From assembly GCA_018398765.1 (NCBI GenBank), contig JAHBMJ010003572.1, positions 12,501 through 70,547 on the forward strand: 58,047 bases of DNA, read 5' to 3'. Below, in pieces: positions 1 to 58,047 of this stretch. The notes below the pieces were generated by a model. It ran no database searches. It was not told the DNA's origin and saw only the letters and a program-made list of their open reading frames with translations. Numbering within the stretch: position 1 is the stretch's first letter; each line of letters begins with the position of its first letter. A program made the translations under genes and the position numbers. Source of the stretch: Chromera velia (taxonomy: Eukaryota; Sar; Chromeraceae).

Positions 1-1790
1 GTCTGTAGGTCTTCTCTTGCTCTCTTTAGTCGTACCTTCGCTAGCTTTTTTGTTAATTGTTTCGTTGGCTGCTAAATGAGCTCATTCACGGGGTTTCGTT
101 CTGCATGCTCTGGTCGGTCCGTTGGTCCTTTCTTGGCTCTGTTTCTGGTTGTCTCTTTCTTTGTCCTTTGCTCCTTTGTTCGTTTTTTTTTTTCCCTTAT
201 TTTCCCAAGTGCTTCCTCCATGTGCCTGCTTGTTCTGAATTGCGTCGTTTCTGTCTCTCTCTATGCGTGCGTCGACCCTCACCAGTTTTCAGCTCCACCG
301 TTTTTGTCGCTGTCTTGAATACCTGCCTCGCCTTTGTGCGCATGCACCAGAGCTTGGTAAATGTTTTACGATTGCAAGGGCCAATAGAAGCCTTGGTCGT
401 GTGTTTGTGTGTGTGTGTGTGTCTGTCTGTCTGTCGCTTTGCCCGTGTCTCTTTTTGTGAAAGAATTCAAAACCGAAAATGACTATCTTCCTGGTGTGTG
501 TGGCTGAACGCAGGGGGGGTCCTATGTCGTTTTTCTTTGAAATGTTTCTTCTTGCGATTGGGGTCATTGCCTTTCTGATGACTTTTTTTTTCATTCTCTT
601 GTGGTAGCAATCGGTGGCAACGCCGAAAACGCGTAGCGTGGGGGAAAATCGAACTTGATCGAGCTGCCTTGTTGCATGAAAGAGTGATCTACTGATGAAT
701 ACTGATGAAGTAACTCATTAAAGTTTTTTTCTCTGGACTGCCGAGCTGGGCTTTTTCACAGTGGGCTCTTTCACAGTATGTCACTGCAGCGTTACCTTAC
801 AGATTGAGTATCTTCATCTGAATTATTCGTGTTGTGCTTTTTGTAGCTTTTTGTGCTAGAAATCGATCATGTCTATTAAACTTTGAACTTTCTTACGTTT
901 TCTGCATATGGGCGCTCGAAAACTGTTAATCATAGTCAATTATATGCATTAATTATCACTCGTTATTGCCATTAGTTGCGATATCTTATCTATTTTCTCA
1001 AATTACAAACGATAACTTCAAAATGTTTGAAAATGTTTAAACTAAGGCTATTTGTTATTTTTTATATGAACGTTTTTTTATCTTTAATTTTATGAAATTT
1101 TCATTCTTTTTAATAGTGAAAAAAAAGGTTGCAATTATTTTTTGAGATTTTTTAAAAAAGTTTTATTTCTATTCATTTCGTTTCTTTTTTTTTTTTTAAT
1201 TTAATATTTAAAATCATGAAATGATTGAAAAATTTATACATTTTTTTATTTCTGTGTTGATTGTCACATGCTGAACCGTCCATCCGGGGAATCATCCTCT
1301 GAGATCCCCACCTGGGGTTCTGATTCCCCCCTTTACCGGAGCTATACGGCATGCTCTACAAATTCTTTGCAGAAGCATCAAGAGTCAAAACTATTTTACG
1401 GCGGTGCCGCCTAAATCAATTATTAATAAATCCCAGAATAAATTTCAATAAATCGATCGATCATTAATTTGCTGTGGCCCCGTGTATGCACGCGCGGACG
1501 CGGCGCCGCACATCTCCTAAATTTTTTTATCCTCGCGCGGCCGGAGGATATCGGACTCACTGGCAGGATCTCAACGTATATTTCAGCTCTCTAGAGCTAT
1601 CTAGAGCTAGGGTTAACGAGGACCAACGATATATTTTTTTTATTGTAACAATGTGTTGCCTCAAGGCTTAGACATGTATGATGTCTTGCCGTCTTCCCGC
1701 GATTGTTGTCTTCTTATACCTTTTCCTCCGTGAAGGCGTTAGCTGTCCTTAGAAATGCCACATGCAATGTAATTTCTCTACAATGAGAGC
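1..1790. other. Gene-poor AT-rich left flank
   Basis: No coding exon can be supported. The first 600 bases are T/C-rich with short GT and TCTG runs (about 400-435). From about 890 to 1260 the DNA is very AT-rich with long A and T tracts. A GC-rich island around 1475-1545 contains CpG-rich alternating purine/pyrimidine sequence, like other islands in the window. Open frames here are short and biased to Ser, Leu and Phe, as expected from pyrimidine-rich DNA. Confidence 0.5.
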
Positions 1791-1793
1791 AAA

Positions 1794-2057
1794 ATGGGAA
1801 ATGCGTTGCAGACTGAATCTGCAGTGGCGCGGTCGGAGGTGTCTGCCGAGATACTTAAAAATGTAGTACTCTACTGCCCCAGTGTGTTTGAACTACTTGG
1901 ACTTACTCTCTTCTGGAAGCTGTCCTCTGTGTCGAAACAGCTGCTCTCGTGCAGAGAGGACCTCGACTTTCTGAGTAGGCTCTTCAAGTGCGAAGTCTTC
2001 ATGTCATCGTACCACAGAGTGGTAGCTCGCACCTCCGCATGCTTTGGCACAAACTAA
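1794..2057 (+). CDS. Hypothetical 87-residue ORF with MGN start
   Basis: An open frame begins MGNALQTESAVARSEVSAEI and continues with a Leu/Phe/Trp-rich helical segment (VFELLGLTLFWKLSSVSKQL) that loosely resembles an F-box or cyclin-type helix pair. I do not recognise the family. The N-terminal MG would allow myristoylation, which is inference only. Its last 70 bases overlap, on the opposite strand, the broken paralogue described at 1990-2490. It may therefore be a gene truncated when the duplicated segment arrived, or chance. No splice donor is convincing within it. Confidence 0.25.
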   Translation: MGNALQTESAVARSEVSAEILKNVVLYCPSVFELLGLTLFWKLSSVSKQLLSCREDLDFLSRLFKCEVFMSSYHRVVARTSACFGTN

Positions 2058-2490
2058 CCAAGGAAGAGGAACGCCTTGAGGTTGCAGTCGTGGAGGGTCT
2101 CGTTCAGGCTTTCTTTCGAGAATACAAGCTGGAAAATGACCTTGTACACAAGGCCAAGGAAGCCGTACTGCTGGCCTGAGGGCTTATTTGAGAGGACAAG
2201 CCTGGAGGGGTCGTTCTCGAAGTCAGTTAGCAAAAATTCTTTCAGACGACGTACTTTCTTTCTCTCTTTCTTCTGCCATGCTTACTTTCTGCAACTGTGG
2301 CAGTAAAAGCAGTTTACAAGCAGCTTTACTGTCCAGGGGATGTATGTGCTCTCTACAAACCCCAGTTCTGCCGCAAGAGCAACCGTGAAGTCCCGGTAGT
2401 TCCTCAAGATGAGCTTACACAAGTACTTATTGAATTCCCTCTCTTGGTTCAGCGGCACACCCTCCTCCTCATCGCAGCAGGACTTGTGGC
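1990..2490 (-). pseudogene. Broken copy of the 2545-3123 membrane ORF
   Basis: Read on the minus strand, 2240 to 2000 encodes a protein colinear with the intact ORF at 2545-3123. Shared or near-shared blocks include DPSRLVL against NPSRLVL, YKVIFQLVF against HKVIFQIVF, ESLNETLHDC against ESLNETFNEC, and VPKHAEV against TPKHAEV. A TAG stop interrupts this copy just after KAFLFLG, and another stop separates it in frame from an upstream 72-residue stretch starting MYACHKSCC. The nucleotide similarity is visible directly, for example between about 2010-2180 and 2740-2915. It is best read as a diverged tandem duplicate that lost its frame. Confidence 0.6.
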
Positions 2491-2544
2491 AGGCGTACAC
2501 ATTCTTTTTGCAACCTTGTCAACGTTCTCAGTGAGAGGCAGATA

Positions 2545-3123
2545 TCATAATGGGTTCGCGCTGCATTCTGTCTTCTCCCCCAGAAACATGGTTAACAACA
2601 TGTCCGTAAGTCTCTGAAGGCAGCACGGATCAATTTCAATGTCGATAAGATCATCGGCCTGGTGTGCATGGGCTTGCGGGGTCTGGCTGCAACCCCAGCC
2701 CGCCGTACCAACGCATGCGTACAAGACCTGCTGAGTTCGAGGGTTGTACCACAGAGTGATAGTGAGCACCTCCGCGTGCTTCGGGGTAAACGGACCGAGG
2801 CAGAGGAAGGGCTTGAGCTTGCATTCGTTGAAGGTCTCATTTAGGCTCTCTTCCAGAAACACAATCTGAAAAATGACCTTGTGCAGAAGGCCAGGGAAGC
2901 TTTGGAGCTGGCCTGAGTCTTTGTCTGGCAGTACAAGCCTGGACGGGTTATTGTCAAAGTTATCAAGCGAGAACCTGCCTGGCAAGAAGAATTGGTTCTC
3001 TCTGCCGAAGCAGAGGTGAAACAGATTTTTCAGTAAATTAATGCTGTAAACGACTATGCAGACGAACACTGCAATCACCAACCAGAACAGAACCTTTTGA
3101 AGTGTGGCACTATCTAAAAACAT
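2545..3123 (-). CDS. Hypothetical 192-residue membrane-anchored protein
   Basis: The frame starts MFLDSATLQK and has one strong hydrophobic segment at about residues 11-31 (VLFWLVIAVFVCIVVYSINL), followed by a Cys/Phe-rich linker and a mixed soluble part. The N-terminal hydrophobic stretch with few preceding charges fits a signal anchor or uncleaved signal peptide. The family is unknown to me. The frame is conserved relative to the damaged neighbour at 1990-2490: substitutions fall mostly on similar residues, which supports past selection on this protein. No introns are needed. It could be a single-exon gene or the first exon of a longer gene. Confidence 0.45.
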   Translation of the reverse strand: MFLDSATLQKVLFWLVIAVFVCIVVYSINLLKNLFHLCFGRENQFFLPGRFSLDNFDNNPSRLVLPDKDSGQLQSFPGLLHKVIFQIVFLEESLNETFNECKLKPFLCLGPFTPKHAEVLTITLWYNPRTQQVLYACVGTAGWGCSQTPQAHAHQADDLIDIEIDPCCLQRLTDMLLTMFLGEKTECSANPL

Positions 3124-3339
3124 GTTTATAATAATGTACAGAAGGCTTTCTTTGGGATTCCGAGACGTAGGCGTAGCCGTTGGGCGTTTTCTAAAAAAAC
3201 GGGGCAGACGCTTGCATCACCCTTCTTATGTTTGCTTGCTGCATACGAAAGTCGAAAGATGTACACGTCGAAAGTATACCACCAGCTTTAAGCTGGCCGG
3301 CCTCCAGCATATAAGGCTGGAACATCGATCAACCCAAGG

Positions 3340-3450
3340 TCAGCTTCGTCAGAGCTTCTACAACCCACAAAGAAAGGGAAGTTGCTGCGTAATGTTTGCT
3401 GACCTGTATCATAATGTCTGTACGAGAAGACCGGCGAATCTTTTTTGTCG
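3340..3450. repeat. Diverged direct duplicate of 4650-4740
   Basis: The stretch beginning agcttctacaa at about 3353 and running to agaagaccggcgaatctt at about 3440 matches 4655-4735 closely. The shared core includes gttgctgcg(t/c)aatgtttgctgacctgtat. Small insertions put the two copies in different reading frames on the plus strand. It marks another locally duplicated segment in the left 5 kb. Confidence 0.6.
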
Positions 3451-4474
3451 AGAATTTTTGCACAGAGACCGTGAAGGGGGTGCATGAAAAGGTCAAAAAA
3501 GCTGCAGACGGATAGAAGCAAATGCGGAGAGAGAGAGGGGTGGGTACCGTCAAATAAAAGACGAGCAGGCTTTGAATGACCCCGCACATAGTCTTCCAAA
3601 GGGCAGTCAATTCAAGAGGATCGATCAAAAATTGGCCAGAAGAAGAGTCGAGGGAAGGAAGTAAGCATGCGAAGGCTCAGCACCCACTAGAGTCCCGAAC
3701 TGACCCTCTAGCGAACACATCGTTCTCCTCTTCAACTTTCGAACCTCTGACGTAAATGGGTATGATCTTTTTGTACCTCTGCAGGCACCACTTCACGACA
3801 TCATATTATGAGGAGGAGGACACCATCAAGATATGATCAAGCATTGAAATGTGATAGGGCAGAAACACGAAATGAGACTACGATGAGAGTCAAGTACGGG
3901 GTGCTGACCGGCGTGTCCTGTGACATTGTGGTTCCAAACTGAAAGAGGGCGACGAGGGCGGGATCCAAACCCAACAGGAGAAGGACACGAAAGAGCCGGT
4001 ATTTTGAATCAGGATTGATGAAACGTAGATGCATAAAGATGTACTTCGCGTTGTACTTCGAGCGTTCGCTTTCTTTATTGGTGCCATTAAGCGACATGAA
4101 AGCAGAAATGTGAAAACGGGACCAGACCGACTCCAACACTAATTCCGACTCCAAAATTTTTTTAAATATACAAACAGTTTAAACTAGTTTAAACATATTC
4201 AACATCGTTTAAGTATAATATCTTTACCGATTCTTTTGTTGTTTTTAAAGGTTTTAAATTAGAGCCCGGAGTGTATGAGAGTGAAGGTTGGAAGTGTTGT
4301 AGCACAGTGGTAGGCCGGGCCGGCGGGTCTGCGTGCATGCTGCGCATGGCATGCAGCGCCGCACCGTACATACGTGCGTCTGTGCCGCGGCCTGCCCCAA
4401 CCGGCCTGCCCCAAAGCAGATTCTGAAGAAACAGAGACAACCAGGATTTACTGCAACCTTCTTTCAGAACACGG

Positions 4475-4798
4475 ATGGAATCTGGAAGTAGACGGAGCAA
4501 AATCTTTTTTACTCAAGCTGAAAGCTGCCCATACAAGCTGCCGTATGTCGTGCTACACGATTTCTTCGGCCATTTGAAATTGAGCTGCATTGCCCACCTT
4601 GATCCAAGATTCTGTGTCAAACTAGACGCCTTGCAGGCATCCAAGGACAATGAGAGCTTCTACAATAGGAAAGTTGCTGCGCAATGTTTGCTGACCTGTA
4701 TGTCCATACAAGAAGACCGGGGAATCTTTGTTGCCGCCTGGGTTTCCACCGTGCTACTCATCTCTTCTGCACAGATATTAGGGAGAAAGGTACTTTAG
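4475..4798 (+). CDS. Hypothetical 107-residue ORF
   Basis: The open frame has coding-like composition (DHEKR mixed with hydrophobics) and a C-terminal hydrophobic stretch (FVAAWVSTVLLISSAQIL) ending just before the stop, like a tail anchor. The segment ESFYNRKVAAQCLLTC is duplicated with frame damage at 3353-3445. I do not recognise it. Upstream exons are possible, because an AG at the end of a C/T-rich stretch precedes it. It may belong to the same local gene family as the minus-strand ORF at 2545. Confidence 0.3.
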   Translation: MESGSRRSKIFFTQAESCPYKLPYVVLHDFFGHLKLSCIAHLDPRFCVKLDALQASKDNESFYNRKVAAQCLLTCMSIQEDRGIFVAAWVSTVLLISSAQILGRKVL

Positions 4799-5600
4799 TT
4801 TCTCCTTGTATACTTGTAGGGATAAATAGATAAATGAAAGGCAAGGTTGTTGCCCGGAGAGACTTGCAAGGGTGATTTCATTGTGGGACTTCATCTCATA
4901 ACTCTCAATTCCAATGAAAGTAACTGATGTCTTTTCATGGTTTCCCAAAAAGCCTTTTGCTGCACGGGGTAGAGAGATGTGTAGAGGCTGATTTCAACCA
5001 CTGTTTCAAAAGAGAGAAGAAGCCCTTCCATTACAGCGAGGAGCGGCTGGGAAGAGAAAACCGCTGATAGATGGCCTTTCCGATCTGTTCTTCATCGGAT
5101 TGCCAAGGCCAGTCCGAGATCGCTCTGCATGGCCAATTTGATTTCGAAATTCAAAGCCACTGAAAGCCATTTCCACCCTTTGCAAACAAACGCTAGCTCA
5201 TGTATAGGAAGGTCTTTGGCAAAGTTTTCTGTTTCAAGCGGCTTACGATCTGGTAGCCTCCATGCATAAGCCCACTCGACTACAAATTTGTGTAACACTT
5301 CGACGCACGCGCGCAACACATACAGTGTTGTAATAGTGTTGCACCGCATGGTGCATCTATGCATACATATGCATCAATTTAAGACCCCCCCTATGCATGA
5401 GAAAGAGAGGGGATTGTATATTATTCTCCCATAGCATGAACGCTTTGCACACCGGAAGATAGTTTTCTCTCTGCTGTTGCGATGCATAGACAGTGACCGT
5501 CCGACCCCGCTCCATCAGCTGCTTGCATCTAGATGGGTCATGGGCCTATATCCGTATTCTTTTCTCTTGTATCGGGCACTGCATGGGGAAAGGTTCCCAG

Positions 5601-6320
5601 GGGTGTATTAGTGTCCTGGAGGTAAGATGGGACTTGGCGGCCCCTGACCGATATTCCGCTCAGAACATCGCCAGTGAAGAAAGGCTGGCACAGTGGTGGA
5701 AGAACGGGACCTTGAGGCCCGATGTTTTTGTTTATGATCCCTCGACTGGTACCTTCAAACCTCTTTTGACTCTGCTGATCGACCTTGGCAGAATCGGAGG
5801 GGCCGAGATAGTGTTGAAAACGGGGAGGGATATAGATATGTCAGAGTGGAGGGAAGCCGACGGCAGCAGTCTCGCGTCCTTTTTCAGAAGATCCCCTCTC
5901 CATGTGCTTATACTGCTGCTCACAGGCGAGAAATTATATTTAACCCCCAACCAGTGCAAGGCTTCGCGTGAAGGAGTCTACCTCTCCCTCAATCGAGCGG
6001 CCCTAGAGGCTCCAGAGGGACGTGGACGAGGACTGTCTCACAGTGCTGCCATGTATTACCGCACGCCTCGTCAACATACGCCAAAAGCAGTCTGTTCTGC
6101 TCATCCATTTCTTGTGCGAGGAAGGGGAGGCAGATCAAAACGCAGAAGGGGATTTGGAGGAGGGTGTTGACGGTAATGGGGCCACGTCGACGCACCGAAA
6201 GCTCGTAAAGCCACTCGAAGTTATGATGAGGCAGTCGATTTCCAGCATAAAGGTCAAGACAGATCTTTTGGAGGCTCTTATTGAGGTACGTGGATGGGTG
6301 CATGGAAGGGTGTGTCTGCA

Positions 6321-6354
<34 letters not shown>

Positions 6355-6396
6355 TGTGTGTGTGTGTATGTGTGTGTGTGTATGTATGTGTATGTA

Positions 6397-6436
<40 letters not shown>

Positions 6437-6511
6437 TGTGTATGTGTATGTGTGTGCGTGTGTGTGTATGCGTGTATGTGTGTATGCGTGTATGTGTGTA
6501 TGCGTGTATGT

Positions 6512-6559
<48 letters not shown>

Positions 6560-7130
6560 AAGAGAGAGACTCAGGGAGAGGGAAAGGGGGGGGGGAAGGG
6601 TAGAGGTAGTCTATTATGAGACAGATGTTTGAATATTTTGGAGAGAGAGGGGAATTGGTTTGTCTTTGTATCTGCGGCGCCGATACAGCACTTCCACATA
6701 AACGTTCAAACATCCTTGTCATTAATTTTTGCTTTTTCTTTTTAACAACACATGATATGTATATTACGGAGTAGGCGTCAACCGCAAATTCAGTAATAAA
6801 CAGACCGCTAGGTTCTACGCGAACTCGTAGCTGGGGAGTGAGGCTGCTTTTAACAATGCAGTCAGGAGGGGGGAAGCACGGAGAGAATCCTGCAGACAAA
6901 GCAGCAGCCTGATTTTATCCCCCCATCCCATCCGTCTCTCTCTCGCAGAGCCTCCCGATGAGGTACGGAAGTCACTCGTTGAAATCCTTGTGGAGGGTTA
7001 TCACACCTAGTTTGGATTTCTTAGGTGAACTAATTACCAGAGGCGGTGCAAACCCGAATGAATTGCGGGTTGTGAAACTGGGTAGCAAGAGAATACGAAT
7101 GTTTTCCCTTCAGGCAGCCCTGATATAGCC
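5601..7130 (+). pseudogene. Ankyrin-repeat-like gene, apparently frame-damaged
   Basis: A coding block from about 5664 (after an AG at the end of ccgctcag) to about 6020 reads NIASEERLAQWWKNGT and onward. It contains ankyrin-like patterns: AEIVLKTGRDIDMSEW followed by SPLHVLILLLTG. Coding potential then continues one frame over (VDEDCLTVLPCITARLVNIR to LLEALIE) up to a good donor, gtacgt, at about 6284. After the GT microsatellite, an acceptor at about 6952 leads into PDEVRKSLVEILVEG and, in a third frame, LGELITRGGANPNELRVV, again ankyrin-like. At least two frame changes without plausible introns suggest a decaying gene or base-call errors. The ankyrin call rests on motif appearance only. 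Confidence 0.4.
6320..6552. repeat. (GT)n/(GTAT)n microsatellite
   Basis: About 230 bases of nearly uninterrupted TG dinucleotides with scattered TATG variants. It starts some 35 bases after a candidate 5' splice site, so it probably sits in an intron of the ankyrin-like gene. It generates spurious Val/Cys ORFs on the plus strand and Thr/His ORFs on the minus strand. Such alternating DNA can adopt Z-form. Confidence 0.95.
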
Positions 7131-7839
7131 TGCTAGTGGGGTCCAGGGTCCTTTGTTAGTTTCAACAGTCACTTTTCTGATCGATAAAGGGGCCCGTTAC
7201 AAAGGAGTCCCCAAAGTGAATCAGCCAATCAATCTTTCAAATATCTTCTGCAAACCAAACAAATTGAGTATCCACCACAAAAATTATTGTCTTTTCTTAT
7301 CTTTTCTTTGACAAACAAAATGTAGTCTAAGACTAAAGTTCAAGCGTGCTGCGGGCTTTGCCTGGTGGGGGGGGATGGCCTTCCCAGGGTATCCGAGGTC
7401 AGCAACAGTTGTTTGGTCAGACCTTTTATTTCTTGTTTGTTCGCTCGCCCCCTCCTTGATCCGCTTCACACTTTTCGTCCCCCTCCCTTCCCACAGTATC
7501 TACTTGTAGGATGTCCGCTTCGTCCGTCTGGGTCTTCTCTCTTGGGAGAAGGAGGCGTGCCGTCGGGCCTCCCTCAGCCTGGTCAGTTACAGCCGATTTT
7601 TTTTCCCCCGCTTGCTGTGCATCGGCCTTCACTTTTGGTTTCACTCCCAGCGCTTTCTCTAAACCGTTTACCGTCTCCTTTTGTCTTCTCCTGCATCTTC
7701 AAAAAAGTTGGTCTTGTGTGCTTTGCTGCATTCATTCCGACTAGACCCCCTTGGCTCAGCCCTTCAGAATTCTTAGTGCATTCATATGTTGTTCTGTTCT
7801 GCCAACCCCTAAGCTTGCAAGAGGCCGAGAACCCGCTTC

Positions 7840-8490
7840 TTCTCTCTCTCTCTCTGCCGCCGCCGCCGCCGCCGCCCCCCCTGACGCCTTTGCCGCCTCT
7901 GCCACCGCCCTCCACAAGGGTCCCCCTCTGCCCAATGGCATCTGTGAGGTCAGCCGAGGAGTCAGATAGTTTGCATTAAACTTTGCGACTCCGTGTATGT
8001 ATAGCGTGAATCCTTATCAGAGAAGCAGGCAACCGTTTATCAATATTTTCTTCATCTGTCCGACCAGCGATGCACCGAGGGGCAGAATGCTAACTGCATA
8101 ATCAAATTGTGGACTGAATCCATCTGGACTAACAAAAAAAAATTATTACAGGCCGATCTCACACGCACACACGAATATACAGAGAGAAAGAAAGAGACGG
8201 ACAGACAATAAGGTGTCATATTGATCGCCCTCCCATCCCCCTCCCTGTCTGCTCGCAGGGCACCACCCGCTCCTTCGCCACCGCCTCTTCTACCTCCTCC
8301 ACCGCCTTCTCACCCTCCTCGTCCTTCGGCCCGGAGGCCAGGAACGCCACCCCCCCCTCGACCACCTCCAACCCCACCCCTACCACCACGTACCTCCCCC
8401 ATGCCCTCCTCAGGAAAGACTACCCCCCCCTCGTTCTTCGCCCACTGCACCGTCTTGCTGGCCCGGGCCTGCCACTGGCTCTGCGGCGTG
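7840..8490 (+). CDS. Possible coding exons, Ser/Thr/Pro-rich protein
   Basis: Two C-rich blocks look exon-like against their T/A-rich surroundings. The first ends KGPPLPNGICE at a possible donor (gag|gtcagc, about 7949). The second begins after ctcgcag at about 8259 and reads GTTRSFATASSTSSTAFSPS, then LPHALLRKDYPPLVLRPLHR. The junction keeps phase 0 and stays open past 8500. The Ala/Pro content near 7850 comes partly from a GCC triplet run. Function and gene ends are unknown, and low-complexity DNA could mimic this. Confidence 0.22.
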
Positions 8491-8551
8491 TTCGGCGTCT
8501 GAACGTCTTCTTCTGTTGTGAAGCTTGTGTTGCTTTTGGTACAGTGTCACA

Positions 8552-8729
8552 TGCTTTTCATGCCGAATGTTTATGTTCATGCGGTGTTCGTCTGGGGAAA
8601 AAGGGAGAAGGGAAGAAAGGGAGAGAGAGAAAGAAACGTTTTGGCTGCTTTTCAGTATAGGAGGCATCATTGTACTATCGTGTACCGCTTTTCGTGCCAA
8701 ATGTTTATGTTCATGCGGTTTTCGTCTGT
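8552..8729. repeat. 43-nt direct repeat pair
   Basis: The sequence gcttttcatgccgaatgttt and its continuation (8552-8594) recurs with three to four changes at 8687-8729. Both copies continue tatgttcatgcgg and end ttcgtctg. About 92 bases of GA-rich DNA separate them. No gene is evident between. Confidence 0.75.
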
Positions 8730-8739
8730 TTGAGGTGTT

Positions 8740-9860
8740 ACTGCATCACGGTTATACCTTAAGTCCAAAGAGACTCCTGATGTGTTAACTGGCTTGGACG
8801 TATGCGCTACCGTGTAGGTAACGTATAGCGTTTTCTTCATATGTGGCAATATTACAGCCAGGCGTACTAGTAACACTTTGTTACAGTCTTTGTAACGTGT
8901 AGGGCTTAAACCTAGTAGATTTAGACGGATTATACACTATAGATTACTAGGATACAACAATATAACTTAATTATAAATTTACTGATATGGGCTATTAGTC
9001 TATAGCTTACATAATTTTTTACGTATATATATATGATGTTATTCAAAAAACCTTAAGTAACCTTAAACTAGACCTCAAGAAACTTGAATTGTATATAGAA
9101 CTACTAAAAATATGTAAAAATATGAAGAAATCCTAGGCGTCGGCTAAAAAAAAAAAAAAGATCCCCTTAAACCCTTTACTTTTTTTTTCAGTCAAACAAT
9201 TGTTGTTCATGTCTTGCACTCTATGTTGCACTGTAACTTATACAACTGTTGTTAAGTGTTGTTTAGGGTTAAAAAGTAAAAAAAAAAAAAAAAAAAAAAG
9301 ATCTCCTCCGATCTGTGATCATCTATCTAGTAGTTTTTACTAAAGTATTTATAATTGTTTAATATCAAATAGTAGTTAATTGGTATTAATTGGTCGGTAC
9401 GTATATATAGTAATCTTTCAATTACTTTCAAATTTTAATATATTTGAAAGTGTTCTCTACAGCTTTTAGTACGTACTTTTACCTCTCCCCTCTTTGTCAT
9501 ACTTTTTTAAAAACAATGAGAACTGGCTTCTCAGAGCAGTCTCATATAGTTATGCCCGGTTTCGTCACGTAACGAGCTGCGGCTGAAAGGAGAGACGTAA
9601 TCATGAATGTCTTTGACAAGTTTCTTATTGCACAGACAAGACTGGCGCCTGACTTGCATCTGTATATGTTCTATTAGGTATTCGAAACTTGAAGAGAGAG
9701 ACTCCCTTTCGCTCCTGTTTGAATCCAACGATCGAAGCCGCGAGTTCCCGTTGATTTAGATCATTCATCGCTGTGTACACTCTGCAGATGCAGGGCCCCT
9801 CTGCTGTTCTCTTTCTTTCTGTTATTCATGGAAGAGAATGAAGACTCTTGTATCAGTCGG
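8740..9860. other. AT-rich intergenic DNA with poly-A tracts
   Basis: No coding exon seen. Two poly-A runs (about 9148-9160 and 9279-9299) are each followed by agatc, and the segment between is bounded by the imperfect inverted pair aaaccctttacttttttttt and agggttaaaaagtaaaaaaa. That is compatible with a small non-autonomous element of about 130 bp, but the arms are low complexity. Downstream of 9480 lies the 3' flank of the minus-strand EF-hand gene. Confidence 0.4.
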
Positions 9861-12800
9861 TCAGTTGTTTGCAGCTCCCCCTGCCAGTCTGAATGCGCGC
9901 TCGATGTAGGCCAGGAAGTGTGCATCTTGGGGGATCGCAGCTGACTGGTCGAGGATGAAGTCAAACAGTGAGGCTCTGCATGCACATCATATCCAGAGAG
10001 AAAGGGAAAAGGATGCATCTTACTTGTCAATTCAATCATGTGTCAAATTAGAAGTTGTTCCTCTTTATCTGACTGGTCAAGCATGCACCCTTCGATGGAG
10101 GCTCCACAGGCGAAAGAGGGATCGTGACAAATGCATTCCGATCGAGGTGAATGAGCAACGTCACAAAAACCACCAACTCCCCCCACTCCTTCGACTGCCT
10201 CCCACAGTACCCAGATGAACTTCTCCTTTCTGTTCCATTCCTACCTCCTCATCTCCTACTTAGCAACCCAATCTCATATGAATCTACTCATCTACATGGC
10301 ACTCCAGCAATGCGTGCAATGCACTTGACTGCCCATCCCTCCCTCTGTTTGTCTGCTGCCCTTGCTACCTACCTGTTGACTTCCCCAATGGCAGTCTCCT
10401 CTCCCAGGAAGCCCAGGAGGTCCTTCACGGCCTGCTCGTGCGTCCAGCTCTGGTTCTTCACCTTCGGGAGGAGGGAGGGATCGTACACGTCTGCCACTGC
10501 GGAGATGGGGACGGACTCTGCAGAGGGATCCCCAGTGAGGGCCGTCCAGACGTCGTACAGGGCCTGTTCCCTCACGGGGGCCAGGGAGGCGTCTCCTCTC
10601 ACGGCCGCCTTGAAGTCCCAAATGCGCACACGGCCGTCCTGTCAAGGGAAGAGGGAGAAAGAAGGGAAGCGCGTAAGAAAGATATTCAAACCGAACCGAA
10701 ATGAAGGCACACGAGAACACACATACGACCGGCGGACGTGCAGACTGGCAGAAACAACGAGCGAGAGCGAGCCAGCGAGACAGAAACAGAGAGGCAGAAA
10801 AAGAAAGAGCGCACAAGCGAGCGCCTCTACAGCCCCACAGGCATACATGCAGACTGACGTACCTGTGTGACATCGAAAGTGGAGATCAGGCGGTCGATGT
10901 CTGCCTCTCCCAAGCTGGTCACACCCATCTCCCGAATCACCCACCGGAACTCGGAGGGGGAGGCGTACCTGCATCCATCATGACGGACAAGGCACGAGAG
11001 GATGAGAAGAACGGTGCAGGGAAGGACAAGAACGCTTCCATAGAGAAATGCCAACTATCCAGGCAAAGGTGCAAAGTCAAGAGACAACAAAACACAGACA
11101 TAAGCTGCAGACCTCCTCCCTCCAGCCCTCTATCCAACCGTCCAGCCAGATAGGCAGAGGAAAAGGAAGCCGGCAGCCAGGCAGGGGGAACGAGAGAGCG
11201 GAAGAGAATCTGGATGAAGGATAAAGTACAGCGAAAGAGAAAGAAAAAAAGAGGAGAGAAAGCCACATTGAAATAGATTAAAGAAAAAAGGAAAACTTTC
11301 ACCTCACTTACCCTTTCCTTCCCTTATCAGCGTTTCTCACAGACGAGGACAGGGCCCCAAATCCGTTCGCACTTCTCTCGAGAAGATGGTGTCTGATCTT
11401 CTCAAACACAGAGCTCGGCACGGCTCCCGACTGCCCTGCGCCTCCCCCTGCACCGATTCCTGTGGCGAGTGCGAGTCTTCCACTGCCGGTCAGACGGACT
11501 CTGTGAGGGGCCGCGTTCAGTTCCCTCAAGATCGTGTGGAAGGCGTTGAACTCCACTCGACCCCTCTCCTCTCCCGCGAAGGCAAGAAAGAGGGCACGCA
11601 GCTCGTGGAAGGGAAGGCGCACCCCTGCATGGGACGGAGAAAGGGGAGAGAGTAGAGTGAACGGAGAAGATTCTCTGCGTGAACAGACCTCTTGATCTTG
11701 ATTGAATGAGAGTAGAGGAGAATGGCAGCGTGTAATAGTGAGTGAGTGAGTGAGTGAGTGAGTGAGTGATGAGTGAATCTTTACAAGTAAAGAAGGAAAC
11801 AAAGGGAAATAACAAAGAAAGAAGCAATGGAGTGGATGCTTAGAAAGGACGAAGAACATGAGAGAAAAGAAAGAAGATGAAGCCATTCGAAAAAACGAAT
11901 GAGCAAGCGTCGAAAATCAAAGAAAAAAAAAGCATGATCTAATTGCACAAAAAAAATGCATACACCTTCAAGCAACAGAAGAAAATAGAAAGGATGCCTC
12001 AAAGAATGGGACGAGGAACTTGTTTCCAGAACCGGCAGGAAGAAGGACGCAGAAGGAGGACGCAGAAAGAGACGAATCCAGACAACGACGGACCGATCCC
12101 TGTCAGGAAATCTCCGAACTGTTGCAGATCCAGCGAGCCCCTCTCGTCCGAGTCCTTATGGTAGAAGTGCTTGCGTGTGGGCAGAATCACCTGCAGAAAA
12201 AGAACAAAAATTCCATGCGTGCGTCAGTGGAGGACTTCATTCATCGAGAGGAAACGAATCGAATGCACACAGAACAAACTTCTTCTTTTTCAGTTGTCAG
12301 AGTGACACTCCTCTTCTGAACTGATTCCTTTTGTTTTCTCCCTCGACCCATCTCACCTCTGCTCTCAGAGGGGGAGCCAGCATGCGGAGTTTGTCGTAAG
12401 TCTGCACCATGATCTTGTGGAGACGTGTGGCCGTGACCTCCGTGAACTTTCTTTCCAGTCCGAAGCAGGAGACGACCACATTTTCGAACACTGCCTCCTT
12501 CTCCACTGGAGTACACGCAGAGAGCTCCTGCACAACAAGAAGGGGGAGAGCGGACACGTAATTCAAAAGAGAACAAAATGAAAGTCCGAAAAAAAAAAAG
12601 TCGAAAGACGCTCATACAATGCGTTGAAGCGTATCCTACTGAGGGTGTGGCGTGACGAGGTGAGTGGATACGGGGGTGCACAGGAAGATAGAACAGCAGT
12701 CAGATAGACGGGTTGGATCGGAAGCAACAAGAACAAAACAAACGTTACAATGTCAGTCAATAACTACGCGGCGAACCAATGACTCCTCACTTTCTTCTCT

Positions 12801-13407
12801 CGTGTCGAAAAAAAACAAAACTTTCACCAGATACACACACGAATCCTTTCCTCCCCCCTCCCCTTACCTGGAAGAATCCAAAGAAGTCGTCCTTGGAGAC
12901 ATCAGTCTGGCACCCGAGTTCGTCCAGGGAGGCCTCGAACCTTCTCATCACCTCCTCAGGAGAGAGCTCACCCGACCTCTGCCTGGGGTGGCGTGTCGGC
13001 ACAAAGCGCGCCACAAAGTCTCCTCGAGGGATCGAATCCTCACAGCCGAAGGACTCCCAGAGATGCGACACAAGGGAGAACCTTTCGGGAGACAGAGGAA
13101 CCCTCAAAGCTGACATGAACGCGGTCACGGGAACGTCAGTAATTTCAGTACTCCCGGTGAGTGTTCTCAACAGGGCGTTCTGTTCCTGTGAGGTCAAGAA
13201 GAGTCCAGCTCCTCCGAGCATCCTCTCGAATTCCCTCTTGGGCATCGTCTGGCTGCCGCTGGGGGTGAACTTCTGGATGCTCGCACGGATACGAGCGAAG
13301 GATTCAGCTTGCTGAGCGTACAGCTGTTTGTGAAGCTTTTCCACCACGGCGGTTGCGTCGCTTCTCCAGACCTCTGAAGAGGTTTTGTAGCCATTTGTCA
13401 GACGCAT
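9861..13407 (-). CDS. Calcyphosin-like EF-hand protein, tandem modules (7 exons)
   Basis: Seven minus-strand exons splice in phase: 13407-12868, 12527-12357, 12190-12094, 11624-11312, 10968-10863, 10638-10373 and 9975-9861, giving 535 residues from the first ATG of the open frame. The C-terminal half matches the calcyphosin layout: a helix pair near VFEKIRHHLLERSANG, then STFDVTQDGRVRIWDF, then the VYDPSLLPKV and WTHEQAVKDLLGFL segment, and an end reading QSAAIPQDAHFLAYIERAFR. The N-terminal half (residues 1-237) repeats the same order, for example RHPRQRSGELSPEEVMRRFE. EF loops retaining acidic ligands are D250-Q261 (DSDERGSLDLQQ) and D406-D417 (DVTQDGRVRIWD); the others are degenerate. A Ca2+-sensing or structural role, possibly flagellar, follows from the family only. 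The last EF loop appears interrupted at exon 6/7 (GEVNR|ASLF), so a small exon may be missed. Confidence 0.85.
11738..11770. repeat. (GTGA)n microsatellite in EF-hand intron 3
   Basis: About eight copies of gtga lie in the third intron (12093-11625) of the EF-hand gene. Confidence 0.9.
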
Positions 13408-14916
13408 GATGATGGTTTGGTGCTTCGGCAGTCACGAGAGATGATCGAGTCCAAACGGAAAACGGAAAGTGCCAAACAACACCCGCAGTCTGACGGAGCA
13501 AGAGAAGCTTGGAAAATGCTCTTTTCGTGCCAGCGAAGGTTCAACTTGTACTCAAGCACGCAGGATGTTGGTGCCTTTTGATACACACTCTCTCAAGCTT
13601 GATCGGGTTCCAGCAGCCCCCTCATGCTCCATTCAGGATCGTCCATGCAGGCTCAGTTGAATATATATATATATATATATATATAATAATCTGTACATGC
13701 ATAGTTTATAGTTTATAGCATGCATGTGCACTTAATTTTCGCATGTATACGAGAGTCGGCGCGCGCATCGCGCGCTGAAGAATTTCGGACTAGGTGTAGC
13801 TGTATAATATACGGACGTACGAACGGATCGAGTATTTCGAGGCGTATACACAAACGTTGTGTCAAGTTAATTTATTAATAATTGTGTTCTGCATGGCGAT
13901 CCGGCCCGCGGCCTTCCAATATGATCGGCCCGCCCGCGGGGTGCATGCATGCATGCATGGACCCGGCCCGCGGCCTGCGGTCCCCGCGCGCGCGTATACG
14001 CAGCGCTGTACGCATTAATTCAGATTATTAATTGTCTGACCTTAATTCATTGCAACATGCATGCAGGTGACGACCTGTTTGGCTCAAACACCAGCTGTGC
14101 TATGGACATAGATAGACACAGACCGCCAGCGGTTAGGAAGAAAAAGCTGGCAGACTCGCCAAAGACCTTGCCCGAAGCGGCCAGAAGTCCATCTTGATGT
14201 TGCAAAAGCTACAAATGTCTCCCGCTGGCTCTGAGGTTCGAAACGCCGGAAGCCGGATCAAAATGGAATGGACCGTCAGGGTTGAGATTGATACGTAACC
14301 AATCGGAATTTGAAAGGCGTCTACAAGCGGCCTTGTCTTCCATGCCGTGTTTCTGTCCGCTTCCAGAAGCTTTCTTTCGCTTTCCTTTCTGTTCGTAGAG
14401 TCAGACGCTTCTGTTGGGAAAGGGCTTCGATTGGCGTTCTCGACAGTGATCTGAGTAAGCTGCCGGCTAGTTTCTGCTCTCTGTTGTGACCTTTTCTATC
14501 TTGTGTGCTTCCTCTTGGGCTGGTTGGTTGCTTTGTACTGCGTCAAAGCCTTGTCTTCTCGATTCACGAGGATGACATGTATTCAGATTAATTCAGATAT
14601 ATAGGTGGTTCGTCCGCGTTCGTCCGCCCGCGCGCATACATAACATCCTGCTCGGTGAGTCCTCATGTCTCGTTTTTCAAACCCACGGTTGAGCATCAAC
14701 AGATCTGTGGTATCAGTGTTGTTCAGAGAACGTGTACGTCTGTCTATGTGTGCATATGTTTCTTCATCACTCCGTATCGCTTCCAATTAATTGTACGTGG
14801 CGCTTCACCGATCCTGTCCGGTTTCATTGCGTTTCACTGTCAAAGATCCCTTCGATCATTCATGGGGTAAGGAGGACAGTCTCTCTCTCTCCCTTTTTTT
14901 CTCTTTCTCTTTCTCT

Positions 14917-14949
<33 letters not shown>

Positions 14950-15000
14950 CCATCATTTCCTCCCTCGCTCGTTCTGGATCCCATTGAGAAGAAAAGAAAT
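13408..15000. other. Intergenic; TA repeat, GC-rich island, TC repeat
   Basis: No gene can be supported. A (TA)n run occupies about 13660-13684. Between 13750 and 14000 lies a GC-rich stretch with gcgcgcg and tgcatgcatgcatgcatg runs and three ggcccgcgg copies. A possible short exon (about 14067-14196, DDLFGSNTSCAMDIDRHRPP, ending at a stop) follows a cag acceptor, but nothing supports it further. A (TC)n tract lies at about 14881-14951. Confidence 0.4.
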
Positions 15001-15053
15001 TTAAACAGTTTTTGGTGTCTTGTCTCTGCTCTTTGTATTGCAGCTCCGTGAGA

Positions 15054-15233
15054 ATGCCCCCAAAAAGGTTTTTAAAAAATGATCCAATCGTTGGAAAGAA
15101 GATGTGTTTGGTTGAGGCACTGGATGAACTAGACTTAGATAAATGTCCACTACGTGCAGCTCCCCTTCATGCACGGTATGTTGAGTTGAATAGGCAGTCA
15201 GATGTGTATTTTACAGATCACTGGCATGGCTAA
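15054..15233 (+). CDS. Small ORF, 59 residues, unrecognised
   Basis: An ATG shortly after a cag (about 15043) opens MPPKRFLKNDPIVGKKMCLV, with balanced charged and hydrophobic residues to a TAA after DHWHG. A second frame just downstream (about 15233-15418) encodes a hydrophobic stretch (MATLLLPSLLFLLLPPVL) and then an acidic, Lys/Glu-rich tail ending EEKEEDEDKT. They could be two exons of one small membrane protein or chance frames. No homology is recognised. Confidence 0.22.
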   Translation: MPPKRFLKNDPIVGKKMCLVEALDELDLDKCPLRAAPLHARYVELNRQSDVYFTDHWHG

Positions 15234-15417
15234 TGATAATTCTAGACAAATCCACCGTCTCTCCCATGGCTACCCTCTTGCTCCCGTCTTTGCTCTTTTT
15301 ACTCTTGCCTCCAGTGCTCAAAAATTGTCCCTGCCGCGTTGTTGACGACACGATTGCTCCAAAAGCAGAACCCCCAAACCGTCCTGAAGAAAAAGAAGAA
15401 GACGAAGATAAAACGTA

Positions 15418-15570
15418 GAATTAATACACACTAAAATATGTAATAATGCATTCTTAAAAGTGATAGTTTGAATTAATGCACACTAAAGTGTGTACTTAAT
15501 GCATTCCTAACAATGATAGTTTGAATTAATGCACACAAAAGTATGTACTAATTCATTCATCAAAATTCTA
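15418..15570. repeat. ~53-nt tandem repeat, about 3 copies
   Basis: Three successive units start gaattaat(a/g)cacac at 15418, 15470 and 15523. They carry aaa(g/a)t(g/a)tgtac, aatgcattc and aatgatagttt in the same order. The third copy diverges after about 45 nt. The surrounding AT-rich DNA (to 15900) shows nothing else. Confidence 0.8.
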
Positions 15571-15599
15571 TTAAAATGTGTAACAAAATAATGTATAAC

Positions 15600-18500
15600 A
15601 AAATATTTTAAAAAAAGTGATTGTGTAACCCTACAGGATTGGTGTAATAGAGAGTAAAAGGCTACTAAAAGCTGCAAACCTCCGTCAAACAGCAGTAGTA
15701 AACGCTCTCTTAATTACGTTTTATATCAGGATATGATTAGATATTTAATATTTAATTAATATATCTGCCTAGATATCTGCATGGTTTGAAAAAAAATTAA
15801 TTAAATTAGATTTTTTTCTAGCTTTTTTCGATCTCCCGAGTCTCACAGATTTACGCCATAAAAAATTGTTGCTAGAATTGTTGAATGAAGAATTTTTCCT
15901 AAGTTTGAAGCGAGCTCGGTCAGCACGACAGGAAAGGAGGTGGCACAAAGGCCCTAGCCCCTACAGCGCTCGACACAGCATGATGTGTCAGGGAAGAGAG
16001 GCGTGAATCCTTTCTGCGTGTGCTGCCTCGGAGGCGGGTATAGTGCGAACGAATCAGCCAAAAAAAGAATTTTAAAAGGACAGGCATCATCAAGTGAAAG
16101 GAAAAGAACGGAGGAGAGACAGACTGTGTGCGTAGAACGCGATGGATCTCTTCGACTGGAGCTTCGTCAGTTTGCGATCTCACTGTACGTCTTTGTCTTT
16201 CAAGACGGGTCTTGCGCTTTTCTTTTGTGTCAGCTTTTCATTCTTTTCTTTCTCTCTTTCTCACCCCTCAGTCTTTTCTCCTGGTCTCCTCTCTCTCTTT
16301 GTTCCCCCACTTGTTGCTCGAAGAGGGGATGCAACCATTCGAGATTTGGATCTACAGACGGCCTTGAGAGACTCCGGCGGTGTACCTTCTTTCTCCCAGA
16401 CTGCCAAGAGGCAGAAATGCATCTCGATCCGAAATTTGGAGAGAGAGCGCTTGATTGGTTGGATGATCGGTCGGCTTGATATAGGGAAAGGAGAAGAAGA
16501 GAAAGAAGCGACGGTCTATGCCTCAAGCTAGAAGGCCTTCACTTCATTCATCAGTCGGACAGGAAGCGAGGCGGCCGATCAGATGAAGGACTCGTTTTAG
16601 GTGCTAGATGCAGACAACGCTATACGCAAAAAAGAAAAGAGCGACCAGACGCCCAGCGCCCTTCTACTTGAATCGGTTGCACGCCATTGAAGGAAGGACT
16701 GTCTCAATGAAACAAACAAACAAACAAACGAAGCGTGCGGATTTGGGCCGCATGGGGAAGAACTCAGTCCGAGGAAAGAAAAGAAAGGACACGCACCTGC
16801 CCCTACACACCCCATCTCGCTTACCGAATTCTGCATCGTCTTTTCCATGTGCTTTGCTCACTTTTTGCCTGAGAGTCCGATATGCCCCGCCGCCGCTGAC
16901 ACAGCCCGAAGAGAACGAAAGCGATGGAAGGAATCAGAGATGGAGAGAAGGATCATTCATTCTCCCCTCTCTTCTTCGTCCCCTTCTTTTCCCTTTCCTC
17001 GACCTCATTTCTTTCCTCTACTTTTTCGATTCTTTTCTCTGTGCGTGTCTCTCTTTGCTCTAGGGGCAGAAGGAAAAATATTTACAGAAAGGTTCAGAAA
17101 TGGACCTCTGAACAAGTCTTGAGACGAAGACATCCTTTCTTAGCCGTCATGCTTCCTCTTTCTTCTCTTCTCTCTTTGCGCGTCTGTCTGCCCGTCTTAC
17201 TGTCATTGGCCAGAGGGATTTCTGACTGGCCTTACGATAAAATGTTCGTTCGAAGACAAACAAAGACGAGCAAACCAGCATTAGCAAAGAGAGAGAGAGC
17301 CATGCCCAACACCGAAGAGCACGTCGGAGGACATCTAAACGCATTGTCTCGTCTAGTCTGCATGAGGCTTCTGCACAAGCTGTTGTGGCTTCGTCATGTT
17401 CTGTTCTTCTTTTTCTTCTTGTTCCTGTTGTTGTGATAGTTCTTGCTGTTGATCTATACAAAGGCAAAAATTTTGGAGAGGCAGAAGGAGAGGAGCAATG
17501 ACAGCTTTGAGGGAACCAAAAGACAAAGAATCGAAGATCTTGTCTCCTTCCGGATGGAGTGAGAGACTCTCTGTCTGACTTAATTTCTTCCTTCCCCCGG
17601 GGTCCTGTACCCCATTCTCTCTTCTGCGATGATTACCCAAAGGAATTGCAATCTTCTTTTATTCCTCGTTCTTTCTTCATCCCTCATTCTGTCTATCTCA
17701 CTCGATCGAATGAATTCTCACAGAGGGCTTCCCCTTCCCCTTCAAGCTCTCGTGCAGGCGCGCGACGGCCAAACGAAAAAAGTATCAGAGAAATGGACAA
17801 AGACACAAAGAACAAAGAAAGCCACTCTACAAGAGCAGGTATTTTTTTGTTTTGAATTTTTGCTTTTTCTTCCATTCTTTTTGGAAATGAAGACTAGCTG
17901 GCGCGTCGGCGTTGCATCGGTTGACTGGATGGGGAGCGCAACAAGAGAATACTGAATCGAGTTCATAATATTATTATTTCAACCATCTACAAACAAGTCA
18001 ACAATCAGCGCAAAGCTTCCAGAGACAGATACACCCACCCACTAAGGGCAAGGCAGTTTGTTCTGCAGTCAGGGGGGAACGCGATCCCACCCTGCCTGTC
18101 AGAGAAAGTGTCGCAAAAAGAGCCGGGTGAGAAGAACACCCATCGTATGGTTGCGCTCTCTTCTCCTTTGTTTTTCTCTCTTCCCTCCAATCGACTCATT
18201 CTCCTTTCTGCCAGTCAAAAATGTGCAGTGCCTCCTTGCGTGTAAGTCTGGGAGTGTGTGAGGCAGCGAAAAGGACGGGGCGTACGGAAAGAAGTTTATG
18301 CACGCAATCGAATCATGGCAGGAGGATGGGAGGAGGTAGAGAGCCAATGGACCACTCCACGCTGACTGATGCATGTGTTTAATGGAACAAACACCCCGAC
18401 AAAGAGGTGAAAAAGTAAAAAGGCAAATAGAGAAAACGCTGAGCAATGAAAGAATTACAAGAGCATATCAATAGTGCTAGAACAATCTCCGCCCAGTCTC

Positions 18501-21500
18501 TTCTCTTCTCGCCTGAGAGCACCCCTCTTCGCTGCCAGCGTCTCAGCATCGAAGCAGAGCAAAGACAGACTGCAGCTACGAAACGACTGAAGGGACCCCG
18601 CAAAGAGAGCAAGCAAGATAGAGGGAGAACGAGCGACAAAATGTGTAAGTTGGAGAAGGCACAAAGAAGCGAGAGACAAGACAGAGAGAAAGAAAGCCCT
18701 TCGTGCAGGGTGTCAGAAACGACCCAGACGGACACGGGCGGTAGGAAACAGGCCAAAGTGTGTTGCAAGCCGTTCATTGCATTCTTTACGCTAAAAGCAC
18801 ATGATCGAAAGAACAGAGAACAAATTGTGCAAAAAAGCATCTGGAATGAACGGACCCGACGAAAGATCACGAGTGCATTCTGTATGCATACATGCATGAT
18901 CACCCGGCCGAAAACGACTAAAACATACACGCGCATGCAGAAAAATGCCACGAAGGCTCTGTCAGGCTATCAACATCTCCCCGAAGGACCGGGAGGCTCG
19001 TAGCTACCCTCAATTAAATCCACAACGTCCATCCATGCGCATGCAGTTTCCCTGCATGAGCATGCAAAAGCATAGATCTACATGCTGACGCCCACCTCTT
19101 CTCTTCTCTTCTCGTGCTGACACCCTCCCGGGCGGACCTCCATCCTCCTGCGTGTCCCCACGAAGGGAAGGGAAAAATCTATACCGACAACGAGAAGGAA
19201 GAAAAAGGAGGGCCAGGCAGATCGACAGAGCGTAGACTTACAGACAAACAAATTTTTTGCCGCACTGCACCCAGAGCGGAGATAATGGAGGAAAAGGCGG
19301 AGAGGAGAATATCTAAAGAGATGAACGGAGGTATCTGAACTTGTTTCTTTCTACGTCCCCTCGTCTCTCTCTCTCTCTCTCTCTCTTCCTTTTTTTTTGC
19401 ATTTCGAATTCAGTTCTTTTCTCTCTCAAGCACATGCATTCTCGTATGACGGAAGGAAATGGTATGTTTGATCGATTACAGCCATGTTTGTTTTTCGTGG
19501 TCCACCCGGACTGCTTTCTTTCTCTTTTAGGGAAGGGCTCACACTTCCTCTACCCAAGGGAAGGGCCTCTTTTTGTCAACAACCGAAGTGTCCATCCCCA
19601 TCCCGAACTCAGACCAAACAGTACAAGGATGCAAAAACGAACACACACTCCCAATGGGTGTGTACAGGACAGAATCATGACACGCTGCGTGAGGACAACC
19701 GAAGAAAAGAGACATTCGGCCCGTTTGTCTTCTGTCTCTTCTCTGCCATGCGCGTGACTCCTCTGCCCCCTTTCCCCTTTCAGGACAGGACAGGCCAGTA
19801 CTGCATTTGCCTTCTTTCTTTTGCTCTTGCACCGTCTTCAAGCCCATTGAAACACACACACAGTGGAGGGGGGTCAAGAGGATGAGAGGAGAGCAGAAAA
19901 GAAAAGCAGGAGCACAGGTTCTCTATTTACAAAAGAGACGGAAAGTGTGTGAAGAAAGACAGTCGCATGGATGTTGAAAGAACGAAGGAGAGGGGGACCA
20001 ATGCAGAACGAGAGCGTTTCGCTCTCCTTCTGCGTCTTCAGACAGACAGGCCGACAGACGGGGAATCAGAAGGAGAGGACATACACGCAGGAGGGGGCAA
20101 AAGAAGGAAGGAAGGAAGGAAGGAAGGACGGACATTGTCATCTTTGCGGACGGGCAATTCGTTGCTTCCGAAGATTCGAATGCAAATCCCAACAGAAGAG
20201 GAGGCAAGGCAAGGCAAGGCATGACAGAGGAGTACACTTTTTTCTCAGCGCACCCATATTTGATTTTCATCAACTACTTGAAGATCTTATGTGACCGTTT
20301 TCTGCTTCTCCTCGGACGGGCAGAGAGCCCAGAGAGGGATAGCCGACTCTGACTTTCTGCTTGCTCTTCGTTTGACCTTCTCTGTCTGTCTCTCTGTCTT
20401 ATCTCTCTTGCACCCACGTGAGGCGGATAGTCACCGGCAGCACGTCTTGTCTGTCTCCCAGCTTTTCGTTTGTTTTTTTTGTCTACCTCGTGAAGCAACG
20501 AATCCCCCCCGCCCCCTCTGTCTGTCTGTCTGTTTGCCTGCGTCTAAGAGAGCGGACGGATGGATTTTCTCTTGCAACGAAAAAAGGAAGGTCCGCCTTG
20601 CTTCCGCAATGAGAAAGGAAGGACCTTCAACAGGCGAGAGGCGGAAGAGAAGAAAAGACGGGGAGAAAGAAGACAAAAAGAAGGAAGGAAAGGGGGGGGG
20701 AAGCCAAGATGAATCAGAGAAAGAAGGATTGATCCGCCACTCCCCATGCAGACACTCACTTGTTGTGTGTGTGGTGAATTGAATTTCACTGTAGTTGAGG
20801 AAGGGGCAATCTATCATGAAGAGAAGAAGAGGGACAGACGGGGGTTGCAGAAGAGGAGACTCAGACACAGACAGTCAAGAGGGGGCCACAGAAGGAAATG
20901 CAGGACGAGGGGGCGGCAGCAGCACCAGGAAAAGGAGATTCAACGATTTCACGTTGCAGGGCGAAGCAAAGTGCTCACGGCAGGAAGGGGGAGCGCTGAA
21001 GGAAGGAAAGGAGGAGGGGAGGGCAAGAGAGAGAGACAGGTCTTTTTGGATGAAAGGAACAGTCAGTCGGGGCCTCTCGCTTTCAAACAATTTCTCTACA
21101 CATCGCGGGGCCCTCCTGTCTGTTGTTGGCTTTCCTTTACACGACCTTTTTCTCTCTTCCCATGTTGCCCTCGGGGGGCAAGAGTCTCAAAGGAGGGCAG
21201 CGACTGACGGAGGACGGAAGGAAGAAAAGAAAAGAGACATGCTGTGACACCGTATCAGGCGTCTTTCTTCTCTCGCAATTTCTTTTTACCCTTTGTTCGC
21301 CTTTTCGCGTGGTCGGCAACCTCTGTCTTCTCTTTTTCTCTTGGGCTGTACAAGACCAACCTGCCTGTCAAGACAAACGGCCGGCGGAACTCTCCTTTCT
21401 TTCCTTTTCTGTTTCCCCCCCCTCCGATGCTTCCCAACAATGCAAGAACTTCGATCGTACGTACGTACTTACTTCTACAGATGAGTGAGTGGGGCGCGCT

Positions 21501-21800
21501 GTCGGGCATTTTTGCCTAGACAGTAGGAACGTCATTCTGTGAATGCAAGAACAAGAGGCGACAGAAGGCCGAGAAAGTATCCCCTTAACCTTTCTGCATT
21601 CACCCATTCTCACACCGTCTCCGCGCGGTCCCTCTCTACATCATTTTCGTGGTCCCGTGCTTATCTGACCGTCTAACTGCATACTGTCTGTCTCACAAGT
21701 CTTTCTTTCTTCTTGCCTTCACTTCATTGCGTTTGTCTCAGCACGAACCCTCTCGTCTGAGTTTGGAACGTTTACACGCACCACACTCCCGCTTGTCTTC
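15600..21800. other. Long gene-poor interval upstream of CCCH 3' end
   Basis: Alternating pyrimidine-rich and purine-rich DNA yields many Ser/Leu or Arg/Lys/Glu ORFs on both strands, none with recognisable domains or consistent splice phase. A stretch near 15985-16480 on the plus strand has somewhat more balanced composition (MDLFDWSFVSLRSH at 16142) but I could not extend it. Short repeats include (AAAC)n near 16708-16728 and (GGAA)n near 20103-20126. The part next to 21804 presumably includes the 3' untranslated region of the minus-strand zinc-finger gene. Confidence 0.4.
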
Positions 21801-21803
21801 TGT

Positions 21804-24800
21804 TCACATGCCGCTACTGCTGCCCCCCCCGTTGCAGAACCAAGAGAGATCGATGGCAATAGCCGGGTCATCAGGGAGAAGGGGGGCGAGGGGAGGGGAG
21901 GTGACAGACAGGCCAGAGGAACCCCCCAGGGGAAGCCTCTCTGACTCCCTGACAAAGGTGTTGCCCCCGAAACCTCCAAACATCCCCCCGAGACCCCCGC
22001 CCTGTTCCTCCCCCCCAGAGAGAATCTTCGTCCGCTCTGCACTTCTCTCCCCGCCGTGGTCGAGGGTGCCGTGGCCCCCGTCCATCTCGGAAGACATGCC
22101 GAAGCCCATGCTGAACCTCTCCATTCCGAAGGAGGGCACACGATGCTCGTCGTCTGTCCGGCCCCCGAAGCCGTGTGTGCCCACTCCCGTGCTTTGGTCA
22201 GAGTAGGGGAGGGACGGCAGTCCGGGAATGTGGACGCTCTGCTGGGGCCCCCCCGAAGGGGGTTGGGTGAGTGCCTCGAAGTTCGTGGCAGAGGACCCGA
22301 GCTCGGCCAGGTGGAGGTTGTTGGCGATGTAGGTGATCTGCATACATGCATGAATAGACACATACATACATACACACACATACATGATTCTCTTTTCTTT
22401 TTTGGTTTCCATAAAGGAGACGTGCTGGCGGACAAAAGTACTCAAAAAGAGCAGCATCGTAGCCGGTTAGGAAGAAGAAGTAGAAGAAGAAAGATTTTCT
22501 GTGTGTGGCATGATGGATGGTGTATTCGAGGCTCGGATGGATGGAAGGAAAATGAAGCAAAAGAAGGAGAATGAAAAGGCAGAATAACCCAAAAGTAACT
22601 GGTGCACCGGTGTCACAGAATCCATCGGGAGGGAACGCATTGGCCTCTCCTTCCTTTTATTTGTCTGACGCGACTCGGCTCGGCTCCCGGCTTCGGTCTG
22701 TTGGTCACATGTTTTCAAAGCAAATGAAGAATGACGCTCTCTACTCCTGTTGCTGAACTCAACTTGGCCCAGCTTGCATCCTGTCTCATTGATTGACTGA
22801 CATCATTCATCTCCTGCCTGAGCACGCTTTGCTCCTCCCTGCTGAGGCGCCTCCAGAAGTTGCGGTCCGGGTCCGCGTTGCACATGTGGGCCTTCAGTCT
22901 CTGCAGTCCCGAGAGGACCTGATGGGATGGATGGCACACATGCATGCAGGCAGATGACACACACACCAAACAAACAATTCAGTGGGGAGGTGGGATGAAG
23001 AGTGACAGAGAGAAAATGCATAAGCGGTCCTTCATTGCATTTCTCCCGATCGACTTTCCTTCTTTTCCCTCCCATCAAGAGAACGAAAATGGCGCCCCTT
23101 TTGTTTTGTCAGCAGCCGAGATTTCCGAGAGGACGGGAAGTCAACAAGCAGTCAAGATGAGAAAGCGGGGAGAAGGCAGACACAAAAACAAGAAAGGAAA
23201 CGGACAGAATTGTTTGCAACGAAGAAACAGTGCGAAACCAAAAGATTGAGAAGAGACACAGACCTCTTGGAGGCTAGGGAGAGGCCCCCCGTCCTTCTCG
23301 ACGCCATTCGCGTCTCCTTCGCTGCCCTTCTCCTTCTCTCTGCGGAGGAGGTTCTTCGATTTGGTCTTCGGTGGGGCTCCTCCGACACCCACAACACCCA
23401 CCGTGGTGTTAGTGATTTTCTGCCCGTTCTTCGAGGAGACCCTCTCTGAGACCTTTCCCCTCTCCCTGCTGTCCTCATGCCCGTGGCAGGAGGAATGAGA
23501 ACACCCGCAGCCTTCATGGTCCTCTTCCTCGTCATGGTCGTTCAGTCCCTCAGCCTCTCTCTCAGCATCAGAGTCGGAGGGAGCGTCTTCAGAGGAGACG
23601 GAGGAGCCGCCAGAGGGGGGGAGGGAGCGGAGCGCCCAGTCGGCGAACCAGCCGAACTGAAAGGGATCGATGGCAGGAAGGAGGAAAAGAAAGGATGAAT
23701 ACGCTTAAGCAGGGGAACACGAAGCTCCGTTGCTTCCCACTGCCAAACAAGGCCAGCCAACACTACTCAGGAGAAGGAAAGCTCTTCCCTTGTCTCTCCT
23801 GCCCAGTCAGATAGATACCAGCAAAGGACCCCCCCTTCCGGTGGAAACCGACATGGAGGCACGCTCTCTCAAATTTGAAACCATAAACAGAAGAAAAAGG
23901 AGGGGAGGCACAGAGTCAGATTTCTCTTGCGTCCACTGTGAGACGAAGCAAAACAAAAGCCGCAAAAGGGGTGCGAAACAAACCAAACAGAGCTGCTCAT
24001 TCTCTTTCCATCTCTATGAATGAAGTGGAAGGAACTACCTTGGCGGCCGCACTCCCTCGTACGCACCTGCACACACAAACACAAAGGGCGACATTTCATT
24101 CAAGAAGAACAATCAGGTATGCTCTCTCTCCAGTGAGTGAGAAAAGTTCCCGGATTCAAAAGGCCTCCTAGATCGTTCTCTCTCCAAATCTCACAGCAAA
24201 CTACCGAAGAATCAGCTTCTCTACATGTGACCATCATGCTGTTGAGCACGAACACGAATCTTGACTGCTGTCTCATTTCCAAGTATCCTCTGCAGCTGTC
24301 TTTCTCCCTTTGCTGCTTTCCCTCTCCATTCCATTCCCAGTATCCTCTCCTGTCTATGACCAATTGCCTCCCCGCCTCACCCACCGACTGACTGACTGAC
24401 TGACTGACTTTCCGTACATCCACCCCCTTGACTCCTTCCTCATCACCACCACGCCGTCTCCAGAGCGGAGAGATAGGAGACGGCCACCAAAGGATTCCAG
24501 CGGCTCGTTCCTCAGAACCACACGGGGGTCAAACTCCTGACGCACCACGGAGACGGGCTGCGGCTGTTGGTGCTGTGCTTGGACGGTCACCACTCCCCTC
24601 GGTTTCCTGAAAAAAAGACAAGCAGAAGGAAAGAAAGAAACAAAGAGAGAGAGACAGGAGATAAAGAGTGCTTGATCTTTGGTCTGTGAAAGGCCTGGAA
24701 ACTCTTTTTTTTTTTCCTCCGTTTGTTGACTCATTTTTCCTTTCTTTCGTTGGTCACGTTTGTCCCTTGTTCCCACACGTTCGTTCCCAACTCCTTTGTC

Positions 24801-24995
24801 CCTGTTCCTTTCTTTTTTTCTTTCTTTCTTTTATTTATTCATTCTAACCTCCTTTCCTTCCTTCCTTCCTTCCTTCCTTCCTTTTTTGTGTGTTTCTTTC
24901 TTTCTTTCTTTCTTTTTCTTTTTCTTTTTCTTTTTCTTTTTCTTTTCTCTTCTCTTCTCTTCTCTTCTCTTCTTTTCTTTTCTTTTCTTTTCTCT

Positions 24996-25027
<32 letters not shown>

Positions 25028-25028
25028 T

Positions 25029-25060
<32 letters not shown>

Positions 25061-25061
25061 T

Positions 25062-25097
<36 letters not shown>

Positions 25098-27503
25098 TCA
25101 TTCTTTCTTTCTTTCTTTCTTTCTCTTCTTTGCTTCTGTATCTTTTCTCTGTTATTTCGCTCCTTCACACTCCCCCGTCTTTTCTTGTTCTTTCACCATC
25201 ATTTTGCTTTTCCTGTGTGCTTACCCTGTGCTGTTTGAGTCTTCGTTCGGTCTTCTCGTTTTTTTCCCTTTCAGATCCTTCTTGTGCTTGTGGGAGGCGG
25301 GGGGAAGGGGAGGCGGGGGGAAATTGGGGCCCTCGGCTTCGTACTCTGAGTCCCCCCTTCCGTCTCCGTCCTCCTCTGCTTCCTCTGAGTACAGGGGGGG
25401 CAGCTGGAGAGGCCCTCCGCCTCCACTCCCCCCGTCAGCAGACTGCTGCTGCTTCTGCTGACTGCGGGCGCTCCCTCTTCGGTTGGCGTTGCCGGATGCT
25501 GACCCCACACCCGCACCCGCTGCACCAGCAGCAGCAGACGAAGTAGAGCCACGGAAGAGGAAGGCAGAGTGACGATCTGCCTCGGAGTACCGTACAGAGG
25601 GGGTCTTCGAGTCCCTCCCGAGAGAGAGACTCTGGACGGCCCCGAGTGCCTCAGCAACCTCGGGGGAGGTCACGCTGACGGGGTCGAATCCCGGAGGGGG
25701 GGACGCACTGCTGAGGGCGTCAGCGCCTCCACTCGCCCACGGAGGAGAGGGCTTCCTCAGACGGCCCTGCTGGGGCATGGAGGACGGTTGCTTCTCTCTG
25801 CTCTCCCTCTGCTGACGACGAGAAAGAGAACCCCCCCCTCCCACCTCAGCTTCGTCGTGGGTGTGACGGCAGAGTCCTGTGTAGGACTCCGCAGAGAGAT
25901 CTGACGTCCGTGCGCAGAGAATTCGACCAAACCCCCCAGACTCCCCCCCATGATGCCCGCCCCTCTCACTGTCCATAGCAGAGAAGGGAGAACGATCGTC
26001 TGCCTCGGAGCTCCACGCGTTGTCTTTGCTCATTCTGTCCCCCCCCCTTCCGCTCTTTCCGTCTCCCCATCCACTCCCCGACGAGGCATACTCATTCTGA
26101 CTCCCCCCCCCTGTCTGGTGCCGCACCCGTCGTTCCTTCAGGATCACATTCGGGTAGTGGGGCACGGCTGCAGGGAAGGGAATGGAATGGAAGGGAAAAG
26201 CAATTAATTGCTGAGAATGAACACGCACGCGTGCATAAAAGACGAGAAGCAGCAGCGAGAAAGGGTGTGGAGCTTCCATCAGGAGCGAAAAAAAGTCAAA
26301 AAGATCCCCCAGAACAGCGAAAAATCCACCGAAGGTTCAGAGAGCAAAAACGGTTCCGGGGCACCTTTCTGTCCCCTCACTCACAGAGCGACTGACGCTT
26401 GCCATCATCCGTAGCTGCGAAGGGGAAGTAGAAGGTCTTCTTTGTGCGTCTCTCCGCCAGCCCGTGCACGAACGGACAGTAGAAGGTCTTGCACCCGCCC
26501 TTCTGGAAAAACTCGCAGTTCACCGTCTGCACTCACTCATTTATGACACACAACAGCGGGGGAAGCAGAAAGGTCACGCATCGCAAAGGTACCTCTCAGG
26601 CGAAGGCAAAAAAACCAGTCGGTCCTTCATTGAGTGTAAGCTACAGCCGTCACTCTTTCTGTCCTGCTTCTTCTCTCCCCACCTTACCAACCCCCCAACC
26701 GACGCTCACTTCCGTCTCTGACTCTTTGACGGACCTTGTAGGCCAGTGGGTGATAGTTCACTTCCTCATGAGTGTGAGCGAACGGACACGAGCCGCCTTG
26801 TGTGCAGTCGTTGCGAAGAATTTTGTCCTCCTCTGTCACCTGCAGGCAAACACAAGAGAGAGATCGGGGATACAGAGGGGAGGGTTTTGGAGACGAACGG
26901 TGCAGAAACAGCAGTGTTTCTTGCAAGACCCGAAGGTTTGTGTGACCCCTCCTCTTGCCACAGGAAGTGGAAAGAAAAACCAAGGCGGGCAGAAAGCTGA
27001 CGCTACACCGAATCGCAAAACAACAAATGCGCAAACAAGATGTCTACCGTTCAGAGTGAAAGTAGAAGAAATGTCCAAAGGAGCAAGGCACCCGGTAAAC
27101 AGAACGAAAAGGGAGATCACAGACTCTTGCTTTTATGACCCTCGTTGAGAAGACAGCAGGGCGAAGTGAAAAAGCTCAATCAACTTACGGTAATGTCCCG
27201 ACAGATGACTGGGATATACCGAAGAGAGCTCTGGTCGGATATGTAGTAGGGACATCGTCTTTGCCAGAACTTGTTGTGGGAGTATTGACATCTGCAAGGG
27301 TTGAAAGAGCAGGAAATGATTTGTGCGTTGCAAAACGATTCAAAGTGACAAGATTTAAAGGCAGCTCTGTCAGCCGACCTTTCCTCAAACTCGCAAGTTG
27401 GGGTGTTGTTTTTTCCGTATTTTGGTCTTTCCATCAGACGCCGACAAGGTTTTGTCCGGAAGCGGACAAGATCGGCATCCGACAGAAGGGAACTGCACGC
27501 CAT
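21804..27503 (-). CDS. CCCH zinc-finger protein with SH3-like domain (9 exons)
   Basis: Nine in-phase minus-strand exons (27503-27189, 26839-26735, 26526-26385, 26167-25225, 24606-24409, 24066-24039, 23656-23264, 22918-22802, 22337-21804) give 924 residues. Three CCCH-type fingers lie at residues 58-161: one with C58/C65/C72/H76, running into YSHNKFWQRRCPYY; one with C101/C117/C123/H127, followed by EEVNYHPLAYK; and CEFFQKGGCKTFYCPFVHG (C144, C152, C157, H161). This order and the linkers resemble apicomplexan-type CCCH proteins, suggesting RNA binding. A 310-residue disordered Gly/Ser/Gln-rich region follows. Then comes an SH3-like stretch (about 541-592: LRSGDGVVVMRKES, GWMYGK, FGWFADWALRSLP) assembled from exons 5-7. 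An acidic/His-Cys region, a short helical segment (WRRLSREEQSVLRQEMND) and a Gly/Phe/Met-rich tail complete it. The fingers are sure; the SH3 assignment is moderate. Confidence 0.85.
24893..25131. repeat. 239-nt polypyrimidine/polypurine tract in CCCH intron 4
   Basis: Plus-strand bases 24893-25131 are pyrimidine only except one A at 25100. They comprise blocks of (CTTT)n, (CTTTTT)n, (CTTCT)n, (CTTTT)n and again (CTTT)n. The tract lies inside intron 4 (25224-24607), so the pre-mRNA carries the GA-rich strand. Its mirror symmetry is favourable to triplex (H-DNA) formation. Confidence 0.95.
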
Positions 27504-27985
27504 TCTGTCTGTCTGCTAAGGAAGTCGAAGGAAGAAACAATGAAACAGAGCCGCAAACTTGGTAAAAGCAAGGATTTGGAAATCTCGATTGATCGTGTGA
27601 TGGTTCAGTTGTCTCAGCGGTGTTTTTTTTTGTTGTCAGCCTTTTTGCTCGTACGTGTGTGCTTGTTCTTCAGGCAGCACCCGCATGTGACTTGTTCTGT
27701 ACGTCTGTGTTATATACCAGGCCATCCGCAAGACATTGACATGACATTGCCAAACTCTATATAGAAGAAGGGCTCTGCCTTCCCTCGATCATTTTCTGAA
27801 TTTTTCTGATGATCGAAGAGAAGACTGACTTTTTTTCTCTCATGCATTTTTGTCTCCAACCTTATTTTTTTTCCCGCAAAAAGCGGCTCCGGGACCGATG
27901 AGACCCCGGCAGCTCCAAAAAACATGCATGGACCCCGGCATACAGAAAAAAGCCGAAAAGAGATAAAGGGGAGCGCTACAAAGAA
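27504..27985. other. Flank 5' of the CCCH gene
   Basis: Presumed promoter and 5' UTR of the minus-strand CCCH gene. No core promoter motif can be named with confidence and no coding exon is seen. Confidence 0.35.
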
Positions 27986-28431
27986 TGCGGCGGCACGTGA
28001 GGTGCGGGGACACAAAAGAATTCCCGTATCCGATGGTGTCGGATAAGGGGGGGGGGGTCACCAGCTCTGGATCATATCGGATATCATGGTCGGACCCGGC
28101 CTTTTCCTTCGTGAGCCGGCCAGGCCGAGCCGTCAGGCCGCGCCGGGGTATCGGATACCCCTTATTTGAGGTCATTTGNNNNNNNNNNNNNNNNNNNNNN
28201 NNNNNNNNNNNNNNNNNNNNNNNNNNNNNNNNNNNNNNNNNNNNNNNNNNNNNNNNNNNNNNNNNNNNNNNNNNNNNNNNNNNNNNNNNNNNNNNNNNNN
28301 NNNNNNNNNNNNNNNNNNNNNNNNNNNNNNNNNNNNNNNNNNNNNNNNNNNNNNNNNNNNNNNNNNNNNNNNGCAAACGGTATCCGATAGCATCGGATAC
28401 CAGAATTTTTTTGTGTCCCCTGCCGCCACGC
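27986..28431. mobile_element. Foldback/MITE-like element with internal gap
   Basis: The left arm (about 27986-28047) contains ggggacacaaaagaattc followed by cgtatccgatggtgtcgg. The reverse complement of the right arm (28373-28431) contains ggggacacaaaaaaattc followed by tggtatccgatgctatcgg. This makes terminal inverted repeats of roughly 50 nt. Palindromic tatcggata motifs recur inside (about 28076, 28148, 28393). The centre is 194 undetermined bases (28179-28372), so the coding content and true length are unknown. Target-site duplications were not identified. Confidence 0.55.
28179..28372. other. Assembly gap (194 N)
   Basis: Undetermined bases, flanked by inverted repeats that probably caused the assembly break. 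Confidence 1.
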
Positions 28432-29860
28432 ATGAAATTCGGACTAAATGGTAATATTAATATGCTAACGCAGGCATCCCCTTTTTGCAAGGATATGCAA
28501 GAACTTTTTTATGTTACGTACAAAAACGTCCTTCCAATTAACTAAAAAAACATTATTATAGATATTAACCCCCCTGACACTAAGCTATGTCTGATCGATC
28601 GGAGGCTGCCGAAGATGATCTTAGTCTTAATCAAAGGCAGCCGAAGGTAGCCGGAGGCTGCCGAAGAAAATTGTATATCTTGATTGAAAGCTACCGAACA
28701 CGGGTAACGACAGACTGAAGAACACGCCAAAGATGAACGTATATCAAATTTATATAAGAGAGTATAGATAGCTATCGTACTTACTTATTATAAGGGCTCA
28801 GGGTGTATTGGCCTACCGCCCAACCCGCCGCCGCATCTTAGTGAGATATGTGACGTGGGCGCACTTCATGTATTGAATTAATTTAGAATGAAATTAACAG
28901 TTGGATACAACAACAACGAACAACAGACTGAATAGTAGGAGAGGAGGAGTATCCCCTCTCTGTCAGTTCTTTCTCCATGAAATGATCAGATCAAGTATTC
29001 TCTATTAGAGTCATATACCTTTACACTTACTTACTTACTTATTTTAACTTACTTACTTAAGGTTGGTTGAGCCTAGGGTCTCCGAGAGTGTCCGACAATC
29101 AGAGACGGATGACAACCCATACATGCAGAAGTCAACAGAGAGGGCTTGCTTGAGCCAGCCATAAAAGCATAAGCATAAACCGCCACAACCTCCTTAGCTA
29201 GGCAGCTAAACAACCACACACTACTTACGTTCACCTCAGATAGGCTTCGATCACCTCCTCCTCTTCCACTCCTCTCGCTCCAGCGGCCGTACTCGTATCG
29301 ATATCGTATTGTATCGGTATTGGTATCGAAGTATCGACTATTGGTTCTTGATCAATCGGAGTTGGCTCACTGGCCAACGTCCAAACAGATTAAGGACAAT
29401 AGTCTAAGAATCGTCTTTCCACAGTGTTGTTATGCAAATCGATCGATGATTATTGTTATCTTTTTAAGTTGTACACAAAATTTTAATTTTACACTAGTGT
29501 GGATAACCTATTATAGATGTTTCCCCTTAATTTAGCAGAATCGTATCGTATAAAGAACCCAGGTCATGCTCATAAGAATAGTTTCTAACTATCCTAGACT
29601 AGATTCCGGACGCAGGCTGAGCTAAGGTTAGCTAAGGTCCCGCATTCAAAACGGTTCAAAGATGTACGAATTTAATTTAGTAGTAATTTAGTATGAATAT
29701 TGAATTATGACATTTAATTTTATAGCGTTTTACAGCTGAATTCACTCAAACCTAGCACTTATTCTAGTCATGCACTTCGTCTTTAGCTGTTTGCAGATCG
29801 ACTCACACGGTGGGAAAGGGAGACTGGGTACGACTAGGTACATCGGGGTGCATTGCATTC
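28432..29860. other. Intergenic with short degenerate repeats
   Basis: No gene seen. Around 28595-28700 the motif gg(c/t)(t/a)gccg(a/g)ag recurs four times in both orientations (ggctgccgaag, ggcagccgaag, ggtagccggag, ggctgccgaag). A (CTTA)n cluster lies near 29025-29060 and a (GTATCG)-like cluster near 29290-29337. The rest is AT-rich. Confidence 0.5.
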
Positions 29861-29869
29861 AATCCAACG

Positions 29870-30500
29870 TTACGGTAGTCACAAAGGGACATTAGATGTA
29901 CTGCATTTGATCTGGCGCATTGCCAGTCTGCCAGTCAGAAAAGGAGACTGAGTGCATTGCATTCGATCTGACGTATATATGCAGAGAGAAAGGGAGACTG
30001 AGTGCATTGCAATCGATCTGACGCCGTGAGAAAGGGAGACCAATGGCGACCAATGGAGACTGGGTGCATAATCCCCGTGCATTGCATTCGATCCAACGCA
30101 GAGAGGAAAAGAGACTGGAATCCTCCGATGCATTCCATTCGATCGCATTCGATCTGACGCAGGCAGAGAGAAGTGGAGGCTGCATGCCATTGGATACACT
30201 GCATTCGATCTGACGCAGAGAGGAAAAGAGATTGGATGCATTGCATTCGATCTGACGCATGCAAAGAGAAAGTGAGACTGTATGGGTGCCTTGCATTCGA
30301 TCTGACGCCGTCTGACGCATGCATGCAGAAAGAAAGGGAGACTGCCAGTGGGTGTATTGCAGTCGATCTGACCCAGAAAGAAAGGGAGACTACATGGGTG
30401 CCTTGCATTCGATCTAACGCACGCAGAAAGAAAGGGGGACTGGGTGTATTGCAGTCGATCTGCATGACGCAGAGAGGAAAGGAGACTGGACGTTTGGCAT
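29870..30500. repeat. Minisatellite A, ~43-nt unit, about a dozen copies
   Basis: Units share the order agaaagggagactg, then a variable spacer, then tgcattgcattcgatctgacgc. They vary in length by insertions such as atgcatgc and differ at several bases. Long minus-strand open frames arise because the unit lacks stops in some frames. The encoded repeats (SNAMH, RSNA and similar) merely mirror the DNA unit, so I do not call a gene. Confidence 0.9.
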
Positions 30501-30526
30501 TCAAGCAAATGGAATTAATTCCAAAC

Positions 30527-30690
30527 GATGTGAGCCAGTGAGACGGAGAGAAAAGAAGCAATGCAAACGATGTGAGCCATGCAGTGAGACGGAGAGAAAA
30601 GAAGCAATGCAAACGATGTGAGGCAGTGAGGAGTACGAGGAGAAAGGAAGCAATGCAATTAAACGATGGCATTGAGGCAGTGAGACGGGC
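30527..30690. repeat. Minisatellite B, ~42-50-nt unit, 3-4 copies
   Basis: Units begin cgatgtgagccagtgagacg and end agaagcaatgcaaa, at about 30527, 30569, 30615 and a partial copy at 30665. The unit differs from minisatellite A but shares short GA-rich pieces, suggesting related slippage histories. Confidence 0.85.
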
Positions 30691-31026
30691 GGAGACGGGA
30701 GAGGATGCGATGTGGCGAAGTGAAAAATTAATTAATTAATTAACCAATACAGACACGCGGGGGCTTTAGGCCCGCGCGGTGGGGAGACCCCCCCGCGCTC
30801 GCGAAGGAATTTACCCGAAAACGGCCAAAACGGCTGAATCCATACCGCACGATCCACAACAAATGAGAGCGAATGCGCCTAAGACCGTCTTTTCCGCATC
30901 CAAGAGAGCAGATTGTGTTAAGTCACCGGTGTAAATGGGTGAGAAATGGCTGAAAGCAACCAGTCAACTTCATACTGCAGGGTGTGGGCAGAGCACGTGG
31001 TCGGACGGGTGGAGAGGGCATTTTAT

Positions 31027-31058
31027 GGGGGGGGTGCATGGGGGGGATATGGGGGGGG
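31027..31058 (+). other. Three long G runs, possible G-quadruplex
   Basis: Runs of 8, 7 and 8 guanines (31027-31034, 31040-31046, 31051-31058) are separated by 4-5 base spacers, about 415 nt upstream of the ATG of the oxygenase fusion gene and on its coding strand. An intramolecular quadruplex is plausible because runs of eight can be split. A promoter role is inference. Confidence 0.6.
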
Positions 31059-31471
31059 CAGTTGGTATATGTTGGTATGTGTGGAAGGGGTGCTCCGCTG
31101 GAGGCAGCGCTTCAGCGGTGGGCGCACCCCGCGCCTGACGGCTCGAAGGAGCAAAGCTAATACTAAAGCTAGGGCCAATGAAAAGAGACACCTGGTGACA
31201 GCACAGACTGATCATCGATCTCTCTCTAACTTTGAGCCTCGAAGTTTCCTTCTCTCGATCGTCTCTCAAAGTTGTGCGAGGAGAGGAAACTCTCGCCAGC
31301 TTTTGCTCGGAGTTTTCTTTTGACTGTGGTGGGAAAAGTAAGTACGCAGTAAAGTTTTCCCAGACGTCCTTTCTTTCTGTTCCTGCGAGACCTGCAAGAC
31401 GCGCATTGCAGGACTCCTTACTGGGTTGATCCCTTTTTCTTCGAGAAGCCTTCTTCCTTTCCAAGCAAGCC

Positions 31472-33886
31472 ATGAAATCCTTAGCGTCGCGCCTTATCGG
31501 CCGAACTGTTTCTCCTGCTTCGGATACTACAGCCTGGATCAAAAGCACCCGTAGATTGTTCTCTGCTGGGAATGTTCCTCCTCCAGACGATCCTCACTGT
31601 GTCATCGTTGGAGGTGGCGTTGCCGGCGTGTCCCTCTCTTGGCAACTTGCAAAGAGGGGTGTTCCTGTTACACTTCTTGAGAAGTCCAATATGCTCTGTG
31701 CGGGTGCGACCTGGCATGCCGCTGGATTGGTCACTCGTTTCGCTGGAAGTCCCAAACTGAAGAAGCTTCACGTCCGCTCTCTTGAAGTTCTCACTGAGCT
31801 CCATCAGGAAGTGGAAGGAGGCATCAGTTTGCATCTGCCTGGATCCATTCGAATTGTCACGAAAGGAGACTCAGACAGATACAAGGAGGCCAAACAGCAC
31901 ATTGCCATGGCGAAGCTCTATGACGATCCTCGCTACCCTACGCGGATGATCGGGTGAGTCAGAAGGGGGATAGCCGTCTCCCTTTTCTTGCCCTTTCTCG
32001 CAATGCATACCTCTCCCTGTTTTTTTGTTTTGTCCCAGTCAAAATCCCCTTCTCTTCCCAGGGCATCTCGTGATGTCATGTGATGAAATTTCAACGTGCG
32101 CAGCCACGCATCAGCATCTGTTGAAAAAAAATCGACCGCTCTGCAGTCCCGAGGAGATCGCCGCAATGCACCCCCTGATTGACGTTGACCAAGTCGAGTG
32201 CGGAGTCCACACACCCCTCGACGGTGACATCGACCCCACCTCCCTCGTCAACGCCATCGCCTCGAAGGCTCGCGAGTCGGGTCTGGTGAACTTCCAGATG
32301 AGGGCGGAGGTCGAGGGCGTGCGTCGGTTGCCTGACGGGGCCTTCGTCGTTCAAAGCGCAGATGGGAGGGAATTCAAAGGAGGCACCCTCGTCAATGCAG
32401 CAGGTCGGCATGCAGTCGCACACAGTTGATTGGAGGGGAGTGAAGTCGGCGTAAAGCAGTCGTGCAGAGAGAGGAGATATCACGACGAGGAGACCAAAAA
32501 GACAGGAGAAAATTGCTCGACTGTCGAAAGGTGCTTTTGTCCTCTTGACCAGGAAGCGCTTTTCCGTCTGGTGAGGTATTCCTTTGGATCTTCCATCCTT
32601 TGCTCTTCCCTTCCTCTCCTGAATCCATTTGTGAGTCCTGATTTGTCTGTCTATCTCCTGCTGCCCCTCCCTTCCCTTCTCTTCGCAGGTCTGTGGTCGA
32701 AGAGACTGACAGATTTGGTTGACGGGGGGTCGGGTTCTCTCCACCACGCGGCGTTCATCATTGAGCACCAGTACGTGACCACAGAGAGCATCCAGGAAGT
32801 GGCAGACAGGATGGCTGCAAAGGGAGAAAGCGCGAGGCTGCCTGTGCTGAGAGATCTGAAGGGATCTTCTTACATCAGACAGGAATGCAACGGTGAGTTG
32901 TTGGGTGCATGGGTCTCTTTTCTTGCCCTCTTTCGCTTTCGCCCTTAATATGTGGATGTGGGGGTAGGTTAGGGCAAAGGGAGTTCGCTAAGGGGCAACC
33001 CTCCTCTGAATTGGTTGGGTTCTGCTCGGTTGGGTTGCGACTACTTGTGTCTCTTCGTCCGAATTGTGCCACTTTGAATTTTGGCAGTGATAGAAGACTC
33101 TTTCTTCCGCTTCTCTGTTTTCTGCTTGTTCTGACCGATGACTGTCTATTTGTATGGATTGACGGATGCAGGGCTCCTGATCGGTCCTTATGAGAACGAC
33201 TGCCGGTTGGCCCCTCCTGAGTGGAGACAGGCACCCCCTCAGAGCTTCGAGTTTGATCTCTTTCAGGTTCGTTCTGTGGCACTGCTTCCTCCTTTTCTCC
33301 GTCTTGCTTTCTTCTTTTGTGCCTTTTCTTGAGCAGCCCCTCCCGTTCGTTTCGACTTCGGATAAAATCGGAGTGATCTAGCAGATAGTTCTTTGGTGAG
33401 GCATGTCTTGGTAGTCCGCATTCTCCTTCCTTTCCTGTCTTCACCTTCTCTGTATGCGCAGGAGCGTGTGGATGCTATCGAGGACAATATTCTCGCTGCG
33501 ATTGAGTTGATCCCTCGTCTGGGTGAAGTCGGGCTGAAGAAATGCACCAACGGTCCCACAATCTGGGCACCTGACTCTCTCCCTCGTTGCGGGGCCACAC
33601 GCATTCCTGGTCAGTCTGCTTTCTCTCTCTCTCTCTCTCTCTCTGCTGTACGTACCTTGTGTTCTCCTGAATTGCGTGCCTCCCTTTTCTTCTCAGAAAG
33701 CTTCACGCTCGCTTCGCCTATCCTCCTTTCCGTCTCCGATCTGATTCCACCACTAAATGCGGTCATTTCCTTCCTCCCTCCTTTCTGCTAAGTCCCGCTT
33801 TTTGTTTTTCAGCTCCTTCCCTCCCCTTGTGCGCCTGTGTCATGGCATAGAACAACTCTCGCCATCTCCTCCAGATCTCACGACTG

Positions 33887-33920
<34 letters not shown>

Positions 33921-36900
33921 CCTTGTGCTGCAGGATATTTCGACTTCAACACGCTCACGTACGGGATCGCCCAGTCCATCCCTCTGGCTGAGTATCTCTC
34001 TCACATCATCGTCACGGGGGAGCAGCCCTTCGACCTTGCCACTCAGTGCTGCCCTCTGAGACATGGGAAGTGGGCGAACGAACAGGTGGGCGGCATGCTT
34101 GGCCACAGGAAGGGAGGGAGGGAAAGGGGTGTTTGTTGCTCAATTGGAATGCAAACATGGCCTCTTCGTCTCTCCCTCCCCTCCATTGCCGTCCTCTTCT
34201 TGGGCCCTCTCTCTCCATCTGGAACGTTGAGTCGTCGCTGTGCGTGACTGTTGCAGGGAAAACCAATAATGCGCTCTGTGTCTGTCTGCCCGCCTGCCTC
34301 TTGCTTCATCCGCCCGTTTCCTCGTGTGTGGGTGCTTATCACGTTGCGTGTCTTGCTCTTTTTTGTTCGAGGGCGGGCCTCTCTGTGATCGGCTTCAATG
34401 GATGGGGTTTTCATTGACCCTCCCTGCTCTGGTTCTTTGCAGACCACCGCGGCGATGGTTCAGGAGACGTACGCAAAGAACAACACGTGCAGCTACGGGG
34501 CATTCGAGAACAGAAAGGGCGGAAGGGAGTTCCTCGCCTGCAGAAGCGACCCTCTCCACCAGGCCCTCTCCGAGTCCGGTGCCCACTTCGGTCACTCGAA
34601 TGGAGTGGAGAGTCCCGCGTTCTTCCTTGGACCTCGAATGAAGGTGGTCAAGAGCGGTGAGGGGGAGGCTCTGAACGAGTGCAAGCTGGACAACCACGAC
34701 TGGGCGCCCATTGCGAGAGAGGAGATTCGAGCAGTCACAGAGGGGGTTGGAATCTCCCATGCGTCCTTCTCCAAGATCCGCGTCTCCGGTCCGAGAGCAC
34801 ACGAGTTCCTTTCGTATATGACCACTGCCGCCATTCCGAACAAAGAGGGTCCGTGTCGGTTGACTTACGGGTTGACTTCAGCAGGGAATGTGCAGGCCGA
34901 ATTCTCTGTGTCCAAAACAGGGGAGAATGAGTTCTACCTGATCGGGTCCCGTGACTACGCCGCACACGATTCCGAGTGGTTTCGTCGTCATGCCCTCCGT
35001 CCATCGTGGGGAGGGGAGGTGACAGTAGAGGACATCAGCTCAGAGGTGGAGATTCTCCACGTGGCCGGTCCTGCCTCTCGTCTGTTCCTTTCAGAGGCGA
35101 TGAAGGAGACGGACATGAACGAGGACGCGGTGTCGAAACTTGACGAGCTACCCTTCCTCCAGTACATCAACACCCAGGTCGAGGGTGTGCCTGTCAAGTT
35201 GTTCCGTGTGTCCTTCACGGGAGAGAGCGGGTTCGAGCTCCACTGTCCTTCGGGAGAGTCGGCAGCCCGTCTCTGGAGAATGCTTGTCCGTTCCGACGCG
35301 GCAGCTTCTCACGATCTTCGCCCATTCGGCTCCTATGCCCTGAACGCTATGCGGATCGAGAAGGGGTTCAAATTGAGGGGAGACCTTGACTTCGCCCACT
35401 ACACCGAGGCAGGCATTGACGCGTTCATCGGAAAGAAGAAACGAGAGAAGGGGACAGGTGCGTTCCTCGGACAGGACGAGTCGAGAGCGGCTTCTGCCTC
35501 TCGCCAAGCGGCTCTCTTCCGAGTGCACACAGGCGAAGGATTTGAGTGGAGCATTGTGGGGGATTCTCCCATCGTCAACCGCCGCACTGGAGAGACGGTC
35601 GGGTTCACCACCACTGCCGCTCTCGGAGGTCAGACAGGCGAGACTGTTGCTCTAGGATACCTTCACCTCCCCCTGAGGTTCGAGGAGGGAAAGCCAGATC
35701 TGTCCATCGAGTGCTTTGGGAGTGAGTGGGGGGTGGAAGTTCTCCCGTCTCCTCCCGTTGCCGTGAGTGGCCGGAAGCCTTGGGCAGACGTTGAGGCCTC
35801 TCTCAGAAGGTCTGCAGAGACAGAAACAGCCCCCCCCCCCAATGCTGTGAGTGACATCACCCCCCCCCTTGAGCCCCTCTGGATCCGCATTGCCGAACTG
35901 GCAGACATCCCCCCTGGCCGCGCAACGGAGCGCAGAGTCGGGAGGGAATCGGTTGTTTTGATGAGAGGCGAAGAGGGGGTGGACAGCAGCAGCAACAGTA
36001 GCAGCAGTGGCTTGAAAGCCTTCTACAACGTGTGTCAGCACAGAGGGTGCACGCTTCTCTCTCCAGGCGAGTCAGTTAGCATGAGCAAAGGACAGTTGAG
36101 ATGCGGGTATCACGGCATCATGAGCAACTGCAACTGCGACAACCCCGATGATCTGACCATGACCCCCTTCCCCGATGTCAGGGTCATGGGAGATCATGTT
36201 GTAGCTCGGCCCTCCGCCTCCCAGGGGAACCAGCCCCAAGCAGCAGGCTTCCGAGATTCCTACGAGAGGGATTTCTTTGCCGATGTTCTTGCGCCCTTCG
36301 GTCAGGCCCGACCCCTCCCCGCCGCAGCCTACCTAGACGAAAACTTCTACTCCCAAGCGAAGACAGACATCTTCGACAAAGCCTGTGTGTGCATTGGGGT
36401 CGCTGCCGATGTCCGTAATGGGCCCGTCACCCGCATGGTGGCAGACTCCGAAGTCTCCGTCTGGTGGGATCCCGGGAGTGCGTCTTTCCGGGGTACAGCA
36501 ACTCGCCCGGGTCAGGGTGTGCATGACATTCGAGTGGTGCAGGAGGGCTGTGAGCTCTTTGTTCTCCTCCAGGAGGGCCACACTGACGTCTCGATGAAGG
36601 ACGCGATCCAGAAGGCGGGGCTGGAGGACGAACGTCTCAGGGAAGTTCTCCGACCCTACGAACTCGAGAAATGGGAGGTGCAACGCGCACAGGAATTGAA
36701 AGTGTGTCTTGGGGGGGCGTGCATTAATCTATATATGCAACTCCTCAATTGCCCTGGTTTTGATTGAAACCTTCGCAAAAGAAGTCAAGCAACGAGAAAG
36801 TCACAACGAAGCCCTCAGTACCAAAAATGCACCTGTAAAGTTCCACTTCTGCCCGACTTTCTGTATCTCTCTTTTGACCGTCAGTATTTTCCTCTTGGCC

Positions 36901-37614
36901 GATTCTTTCTCATCTTCCTCCTTCTTGCTGCTTTTCTACACACCGAACTTCCCCCCCCCTCCTGCAGATCCCTGCCAACTGGATTCTTTTGGTCGAGAAC
37001 TTCATTGATGCCCTCCACGTTGCCCACATCCATCCAGAGTACGCAGTGCTGGCAGGCACAGCTCGGACGAACATCGCCATGGGAGAGGACGGCAAGGAGT
37101 ACGTGGGCCTGGTCGCAAAGAACATCTGCAGGTCTGCCTGTCTGTGCAGATGTAGGTGTGTGGGTGCACGGAGGGGGGGGAGTTAAATAAAGGCTTGGGA
37201 GTAGGTAGAAATTGATTGTGACTTTGGGCAAAGAGACAAGATGTAAACATTATTTAACATTTGGTTTTTCGTCGGAGAGAAAGTCAAAAAGAAAGCGAAC
37301 CAAAAAGACTTCTTTGTGGACTGATCCCTCCTTCTCTCCAGTTGCTCACTCGCCCCTTTTCCGCATTTCCTCCCAATCAATCAATCAATCAATGGATCCT
37401 GCAGGCCTGAGGTCGTCGCCACGTTGACCCCGGAGCAGTCGGAGGAGCTGGGCTTGATGCATCTGCCTCCCGCCTCCACCCTCCCGGACGATCCTGAGTT
37501 CACCAAGGCTGCCGTGTTCATCGCCCGTTTCCCCAACTGCTTCTTCTTCCTCTTCCCGAACTTCATCTTTCAGGTCNNGGGGGGGGTCTGTCAGTCACTG
37601 AATCACCCTGAGGG

Positions 37615-37648
<34 letters not shown>

Positions 37649-38874
37649 AATGATTGGGGGAAACGGGTTTTGTTGCAGAAAGAAGTTGTCCTGCATGTAC
37701 ATCTCTCTGCTGCCGTCAAAAGCTTTACCCAAGGATGTGTTGAGCTCTACAAGGTACATTCTTGGAGTACCGTCGACTTCTTTTCCTTTCCAGAGACTAC
37801 GCACAAACCATGCAATGACCCCTTCATGTTGCGTCGTTTCTTCTCTTGCATTTTTGAAAACTCTCCTCTCCCCCCCCCCCCCTTTTCGGCCCGCTTGCCT
37901 TGCAGGTCTCTGTAACTCCTCTGAGTGAGAATGTCTCCCACGAGAAGGTTGCCCTCCTGACGCCTCCCGGGCTGTTCAAGCAGTCGGGAGTTTCAGAAGA
38001 GGAATGGAACAAGTACGTCGAGGCGACTTGGAAGACCATGATCAGAGTCAACACGCAGGACGTGGAGGTCTGCACGCGCGTGCAGGAGGGAGTACAGAGT
38101 GAGGGCTACAGGGGGGGCAGGTTCTCCAGGAAGGACAAGCTCATCTTCGCTCTTCACCAGATGGCTGCAAGGAGGATGGTGGCAGGTGCAGAGGCGAGAG
38201 CCGCCCTGCAGAGAGAAACAGTGCAGAACACCCACGAGGGGCCATTCGTCTCTCTGGGAGGCGCTGAACAGGTCAGAGAGAGAGAGGGAGAGAGACGGAA
38301 TTGCATTCGGAATAGAGGGCAGCTGATGCTGCCTTACCGCTCTCTTTGCCCTTGTTTACCAGAGTGGCAATATCACCGAAAGTTGTTTGCTTTTCTTCTG
38401 TCCCGTTGTGCACCTGAGCGAGTTGTGCTGTGCCGGTTCCTTTTGGGTCTTTTCCCTGACCATAGGCGCGCTCATTCTTAATTTTGTTTTCTTCTCCACC
38501 TCTCCCTTGCCGCATCGAACAAAGACTCGGCCCTCCCAATAGACAAAAAAGATAAATGAATGAGTGGCTGGCGGTTTGGATGGATGCAGATGGTCCCAGT
38601 GCTCCCCTTGGAGACTCCCGACACGGGGACGTCCCCCTGGTCTCCTCAGCCCCCTCAGGTCCAGCCCTCCTTCCCTCCCCAGGGCATCCCCCCACCCTCC
38701 CGCCTCCCTCCCGCCTCCTCCCACCAGCAGCAGGTCAGATTCCTCTCCGGATCCCCCCCCGCTTCCTCTGCTTCTTCCTCTTCTTCTTCTTCCGCTCTGC
38801 CTGGAGGGTCGCGTTCCGTCCATTCGCCTGCCGGTGGGATTGGAGGCAACTCTGGGAAGCCGTCTGAGGAGTGA
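31472..38874 (+). CDS. DMGDH/sarcosine dehydrogenase-Rieske oxygenase fusion (11 exons)
   Basis: Exons 31472-31953, 32147-32403, 32689-32892, 33172-33266, 33462-33609, 33934-34085, 34443-36701, 36968-37131, 37405-37573, 37906-38271 and 38590-38874 join in phase to 1526 residues. An Arg-rich start ending TRRLFSAG looks like a mitochondrial presequence. GGGVAG (47-52) is the FAD site, and H82 in TWHAAG corresponds to the flavin-linked His of dimethylglycine dehydrogenase. DGDIDPTSL, NAAGLW, VLRDLKGS and LLIGPYEN also match that family. GcvT-type folate domains fill about 450-900. A Rieske centre follows (C977-x-H979, C1000-x2-H1003), then an oxygenase domain with VENFIDALHVAHIHPEY (D1213, H1216, H1221) and QDVEVC (D1362), as in glycine betaine monooxygenases. 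Expected chemistry is sequential N-demethylation of glycine betaine and dimethylglycine; this is inference. No reductase domain is present. The Pro/Ser-rich last exon is least certain. Confidence 0.9.
37574..37905 (+). other. Intron 9 of the fusion gene: cryptic exon, AG repeat, 2-base gap
   Basis: The intron contains two undetermined bases (37577-37578), a (GA)n run (about 37616-37647) and a 75-nt segment, 37679-37753, flanked by a good acceptor (ttgcag) and donor (gtacat). That segment is phase 0 and stop-free (KEVVLHVHLSAAVKSFTQGC and 5 more). Leaving it out keeps the spacing between FPN and the TPL segment expected of betaine-type oxygenases, so I treat it as intronic or an optional cassette. 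Confidence 0.5.
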
Positions 38875-38953
38875 AGAGGGAAGGAAGAATGAACCTCGCT
38901 GGTAGGATGAACGAATGAACCCATGGCGAATCTATGAATTCATTCATGTGTAT

Positions 38954-39082
38954 GAGCAAAACACAAAAGAAAGAAACGTGCACGATCAAAGGAGCAAAAC
39001 ACAAAAGAAAGAAACGTGCACGATCAAAGGAGCGAAACACAAAAGAAAGAAACGTGCACGATCAAAGGAGCAGAACACAAAT
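38954..39082. repeat. 38-nt tandem repeat, 3.4 copies
   Basis: The unit gagcaaaacacaaaagaaag plus aaacgtgcacgatcaaag repeats almost exactly, about 80 nt after the stop of the fusion gene. It probably lies in its 3' UTR or just beyond. Confidence 0.95.
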
Positions 39083-42000
39083 CTCTCAAGATGGGCTGGC
39101 AGACAAGTGAAGTCTCACACCGTGACAGCAGTGAGAGAGATTGCCGTTCTTTCTCTTCTGCTGAATCACCAAATAAAACGAAAAGCACCATCCTTGCTCC
39201 ACTGCATCCCTTTCTATCCCCCCTCCCCTCTCATCTCGTTTTGCTCCACAGCTCAAGGAACGACAAAGCCGTACAGGAAGAAGGGAAAACAAACAACTCA
39301 TGCAATCCAAATCACCTAAAAAACAAACATCAATCAAGCGCAAGCCGGAAAGAAAAGAAAGTGAGACAGAGATGAGGAAAAGAAGGAAAGGCCCCGAAAG
39401 GTCTTTCTCTGATCTTCGTTTTCTCTTCCCTTTCCTTTCTCTTTCCGTCTCCCGGTGGTTCTCTTCTCTTTGTCATTTGGTCTGTTGATTGTCAGCTGTT
39501 GGCTTGCAAGTAGATCACCGCTCTTAAATCTATCTGTCGTTTCATACAGTTTCTCTGCTCTGTCACCTGTCGTCTCTTCTTTTCTCTTCTCCCCCTCTCT
39601 CACCTCATCTCTAGAGGCTGTGAGTGGGAGCGATGAGAAGTCCATCCTCTGTTCCCTTCTTCCCCCCCTCACCTTCTTTTAAAAGAGAGCCTGTCCTTCT
39701 ACCCCCAGCTCCCTCCTGGCCCCCCCCTCTTTTCTTGTGCCAATGTGTCTTGTCTCATTGAGGTGAAACCAAGAATGACTGATGGAGAGCGAAACGGAAG
39801 CAAAAGAGAGGGGAAACACAAAGAAACGACAGGACAAACGCTATGTGGTTGCAATCCGAAGAGAAAGTAAGTTCGGTTCAGGTCCGTTCATTCATTCACT
39901 TCATCCACCCACCCACAGAACGAAGGAATCGAAAAGGACAAGCAAGGCGAACAAAAAAGAGAGAACAGAGCGCAACAACGAGGCCTTGCAGACTTTCTGT
40001 CTCTTTCCATGTCTTTTTGATTCTTTCTAAACGACTCAATGAATGAAGAAGCAATTAATATCGCTTTCCACGTCTTCCCACCGCTTCCTTCGTTTCTTCC
40101 TCTATTTCTTGCGCCTCTTCTATGCACGAATCCGTACGGTTCACTTCTGTTTCTCTCTGTTTGCACTGATTCGAACACAAAGCTGACAGAAAGGAAGGGA
40201 CGGGAACCGGGACCCTTCCAACCACATTCACGCACAGCGACCCTGCAGGTCTTGTCGTGTTGTGTCGCCTTGCTTCAGCTGCGTGTGGAGGGGTCATAAG
40301 GTTTTCTCTTCCCTTCGTTGCGATAAACAGAAAGGGGAGAGAGTTGGGGAGGAAAGAGAAGACCTGGCTCCTCGATCTCATCTGTCGAAATTGGAAAAGA
40401 AAAGAATCTTGGTAGGGGGCGTGAACCATGTTGGCGACCCCCTTCCCCTCCATCAAACCAATCGATCGATCGATCGATCCGTCGAGCATTGAGAGGAAGT
40501 AAAGGCGCAAACAATCAAGGAAGCACAAATGGCTCCTTTCTTCCTTTTTCGCATGTGTAGAGGAAGCCACCGGGTCTGTGTATGGATGGAACAAGAACAG
40601 AAAGGAGGAAAGGACGTAAAGAAATCTTAACAACAAATCGTTTGTTTGGTTGTCCTCTTTCTATCTTTCTCTCTATCTCCCTCCTTTCCTTCTCTTTACC
40701 CCCTCTTCCTGTTTTCTCTGTGTCCTTCTTGAATGCGCTGTGATCGATATTAAGTTGGAGGAGGACTGCAGAAACGATGCAGTGGATGCGAACAAAAAGA
40801 GAAGAGAAGAGATGAATCAGCTCTCGGCCTCTCTGTTGTGCAGCTGAACGAAGGAAGCACAGAAAGGCACTTCTTTCTTTGTCTATTTGTCGTGAATGAA
40901 GGAGGAAGGGAGGAAAGGAAAGGAGACAAGAGAAGAGAAAAGCAGAGAACGAACTGCTGATGGGACGACAGAGCGAGGAGCTGTTGTTGAGGGGCTGAGT
41001 CGGTTCAAGTTCATTCGAATAAATGTCTATGCAAGAGAGAAAAGAACCGTTTTTGTTTCGTCTTGTGTATTTTTGTTTCGTTCCGTGAGTGCGTGTTTCA
41101 TTCATTTCTTGTACCAAAGAATAGAGTCATTCATCTGTCAGGTGGCCACACGTCCCCCTTTCCGTTGGCCCTTAACGCAAAATGTTCTCGTCTTGTGTCC
41201 TTTCCCTTTAATTCTTTCTTTACCTCTTTATTTGCATCTTCTGGGGGAGTCGGGCTAAGTAACTTACTTCTCTCTTCTCTTTTCTTTCTTTCTTTTGGAC
41301 TCTGGAGTTGTCAATGTGTAGGTTTCCAAAGAGAGAGACGAAGAGAGGCAAATCAGAATTGAAGACGGTTGACTGGCGTGTCACGCCTTTGTACTTTTAT
41401 TTCCTTTTCTTCTTTATCTCTTCTTCTGTATTGCTAGGAATTGTGGGTGAATGGGAGTTGGTCTGTTGCTTCGTGGTTGGTTACTGCTCCCAACGTTTTG
41501 TTTCTTTCTTTCCCTCTGTCTTTCTACTTGTCTGGTTTACTTTGAAAGTACTGTCTCATGTGTTGCTTCTCCTCTTACCTTGCCTCACCTTGGCCTCTCT
41601 GTCTTTCTTTCCTTCTTTGGTTCTCTGGCACCGATGGACCCGTACTGCTTGGAAGAGAGATCGTCTCTGTTCTCTTCCCCTCGTTCATTCATGCATAGAA
41701 GAATCCAGAAAGAGAGGATGAGCAGTAAGAATCAGTCTCCTTTCTTTTAACGTCTCACTTTCCTCTCCTCTTCTGAAGAGAACGCCGATCGGCTCATTCC
41801 CTTTCCTCTCCCTTCACCTGTCGTGCCTCATCTCTGCATCTCTGTCTCCTTGTCTGCATGAAAAGAGATGGAAGAAACACGCAAAGGAGAAGAAGAGCGG
41901 ATGGACATCACACTGCATGCAGAAAAAAGAAAAGTTGCACGGGGAGGTGCGTTCAAAACAACATTATCAGATACGGGAGGGACTGCAGGGGCTGGCACAC

Positions 42001-45000
42001 TTAAAGGAAAAACCGAAAGATCGAAAGCGTTAATTCTCAGAGAAGGCAGGCCTCAAAGGTGGGTCGCCTTCCTTCCTTCCTTTAACCTGGTGTCCGGGTG
42101 GGGGGAAACAAGAAGAAAAGAAAAGATCGGTTATGTATGTGTATGTATGTAGGTCCGTGTGCGGGTATGTATGTATGTATGTAGATGTGTTACCAACATC
42201 GTGCTTGAGGAGAACATTGAAACAGTATTTTTGTTTTTGCCGTTTGCAAGCAACAGACTGCAGAGAAGACCTATCGGCAGAGGGGGTAGGCAGGTCACCA
42301 GCCAGTAAAAAAGACGATCGAATCATACAGGCACAGGCAATACAAAAGAGGAAAGGAGTCTGTCGATTCCATGAGAAAAGAGAACCAAAAAAGAAGAAAA
42401 TAATGGAAGACAGAGCAGGCTGGCCGAATGCTCGATGATCCAACCAAATGATCAGAAAAAAGTGAGTGGCTGAGTGCGTCCTCTCTTATGATAGCATACA
42501 GGCAGACAGGCTACTGGCACTGCACGGGAGGACGGCTGACTCCTGAAGGCCAGTAGCAACATCAAAGAGACGAATACAGAGGAGAGCAGAGACACCTCGT
42601 GTCTTTCGGAAGTCGAACAAAAGATTTCCTTCTTTGTCCAAGAGGCAAAAAGAAGAAGCAGAAGAAGAAGAAGAAAAGGGCAGGACAGGAACAAAGGAGA
42701 GGGAGGGAGGGAGGGTGAGGGCCTCCAGTCGACCCTCCCTCCACAAAGGAAACCACATTCATTCACTGGATCGATCGGCCGATTGGTGTCACCAGTTGTT
42801 CATTCATCCATTCATCTGCCTGTCGTTGTTTGGTTTGGTGGTCTATCGGACCGAAATAAATCACTCCGTTGAAACATCGCGCCACCTGTTCCTGCCTGCC
42901 TGCCTGTGTCTCTGACTCGTTCAAGTACTCCTGCTGGTACTTCGGCAGTGGAGAGACTTAAAGAAGGGTCCTCACGCTGGTGCTTTGTTTCTTTGTTTCT
43001 CTACTGATTCAGCCAGCTTGTATGATTGAAGGTGCCTCCTCTCTTCGTCCCGTCCACCCACCCAAGTTTTGTTTGTTTTGTTTTGTTTTGTTTCGTCCTC
43101 TGTATGGTTTCTCCGTTTCTCTGTCTCTTCAGCTGTCTATCTTTTTTCTCCTCAATCTCTTCTCACCTTTCGATTGTCTCTCTCCTTTTCTCTTTCAGCC
43201 TGCCCAAACTGTCCTCAGGGAGAGAACAGAGGCAGAGCTGAAGGGGGTGGGGGAGAGGCATAGTCGAGAGACAAAAATGAAGGGGTGGTGTTTGTCTAGC
43301 TCTCTGCTTTCTTTCTTTCTTTCTTTCTTTTCTTTCTTTCTTTCTTTCTGTCTGTCTGTCTGTCTGTATGTATGTGCATGAATTCTTGATTGATTGTAGT
43401 CCTACCATCGGTTGTCTTGCTCGTGACCGGTTCCCCCATCATCCTTGTATCAATAAATACATCGTTTACCCCCTCTTTCCTTCCTGCCGTTTCACTTTGT
43501 GGCCCCGTCTGTTCGCATCTCCTTGTCAAGCAAGAGAGCAAGCAGGTAGCGTCCGAAGTAGTCAGCTGAGAGAGAAAAAGAAAGACGCGTTTCTTCTTTT
43601 CTTCCCATTCCGTCTCGCTCGCATTGGGTGGGAAAGTGAAAAGGCGCGAGATGCATGAACGAGGGAGACATGATGAAGAAAACCAATGGCGTCGGGCTCA
43701 CATGACGCAGTGATCTTGAAGGAGCCTGCCGGTCCGCGGTTTGGTTCCGGGAACTGCAATACTGCGCTCTCGCCAAGTGTAAAAAGAATCCCTGTACACA
43801 TTGTAAATAGCAACCCTGTAAATAGCGCTCCCGTCCCTTCTTTGTGGCTATGCACTCCTAAAAGTCTCAATCTCTCTCTCTCTCTTCTGCCTCTGTTCCT
43901 GTCGCATGCATTTGTGCGGGGATGGTTCTTGAACTAAGTCTGTGACTGAGTCTGCGTGGGTTGAGAGGAAGACGGGAGATGGAGTCGGACTCGAACCGTG
44001 ATCTCTTTTTCTCGTCTTCTCTCGCTGATGGTCTTCTCTCTCTCTTCTTTCCTCTCCTTTGTTTCTCTCCTTCGGCCAGATGCAGACCTCGTCTGTCTGC
44101 ATCTGGTCTCTCTTTTCATTTCGATCTTGAGTTTTCTTCCTTCTTGAGATCGGTCTTCGCTTTCTTTCGTATCTCTCGGATGCGTTTTTGACTGTTCTTC
44201 TTCTCTTCGTTTGTGGGGGAGGGGAATGGTTTTTCCTTGCCTTCCTCCGCCAACCAATTTTGTTTCTTTCCTTCAACTAACTGTCTTTCCTTTTTTACTT
44301 CCTTGCTTTTGTCTTTTCTGTCTCTTTGCTGGCTGGCCTCTTTGTCTTTTTTTGCTTCTGGCTTTCCTTTCTGTCTCTTGGAATTGTTGGAGTTGAGCGT
44401 GAGGAGCGACTCATCCTTCATTACGGGACATTTCAGGCATGAATAGTTGTCTGTCTCTTGCCTCTCGTGCGTTTGCGGGGGGAGGGAGGAGGGTATTGCT
44501 CTGTACATTTTTGTTTCCGTGTCCCGATCCACGCGCCTCGTAGAGAGTATCATGTACTTCCTCGTGCGTCTCTTTGCCACGGCATCCGTCATGCACACCC
44601 TCTGTCATCGGTTCGTTCGGCCCTCGTTTCTTCCCTCCTTTTCTTCTTTCCTTTTTTTTTCTTTCGTGTTTGCTTTGCGTGGCGTTCCGCCTTCGCCTTG
44701 CTCAGTCAGCAACTCAGGCCATCTTTGTCTTTTGTGTTTCTGTCTTGCTTCTTTCGGAAGCGTTCGGTGATGTGTTGCCACTTTACCGCGAGAAATAAAA
44801 GGAAGTCTGTCTAAGTTCCTTAAGCACGCACACGATATCTCTCCATCTCCATATCTTTCATTTGGGGTGCTGAGAATGCATTTGAAGCATTTCAACTGAC
44901 TGATCAATCGTTGGAACGCGTGAGGAGTGCGTTTCTGTCTTTTTGTTTTTGGTACGTTTGTTTGCAATTCATTCGATTCATTCGCTCTCGAAAAGGAGGG

Positions 45001-45600
45001 TGTGCACGGAGGTCCGTTTGTTTTTCTTCGTGAATATGTGCATACAAACGGGGGACATTTTGCAATCTGTGCGGAAGGATTTCCCGTTTGTGAACGTCCA
45101 ATTTGGTCATTTCATCTTTCTTGCGCTTGATTTTCTCCTTTGTTCTGTTTTTCGGTCTTTTTCCGCGAGGGGAAGAAGGGAAAAAGAAAGGTTTGATTGA
45201 GCATTCTTTGCCTCTTCCTTTCTTGTTCGTCTCTTTGACGATTTCGTTTTTTCGTTTTCTTTTGTGGTTGGCCTTCTCCGCCCCGTCATGTCAAGGCAGG
45301 GTGCTTCTTTCTCGCCAATTTTCGGGTCGTCAGTCTTGAATGTCATTCGCTGACTGGCTGACTGTTCGCGTGTGTTTCGTCATAACCGCAGTTTTGTTTG
45401 TCACCAGTATTCGTTTCTTCTTCTACCAACACTCATTTGGGCTTGGTGTGCCACCCTGTCTTTTCTTCCGTCTGACTGCACAGAAGACCGAAAGGTCTTT
45501 CTTTCTCTGTCTGTGCCAGACTTGGGTAGGGACCCTCAACTTTGCTTCTGTATGTTATTGAAATGGTACGCAGCCCTGCTAGGGTAAGCTTTCACAAGCA
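39083..45600. other. Gene-poor interval downstream of the fusion gene
   Basis: I found no exon chain with recognisable domains on either strand. The DNA alternates between C/T-rich and G/A-rich blocks that open long Ser/Phe/Leu or Lys/Arg/Glu frames by composition. Short repeats include cgatcgatcgatcgatc near 40463, (TGTA)n near 42133-42183, gttttg repeats near 43075-43094 and a compound (TTTC)n(TGTC)n(TGTA) tract at 43309-43376. Around 43730-43835 a short Cys-rich stretch (YCALAKCKKNPCTHC) runs into stops. Confidence 0.4.
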
Positions 45601-46356
45601 GTGCATATGCCGCAGTCAAATGTTATAGAAAGAACGACTCGCCGGCGGATCGACTCTGAATGAAACGAATTAATACAGTAAAATTATGTGACATATATAA
45701 CATATTAGGCGTAGTCTTCAATCTAGTCTTCAATTAGTTAGTTTATAATAGTAATAGTTTAGTTTATCACTCCATAGAAAACTAACTCCAAGTCACTAAC
45801 TAAACTATTAAACGTTTAACTAAACAAACCTAACTGCGTTTGCATCCTTTCCCCACCCACTGTCATGACGCCTAAACTAGTGTGTGAAAGCTAGTGACTG
45901 CTAGTCCGAAAATCATGTTTTATGGTCGATTCAAGGTCTAGTACTATCTATAACTATCGATCTGCTACAAATAATTTAAACATCTATAAGTCGGCTTGCT
46001 ATGTCAAAATAGTAAAAATAATGATTATTTTTACTATTCGCTACGTCGAATAGTAAAATAGTTCATAATAGTTAGCTATTTTTACTATTTTAATAGATAG
46101 CGATGGCGTATATGATGATGATGATGATGATGATTAATAGTAAAATAGCACTGTTTTACTATTAAAATAGTAAAAATAGCTAATTATTTTCTAATTATTT
46201 TACTATGTGACGTAGTAAATAGTAAAAATAGTTTTTATTTAAACTATTTTTACTATTTTTTCAACTATTCTTACTATTTTAAATAGCTTATCGACTCATA
46301 GATGAAAACTAAGTAAAACTAAGTACATATTGATTGATTGATTGATTGATTAATTA

Positions 46357-46403
<47 letters not shown>

Positions 46404-46800
46404 AATTGATTGATGGATGGATGGATGGGTTGATTAATTGATTGATGCCAAACCCTATATATGATTGACAAGTGTTAAAAAATTATACTTTATAGTTTTA
46501 ATGATTGCATCTCTCCCGATCGTTGGTACGGCGTACGTATTGTAACACATGTAAACAGACGTAGACCATACGTATACATTTCTTATACTTACTTGTACTC
46601 TAGCTAAGCCGTATCTAGGATCGTACTCTACTGACTTTAGTACTGACTACTAGACTGGCTATAATGAATGCCTATTCATGAATGTACACTCCTAATTGCA
46701 TCTTTGTAACCTGGTAAGGGTCGATCTAGATCAATCCCCAAGACCTGCGATTGATCCTACAAATGTGCCCCTGGCCCGTCAACCTGGCCGCCGTAACCGG
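45601..46800. other. AT-rich DNA with palindromic TAGTAAAA motifs and GATT repeat
   Basis: From 46005 to 46290 the motif tagtaaaa or its complement ttttacta recurs many times. It includes a 29-nt near-perfect palindrome at 46009-46037 (13-nt arms around tga) and a (GAT)n run at about 46114-46132. A (GATT)n tract occupies about 46330-46445 with some substitutions. No coding exon seen. Confidence 0.75.
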
Positions 46801-47150
46801 TAAAAAGACCTAGAAAATGGGCGCCGCCACCGTACTAGCGGACATAGGGCGATGTAGGGCACCGCAGGCCGCGGCCATACAGTGCCTGGCTGTACGTATG
46901 CAGCCTGTACGGCCGTGGGCTATAGTGCATGGCCTGGGCCGCCGCGGGGCCCGTGGGGCATAGATACACGCGGGCTCGCACTGTATGCTCGTTACAATGC
47001 CTGCATTCTGTATGCATGCTCTGCAACAGTCGCTCTTCATGTGATGTTGCAAACTGCTGTGCCTGCAGAAAAGCGTTTGCTTCCAGGGCAGACACAAAGA
47101 TCCTTTCGTTCTCATGTGGGCACAGTATCCATCCAGCATGCCTAGAAATC
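46801..47150. other. GC-rich island in AT-rich surroundings
   Basis: An abrupt shift to GC-rich sequence with ccgcggccat, ggccgccgcggggcccgtgggg and several tgcatgc/cctgcatt pieces. Both strands are open in places, but no protein family is recognised. Composition resembles the islands near 1480-1545, 4310-4410, 13750-14000 and 30757-30800. Confidence 0.5.
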
Positions 47151-47780
47151 CTTGTAACATGTGTTAAGAATATTTGAGAATGGTCTTAGAATAAAAAAAT
47201 CATGAACAACACCCAGTTTTGTATATATATATATATATATATAGTATCACTGTCCGACCTGTAACTCTTGATGATCGACCGCATCTTCGAACTAGAAGGG
47301 AAAGAATCTTCTATAAATTGCTTTCGAAGTTGTCCAAGCAAGGTGTGTCAGAAATAAGAACACTCCCTAGCGTAGGTTTGCATCCACCTTCCGTGACAGT
47401 GCATCGATCATTCTCTGAGTGTCAAAGTATCAGCCCCAAACAGACTCTTGCGTCTTACGTCTGGCTGATGCTGTCTGCAGCTCTTCACAACGGCTCGACA
47501 AGATACTCACCAGATTGAAAGTCAAATTCTTGGACAGCAGGTATACTTAATACTACATAATCTGAATGATTGCATGAGAGTAACGTAAATGAACGTCTTT
47601 TTGAAGCTTATGTATCGTCCTTTGGTTTCAAAGTCTGTCACTCCTTCATGCTGCCCACTCGTTTTCTTAACTGACTTTTCCAAAACCATGAAGCACGCGC
47701 TTTTACCGTCTTTTGGAATCGATATGCAACCCTTTTCTATCTTCAAAATTGGCATACACTGATGGTATGTTCATTGGCCC
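47151..47780. other. Unassigned region with TA microsatellite and two small ORFs
   Basis: A (TA)n run lies at about 47222-47242. A plus-strand frame (to 47518) contains DDRPHLRTRRERIFYKLLSK, and a minus-strand frame (47755-47522) reads MPILKIEKGCISIPKDGKSA. Both have protein-like composition but no family is recognised, and either may be a fragment of an old element. Confidence 0.3.
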
Positions 47781-48431
47781 ATCTTCCATGTAAGCTAGCA
47801 GTACGGACATTCATTTACTTGAGATGCTACAGGGAGTCCGACTGCTCCTCTGTGTTGGTAGTCACTGCATCCTCATCTTCTTCTCAGACTTCTCCTTCTC
47901 CATCCAGGTCCGCTCACCTTATGTGCTGGAGGAAAATGTGGAACCGTCAATGGACGAGAAGTTTTAGAACCTGGGGTTGAATCCCTGTGTGACACCTGCT
48001 GCCTTGAAACCTGCGTGCATGTGTGTGTATGTGTCATTTTGTTTGCTCTGGCTGCTGGATTGCTGCACGTGTCTGCCGGGATCTTGCTGTGCATACTCTG
48101 TCTGTTGGTTTATCTGTCTGACTATCTGCTACTCCAGTAACTCTCTCCAGGACATTCCGCTCCCTTCTCCCCCCGCTCCTTTTGGTCTTTACCTTTTCCG
48201 CTTCTGCATCAACAAACATAAATTCCCCGGGGGGAAGTGGAGGCCTCTACGAGGGCACGAGTCGCACGATAGTAGTTTAGTTGCTCAACAGTCACAGCGG
48301 CAGCTGCTTACATATCTTCACGCCCCCGCAAGGAAAGTGCGACCATTAAAATCAGTTCTGAATCAGGTATTTCACCCTTCTTTTCTCCCCCCTCCCTTCC
48401 CTTTCATCCCTGGGCCCCCCTGTGAACACCA

Positions 48432-48852
48432 GGATCACAAGGTCCCATGAGGACTTCGAGGACAGGCCTTTTATACAACTTCACAAGGCACGAGCGCAGA
48501 CTGCAGGCACATCAAAGGGAAGCAAGCAGGCCTCCCCCACCTCCACAGGGCACCCAGGCATTCTCGAACCCTCCAACTCCCGCATAAAACCAAAACCAAG
48601 AACAAAACCATCCACAGGAGCACCAGGCAAGACCCCCACTAGCAACGTCTCCCCCCCTCCCCCCGTCACCATCTTATGCTCTCCAAGGATATTATCAAGG
48701 ACGATGACGATGATAATACTATGGAGGATGAGGCAGGTCTGGGACTGCAGAGCTCAGCTGTCAGAGGGAGTGCAAACAGTCAGGGGAAAGGAAGAAAGAC
48801 AGGAGGGACGACTAGGGGTCCAACAAACGAAGCTGAAGACGATGAGGATTGA
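48432..48852 (+). CDS. Unrecognised exon, basic then acidic, frame break at poly-C
   Basis: After a possible acceptor, one frame reads ITRSHEDFEDRPFIQLHKAR and continues through a Pro/Lys/Thr-rich disordered stretch to about 48655. At the C runs near 48650-48664 coding character switches to another frame: MLSKDIIKDDDDDNTMEDEA through TTRGPTNEAEDDED and a stop at about 48852. Taken together this looks like one disordered protein interrupted by a one-base indel, real or from homopolymer miscalling. Function unknown. Confidence 0.35.
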
Positions 48853-49664
48853 AACCCCCCTACCTCTTTGAAGTCTTTAGGGAAAGACACGGGTAGGTTG
48901 GCACACTTTCTCTTCCCATCTCTACCCCTTTTCGTTTGACTTGGCTACCTCTCTGAGCGCTCCCTACTAATAGCTGCTGTCATGACTTCTTGTCTGCTCC
49001 TTGACTTTGTTTGTCTCCTCTCTCCGTCCATACAAACCTTTTGGCTGAGAATATCTTTTGGTTTTCTTTTTTGTTTAGAGCAGGTTCTTTATTTGCCCTA
49101 CACCCTTTTCTTTCTACTGTAACAGTGCTTCATATGGCTTGTTTGTTTCTTGTACTTCAATCCTCCCTCCCTCTCTCCTTCCCTCCCTCCCTCAGAGTCT
49201 GTGTATCGCCCCCAAGTGCTTTCTTTGCATTATTCTATGACACTGGTATATATCTACAAGCCGATCGAGAGACAAGATGTTTGTTTTTTGAACTTTCTTC
49301 TCTGCAGAGGACGTTGGACATTGGATAAAGAAGAAAGGTAGCAGATCTGAGACTGACAGATTGGTGAGTCCCCGGCGGGGTAAAAGAGGGACTAACTAGA
49401 ATTGCATGATTGCCATTTACAATTCTCTGGCACTCTTGTAGCTGCTTTTCGTGACGTCGTGTAAGAGATGGCGGCTGCTCGAATTCTAATCGTATGCGCC
49501 ACGCTACTGCTTTTCTTTACACCTCTTAACTTACCGAAAAAGTCTCCATAAAACTCTAACCACACTTTTCAGATTCTCGTGGATTCCGTTAGTCAGTATT
49601 ACTCCCCTTTCTTATTTTTCCTAGTGTTTTTCTTGCTAGCTCTACTCTCTTCTTCCTGCTGCAG

Positions 49665-49900
49665 GTTGCATCGCTGCGTAACCCGGTATGCAAATTCTTT
49701 TTTAGTGCCCTTCATTATTCAAGTGAAATCGTATTCCGATGTTGTTATTGTTCTGTACGTGCATGCAGGGTAATTACAAAGACGATACAACGGGGGTCGG
49801 GAAAAGCTTGGTGGCCTGGGACTACCGTTTCACTTCAAAGAATTCCTGTGACTATAACAGGAAGAGGGGAATATAAAAGCAGACGCTGCAATGCAACCAG
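49665..49900 (+). CDS. Candidate 21-nt microexon plus following exon
   Basis: A 21-nt segment (49665-49685) sits between gctgcag and gtatgc. The next candidate exon, 49769-49900, lies between gcatgcag and gtgaga. Joined as phase 1 then phase 2 they read LHRCVTRVITKTIQRGSGKA and stay open to the donor. A different phase gives NPGNYKDDTTGVGKSLVAWD, ending in a stop. Either reading is unrecognised. They may belong to a multi-exon plus-strand gene that also includes the exons near 51.7-53.3 kb. Confidence 0.25.
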
Positions 49901-51005
49901 GTGAGAGTGTGTTCGTTCTGCCCATATGTATATGGACTCGGTTTCTCCGCTCTCCTTATTTTTCATGCAGAGGTTCTCTGGTATTTGGATCAAAATCGCA
50001 CTTGATTGATTGTCTTTATGGATTTATCCAATCTTTTATAAAGGAGGCCCACCTCTCCCGCATGACTGGGCAGACGCTGTGGTTAGTTGACTGCATGTGG
50101 GGGTGATCGCAGCTAGGCTCTTTGAGCTTTAGGGACGAATCGTTTCCCGGCAGAACCAAACGGGATGGGCCGTTTGGTTGTCAGACCATTTGGTCAGACT
50201 CCTGCTTTAGGTTTGCTGGTCCTCCCTGGATGCACCGCCTGCTGCATGATCCTTTTTATTCGATTATTTGTAACACAGATAGATGTGCATCCAGTTGAGC
50301 ATGGGCATCGATGCGCATGAGCAAGTGGCTGCTCCATGCGTGGCTGATACCGTCTTCACTCCTATTTGGGCATGATCACATGCAGTAATAAATTTATTCA
50401 TGATTCGATCAGAACGCCTGCATGTCTAGGGAAACAGACGATCGAACGTGGGGAAACTAAAGAGAATCTGAAGGAGACTTAGAGAGAGCTTTCAAGAAAC
50501 GTTGTTGTACGCCATCTTACAAAGGCCACAGGGCTAGCTATGTGTGAATTCAGAATTGTGAGCATGACCCCCCCGTTTTTTTTATACTACCGATCGCTTG
50601 TGGTCTATTTCGGTGCGGGCTTGTTTTGTCTTCCTTCTCTCCAGTTCATTCATAGTGTTTCTGCAGGCATGGATCGCGACTCCAGTCATCTAGTAACTGT
50701 GCACATCTCTTCCCGGCTTTTGACGAGGGACTTTAAGCCTAGCTCTAAGCTGATCTGGGAGCTTGATTAGCACTTCTGACTCACACATGAATGGTTAGTT
50801 GCCGCTCTCTGCCCCGGTATGGACTCTCTCTCACCCTCCCTACCTTGCGTGCAGACTGAACTTGCCGGACGGTCACTACAGGACTCTCCAAACACTCTCA
50901 CCGTCAGTCAAAACTCTTCATCCCTAAGCATCCCTGAGGCTCTTACTCTCTCCGCCCCTATCCCACGCTTGTCTCTTTCATTCTTTCTTAGTGTCGTTCT
51001 ATCTC
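49901..51005 (+). other. Possible exons of the unresolved plus-strand gene
   Basis: Two further stretches follow good acceptors: about 50667-50770 (GMDRDSSHLVTVHISSRLLT to a stop) and about 50855-50970 ([20 protein letters not shown]). Neither shows a known domain and their phases could not be reconciled into one chain. Confidence 0.2.
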
Positions 51006-51272
51006 TGCTTTTGTCTGACTGTCTCTGTGTCTGTGTCTATCTCTGTCTGTTTCTGTCTGTCTCTGTCTGTCTGTCTGTCTATGTCTGTCTCTGTCTGTCT
51101 GTGTTTGACACTGTTTGTCTGTATCTGTCTGCGTCTGTCTGTGCCTGTCTATATCTGTTTATGTCTGTCTGTGTCTGTCTGTGTCTGTTTGTGTCTGTCT
51201 GTATCTGTCTGTGTTTGTCTGTGTCTGTCTGTGTCTCTCTGTGTCTGTCTGTATCTGTCTGTGTCTGTCTGA
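51006..51272. repeat. (TCTG)n microsatellite with TG variants
   Basis: About 265 bases of ctgt/ctgtg/ctgtctgt units, pyrimidine-biased, creating spurious Cys/Val/Leu ORFs on the plus strand. Confidence 0.95.
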
Positions 51273-51717
51273 CAGGTATGTACCTTTTCCTGTCTCGCCT
51301 GATAGCAGCAGTAGCAACTATGATTAAGCTCCTCAGCCTTCTACCTGTCTGTCACTGCCTAGCTCTCTGTTTATTTATCTTAAGATGTTCTTGTATGCCT
51401 CTTTCTATCTTTTCTGCCTCTTGCAATTGATAAAAAAGCTTTCTCTGTCTCTGATCTTTGCGTCGACGTCTGTCTTTGTCTCTCTGCTGTTTTGCGCTAG
51501 ATTGTGCGTTTGCTCCATCTCTTCTGTTATATTCTTTTGCTGTATTTGGCGTGGCTATCTCTTGGTTTTTGGTCTGTCTTTGATTTATTTTTGATTTCAT
51601 GTGTGTTCATCTCTCTGTGTATGTGTGGTCTACCTCTGTCTGTTTCTATCTGGTCACACAAGGAACAAGATGTTGGGTCACTCTTTCATGGGGCGGTAAC
51701 ATGCATGTGTAGTAGCA

Positions 51718-51905
51718 ATGGCCGGCGAAAAGCCAAATGATGAAGCGGACAAACATTCATATTCTTTGCAGCGACGGTGAGGGGTTCAGGCCTGAAGTGG
51801 TGAAGACTCTTCACGACCTGTCCAAGATGGAACTCAAAGAATCGGAGCTGGAAGCTCTTCAGCAAATGATCAACTCAAGAAAAAAAAAACGTAACGATGT
51901 TTCTC
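51718..51905 (+). CDS. Helical, charged exon of unknown gene
   Basis: The frame after the cag at about 51771 reads SDGEGFRPEVVKTLHDLSKM and then ELKESELEALQQMINSRKKK, clearly coding-like and helical with a basic end. Just upstream an ATG (51718) opens MAGEKPNDEADKHSYS in another frame with no intron possible between, so a frameshift or an unidentified splice is implied. No family recognised. It is likely part of the same gene as the coiled-coil exon at 52222-52418. Confidence 0.35.
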
Positions 51906-52221
51906 AACCATCCGCAGCTGGACATTGCTCGATCAGCTGTTTTGTTTGCTTTACAAACTGTTGTTTACTTTTAATTTAGTTTTTGCCTTAGAAGGAGGGG
52001 TTGTCCTTCATGGCCCCCTTCTTTAGAGTGACCTTGGAGTGTTGTGGAGTGGACGCTCTCAGGACTTTCTGTCTCCCCAAGATTTATTTTGTGTATGCGC
52101 TTAGCTTGTTCTTAGCCCATCTAAGCAAATTGGGTGCTCCACATCCAAGCTGCTTAACCCACTGGCTCCTGGTAGACAAGTTCTTTAACTCCAGGGCCTG
52201 CAGCAGACGCAGAACTTTAAG

Positions 52222-52418
52222 TGACCCGAGCGGACGTAGCTAAGCTGGAGCGCGAGCTGTCCTTTCGCAACAGCGAGTTCGAGATTGCGAGAGAAGGAGA
52301 AAACCAGATCACCATCACTGCAAAGGAGGCAGAGCTTCAGGTCATAAATAAAAGACTGGAAGAGCGTAGAAACACCGTGCTTCGGCTGGCCGCTGAGGTC
52401 GCTAGGCGTCAACAGCAG
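52222..52418 (+). CDS. Coiled-coil exon of unknown gene
   Basis: The exon lies between a tttaag acceptor and a cag|gtgccc donor, entering in phase 1 and leaving in phase 0. It reads RADVAKLERELSFRNSEFEI, then EAELQVINKRLEERR and LRLAAEVARRQQQ, a heptad-like pattern over about 60 residues. The protein is probably a structural or adaptor coiled coil. Its partners and identity are unknown. Confidence 0.45.
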
Positions 52419-52812
52419 GTGCCCTCCTGCCTTGGCTTATGTAATAGTAATATAGGAGCTAGAATCACTTTAACCTCTTCAGACAGCTGAGGAATCTTGA
52501 CTATACCGACATGCATTGTCAGTTTTCGGCACGCAAAAGAGAGGCTTACGGAGCTGTCGTAAGGTATACGAGTGATGTACAGCGATCGATTGAAGAGATG
52601 TGTATTAATGTAAATGTATGCATGCAAAATACATGCATGCAACGTGCATACTGAGATCAGCGCGCATGCATGGATGGATGACGCACGCACGCATGTAAGG
52701 AGGCATCGATCGCGTCATACACCGCCTGAAACACCAAACAACTTCCGTTCTAGCCTATCGATCCACACCCCGTCGGTCTGCCACTGTCATTTATCTATCG
52801 CTGTTGGCTTGA

Positions 52813-53316
52813 TTGCATGAACGATCAAACAGGTCAAGATCTGCTAAGAAGGAAAAGAGTTCTTTCAATAGTAAGGGCATGCAAGCGCATGCAAAGGCCC
52901 CATTTGCAAAAGTCATAAAAGAAATCATGAAGACGAAAGGAAACGAGTTAAACAAGCACAAAGGAAAGAAGGAAGGTCTAGAGGAAGGTTCTGGAAGAAA
53001 GGAAAGAAGGAATCTAACGAACGAAAAAGGAGAGAACCTCAGGGAGTCTGATCCTGAAGCAAGGACTCTTAACAGCAAAACCGGTAGTGCTCCTCCAAAC
53101 GATCCTCCGAGGCGCCCAGCGGACACGCGCGCCCGCCCCCCCTTTCTACTGGATCAATTGACGATGATCCAAGGCTTGCATGCAACAACGGAGCATCAGG
53201 CGAAAGGGGAGCCTCTGAGAAATGGGGGGATTCAGCAATGCACTCATCCTCATGGACGACTGAACCGTACAAGACTGATCGATCGACTAGAACTTAGCGT
53301 AATACAATGTAGCTAG
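52813..53316 (+). CDS. Basic, disordered ORF, 167 residues
   Basis: The frame runs from an ATG, or from an acceptor (aaacag) at 52832, to a TAG. It is Lys/Arg/Glu-rich for about 90 residues, then Pro/Arg-rich (APPNDPPRRPADTRARPPFL), then more ordered (LDQLTMIQGLHATTEHQAKG). It may be the terminal exon of the plus-strand gene containing the coiled coil, though phase with the preceding exon does not match directly, so an exon between is needed. Unrecognised. Confidence 0.35.
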   Translation: MHERSNRSRSAKKEKSSFNSKGMQAHAKAPFAKVIKEIMKTKGNELNKHKGKKEGLEEGSGRKERRNLTNEKGENLRESDPEARTLNSKTGSAPPNDPPRRPADTRARPPFLLDQLTMIQGLHATTEHQAKGEPLRNGGIQQCTHPHGRLNRTRLIDRLELSVIQCS

Positions 53317-53319
53317 AGG

Positions 53320-54480
53320 TGTTACAACGGTGCATAGATGGAAGGAAGAGTAAGAGAGAGGCGGACATGCTAGGAACGGATCTTAAATACGGTTTCCCCC
53401 TGCTTAGCGACAATCCTAAGAATCCTTTTCTAATTTATAATTCACGTTCTAGTTTATGTTAAGTAGAACTTGAAATTGTTTAAAAGAAAATGATCTGTTT
53501 CTATTATATACTAGATCTGTTTTTTAAGTTCTTTTATAATATGTTTTTCTGAGTGTATAAGTGCTATATTAGAGACCATTCTACAATAATTTCTTAGTAC
53601 CACATTTCCCCACTGGCACATTTGCAGTTCGAAACAAAGACATGTCAATGGAGAGTTTCTAGGGGGAGTTTGTTGTTCCTGTACTAGTGTTCCTGGTACC
53701 TCATACACTGTGATGATACACACTTATGATAGACACTGACCCTGAGTTTCTGACTGATGACAACGTGACTTCTTTTAATGTGCACGTGTTCATCCACGTC
53801 ACTTTATATTAATTATACGGAGTAATACCAGGAGCTAGCATTGAACTCAGCATTCTCGAACAACATTAAGCAAAAACCCCCTAGAAAACCCCTCGATCAA
53901 GCTCCGAAACGCATGCAGCGAGGCCCAACTCCAAGCCCAAGTCTGAGACTGATCGAGCATGAGTCGCCATCCCATGCATCGATCCCTGCCACGCCCTCGT
54001 CAAAGATGCATGAAACCCGCTCGATCAGGTTTTCGATTATTACCCTCTTGTTATGTCTGCATGCCTATACGCACGTACGTGCCAGTGCATGTCTGTCTGA
54101 TTGACGATCACGTCACGCACGTCGCGCACCCCATTCATTCACTCACTGGCGCGCATTCATCATCCTTAGTACCATCAATCGGATGTTTCTAGCTCGGCAC
54201 TCGACAAAACACTCGAAACGAGCAGATGCGCGCAGACACTCGATCGATGCATGTTCTCAAAACTGTTTCCTTACCATGTCAATCACTCACCCACGCACAC
54301 ACACACCCTCGCTCAATATCGGACAGCTGCAAGTTCAGTGACATTCGAAGCAAAAGCTCTCATACCCTCGCGCTGCATCATGTTTTGTATGTTTTGTTCT
54401 CCCACCTTCAAGACGCAAACCCAGAAAGAAGGAAAGGGGGGATAAGGATACTCGAAAAACCGCTGAGTAGTTTCATATAT
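53320..54480. other. Intergenic and 3' flank of SCCPDH-like gene
   Basis: AT-rich to about 53850, then a mixed region with cgatcgat and gcatgcat palindromes. No coding exon seen. The part next to 54481 should contain the 3' UTR of the minus-strand oxidoreductase gene. Confidence 0.45.
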
Positions 54481-55926
54481 TCAGTCCGACACGGCCACAT
54501 CGATTTTCCACTTTGCGTCCTTGAGTCTCTCCTCGAGGGTCCCCCCAAACGCCGAGAGGGGCGTCAGGTACCCGACAGTTTTCGGGGTGTCCTCCTTCGG
54601 GAACGCCACGCAGAGCGCCGACTCCACGGCCATCTTCGCAGTCTCCTTATACCCAGGGTCCCCCTCGTGGGAGGAGACTGCAAGAACGGTGCATGCATTC
54701 AGCCAACAAACCAATCAATCAACCAGACACGCAGTCTCCATATGCCAGGGGTCCCAGTCGTGGGAGGAGACTGCAAGAACGGTGCATTCATTCAGCCAAC
54801 AAACCAATCAATCAACCAGACACGCAGTCTCCTTATACCCAGGGTCCCCCTCATGGGAGCAGACTGCAGGCAAGAACGATCGGACCAACAAACCAATTAA
54901 TCAACCAGATAAAGTAGCAGTCGAACTCACGCACACGCACTCACACAAAGAAAGAAAGAAAGAAAGAAAGAAAGACAGACAGACAAACAGACAGACAGGC
55001 AGACAGACAGACAGACAGACAGACAGAAAGAGAAAAAGGGACACACACAAAAGAAAGTACACAGCTCATGAAGAGGAGGACCGAATTCCCCCCATCTATC
55101 TCCTTTTGCAGGTGTACGTGTCTGACTGACTGACTGAATGACTGACTTTGTGCGATCACCTTGCGTCCGTTGTGTGCGACCCCAGCTGACTTGAGGATCA
55201 TGTACCCGGTGTTCATCAGCTCCTCCGAGGGGCCGGAGCCTGCAGGCAGGCAGTCATGCACTCTCTTTCTCTCTCTCGCGCGCGCGCACATACAACGGAA
55301 GGGAAGGGGGGGGATCTTAGGGAGGAGCGTCGTTCTAGCTAGTTCGTTGCATATCATGCGAACGCATCGGTGCGCAAAGGCACCATGAAGGACTAACTAG
55401 CTAAAGTGGGGCAGCTGTCGACTCAAAAACGACTCTCACACAACAAGGAAGGCAAAAGCAGTTCCCTCCAGACAGAAAGGCGCCACCTCCGACTCATTCA
55501 AGCAAAAGCTCCAGACACCCCCCCCACCCCCCCACCCCCACCCCCACACACAGACACAGAGAGAGACAGGGAGGGAGCAAGGAAGAAACAAGGGCGCGAC
55601 AGGCGAAGCAGTTGTACAAGCTTCCGGTTGTCGGTCAAGTATCCTGCAATTGCGAGGTCCGTCCTGTGTGAAAAGAAAGAAAGAAAGAATCTCGAGCAGG
55701 GAAGCACTCACCCTGTGGCATCAATTTCCGGAGAAGCCAGCGGGCAGGAGGGAGGAAGACGAGGATGCCGAACGCCAGGGCGAGAAACCCGCCTGCCAAG
55801 TAGGCAATGAGGCCGTTGGGCACCTTCATGCTCTCGAAGTACTGAAAATTTTTGCCGTACATCTCGGGAAGCCGGGAGGCAGTGCCTCTATACACACACA
55901 CACATACACACACAGACGCGCGCGCG

Positions 55927-55973
<47 letters not shown>

Positions 55974-57559
55974 GTATAAAACGAGAAAGTGCAATTTCCC
56001 TGTTGAGCGTACGTGTCGATTGATTGATAAAGGCATCCACGAAGGAAGAAGGCTGGAGAGGGAGCCAGCCTGCAGTCTGCCTTCTTCCTTCTTTTCTGTC
56101 TTTTCTTTGGGAGATGTTTTCTTCCTTTCCCCCGTCCTTCTTCTTTCTGCTGACCTGACGACCTTGGCGTTGACGGGCGTCATGAGGAAAGGGGCCTTCC
56201 ATACCTGCAGCCAGGCAGCGCACGCAGGGAGGAGACAGACCAGAAAGACGGGAAACGACAGAAAAGAAGGTTTGGCAAAATACTCACTGAAAAAGAAATG
56301 AAGACCGCAAAATCCTGAGGCAGCTCAATGAGAGTCAAATAGGAAGACTGTTGGGTGAATAGAAAGGATGGAAGAACGGAAGAAAGGAATACAAGAAAGA
56401 ATCGGGGGCATTTAAGCAAAAAAGAAAAAAATCAGCGGAAGACGGGAGATCGAAAGGCAAGAAAAAGCCCATGCAGAGACACCGACCGACACAGAAGAGA
56501 TAAACAGACAAACAGACAGACAGACAGACAAACACAAACAAACAGACAGACAGACGAACCTTGAGGATCGGGTCGAACCCCAGATCCATGGGGTCCTTCC
56601 TTTGAGGTGCGAGGGTGCTTCCTGGCTTTGCGAACAGTTCATTGTTGCGAGACTCCTTCAGCTTCGACCAGGGCTCAGACACGGCATCCAGGAGAGAGTG
56701 CACTGTCCCGCCTGCATAGGCATACATACATGCAGATCGAAGTTTAGGTATGTATGTACATGTACACATGTACTCATGGACAGCTTTGTGTGTATGCATA
56801 TGCTCAAACGAAGACGTTGACGCCCTGACAAACTGCCGTCCTTTTTTGTGTCATCTCTGGGTTTCCTTGCTATTGTCAGACAGCGTCGCTGTCCCACATC
56901 CAACCCCACGACACGCCAATTCGTCGCTGATCGAGACACAAAATACTCTCCAAAACAACGGAAAAGAAAGCAAGAAACTCAGAACACACAGACAGTCGAA
57001 CTCAAACTGCGCACCTCCCTCCCCTCCCCAGCAGCATTCTTGCCAAACTCCAACAGAAGCCAAAATCAATGCGCTCAAGTCCTTCCTCACCCATGCATCC
57101 ACCATCGAAGCTGACCAGAGAAGCCTCCCTTCGCGTCAATCATGACTGTGGAGACGGAGCCGCAGGGCCCCCCACACTCTTCAGAGGCCTTCCGCTGCAA
57201 AGACAGAGAAGAAGAGGAGAACCGTGAGGGAGGAAAGAACCAGCAGCTAATTGCAAACTTATACACACTCACGCGCGGATAGGAAAAGAGAAAGAGACTT
57301 TTCTTCTTCCATTGCACATGATTTTTGTGAAATCAGCACAGCCATTGTGTGGGTACGCGAATCAACTGTAGAGGCCCCTCTCAAATCAAACAAAGGATGT
57401 CAGTCCACGTCCCCCACCCGGCCCCCTCCCACCTGCACCAAGAACGCCGCAAGGTCAAAAGGGATAGAGTCGAATCCGCAGCAAGACACGATCTTCACCT
57501 TTGCGTCCTCCGCTGCCTTGCCGTACTTCTTCATCATCTCACCAACCCACCCAACTTCT
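54481..57559 (-). CDS. SCCPDH: Saccharopine dehydrogenase-like oxidoreductase, 3' part (7 exons)
   Basis: In-phase minus-strand exons 57559-57433, 57194-57116, 56711-56560, 56204-56155, 55887-55712, 55239-55147 and 54677-54481 encode 290 residues. The first reads EVGWVGEMMKKYGKAAEDAK then VKIVSCCGFDSIPFDLAAFL, the hallmark GFDSIP.DL segment of this family. GGPCGSVSTVMID, NAKVVRGTASR, a membrane span (LIAYLAGGFLALAFGILVFL), GSGPSEELMNTGY and HEGDPGYKETAKMAVESALC follow in family order to the C-terminus. Such proteins are NAD(P)-fold, membrane- or lipid-droplet-associated and of uncertain substrate. The Rossmann N-terminus (about 130-150 residues) lies beyond the window; the first exon here enters in phase 2 and no earlier exon is visible to 58047. 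The donor of exon 55239-55147 (a|gtcagt) was chosen over an earlier gtgatc because it restores phase and the KVIAQISS strand. Confidence 0.85.
54638..54911. repeat. 93-bp direct repeat x3 spanning a 3' splice site
   Basis: Units start gcagtctcc at 54638, 54731 and 54824, exactly 93 bp apart. Each covers about 40 bp corresponding to the start of the last SCCPDH-like exon plus about 53 bp of intron. Each keeps a cag acceptor (exon starts 54677, 54770 and 54863 on the minus strand). Copies 2 and 3 have drifted. Confidence 0.95.
54949..55027. repeat. (GAAA)n(GACA)n compound microsatellite
   Basis: Lies in the last intron of the SCCPDH-like gene. On the transcript strand it is TTTC then TGTC repeats. 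Confidence 0.95.
55888..55970. repeat. (CA)n, CG-rich and (GA)n compound repeat abutting a splice acceptor
   Basis: On the minus (transcript) strand the intron ends with TC repeats, gcgcgcgcg and TG repeats running directly into the acceptor tatag of exon 55887-55712. Confidence 0.9.
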
Positions 57560-58047
57560 CTGCACATTGGACGAGCAAAAACAGAAGAAGAAGAAGAAGA
57601 AGCAGGAGAAGAAGAAGAAGGAGAAGAAGAAGAAGCAGAAGCAGAAGCAGAAGCAGCAGCAGCAGCAGCAGAAGAAGAAGAAGAAGAAGAAGAAGAAGAA
57701 GAAGAACGCAAAGGAGCAAAAACACGCAACTACATGACCCCTGATGATGACACCTCACATACATGTACTCATCATCACCTCTCCGACCCAGAAAGTCATG
57801 CAGGCAGTCTCTCTCCCAATCTTCTAGAGCAGAGAATTCAAGAGAAAAGTTCAGCTGAGTCCTTTGCATCGTTCCCGTGCCTCAACCGCCTTCCTGCAAA
57901 GGCCCCCATTTTTGGAGGGTCGTCAAATGACCCGGATTGCCTGCATGAACTCTGTCCGATTCCACAGGCAGGCATCGCTGTGCAATCACTGCGACCAATT
58001 CACGACATGACCCGACCACGCATGCATGCACGAAAAATGAGGGGGGG
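57560..58047. other. Intron of SCCPDH-like gene, with (GAA)/(GCA) repeat
   Basis: No coding exon is found up to the window edge. About 57581-57709 consists of gaa and gca triplets; on the transcript strand this is a long TTC/TGC pyrimidine-rich tract just upstream of the acceptor at 57560. The Leu or Ser homopolymer ORFs it opens are artefacts. Confidence 0.7.

Follow-up and report, generated by a model that had tools for sequence, protein, structure and literature searches.

A DMGDH-type flavoenzyme fused to a Rieske domain and a non-heme-iron oxygenase in Chromera velia

The window analysed here, the whole stretch of 58,047 nucleotides from contig JAHBMJ010003572.1 of Chromera velia, contains a forward-strand gene whose frame, in a GT-AG splicing model, is open from the ATG at 31472 to the stop at 38874. 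The features of the gene, in window coordinates, are as follows.

31472..38874, + strand: whole gene, 11 coding exons (GT-AG introns, open frame)
31472-31953, 32147-32403, 32689-32892, 33172-33266, + strand: exons 1-4 (gene model)
33462-33609, 33934-34085, 34443-36701, + strand: exons 5-7 (gene model)
36968-37131, 37405-37573, 37906-38271, 38590-38874, + strand: exons 8-11 (gene model)
31472..31570, + strand: probable mitochondrial presequence, first 33 residues (judged by eye)
31598..34001, + strand: DAO (FAD-dependent oxidoreductase) domain, residues 43-418, six exons (Pfam 5e-44)
31715-31717, + strand: His82, flavin-linking position (alignment)
34554..35381, + strand: GCV_T (GcvT-type folate-binding) domain, residues 484-759 (Pfam 3.5e-47)
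34899-34901, + strand: Glu599, aligned with Asp552 of DMG oxidase 1pj5 and Glu of DMGDH 4pab
35553..35756, + strand: GCV_T_C barrel-like stretch, residues 817-884 (19.3 bits against a Pfam cut-off of 25.9)
35880..36137, + strand: intact Rieske [2Fe-2S] domain (Rieske 1), residues 926-1011 (Pfam Rieske 3.3e-10)
36033-36041 and 36102-36113, + strand: CxH and CxxH motifs of Rieske 1 (alignment)
36273..36419, + strand: oxygenase N-terminal segment, residues 1057-1105 (profile positions 16-64)
36420..36632, + strand: the oxygenase's own Rieske place, residues 1106-1176 (sequence alignment)
36633..38271, + strand: oxygenase catalytic domain (end of exon 7 plus 36968-37131, 37405-37573 and 37906-38271)
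37007-37009, + strand: bridging Asp1213 (alignment)
37016-37018, 37031-37033 and 38059-38061, + strand: Fe ligands His1216, His1221 and Asp1362 (alignment)
38590..38874, + strand: Pro/Ser-rich C-terminal exon (open frame with GT-AG boundary alone)

This model leaves out a candidate exon at 37679-37753, with which the oxygenase profile score was 157 bits as against 179 bits without it, and whose codon content was intron-like (-0.31 per codon); without it the product has 1526 aa, the length that an earlier note on this DNA had also given, and an estimated mass of some 165-170 kDa. The Pfam, GbcA and solved-structure searches of the window protein, and those with its region 905-1457, were run with this exon still included. 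Exon 2 starts at 32147, which makes intron 1 a GT-AG intron, and a start at 32062 was dropped, as it would require a non-GT donor. When the coding sequence was cut into 31 segments of at most 50 codons, 29 reached codon log-odds of at least 0.13; the score was about zero at residues 951-1000 and positive further on. The last exon is the least certain part of the model, and the presequence is plausible as judged by eye. Among the other long ORFs of the window, 20 were searched with Pfam and gave one weak match (Nop14), under the cut-off, and no tRNA or Rfam match was found in the window.

The DAO match and His82 bear out the FAD domain with a flavin-linking His that the earlier note had read here, and the DAO and GcvT span of the protein (residues 39-887) matches the solved DMGDH structure 4pab with an E-value of 2.6e-112. 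His82, His273, Tyr308 and Glu599 align with 4pab and 1pj5, and we take these to be the covalent-FAD His and active-site residues of DMGDH. The layout of DAO plus GcvT is common to the window protein and to 4pab and 5l46 (presumably the rat and human DMGDH), and the covalent-FAD His, the HQYV His, Tyr308 and Glu599 of these enzymes are kept. Unlike in DMGDH, GCV_T_C stays under the Pfam cut-off. FAO_M is not among the Pfam matches listed for the window protein. Besides, DMGDH ends past its GcvT part, whereas the window protein continues with a Rieske domain and an oxygenase.

Rieske 1 has all of its cluster ligands (C977/H979/C1000/H1003), and in the oxygenase N-terminal segment that follows it the opening part of a Rieske domain occurs for a second time. 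The stretch in which the Rieske domain of the oxygenase itself is expected (about residues 1057-1176) is free of cluster ligands; within it, residues 1106-1176 contained neither CxH nor CxxH, and about 45-50 residues of the cluster-binding piece are missing from the alignment. The catalytic domain matches Ring_hydroxyl_A (Pfam 3.4e-20, and 1.8e-26 without exon 37679-37753), and its 2-His-1-carboxylate iron site is complete (H1216, H1221, D1362). The order is thus atypical, with the intact cluster domain before, and not after, the oxygenase N-terminal segment. As read from the alignment, the oxygenase half is rearranged, with an intact Rieske domain upstream and its own Rieske place devoid of ligands, a feature newly noticed here; the earlier description of a Rieske domain followed by an oxygenase hides the rearrangement. 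In trees, the oxygenase half has a branch of 3.53, compared with 0.5 for the DMGDH half.

The fusion of a DMGDH-type flavoenzyme with a Rieske domain and a non-heme-iron oxygenase is confirmed. Pfam searches of the spliced product agree that flavoenzyme, folate, Rieske and oxygenase domains lie in one polypeptide, as had been claimed, and the joining of a quaternary-ammonium-type Rieske oxygenase to a DMGDH-type enzyme is likewise supported. In an exon-by-exon search of the C. velia genome, for which the domain counts are lower bounds, this gene alone matched Ring_hydroxyl_A and gave one of the two matches to GCV_T, and it is included in the totals of 13 Rieske and 16 DAO matches. The same genome contains an S-methyltransferase-like gene (L022), which may encode a separate betaine-homocysteine methyltransferase.

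Our literature search turned up no description of this fusion. The fusion is not unique: at least nine other database proteins share it. These nine were among the best 120 of 1600 DMGDH relatives, include proteins of Chrysophaeum taylorii, Aureococcus anophagefferens and Aureoumbra lagunensis and six further records (P0039, P0042, P0048, P0051, P0054, P0068), and two of them bear transcriptome-style names. All have the DMGDH-oxygenase order of the window protein in one chain, with one continuous oxygenase match each (271-390 bits; a piece near the Rieske end is missing in P0064) and with Rieske and iron ligands present. In contrast to this canonical single oxygenase unit, the Rieske region of the window protein is doubled and split, and its bridging residue is Asp, whereas it is Glu in all nine. 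P0018-P0020, which at 54-59% identity are the nearest DMGDH relatives among the matches listed, are recorded as unfused. With region 905-1457 as the query, none of 7999 candidates proved to be a long homologue at E <= 1e-3, probably because the oxygenase half is too diverged; the DMGDH half did retrieve the fusions. A single clade of fused DMGDH halves was rejected in a quick tree (p-AU 1e-32), while one of fused oxygenase halves, with long branches, was not rejected (p 0.35), so that one old fusion followed by losses and several fusions both stand as possible origins.

A link between the two activities in bacterial gene clusters is also supported. A scan of genome contigs with an alignment led by a truncated segment gave one locus, and plasmids searched with the oxygenase half as query gave no match. 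At locus L025, an oxygenase relative is followed by SoxB-like and SoxA-like genes, which score 498 and 808 bits, short of their curated cut-offs of 529 and 1164 bits. Two Phaeobacter plasmids carry an oxygenase, an ALDH and a gene for an 806-aa DAO-FAO_M-GCV_T-GCV_T_C protein; a DMGDH-type gene was found in two of the five plasmid regions examined, and none in L026, L029 and L030. Across 396 genomes from the phylum to which L025 belongs, there were 18 oxygenase places, in 17 genomes. A GCV_T match lay within 10 kb of 10 of the 18 places (9 of 17 without the genome of L025), whereas about 0.8 would be expected with 119 GCV_T matches in 56.7 Mb; at the other eight no GCV_T match was found within 10 kb, and four of these are on contigs shorter than 6.2 kb. 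The oxygenase is adjoined by a full-length DMGDH-type match in L065, L073 and L076 and accompanied by a SoxB-like match in L066-L069 and L072, and, with start codons as predicted, the oxygenase and DMGDH-type frames overlap in L073 and are two bases apart in L065. Nearby genes include MTTB methyltransferases (L073, L076) and a formate-THF ligase (L063), and one reductase query had no match near the bacterial oxygenase loci, a result of little weight. In L025, L027, L028, L065, L073 and L076 both activities stand side by side, but as separate polypeptides, with the oxygenase gene first in L025, L027, L028, L065 and L073.

Based on these domains and residues, and on the return of the pair in further algal fusions and in adjacent bacterial genes, we propose that a single, probably mitochondrial polypeptide carries out two successive demethylations of a trimethylammonium betaine, glycine betaine being the likeliest one, a proposal to which we give about an even chance. 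The Rieske/non-heme-iron half would hydroxylate one N-methyl group, with formaldehyde leaving and dimethylglycine staying. The flavin half would then turn dimethylglycine into sarcosine by oxidation, and at the GcvT domain the second methyl would be caught in the form of 5,10-methylene-THF. The capture of formaldehyde as methylene-THF, which had been suggested before, is a fair deduction for the dimethylglycine step alone; formaldehyde released by the oxygenase would need to find its own way to THF. Since Rieske 1 is the sole intact Rieske site of the chain and lies between flavoenzyme and oxygenase, the iron would probably receive its electrons from there, and not from a normally placed cluster.

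The earlier assignment of glycine betaine to sarcosine stays plausible, but the GbcA profile NF058607 (NCBIfam), with a cut-off of 670 bits, gave 37.4 bits for the window protein and 134-167 bits for the four fusions tested, and the window protein has Phe, not Asn, at the site equivalent to residue 203 of CntA. This position holds Phe in the window protein and eight of the nine fusions, Tyr in P0051 and Asn in Stc2 (3vca); in an excerpt of PMC7948474 it serves to separate demethylases from the remaining group V enzymes, with Asn in the group Vb demethylases GbcA, BmoA and Stc2 and Tyr/Phe in the oxygenases that act on carnitine, choline and benzalkonium. The window protein shares CxH/CxxH and 2-His-1-Asp with the group V Rieske oxygenases (CntA 6y9c, Stc2 3vca, GbcA), but differs from them in being fused to DMGDH, in having its cluster-bearing Rieske domain outside and before the oxygenase, and in its bridging Asp, its Phe at position 203 and its lack of the CxxC pair that occurs in some enzymes of group V. 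The best solved match of its oxygenase half, and of that of P0042, the sole fusion tested, is the carnitine monooxygenase CntA (6y9c), P0041 is labelled 'Choline monooxygenase' in UniRef, and the ALDH beside the Phaeobacter oxygenases fits an aldehyde-forming oxygenase. The oxygenase half might therefore have choline, carnitine or an unknown algal betaine as its substrate, and the DMGDH half might take the product or, independently, dimethylglycine, so that the fusion would join one pathway other than the pair from glycine betaine to sarcosine. We consider this possible but rather improbable, as the DMGDH-type, SoxA/SoxB-like, MTTB and formate-THF ligase neighbours suggest N-demethylation and C1-folate chemistry, and the oxidation of choline or carnitine is not known to give a DMGDH substrate directly.

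Loss of the cluster from its own Rieske place could have left the oxygenase half degenerate or with a regulatory role and unable to oxygenate, so that the DMGDH half works alone. This would agree with the ligand-free Rieske place, the very long branch and the bridging Asp, given that the E205D variant of CntA is cited as inactive in an excerpt of PMC7948474. However, three iron ligands and the four upstream Rieske ligands are retained with the frame open across both, and a bridging Asp is described as conserved and usual in Rieske oxygenases in an excerpt of PMC12445004, which makes such decay unlikely. Cleavage of one precursor chain into two enzymes inside the mitochondrion is very unlikely: the linkers of six of the nine other fusions contain an R-x-[LMF]-S-T motif, which we take to resemble a presequence cleavage site, but by eye the window linker has none, and six of the nine have no clear presequence and start directly with the FAD-binding motif, in a comparison where P0066 and P0068 have incomplete starts and P0039 a non-Met start. 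An artefact of assembly or gene modelling, to which a two-base N run at 37577-37578 in an intron might point, is scarcely credible, as the 2259-base exon 34443-36701 runs uninterrupted through GcvT and Rieske, just as the earlier note had argued, and into the oxygenase start, and the fusion recurs elsewhere, transcriptome-style records included.

The proposed two-step demethylation also allows a more far-reaching and doubtful reading, in which the displaced and mobile Rieske domain would carry to the mononuclear iron the electrons that the covalent flavin draws from dimethylglycine. Since the two electrons from dimethylglycine equal the two that enter the oxygenase, they would pay for the next N-demethylation, and the protein may be a natural redox self-sufficient Rieske oxygenase that converts betaine, O2 and THF to sarcosine, methylene-THF and formaldehyde without an NAD(P)H reductase. 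The C. velia genome has six NAD_binding_1 and four Fer2 matches, none sharing a contig; a search with one Phaeobacter reductase gave no match, a result that carries no weight. According to an excerpt of a 2025 review, no self-sufficient Rieske oxygenase system has been identified so far (PMC12445004).

If the window protein works, its displaced Rieske domain would probe how rigid the inter-subunit electron transfer over about 12 A is in this family. Glycine betaine is an important marine osmolyte. To our knowledge, its breakdown in eukaryotic algae is little described. A one-chain enzyme, if true, would tie betaine breakdown to the folate one-carbon supply, and it names a testable gene.

The fusion of a DMGDH-type enzyme with a Rieske oxygenase, as claimed by the earlier note, is real: the frame stays open across GT-AG introns, and the same pairing occurs among relatives. 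With the DMGDH half of the window's protein as query, 8000 candidates were scored and 1600 passed E 1e-10; nine of the best 120 of these, which were examined, combine GCV_T, Rieske and Ring_hydroxyl_A in one protein. DAO is also present in eight of the nine, and P0068 begins within the FAD part. The fused relatives include P0041 from Chrysophaeum taylorii and P0066 from Aureoumbra lagunensis (taxid 44058), both Pelagophyceae, and P0064 from Aureococcus anophagefferens, which belongs to the same class; the record names of P0066 and P0051 are transcriptome-style. In six of the nine (P0041, P0042, P0048, P0054, P0066, P0068), the linker that leads from the GcvT part to the oxygenase contains an R-x-[LMF]-S-T motif. 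This motif, which resembles a mitochondrial presequence cleavage site, is perhaps a relic of a formerly separate mitochondrial oxygenase.

In the assembly (177.8 Mb, 4040 contigs), the gene model with GT-AG introns at 31472-38874 encodes 1526 residues. For codon scoring the gene was divided into 31 segments, none longer than 50 codons. In 29 of them the score lies at least 0.13 per codon above background, the first segment (-0.03) and residues 951-1000 (0.01) being near zero, and 30 intron frames gave a mean of -0.26 and a maximum of -0.05; since this gene's own DMGDH part served for training, the score is an independent test for the remaining part only. Tandem repeats were observed directly downstream of the gene (38 bp, 38954-39081, 3.4 copies, 96% matches), upstream of it (46 bp, 30522-30658) and at 54637-54909 (93 bp, ~2.5-3 copies).

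The oxygenase profile, which is partly non-independent because its 17 oxygenases were recruited with the window's oxygenase half itself, matches the protein (forward strand) in three separate pieces:
residues 926-1004, piece 1, profile positions 53-119
residues 1057-1105, piece 2, profile positions 16-64
residues 1177-1403, piece 3, profile positions 176-384

Profile positions 53-64 are covered twice. The comparison with Candidatus Microthrix (L025), whose oxygenase was found via a pattern and tblastn, agrees, the three pieces mapping onto a single ordinary oxygenase in changed order. By sequence, the intact Rieske domain thus precedes the oxygenase's own N-terminal segment. At the normal Rieske place, sequence alignment revealed neither CxH nor CxxH; the iron ligands are kept. 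All of these parts (intact Rieske domain, N-terminal segment, stretch without cluster ligands) are contained in exon 34443-36701, so that splicing is unable to recover the usual order. Each of the nine other fusions gives a single continuous oxygenase match (271-390 bits), which makes the window's version a rearranged form.

Residues 39-887 match DMGDH 4pab (E 2.6e-112), and His82 (TWHAAG), His273 (HQYV), Tyr308 and Glu599 align with residues of 4pab and of the DMG oxidase 1pj5. Their counterparts in 1pj5 are, in order, the covalent-FAD His, H225, Y259 and D552. In a quick tree, the DMGDH half falls in a 51-row group separate from 23 rows including an animal (Lineus) and bacteria, and adjoins P0018 (60% identity across 827 columns), which is unfused as recorded. 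The C-terminal tails of the unfused relatives P0046, P0024, P0025 and P0032 differ from the GcvT_C ends of P0018-P0020; judged by eye, these four may be mis-predicted or truncated records.

The pairing was also surveyed in bacteria. In the phylum of L025, Actinomycetota, 17 of 396 genomes carry the oxygenase at E <= 1e-60, in 18 places. Of the 18, 10 have a GCV_T match no more than 10 kb away, or 9 of 17 leaving out the first-seen genome, versus ~0.8 expected over 17 places (from 119 GCV_T matches and 56.7 Mb, sizes rounded), although the genomes are related and the trials not independent. Within 6 kb, tblastn detected a full-length DMGDH-type match in three places (L065, L073, L076), a SoxB-like match in five (L066-L069 and L072, the latter being the L025 locus again), GcvT alone in one (L063), only weak flavoprotein matches in L060 and L062, and no flavoenzyme or GcvT match in the remaining seven. 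With putative starts, taken as the first ATG/GTG, the oxygenase and DMGDH-type frames overlap in L073, and two bases separate one stop from the next start in L065. MTTB methyltransferases are among the neighbours in L073 and L076; methyltransferases of pfam06253 are tied to glycine betaine demethylation in PMC12478193. A cluster at L073:4364-11131 comprises an MTTB methyltransferase, a Rieske oxygenase, a DMGDH-type enzyme and a creatinase-family protein, and L063:5968-12287 holds, in one run on a single strand, a Rieske oxygenase, an FAD oxidoreductase, a GcvT-like gene and a formate-THF ligase.

In L025 itself, SoxB- and SoxA-like genes, each scoring below its curated cut-off, come after the oxygenase gene. 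The database protein P0006 was matched in 937 plasmid records, and five regions were examined. Two Phaeobacter plasmids group an oxygenase with an ALDH and an 806-aa DAO-FAO_M-GCV_T-GCV_T_C protein (29-30% identity to the window's DMGDH half); no DMGDH match was found in L026, which has a DAO protein, or in the unannotated L029 and L030.

The architecture, the conserved residues and the recurrent pairing are direct observations. We infer that the fusion demethylates successively, and the case for glycine betaine as its substrate is evenly balanced. According to PMC7948474, residue 203 splits group V oxygenases into those with Tyr/Phe (carnitine, choline, benzalkonium) and those with Asn (glycine betaine and proline betaine demethylases). 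This position is Phe in the window's protein and eight of the nine fusions, and Tyr in P0051. GbcA is the top oxygenase model in NCBIfam for the window's protein and the four fusions tested, with scores far below cut-off. Gene context argues for demethylation, whereas residue 203 argues against the GbcA type.

In known Rieske oxygenases electrons cross ~12 A between subunits, and a 2025 review states that no self-sufficient system had been identified (PMC12445004). In the window's chain, the flavin would gain two electrons per dimethylglycine and the oxygenase would require two, with a separate Rieske domain standing between them. The boldest reading, a redox self-sufficient Rieske oxygenase, seems unlikely.

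No description of the fusion was found in titles and abstract beginnings of the best-matching open-licence PubMed Central literature, and it is apparently undescribed so far. Overall, the fusion is real and recurs across relatives, its function is probable in outline, and the internal rearrangement of the window's version is an unusual feature present in this genome.
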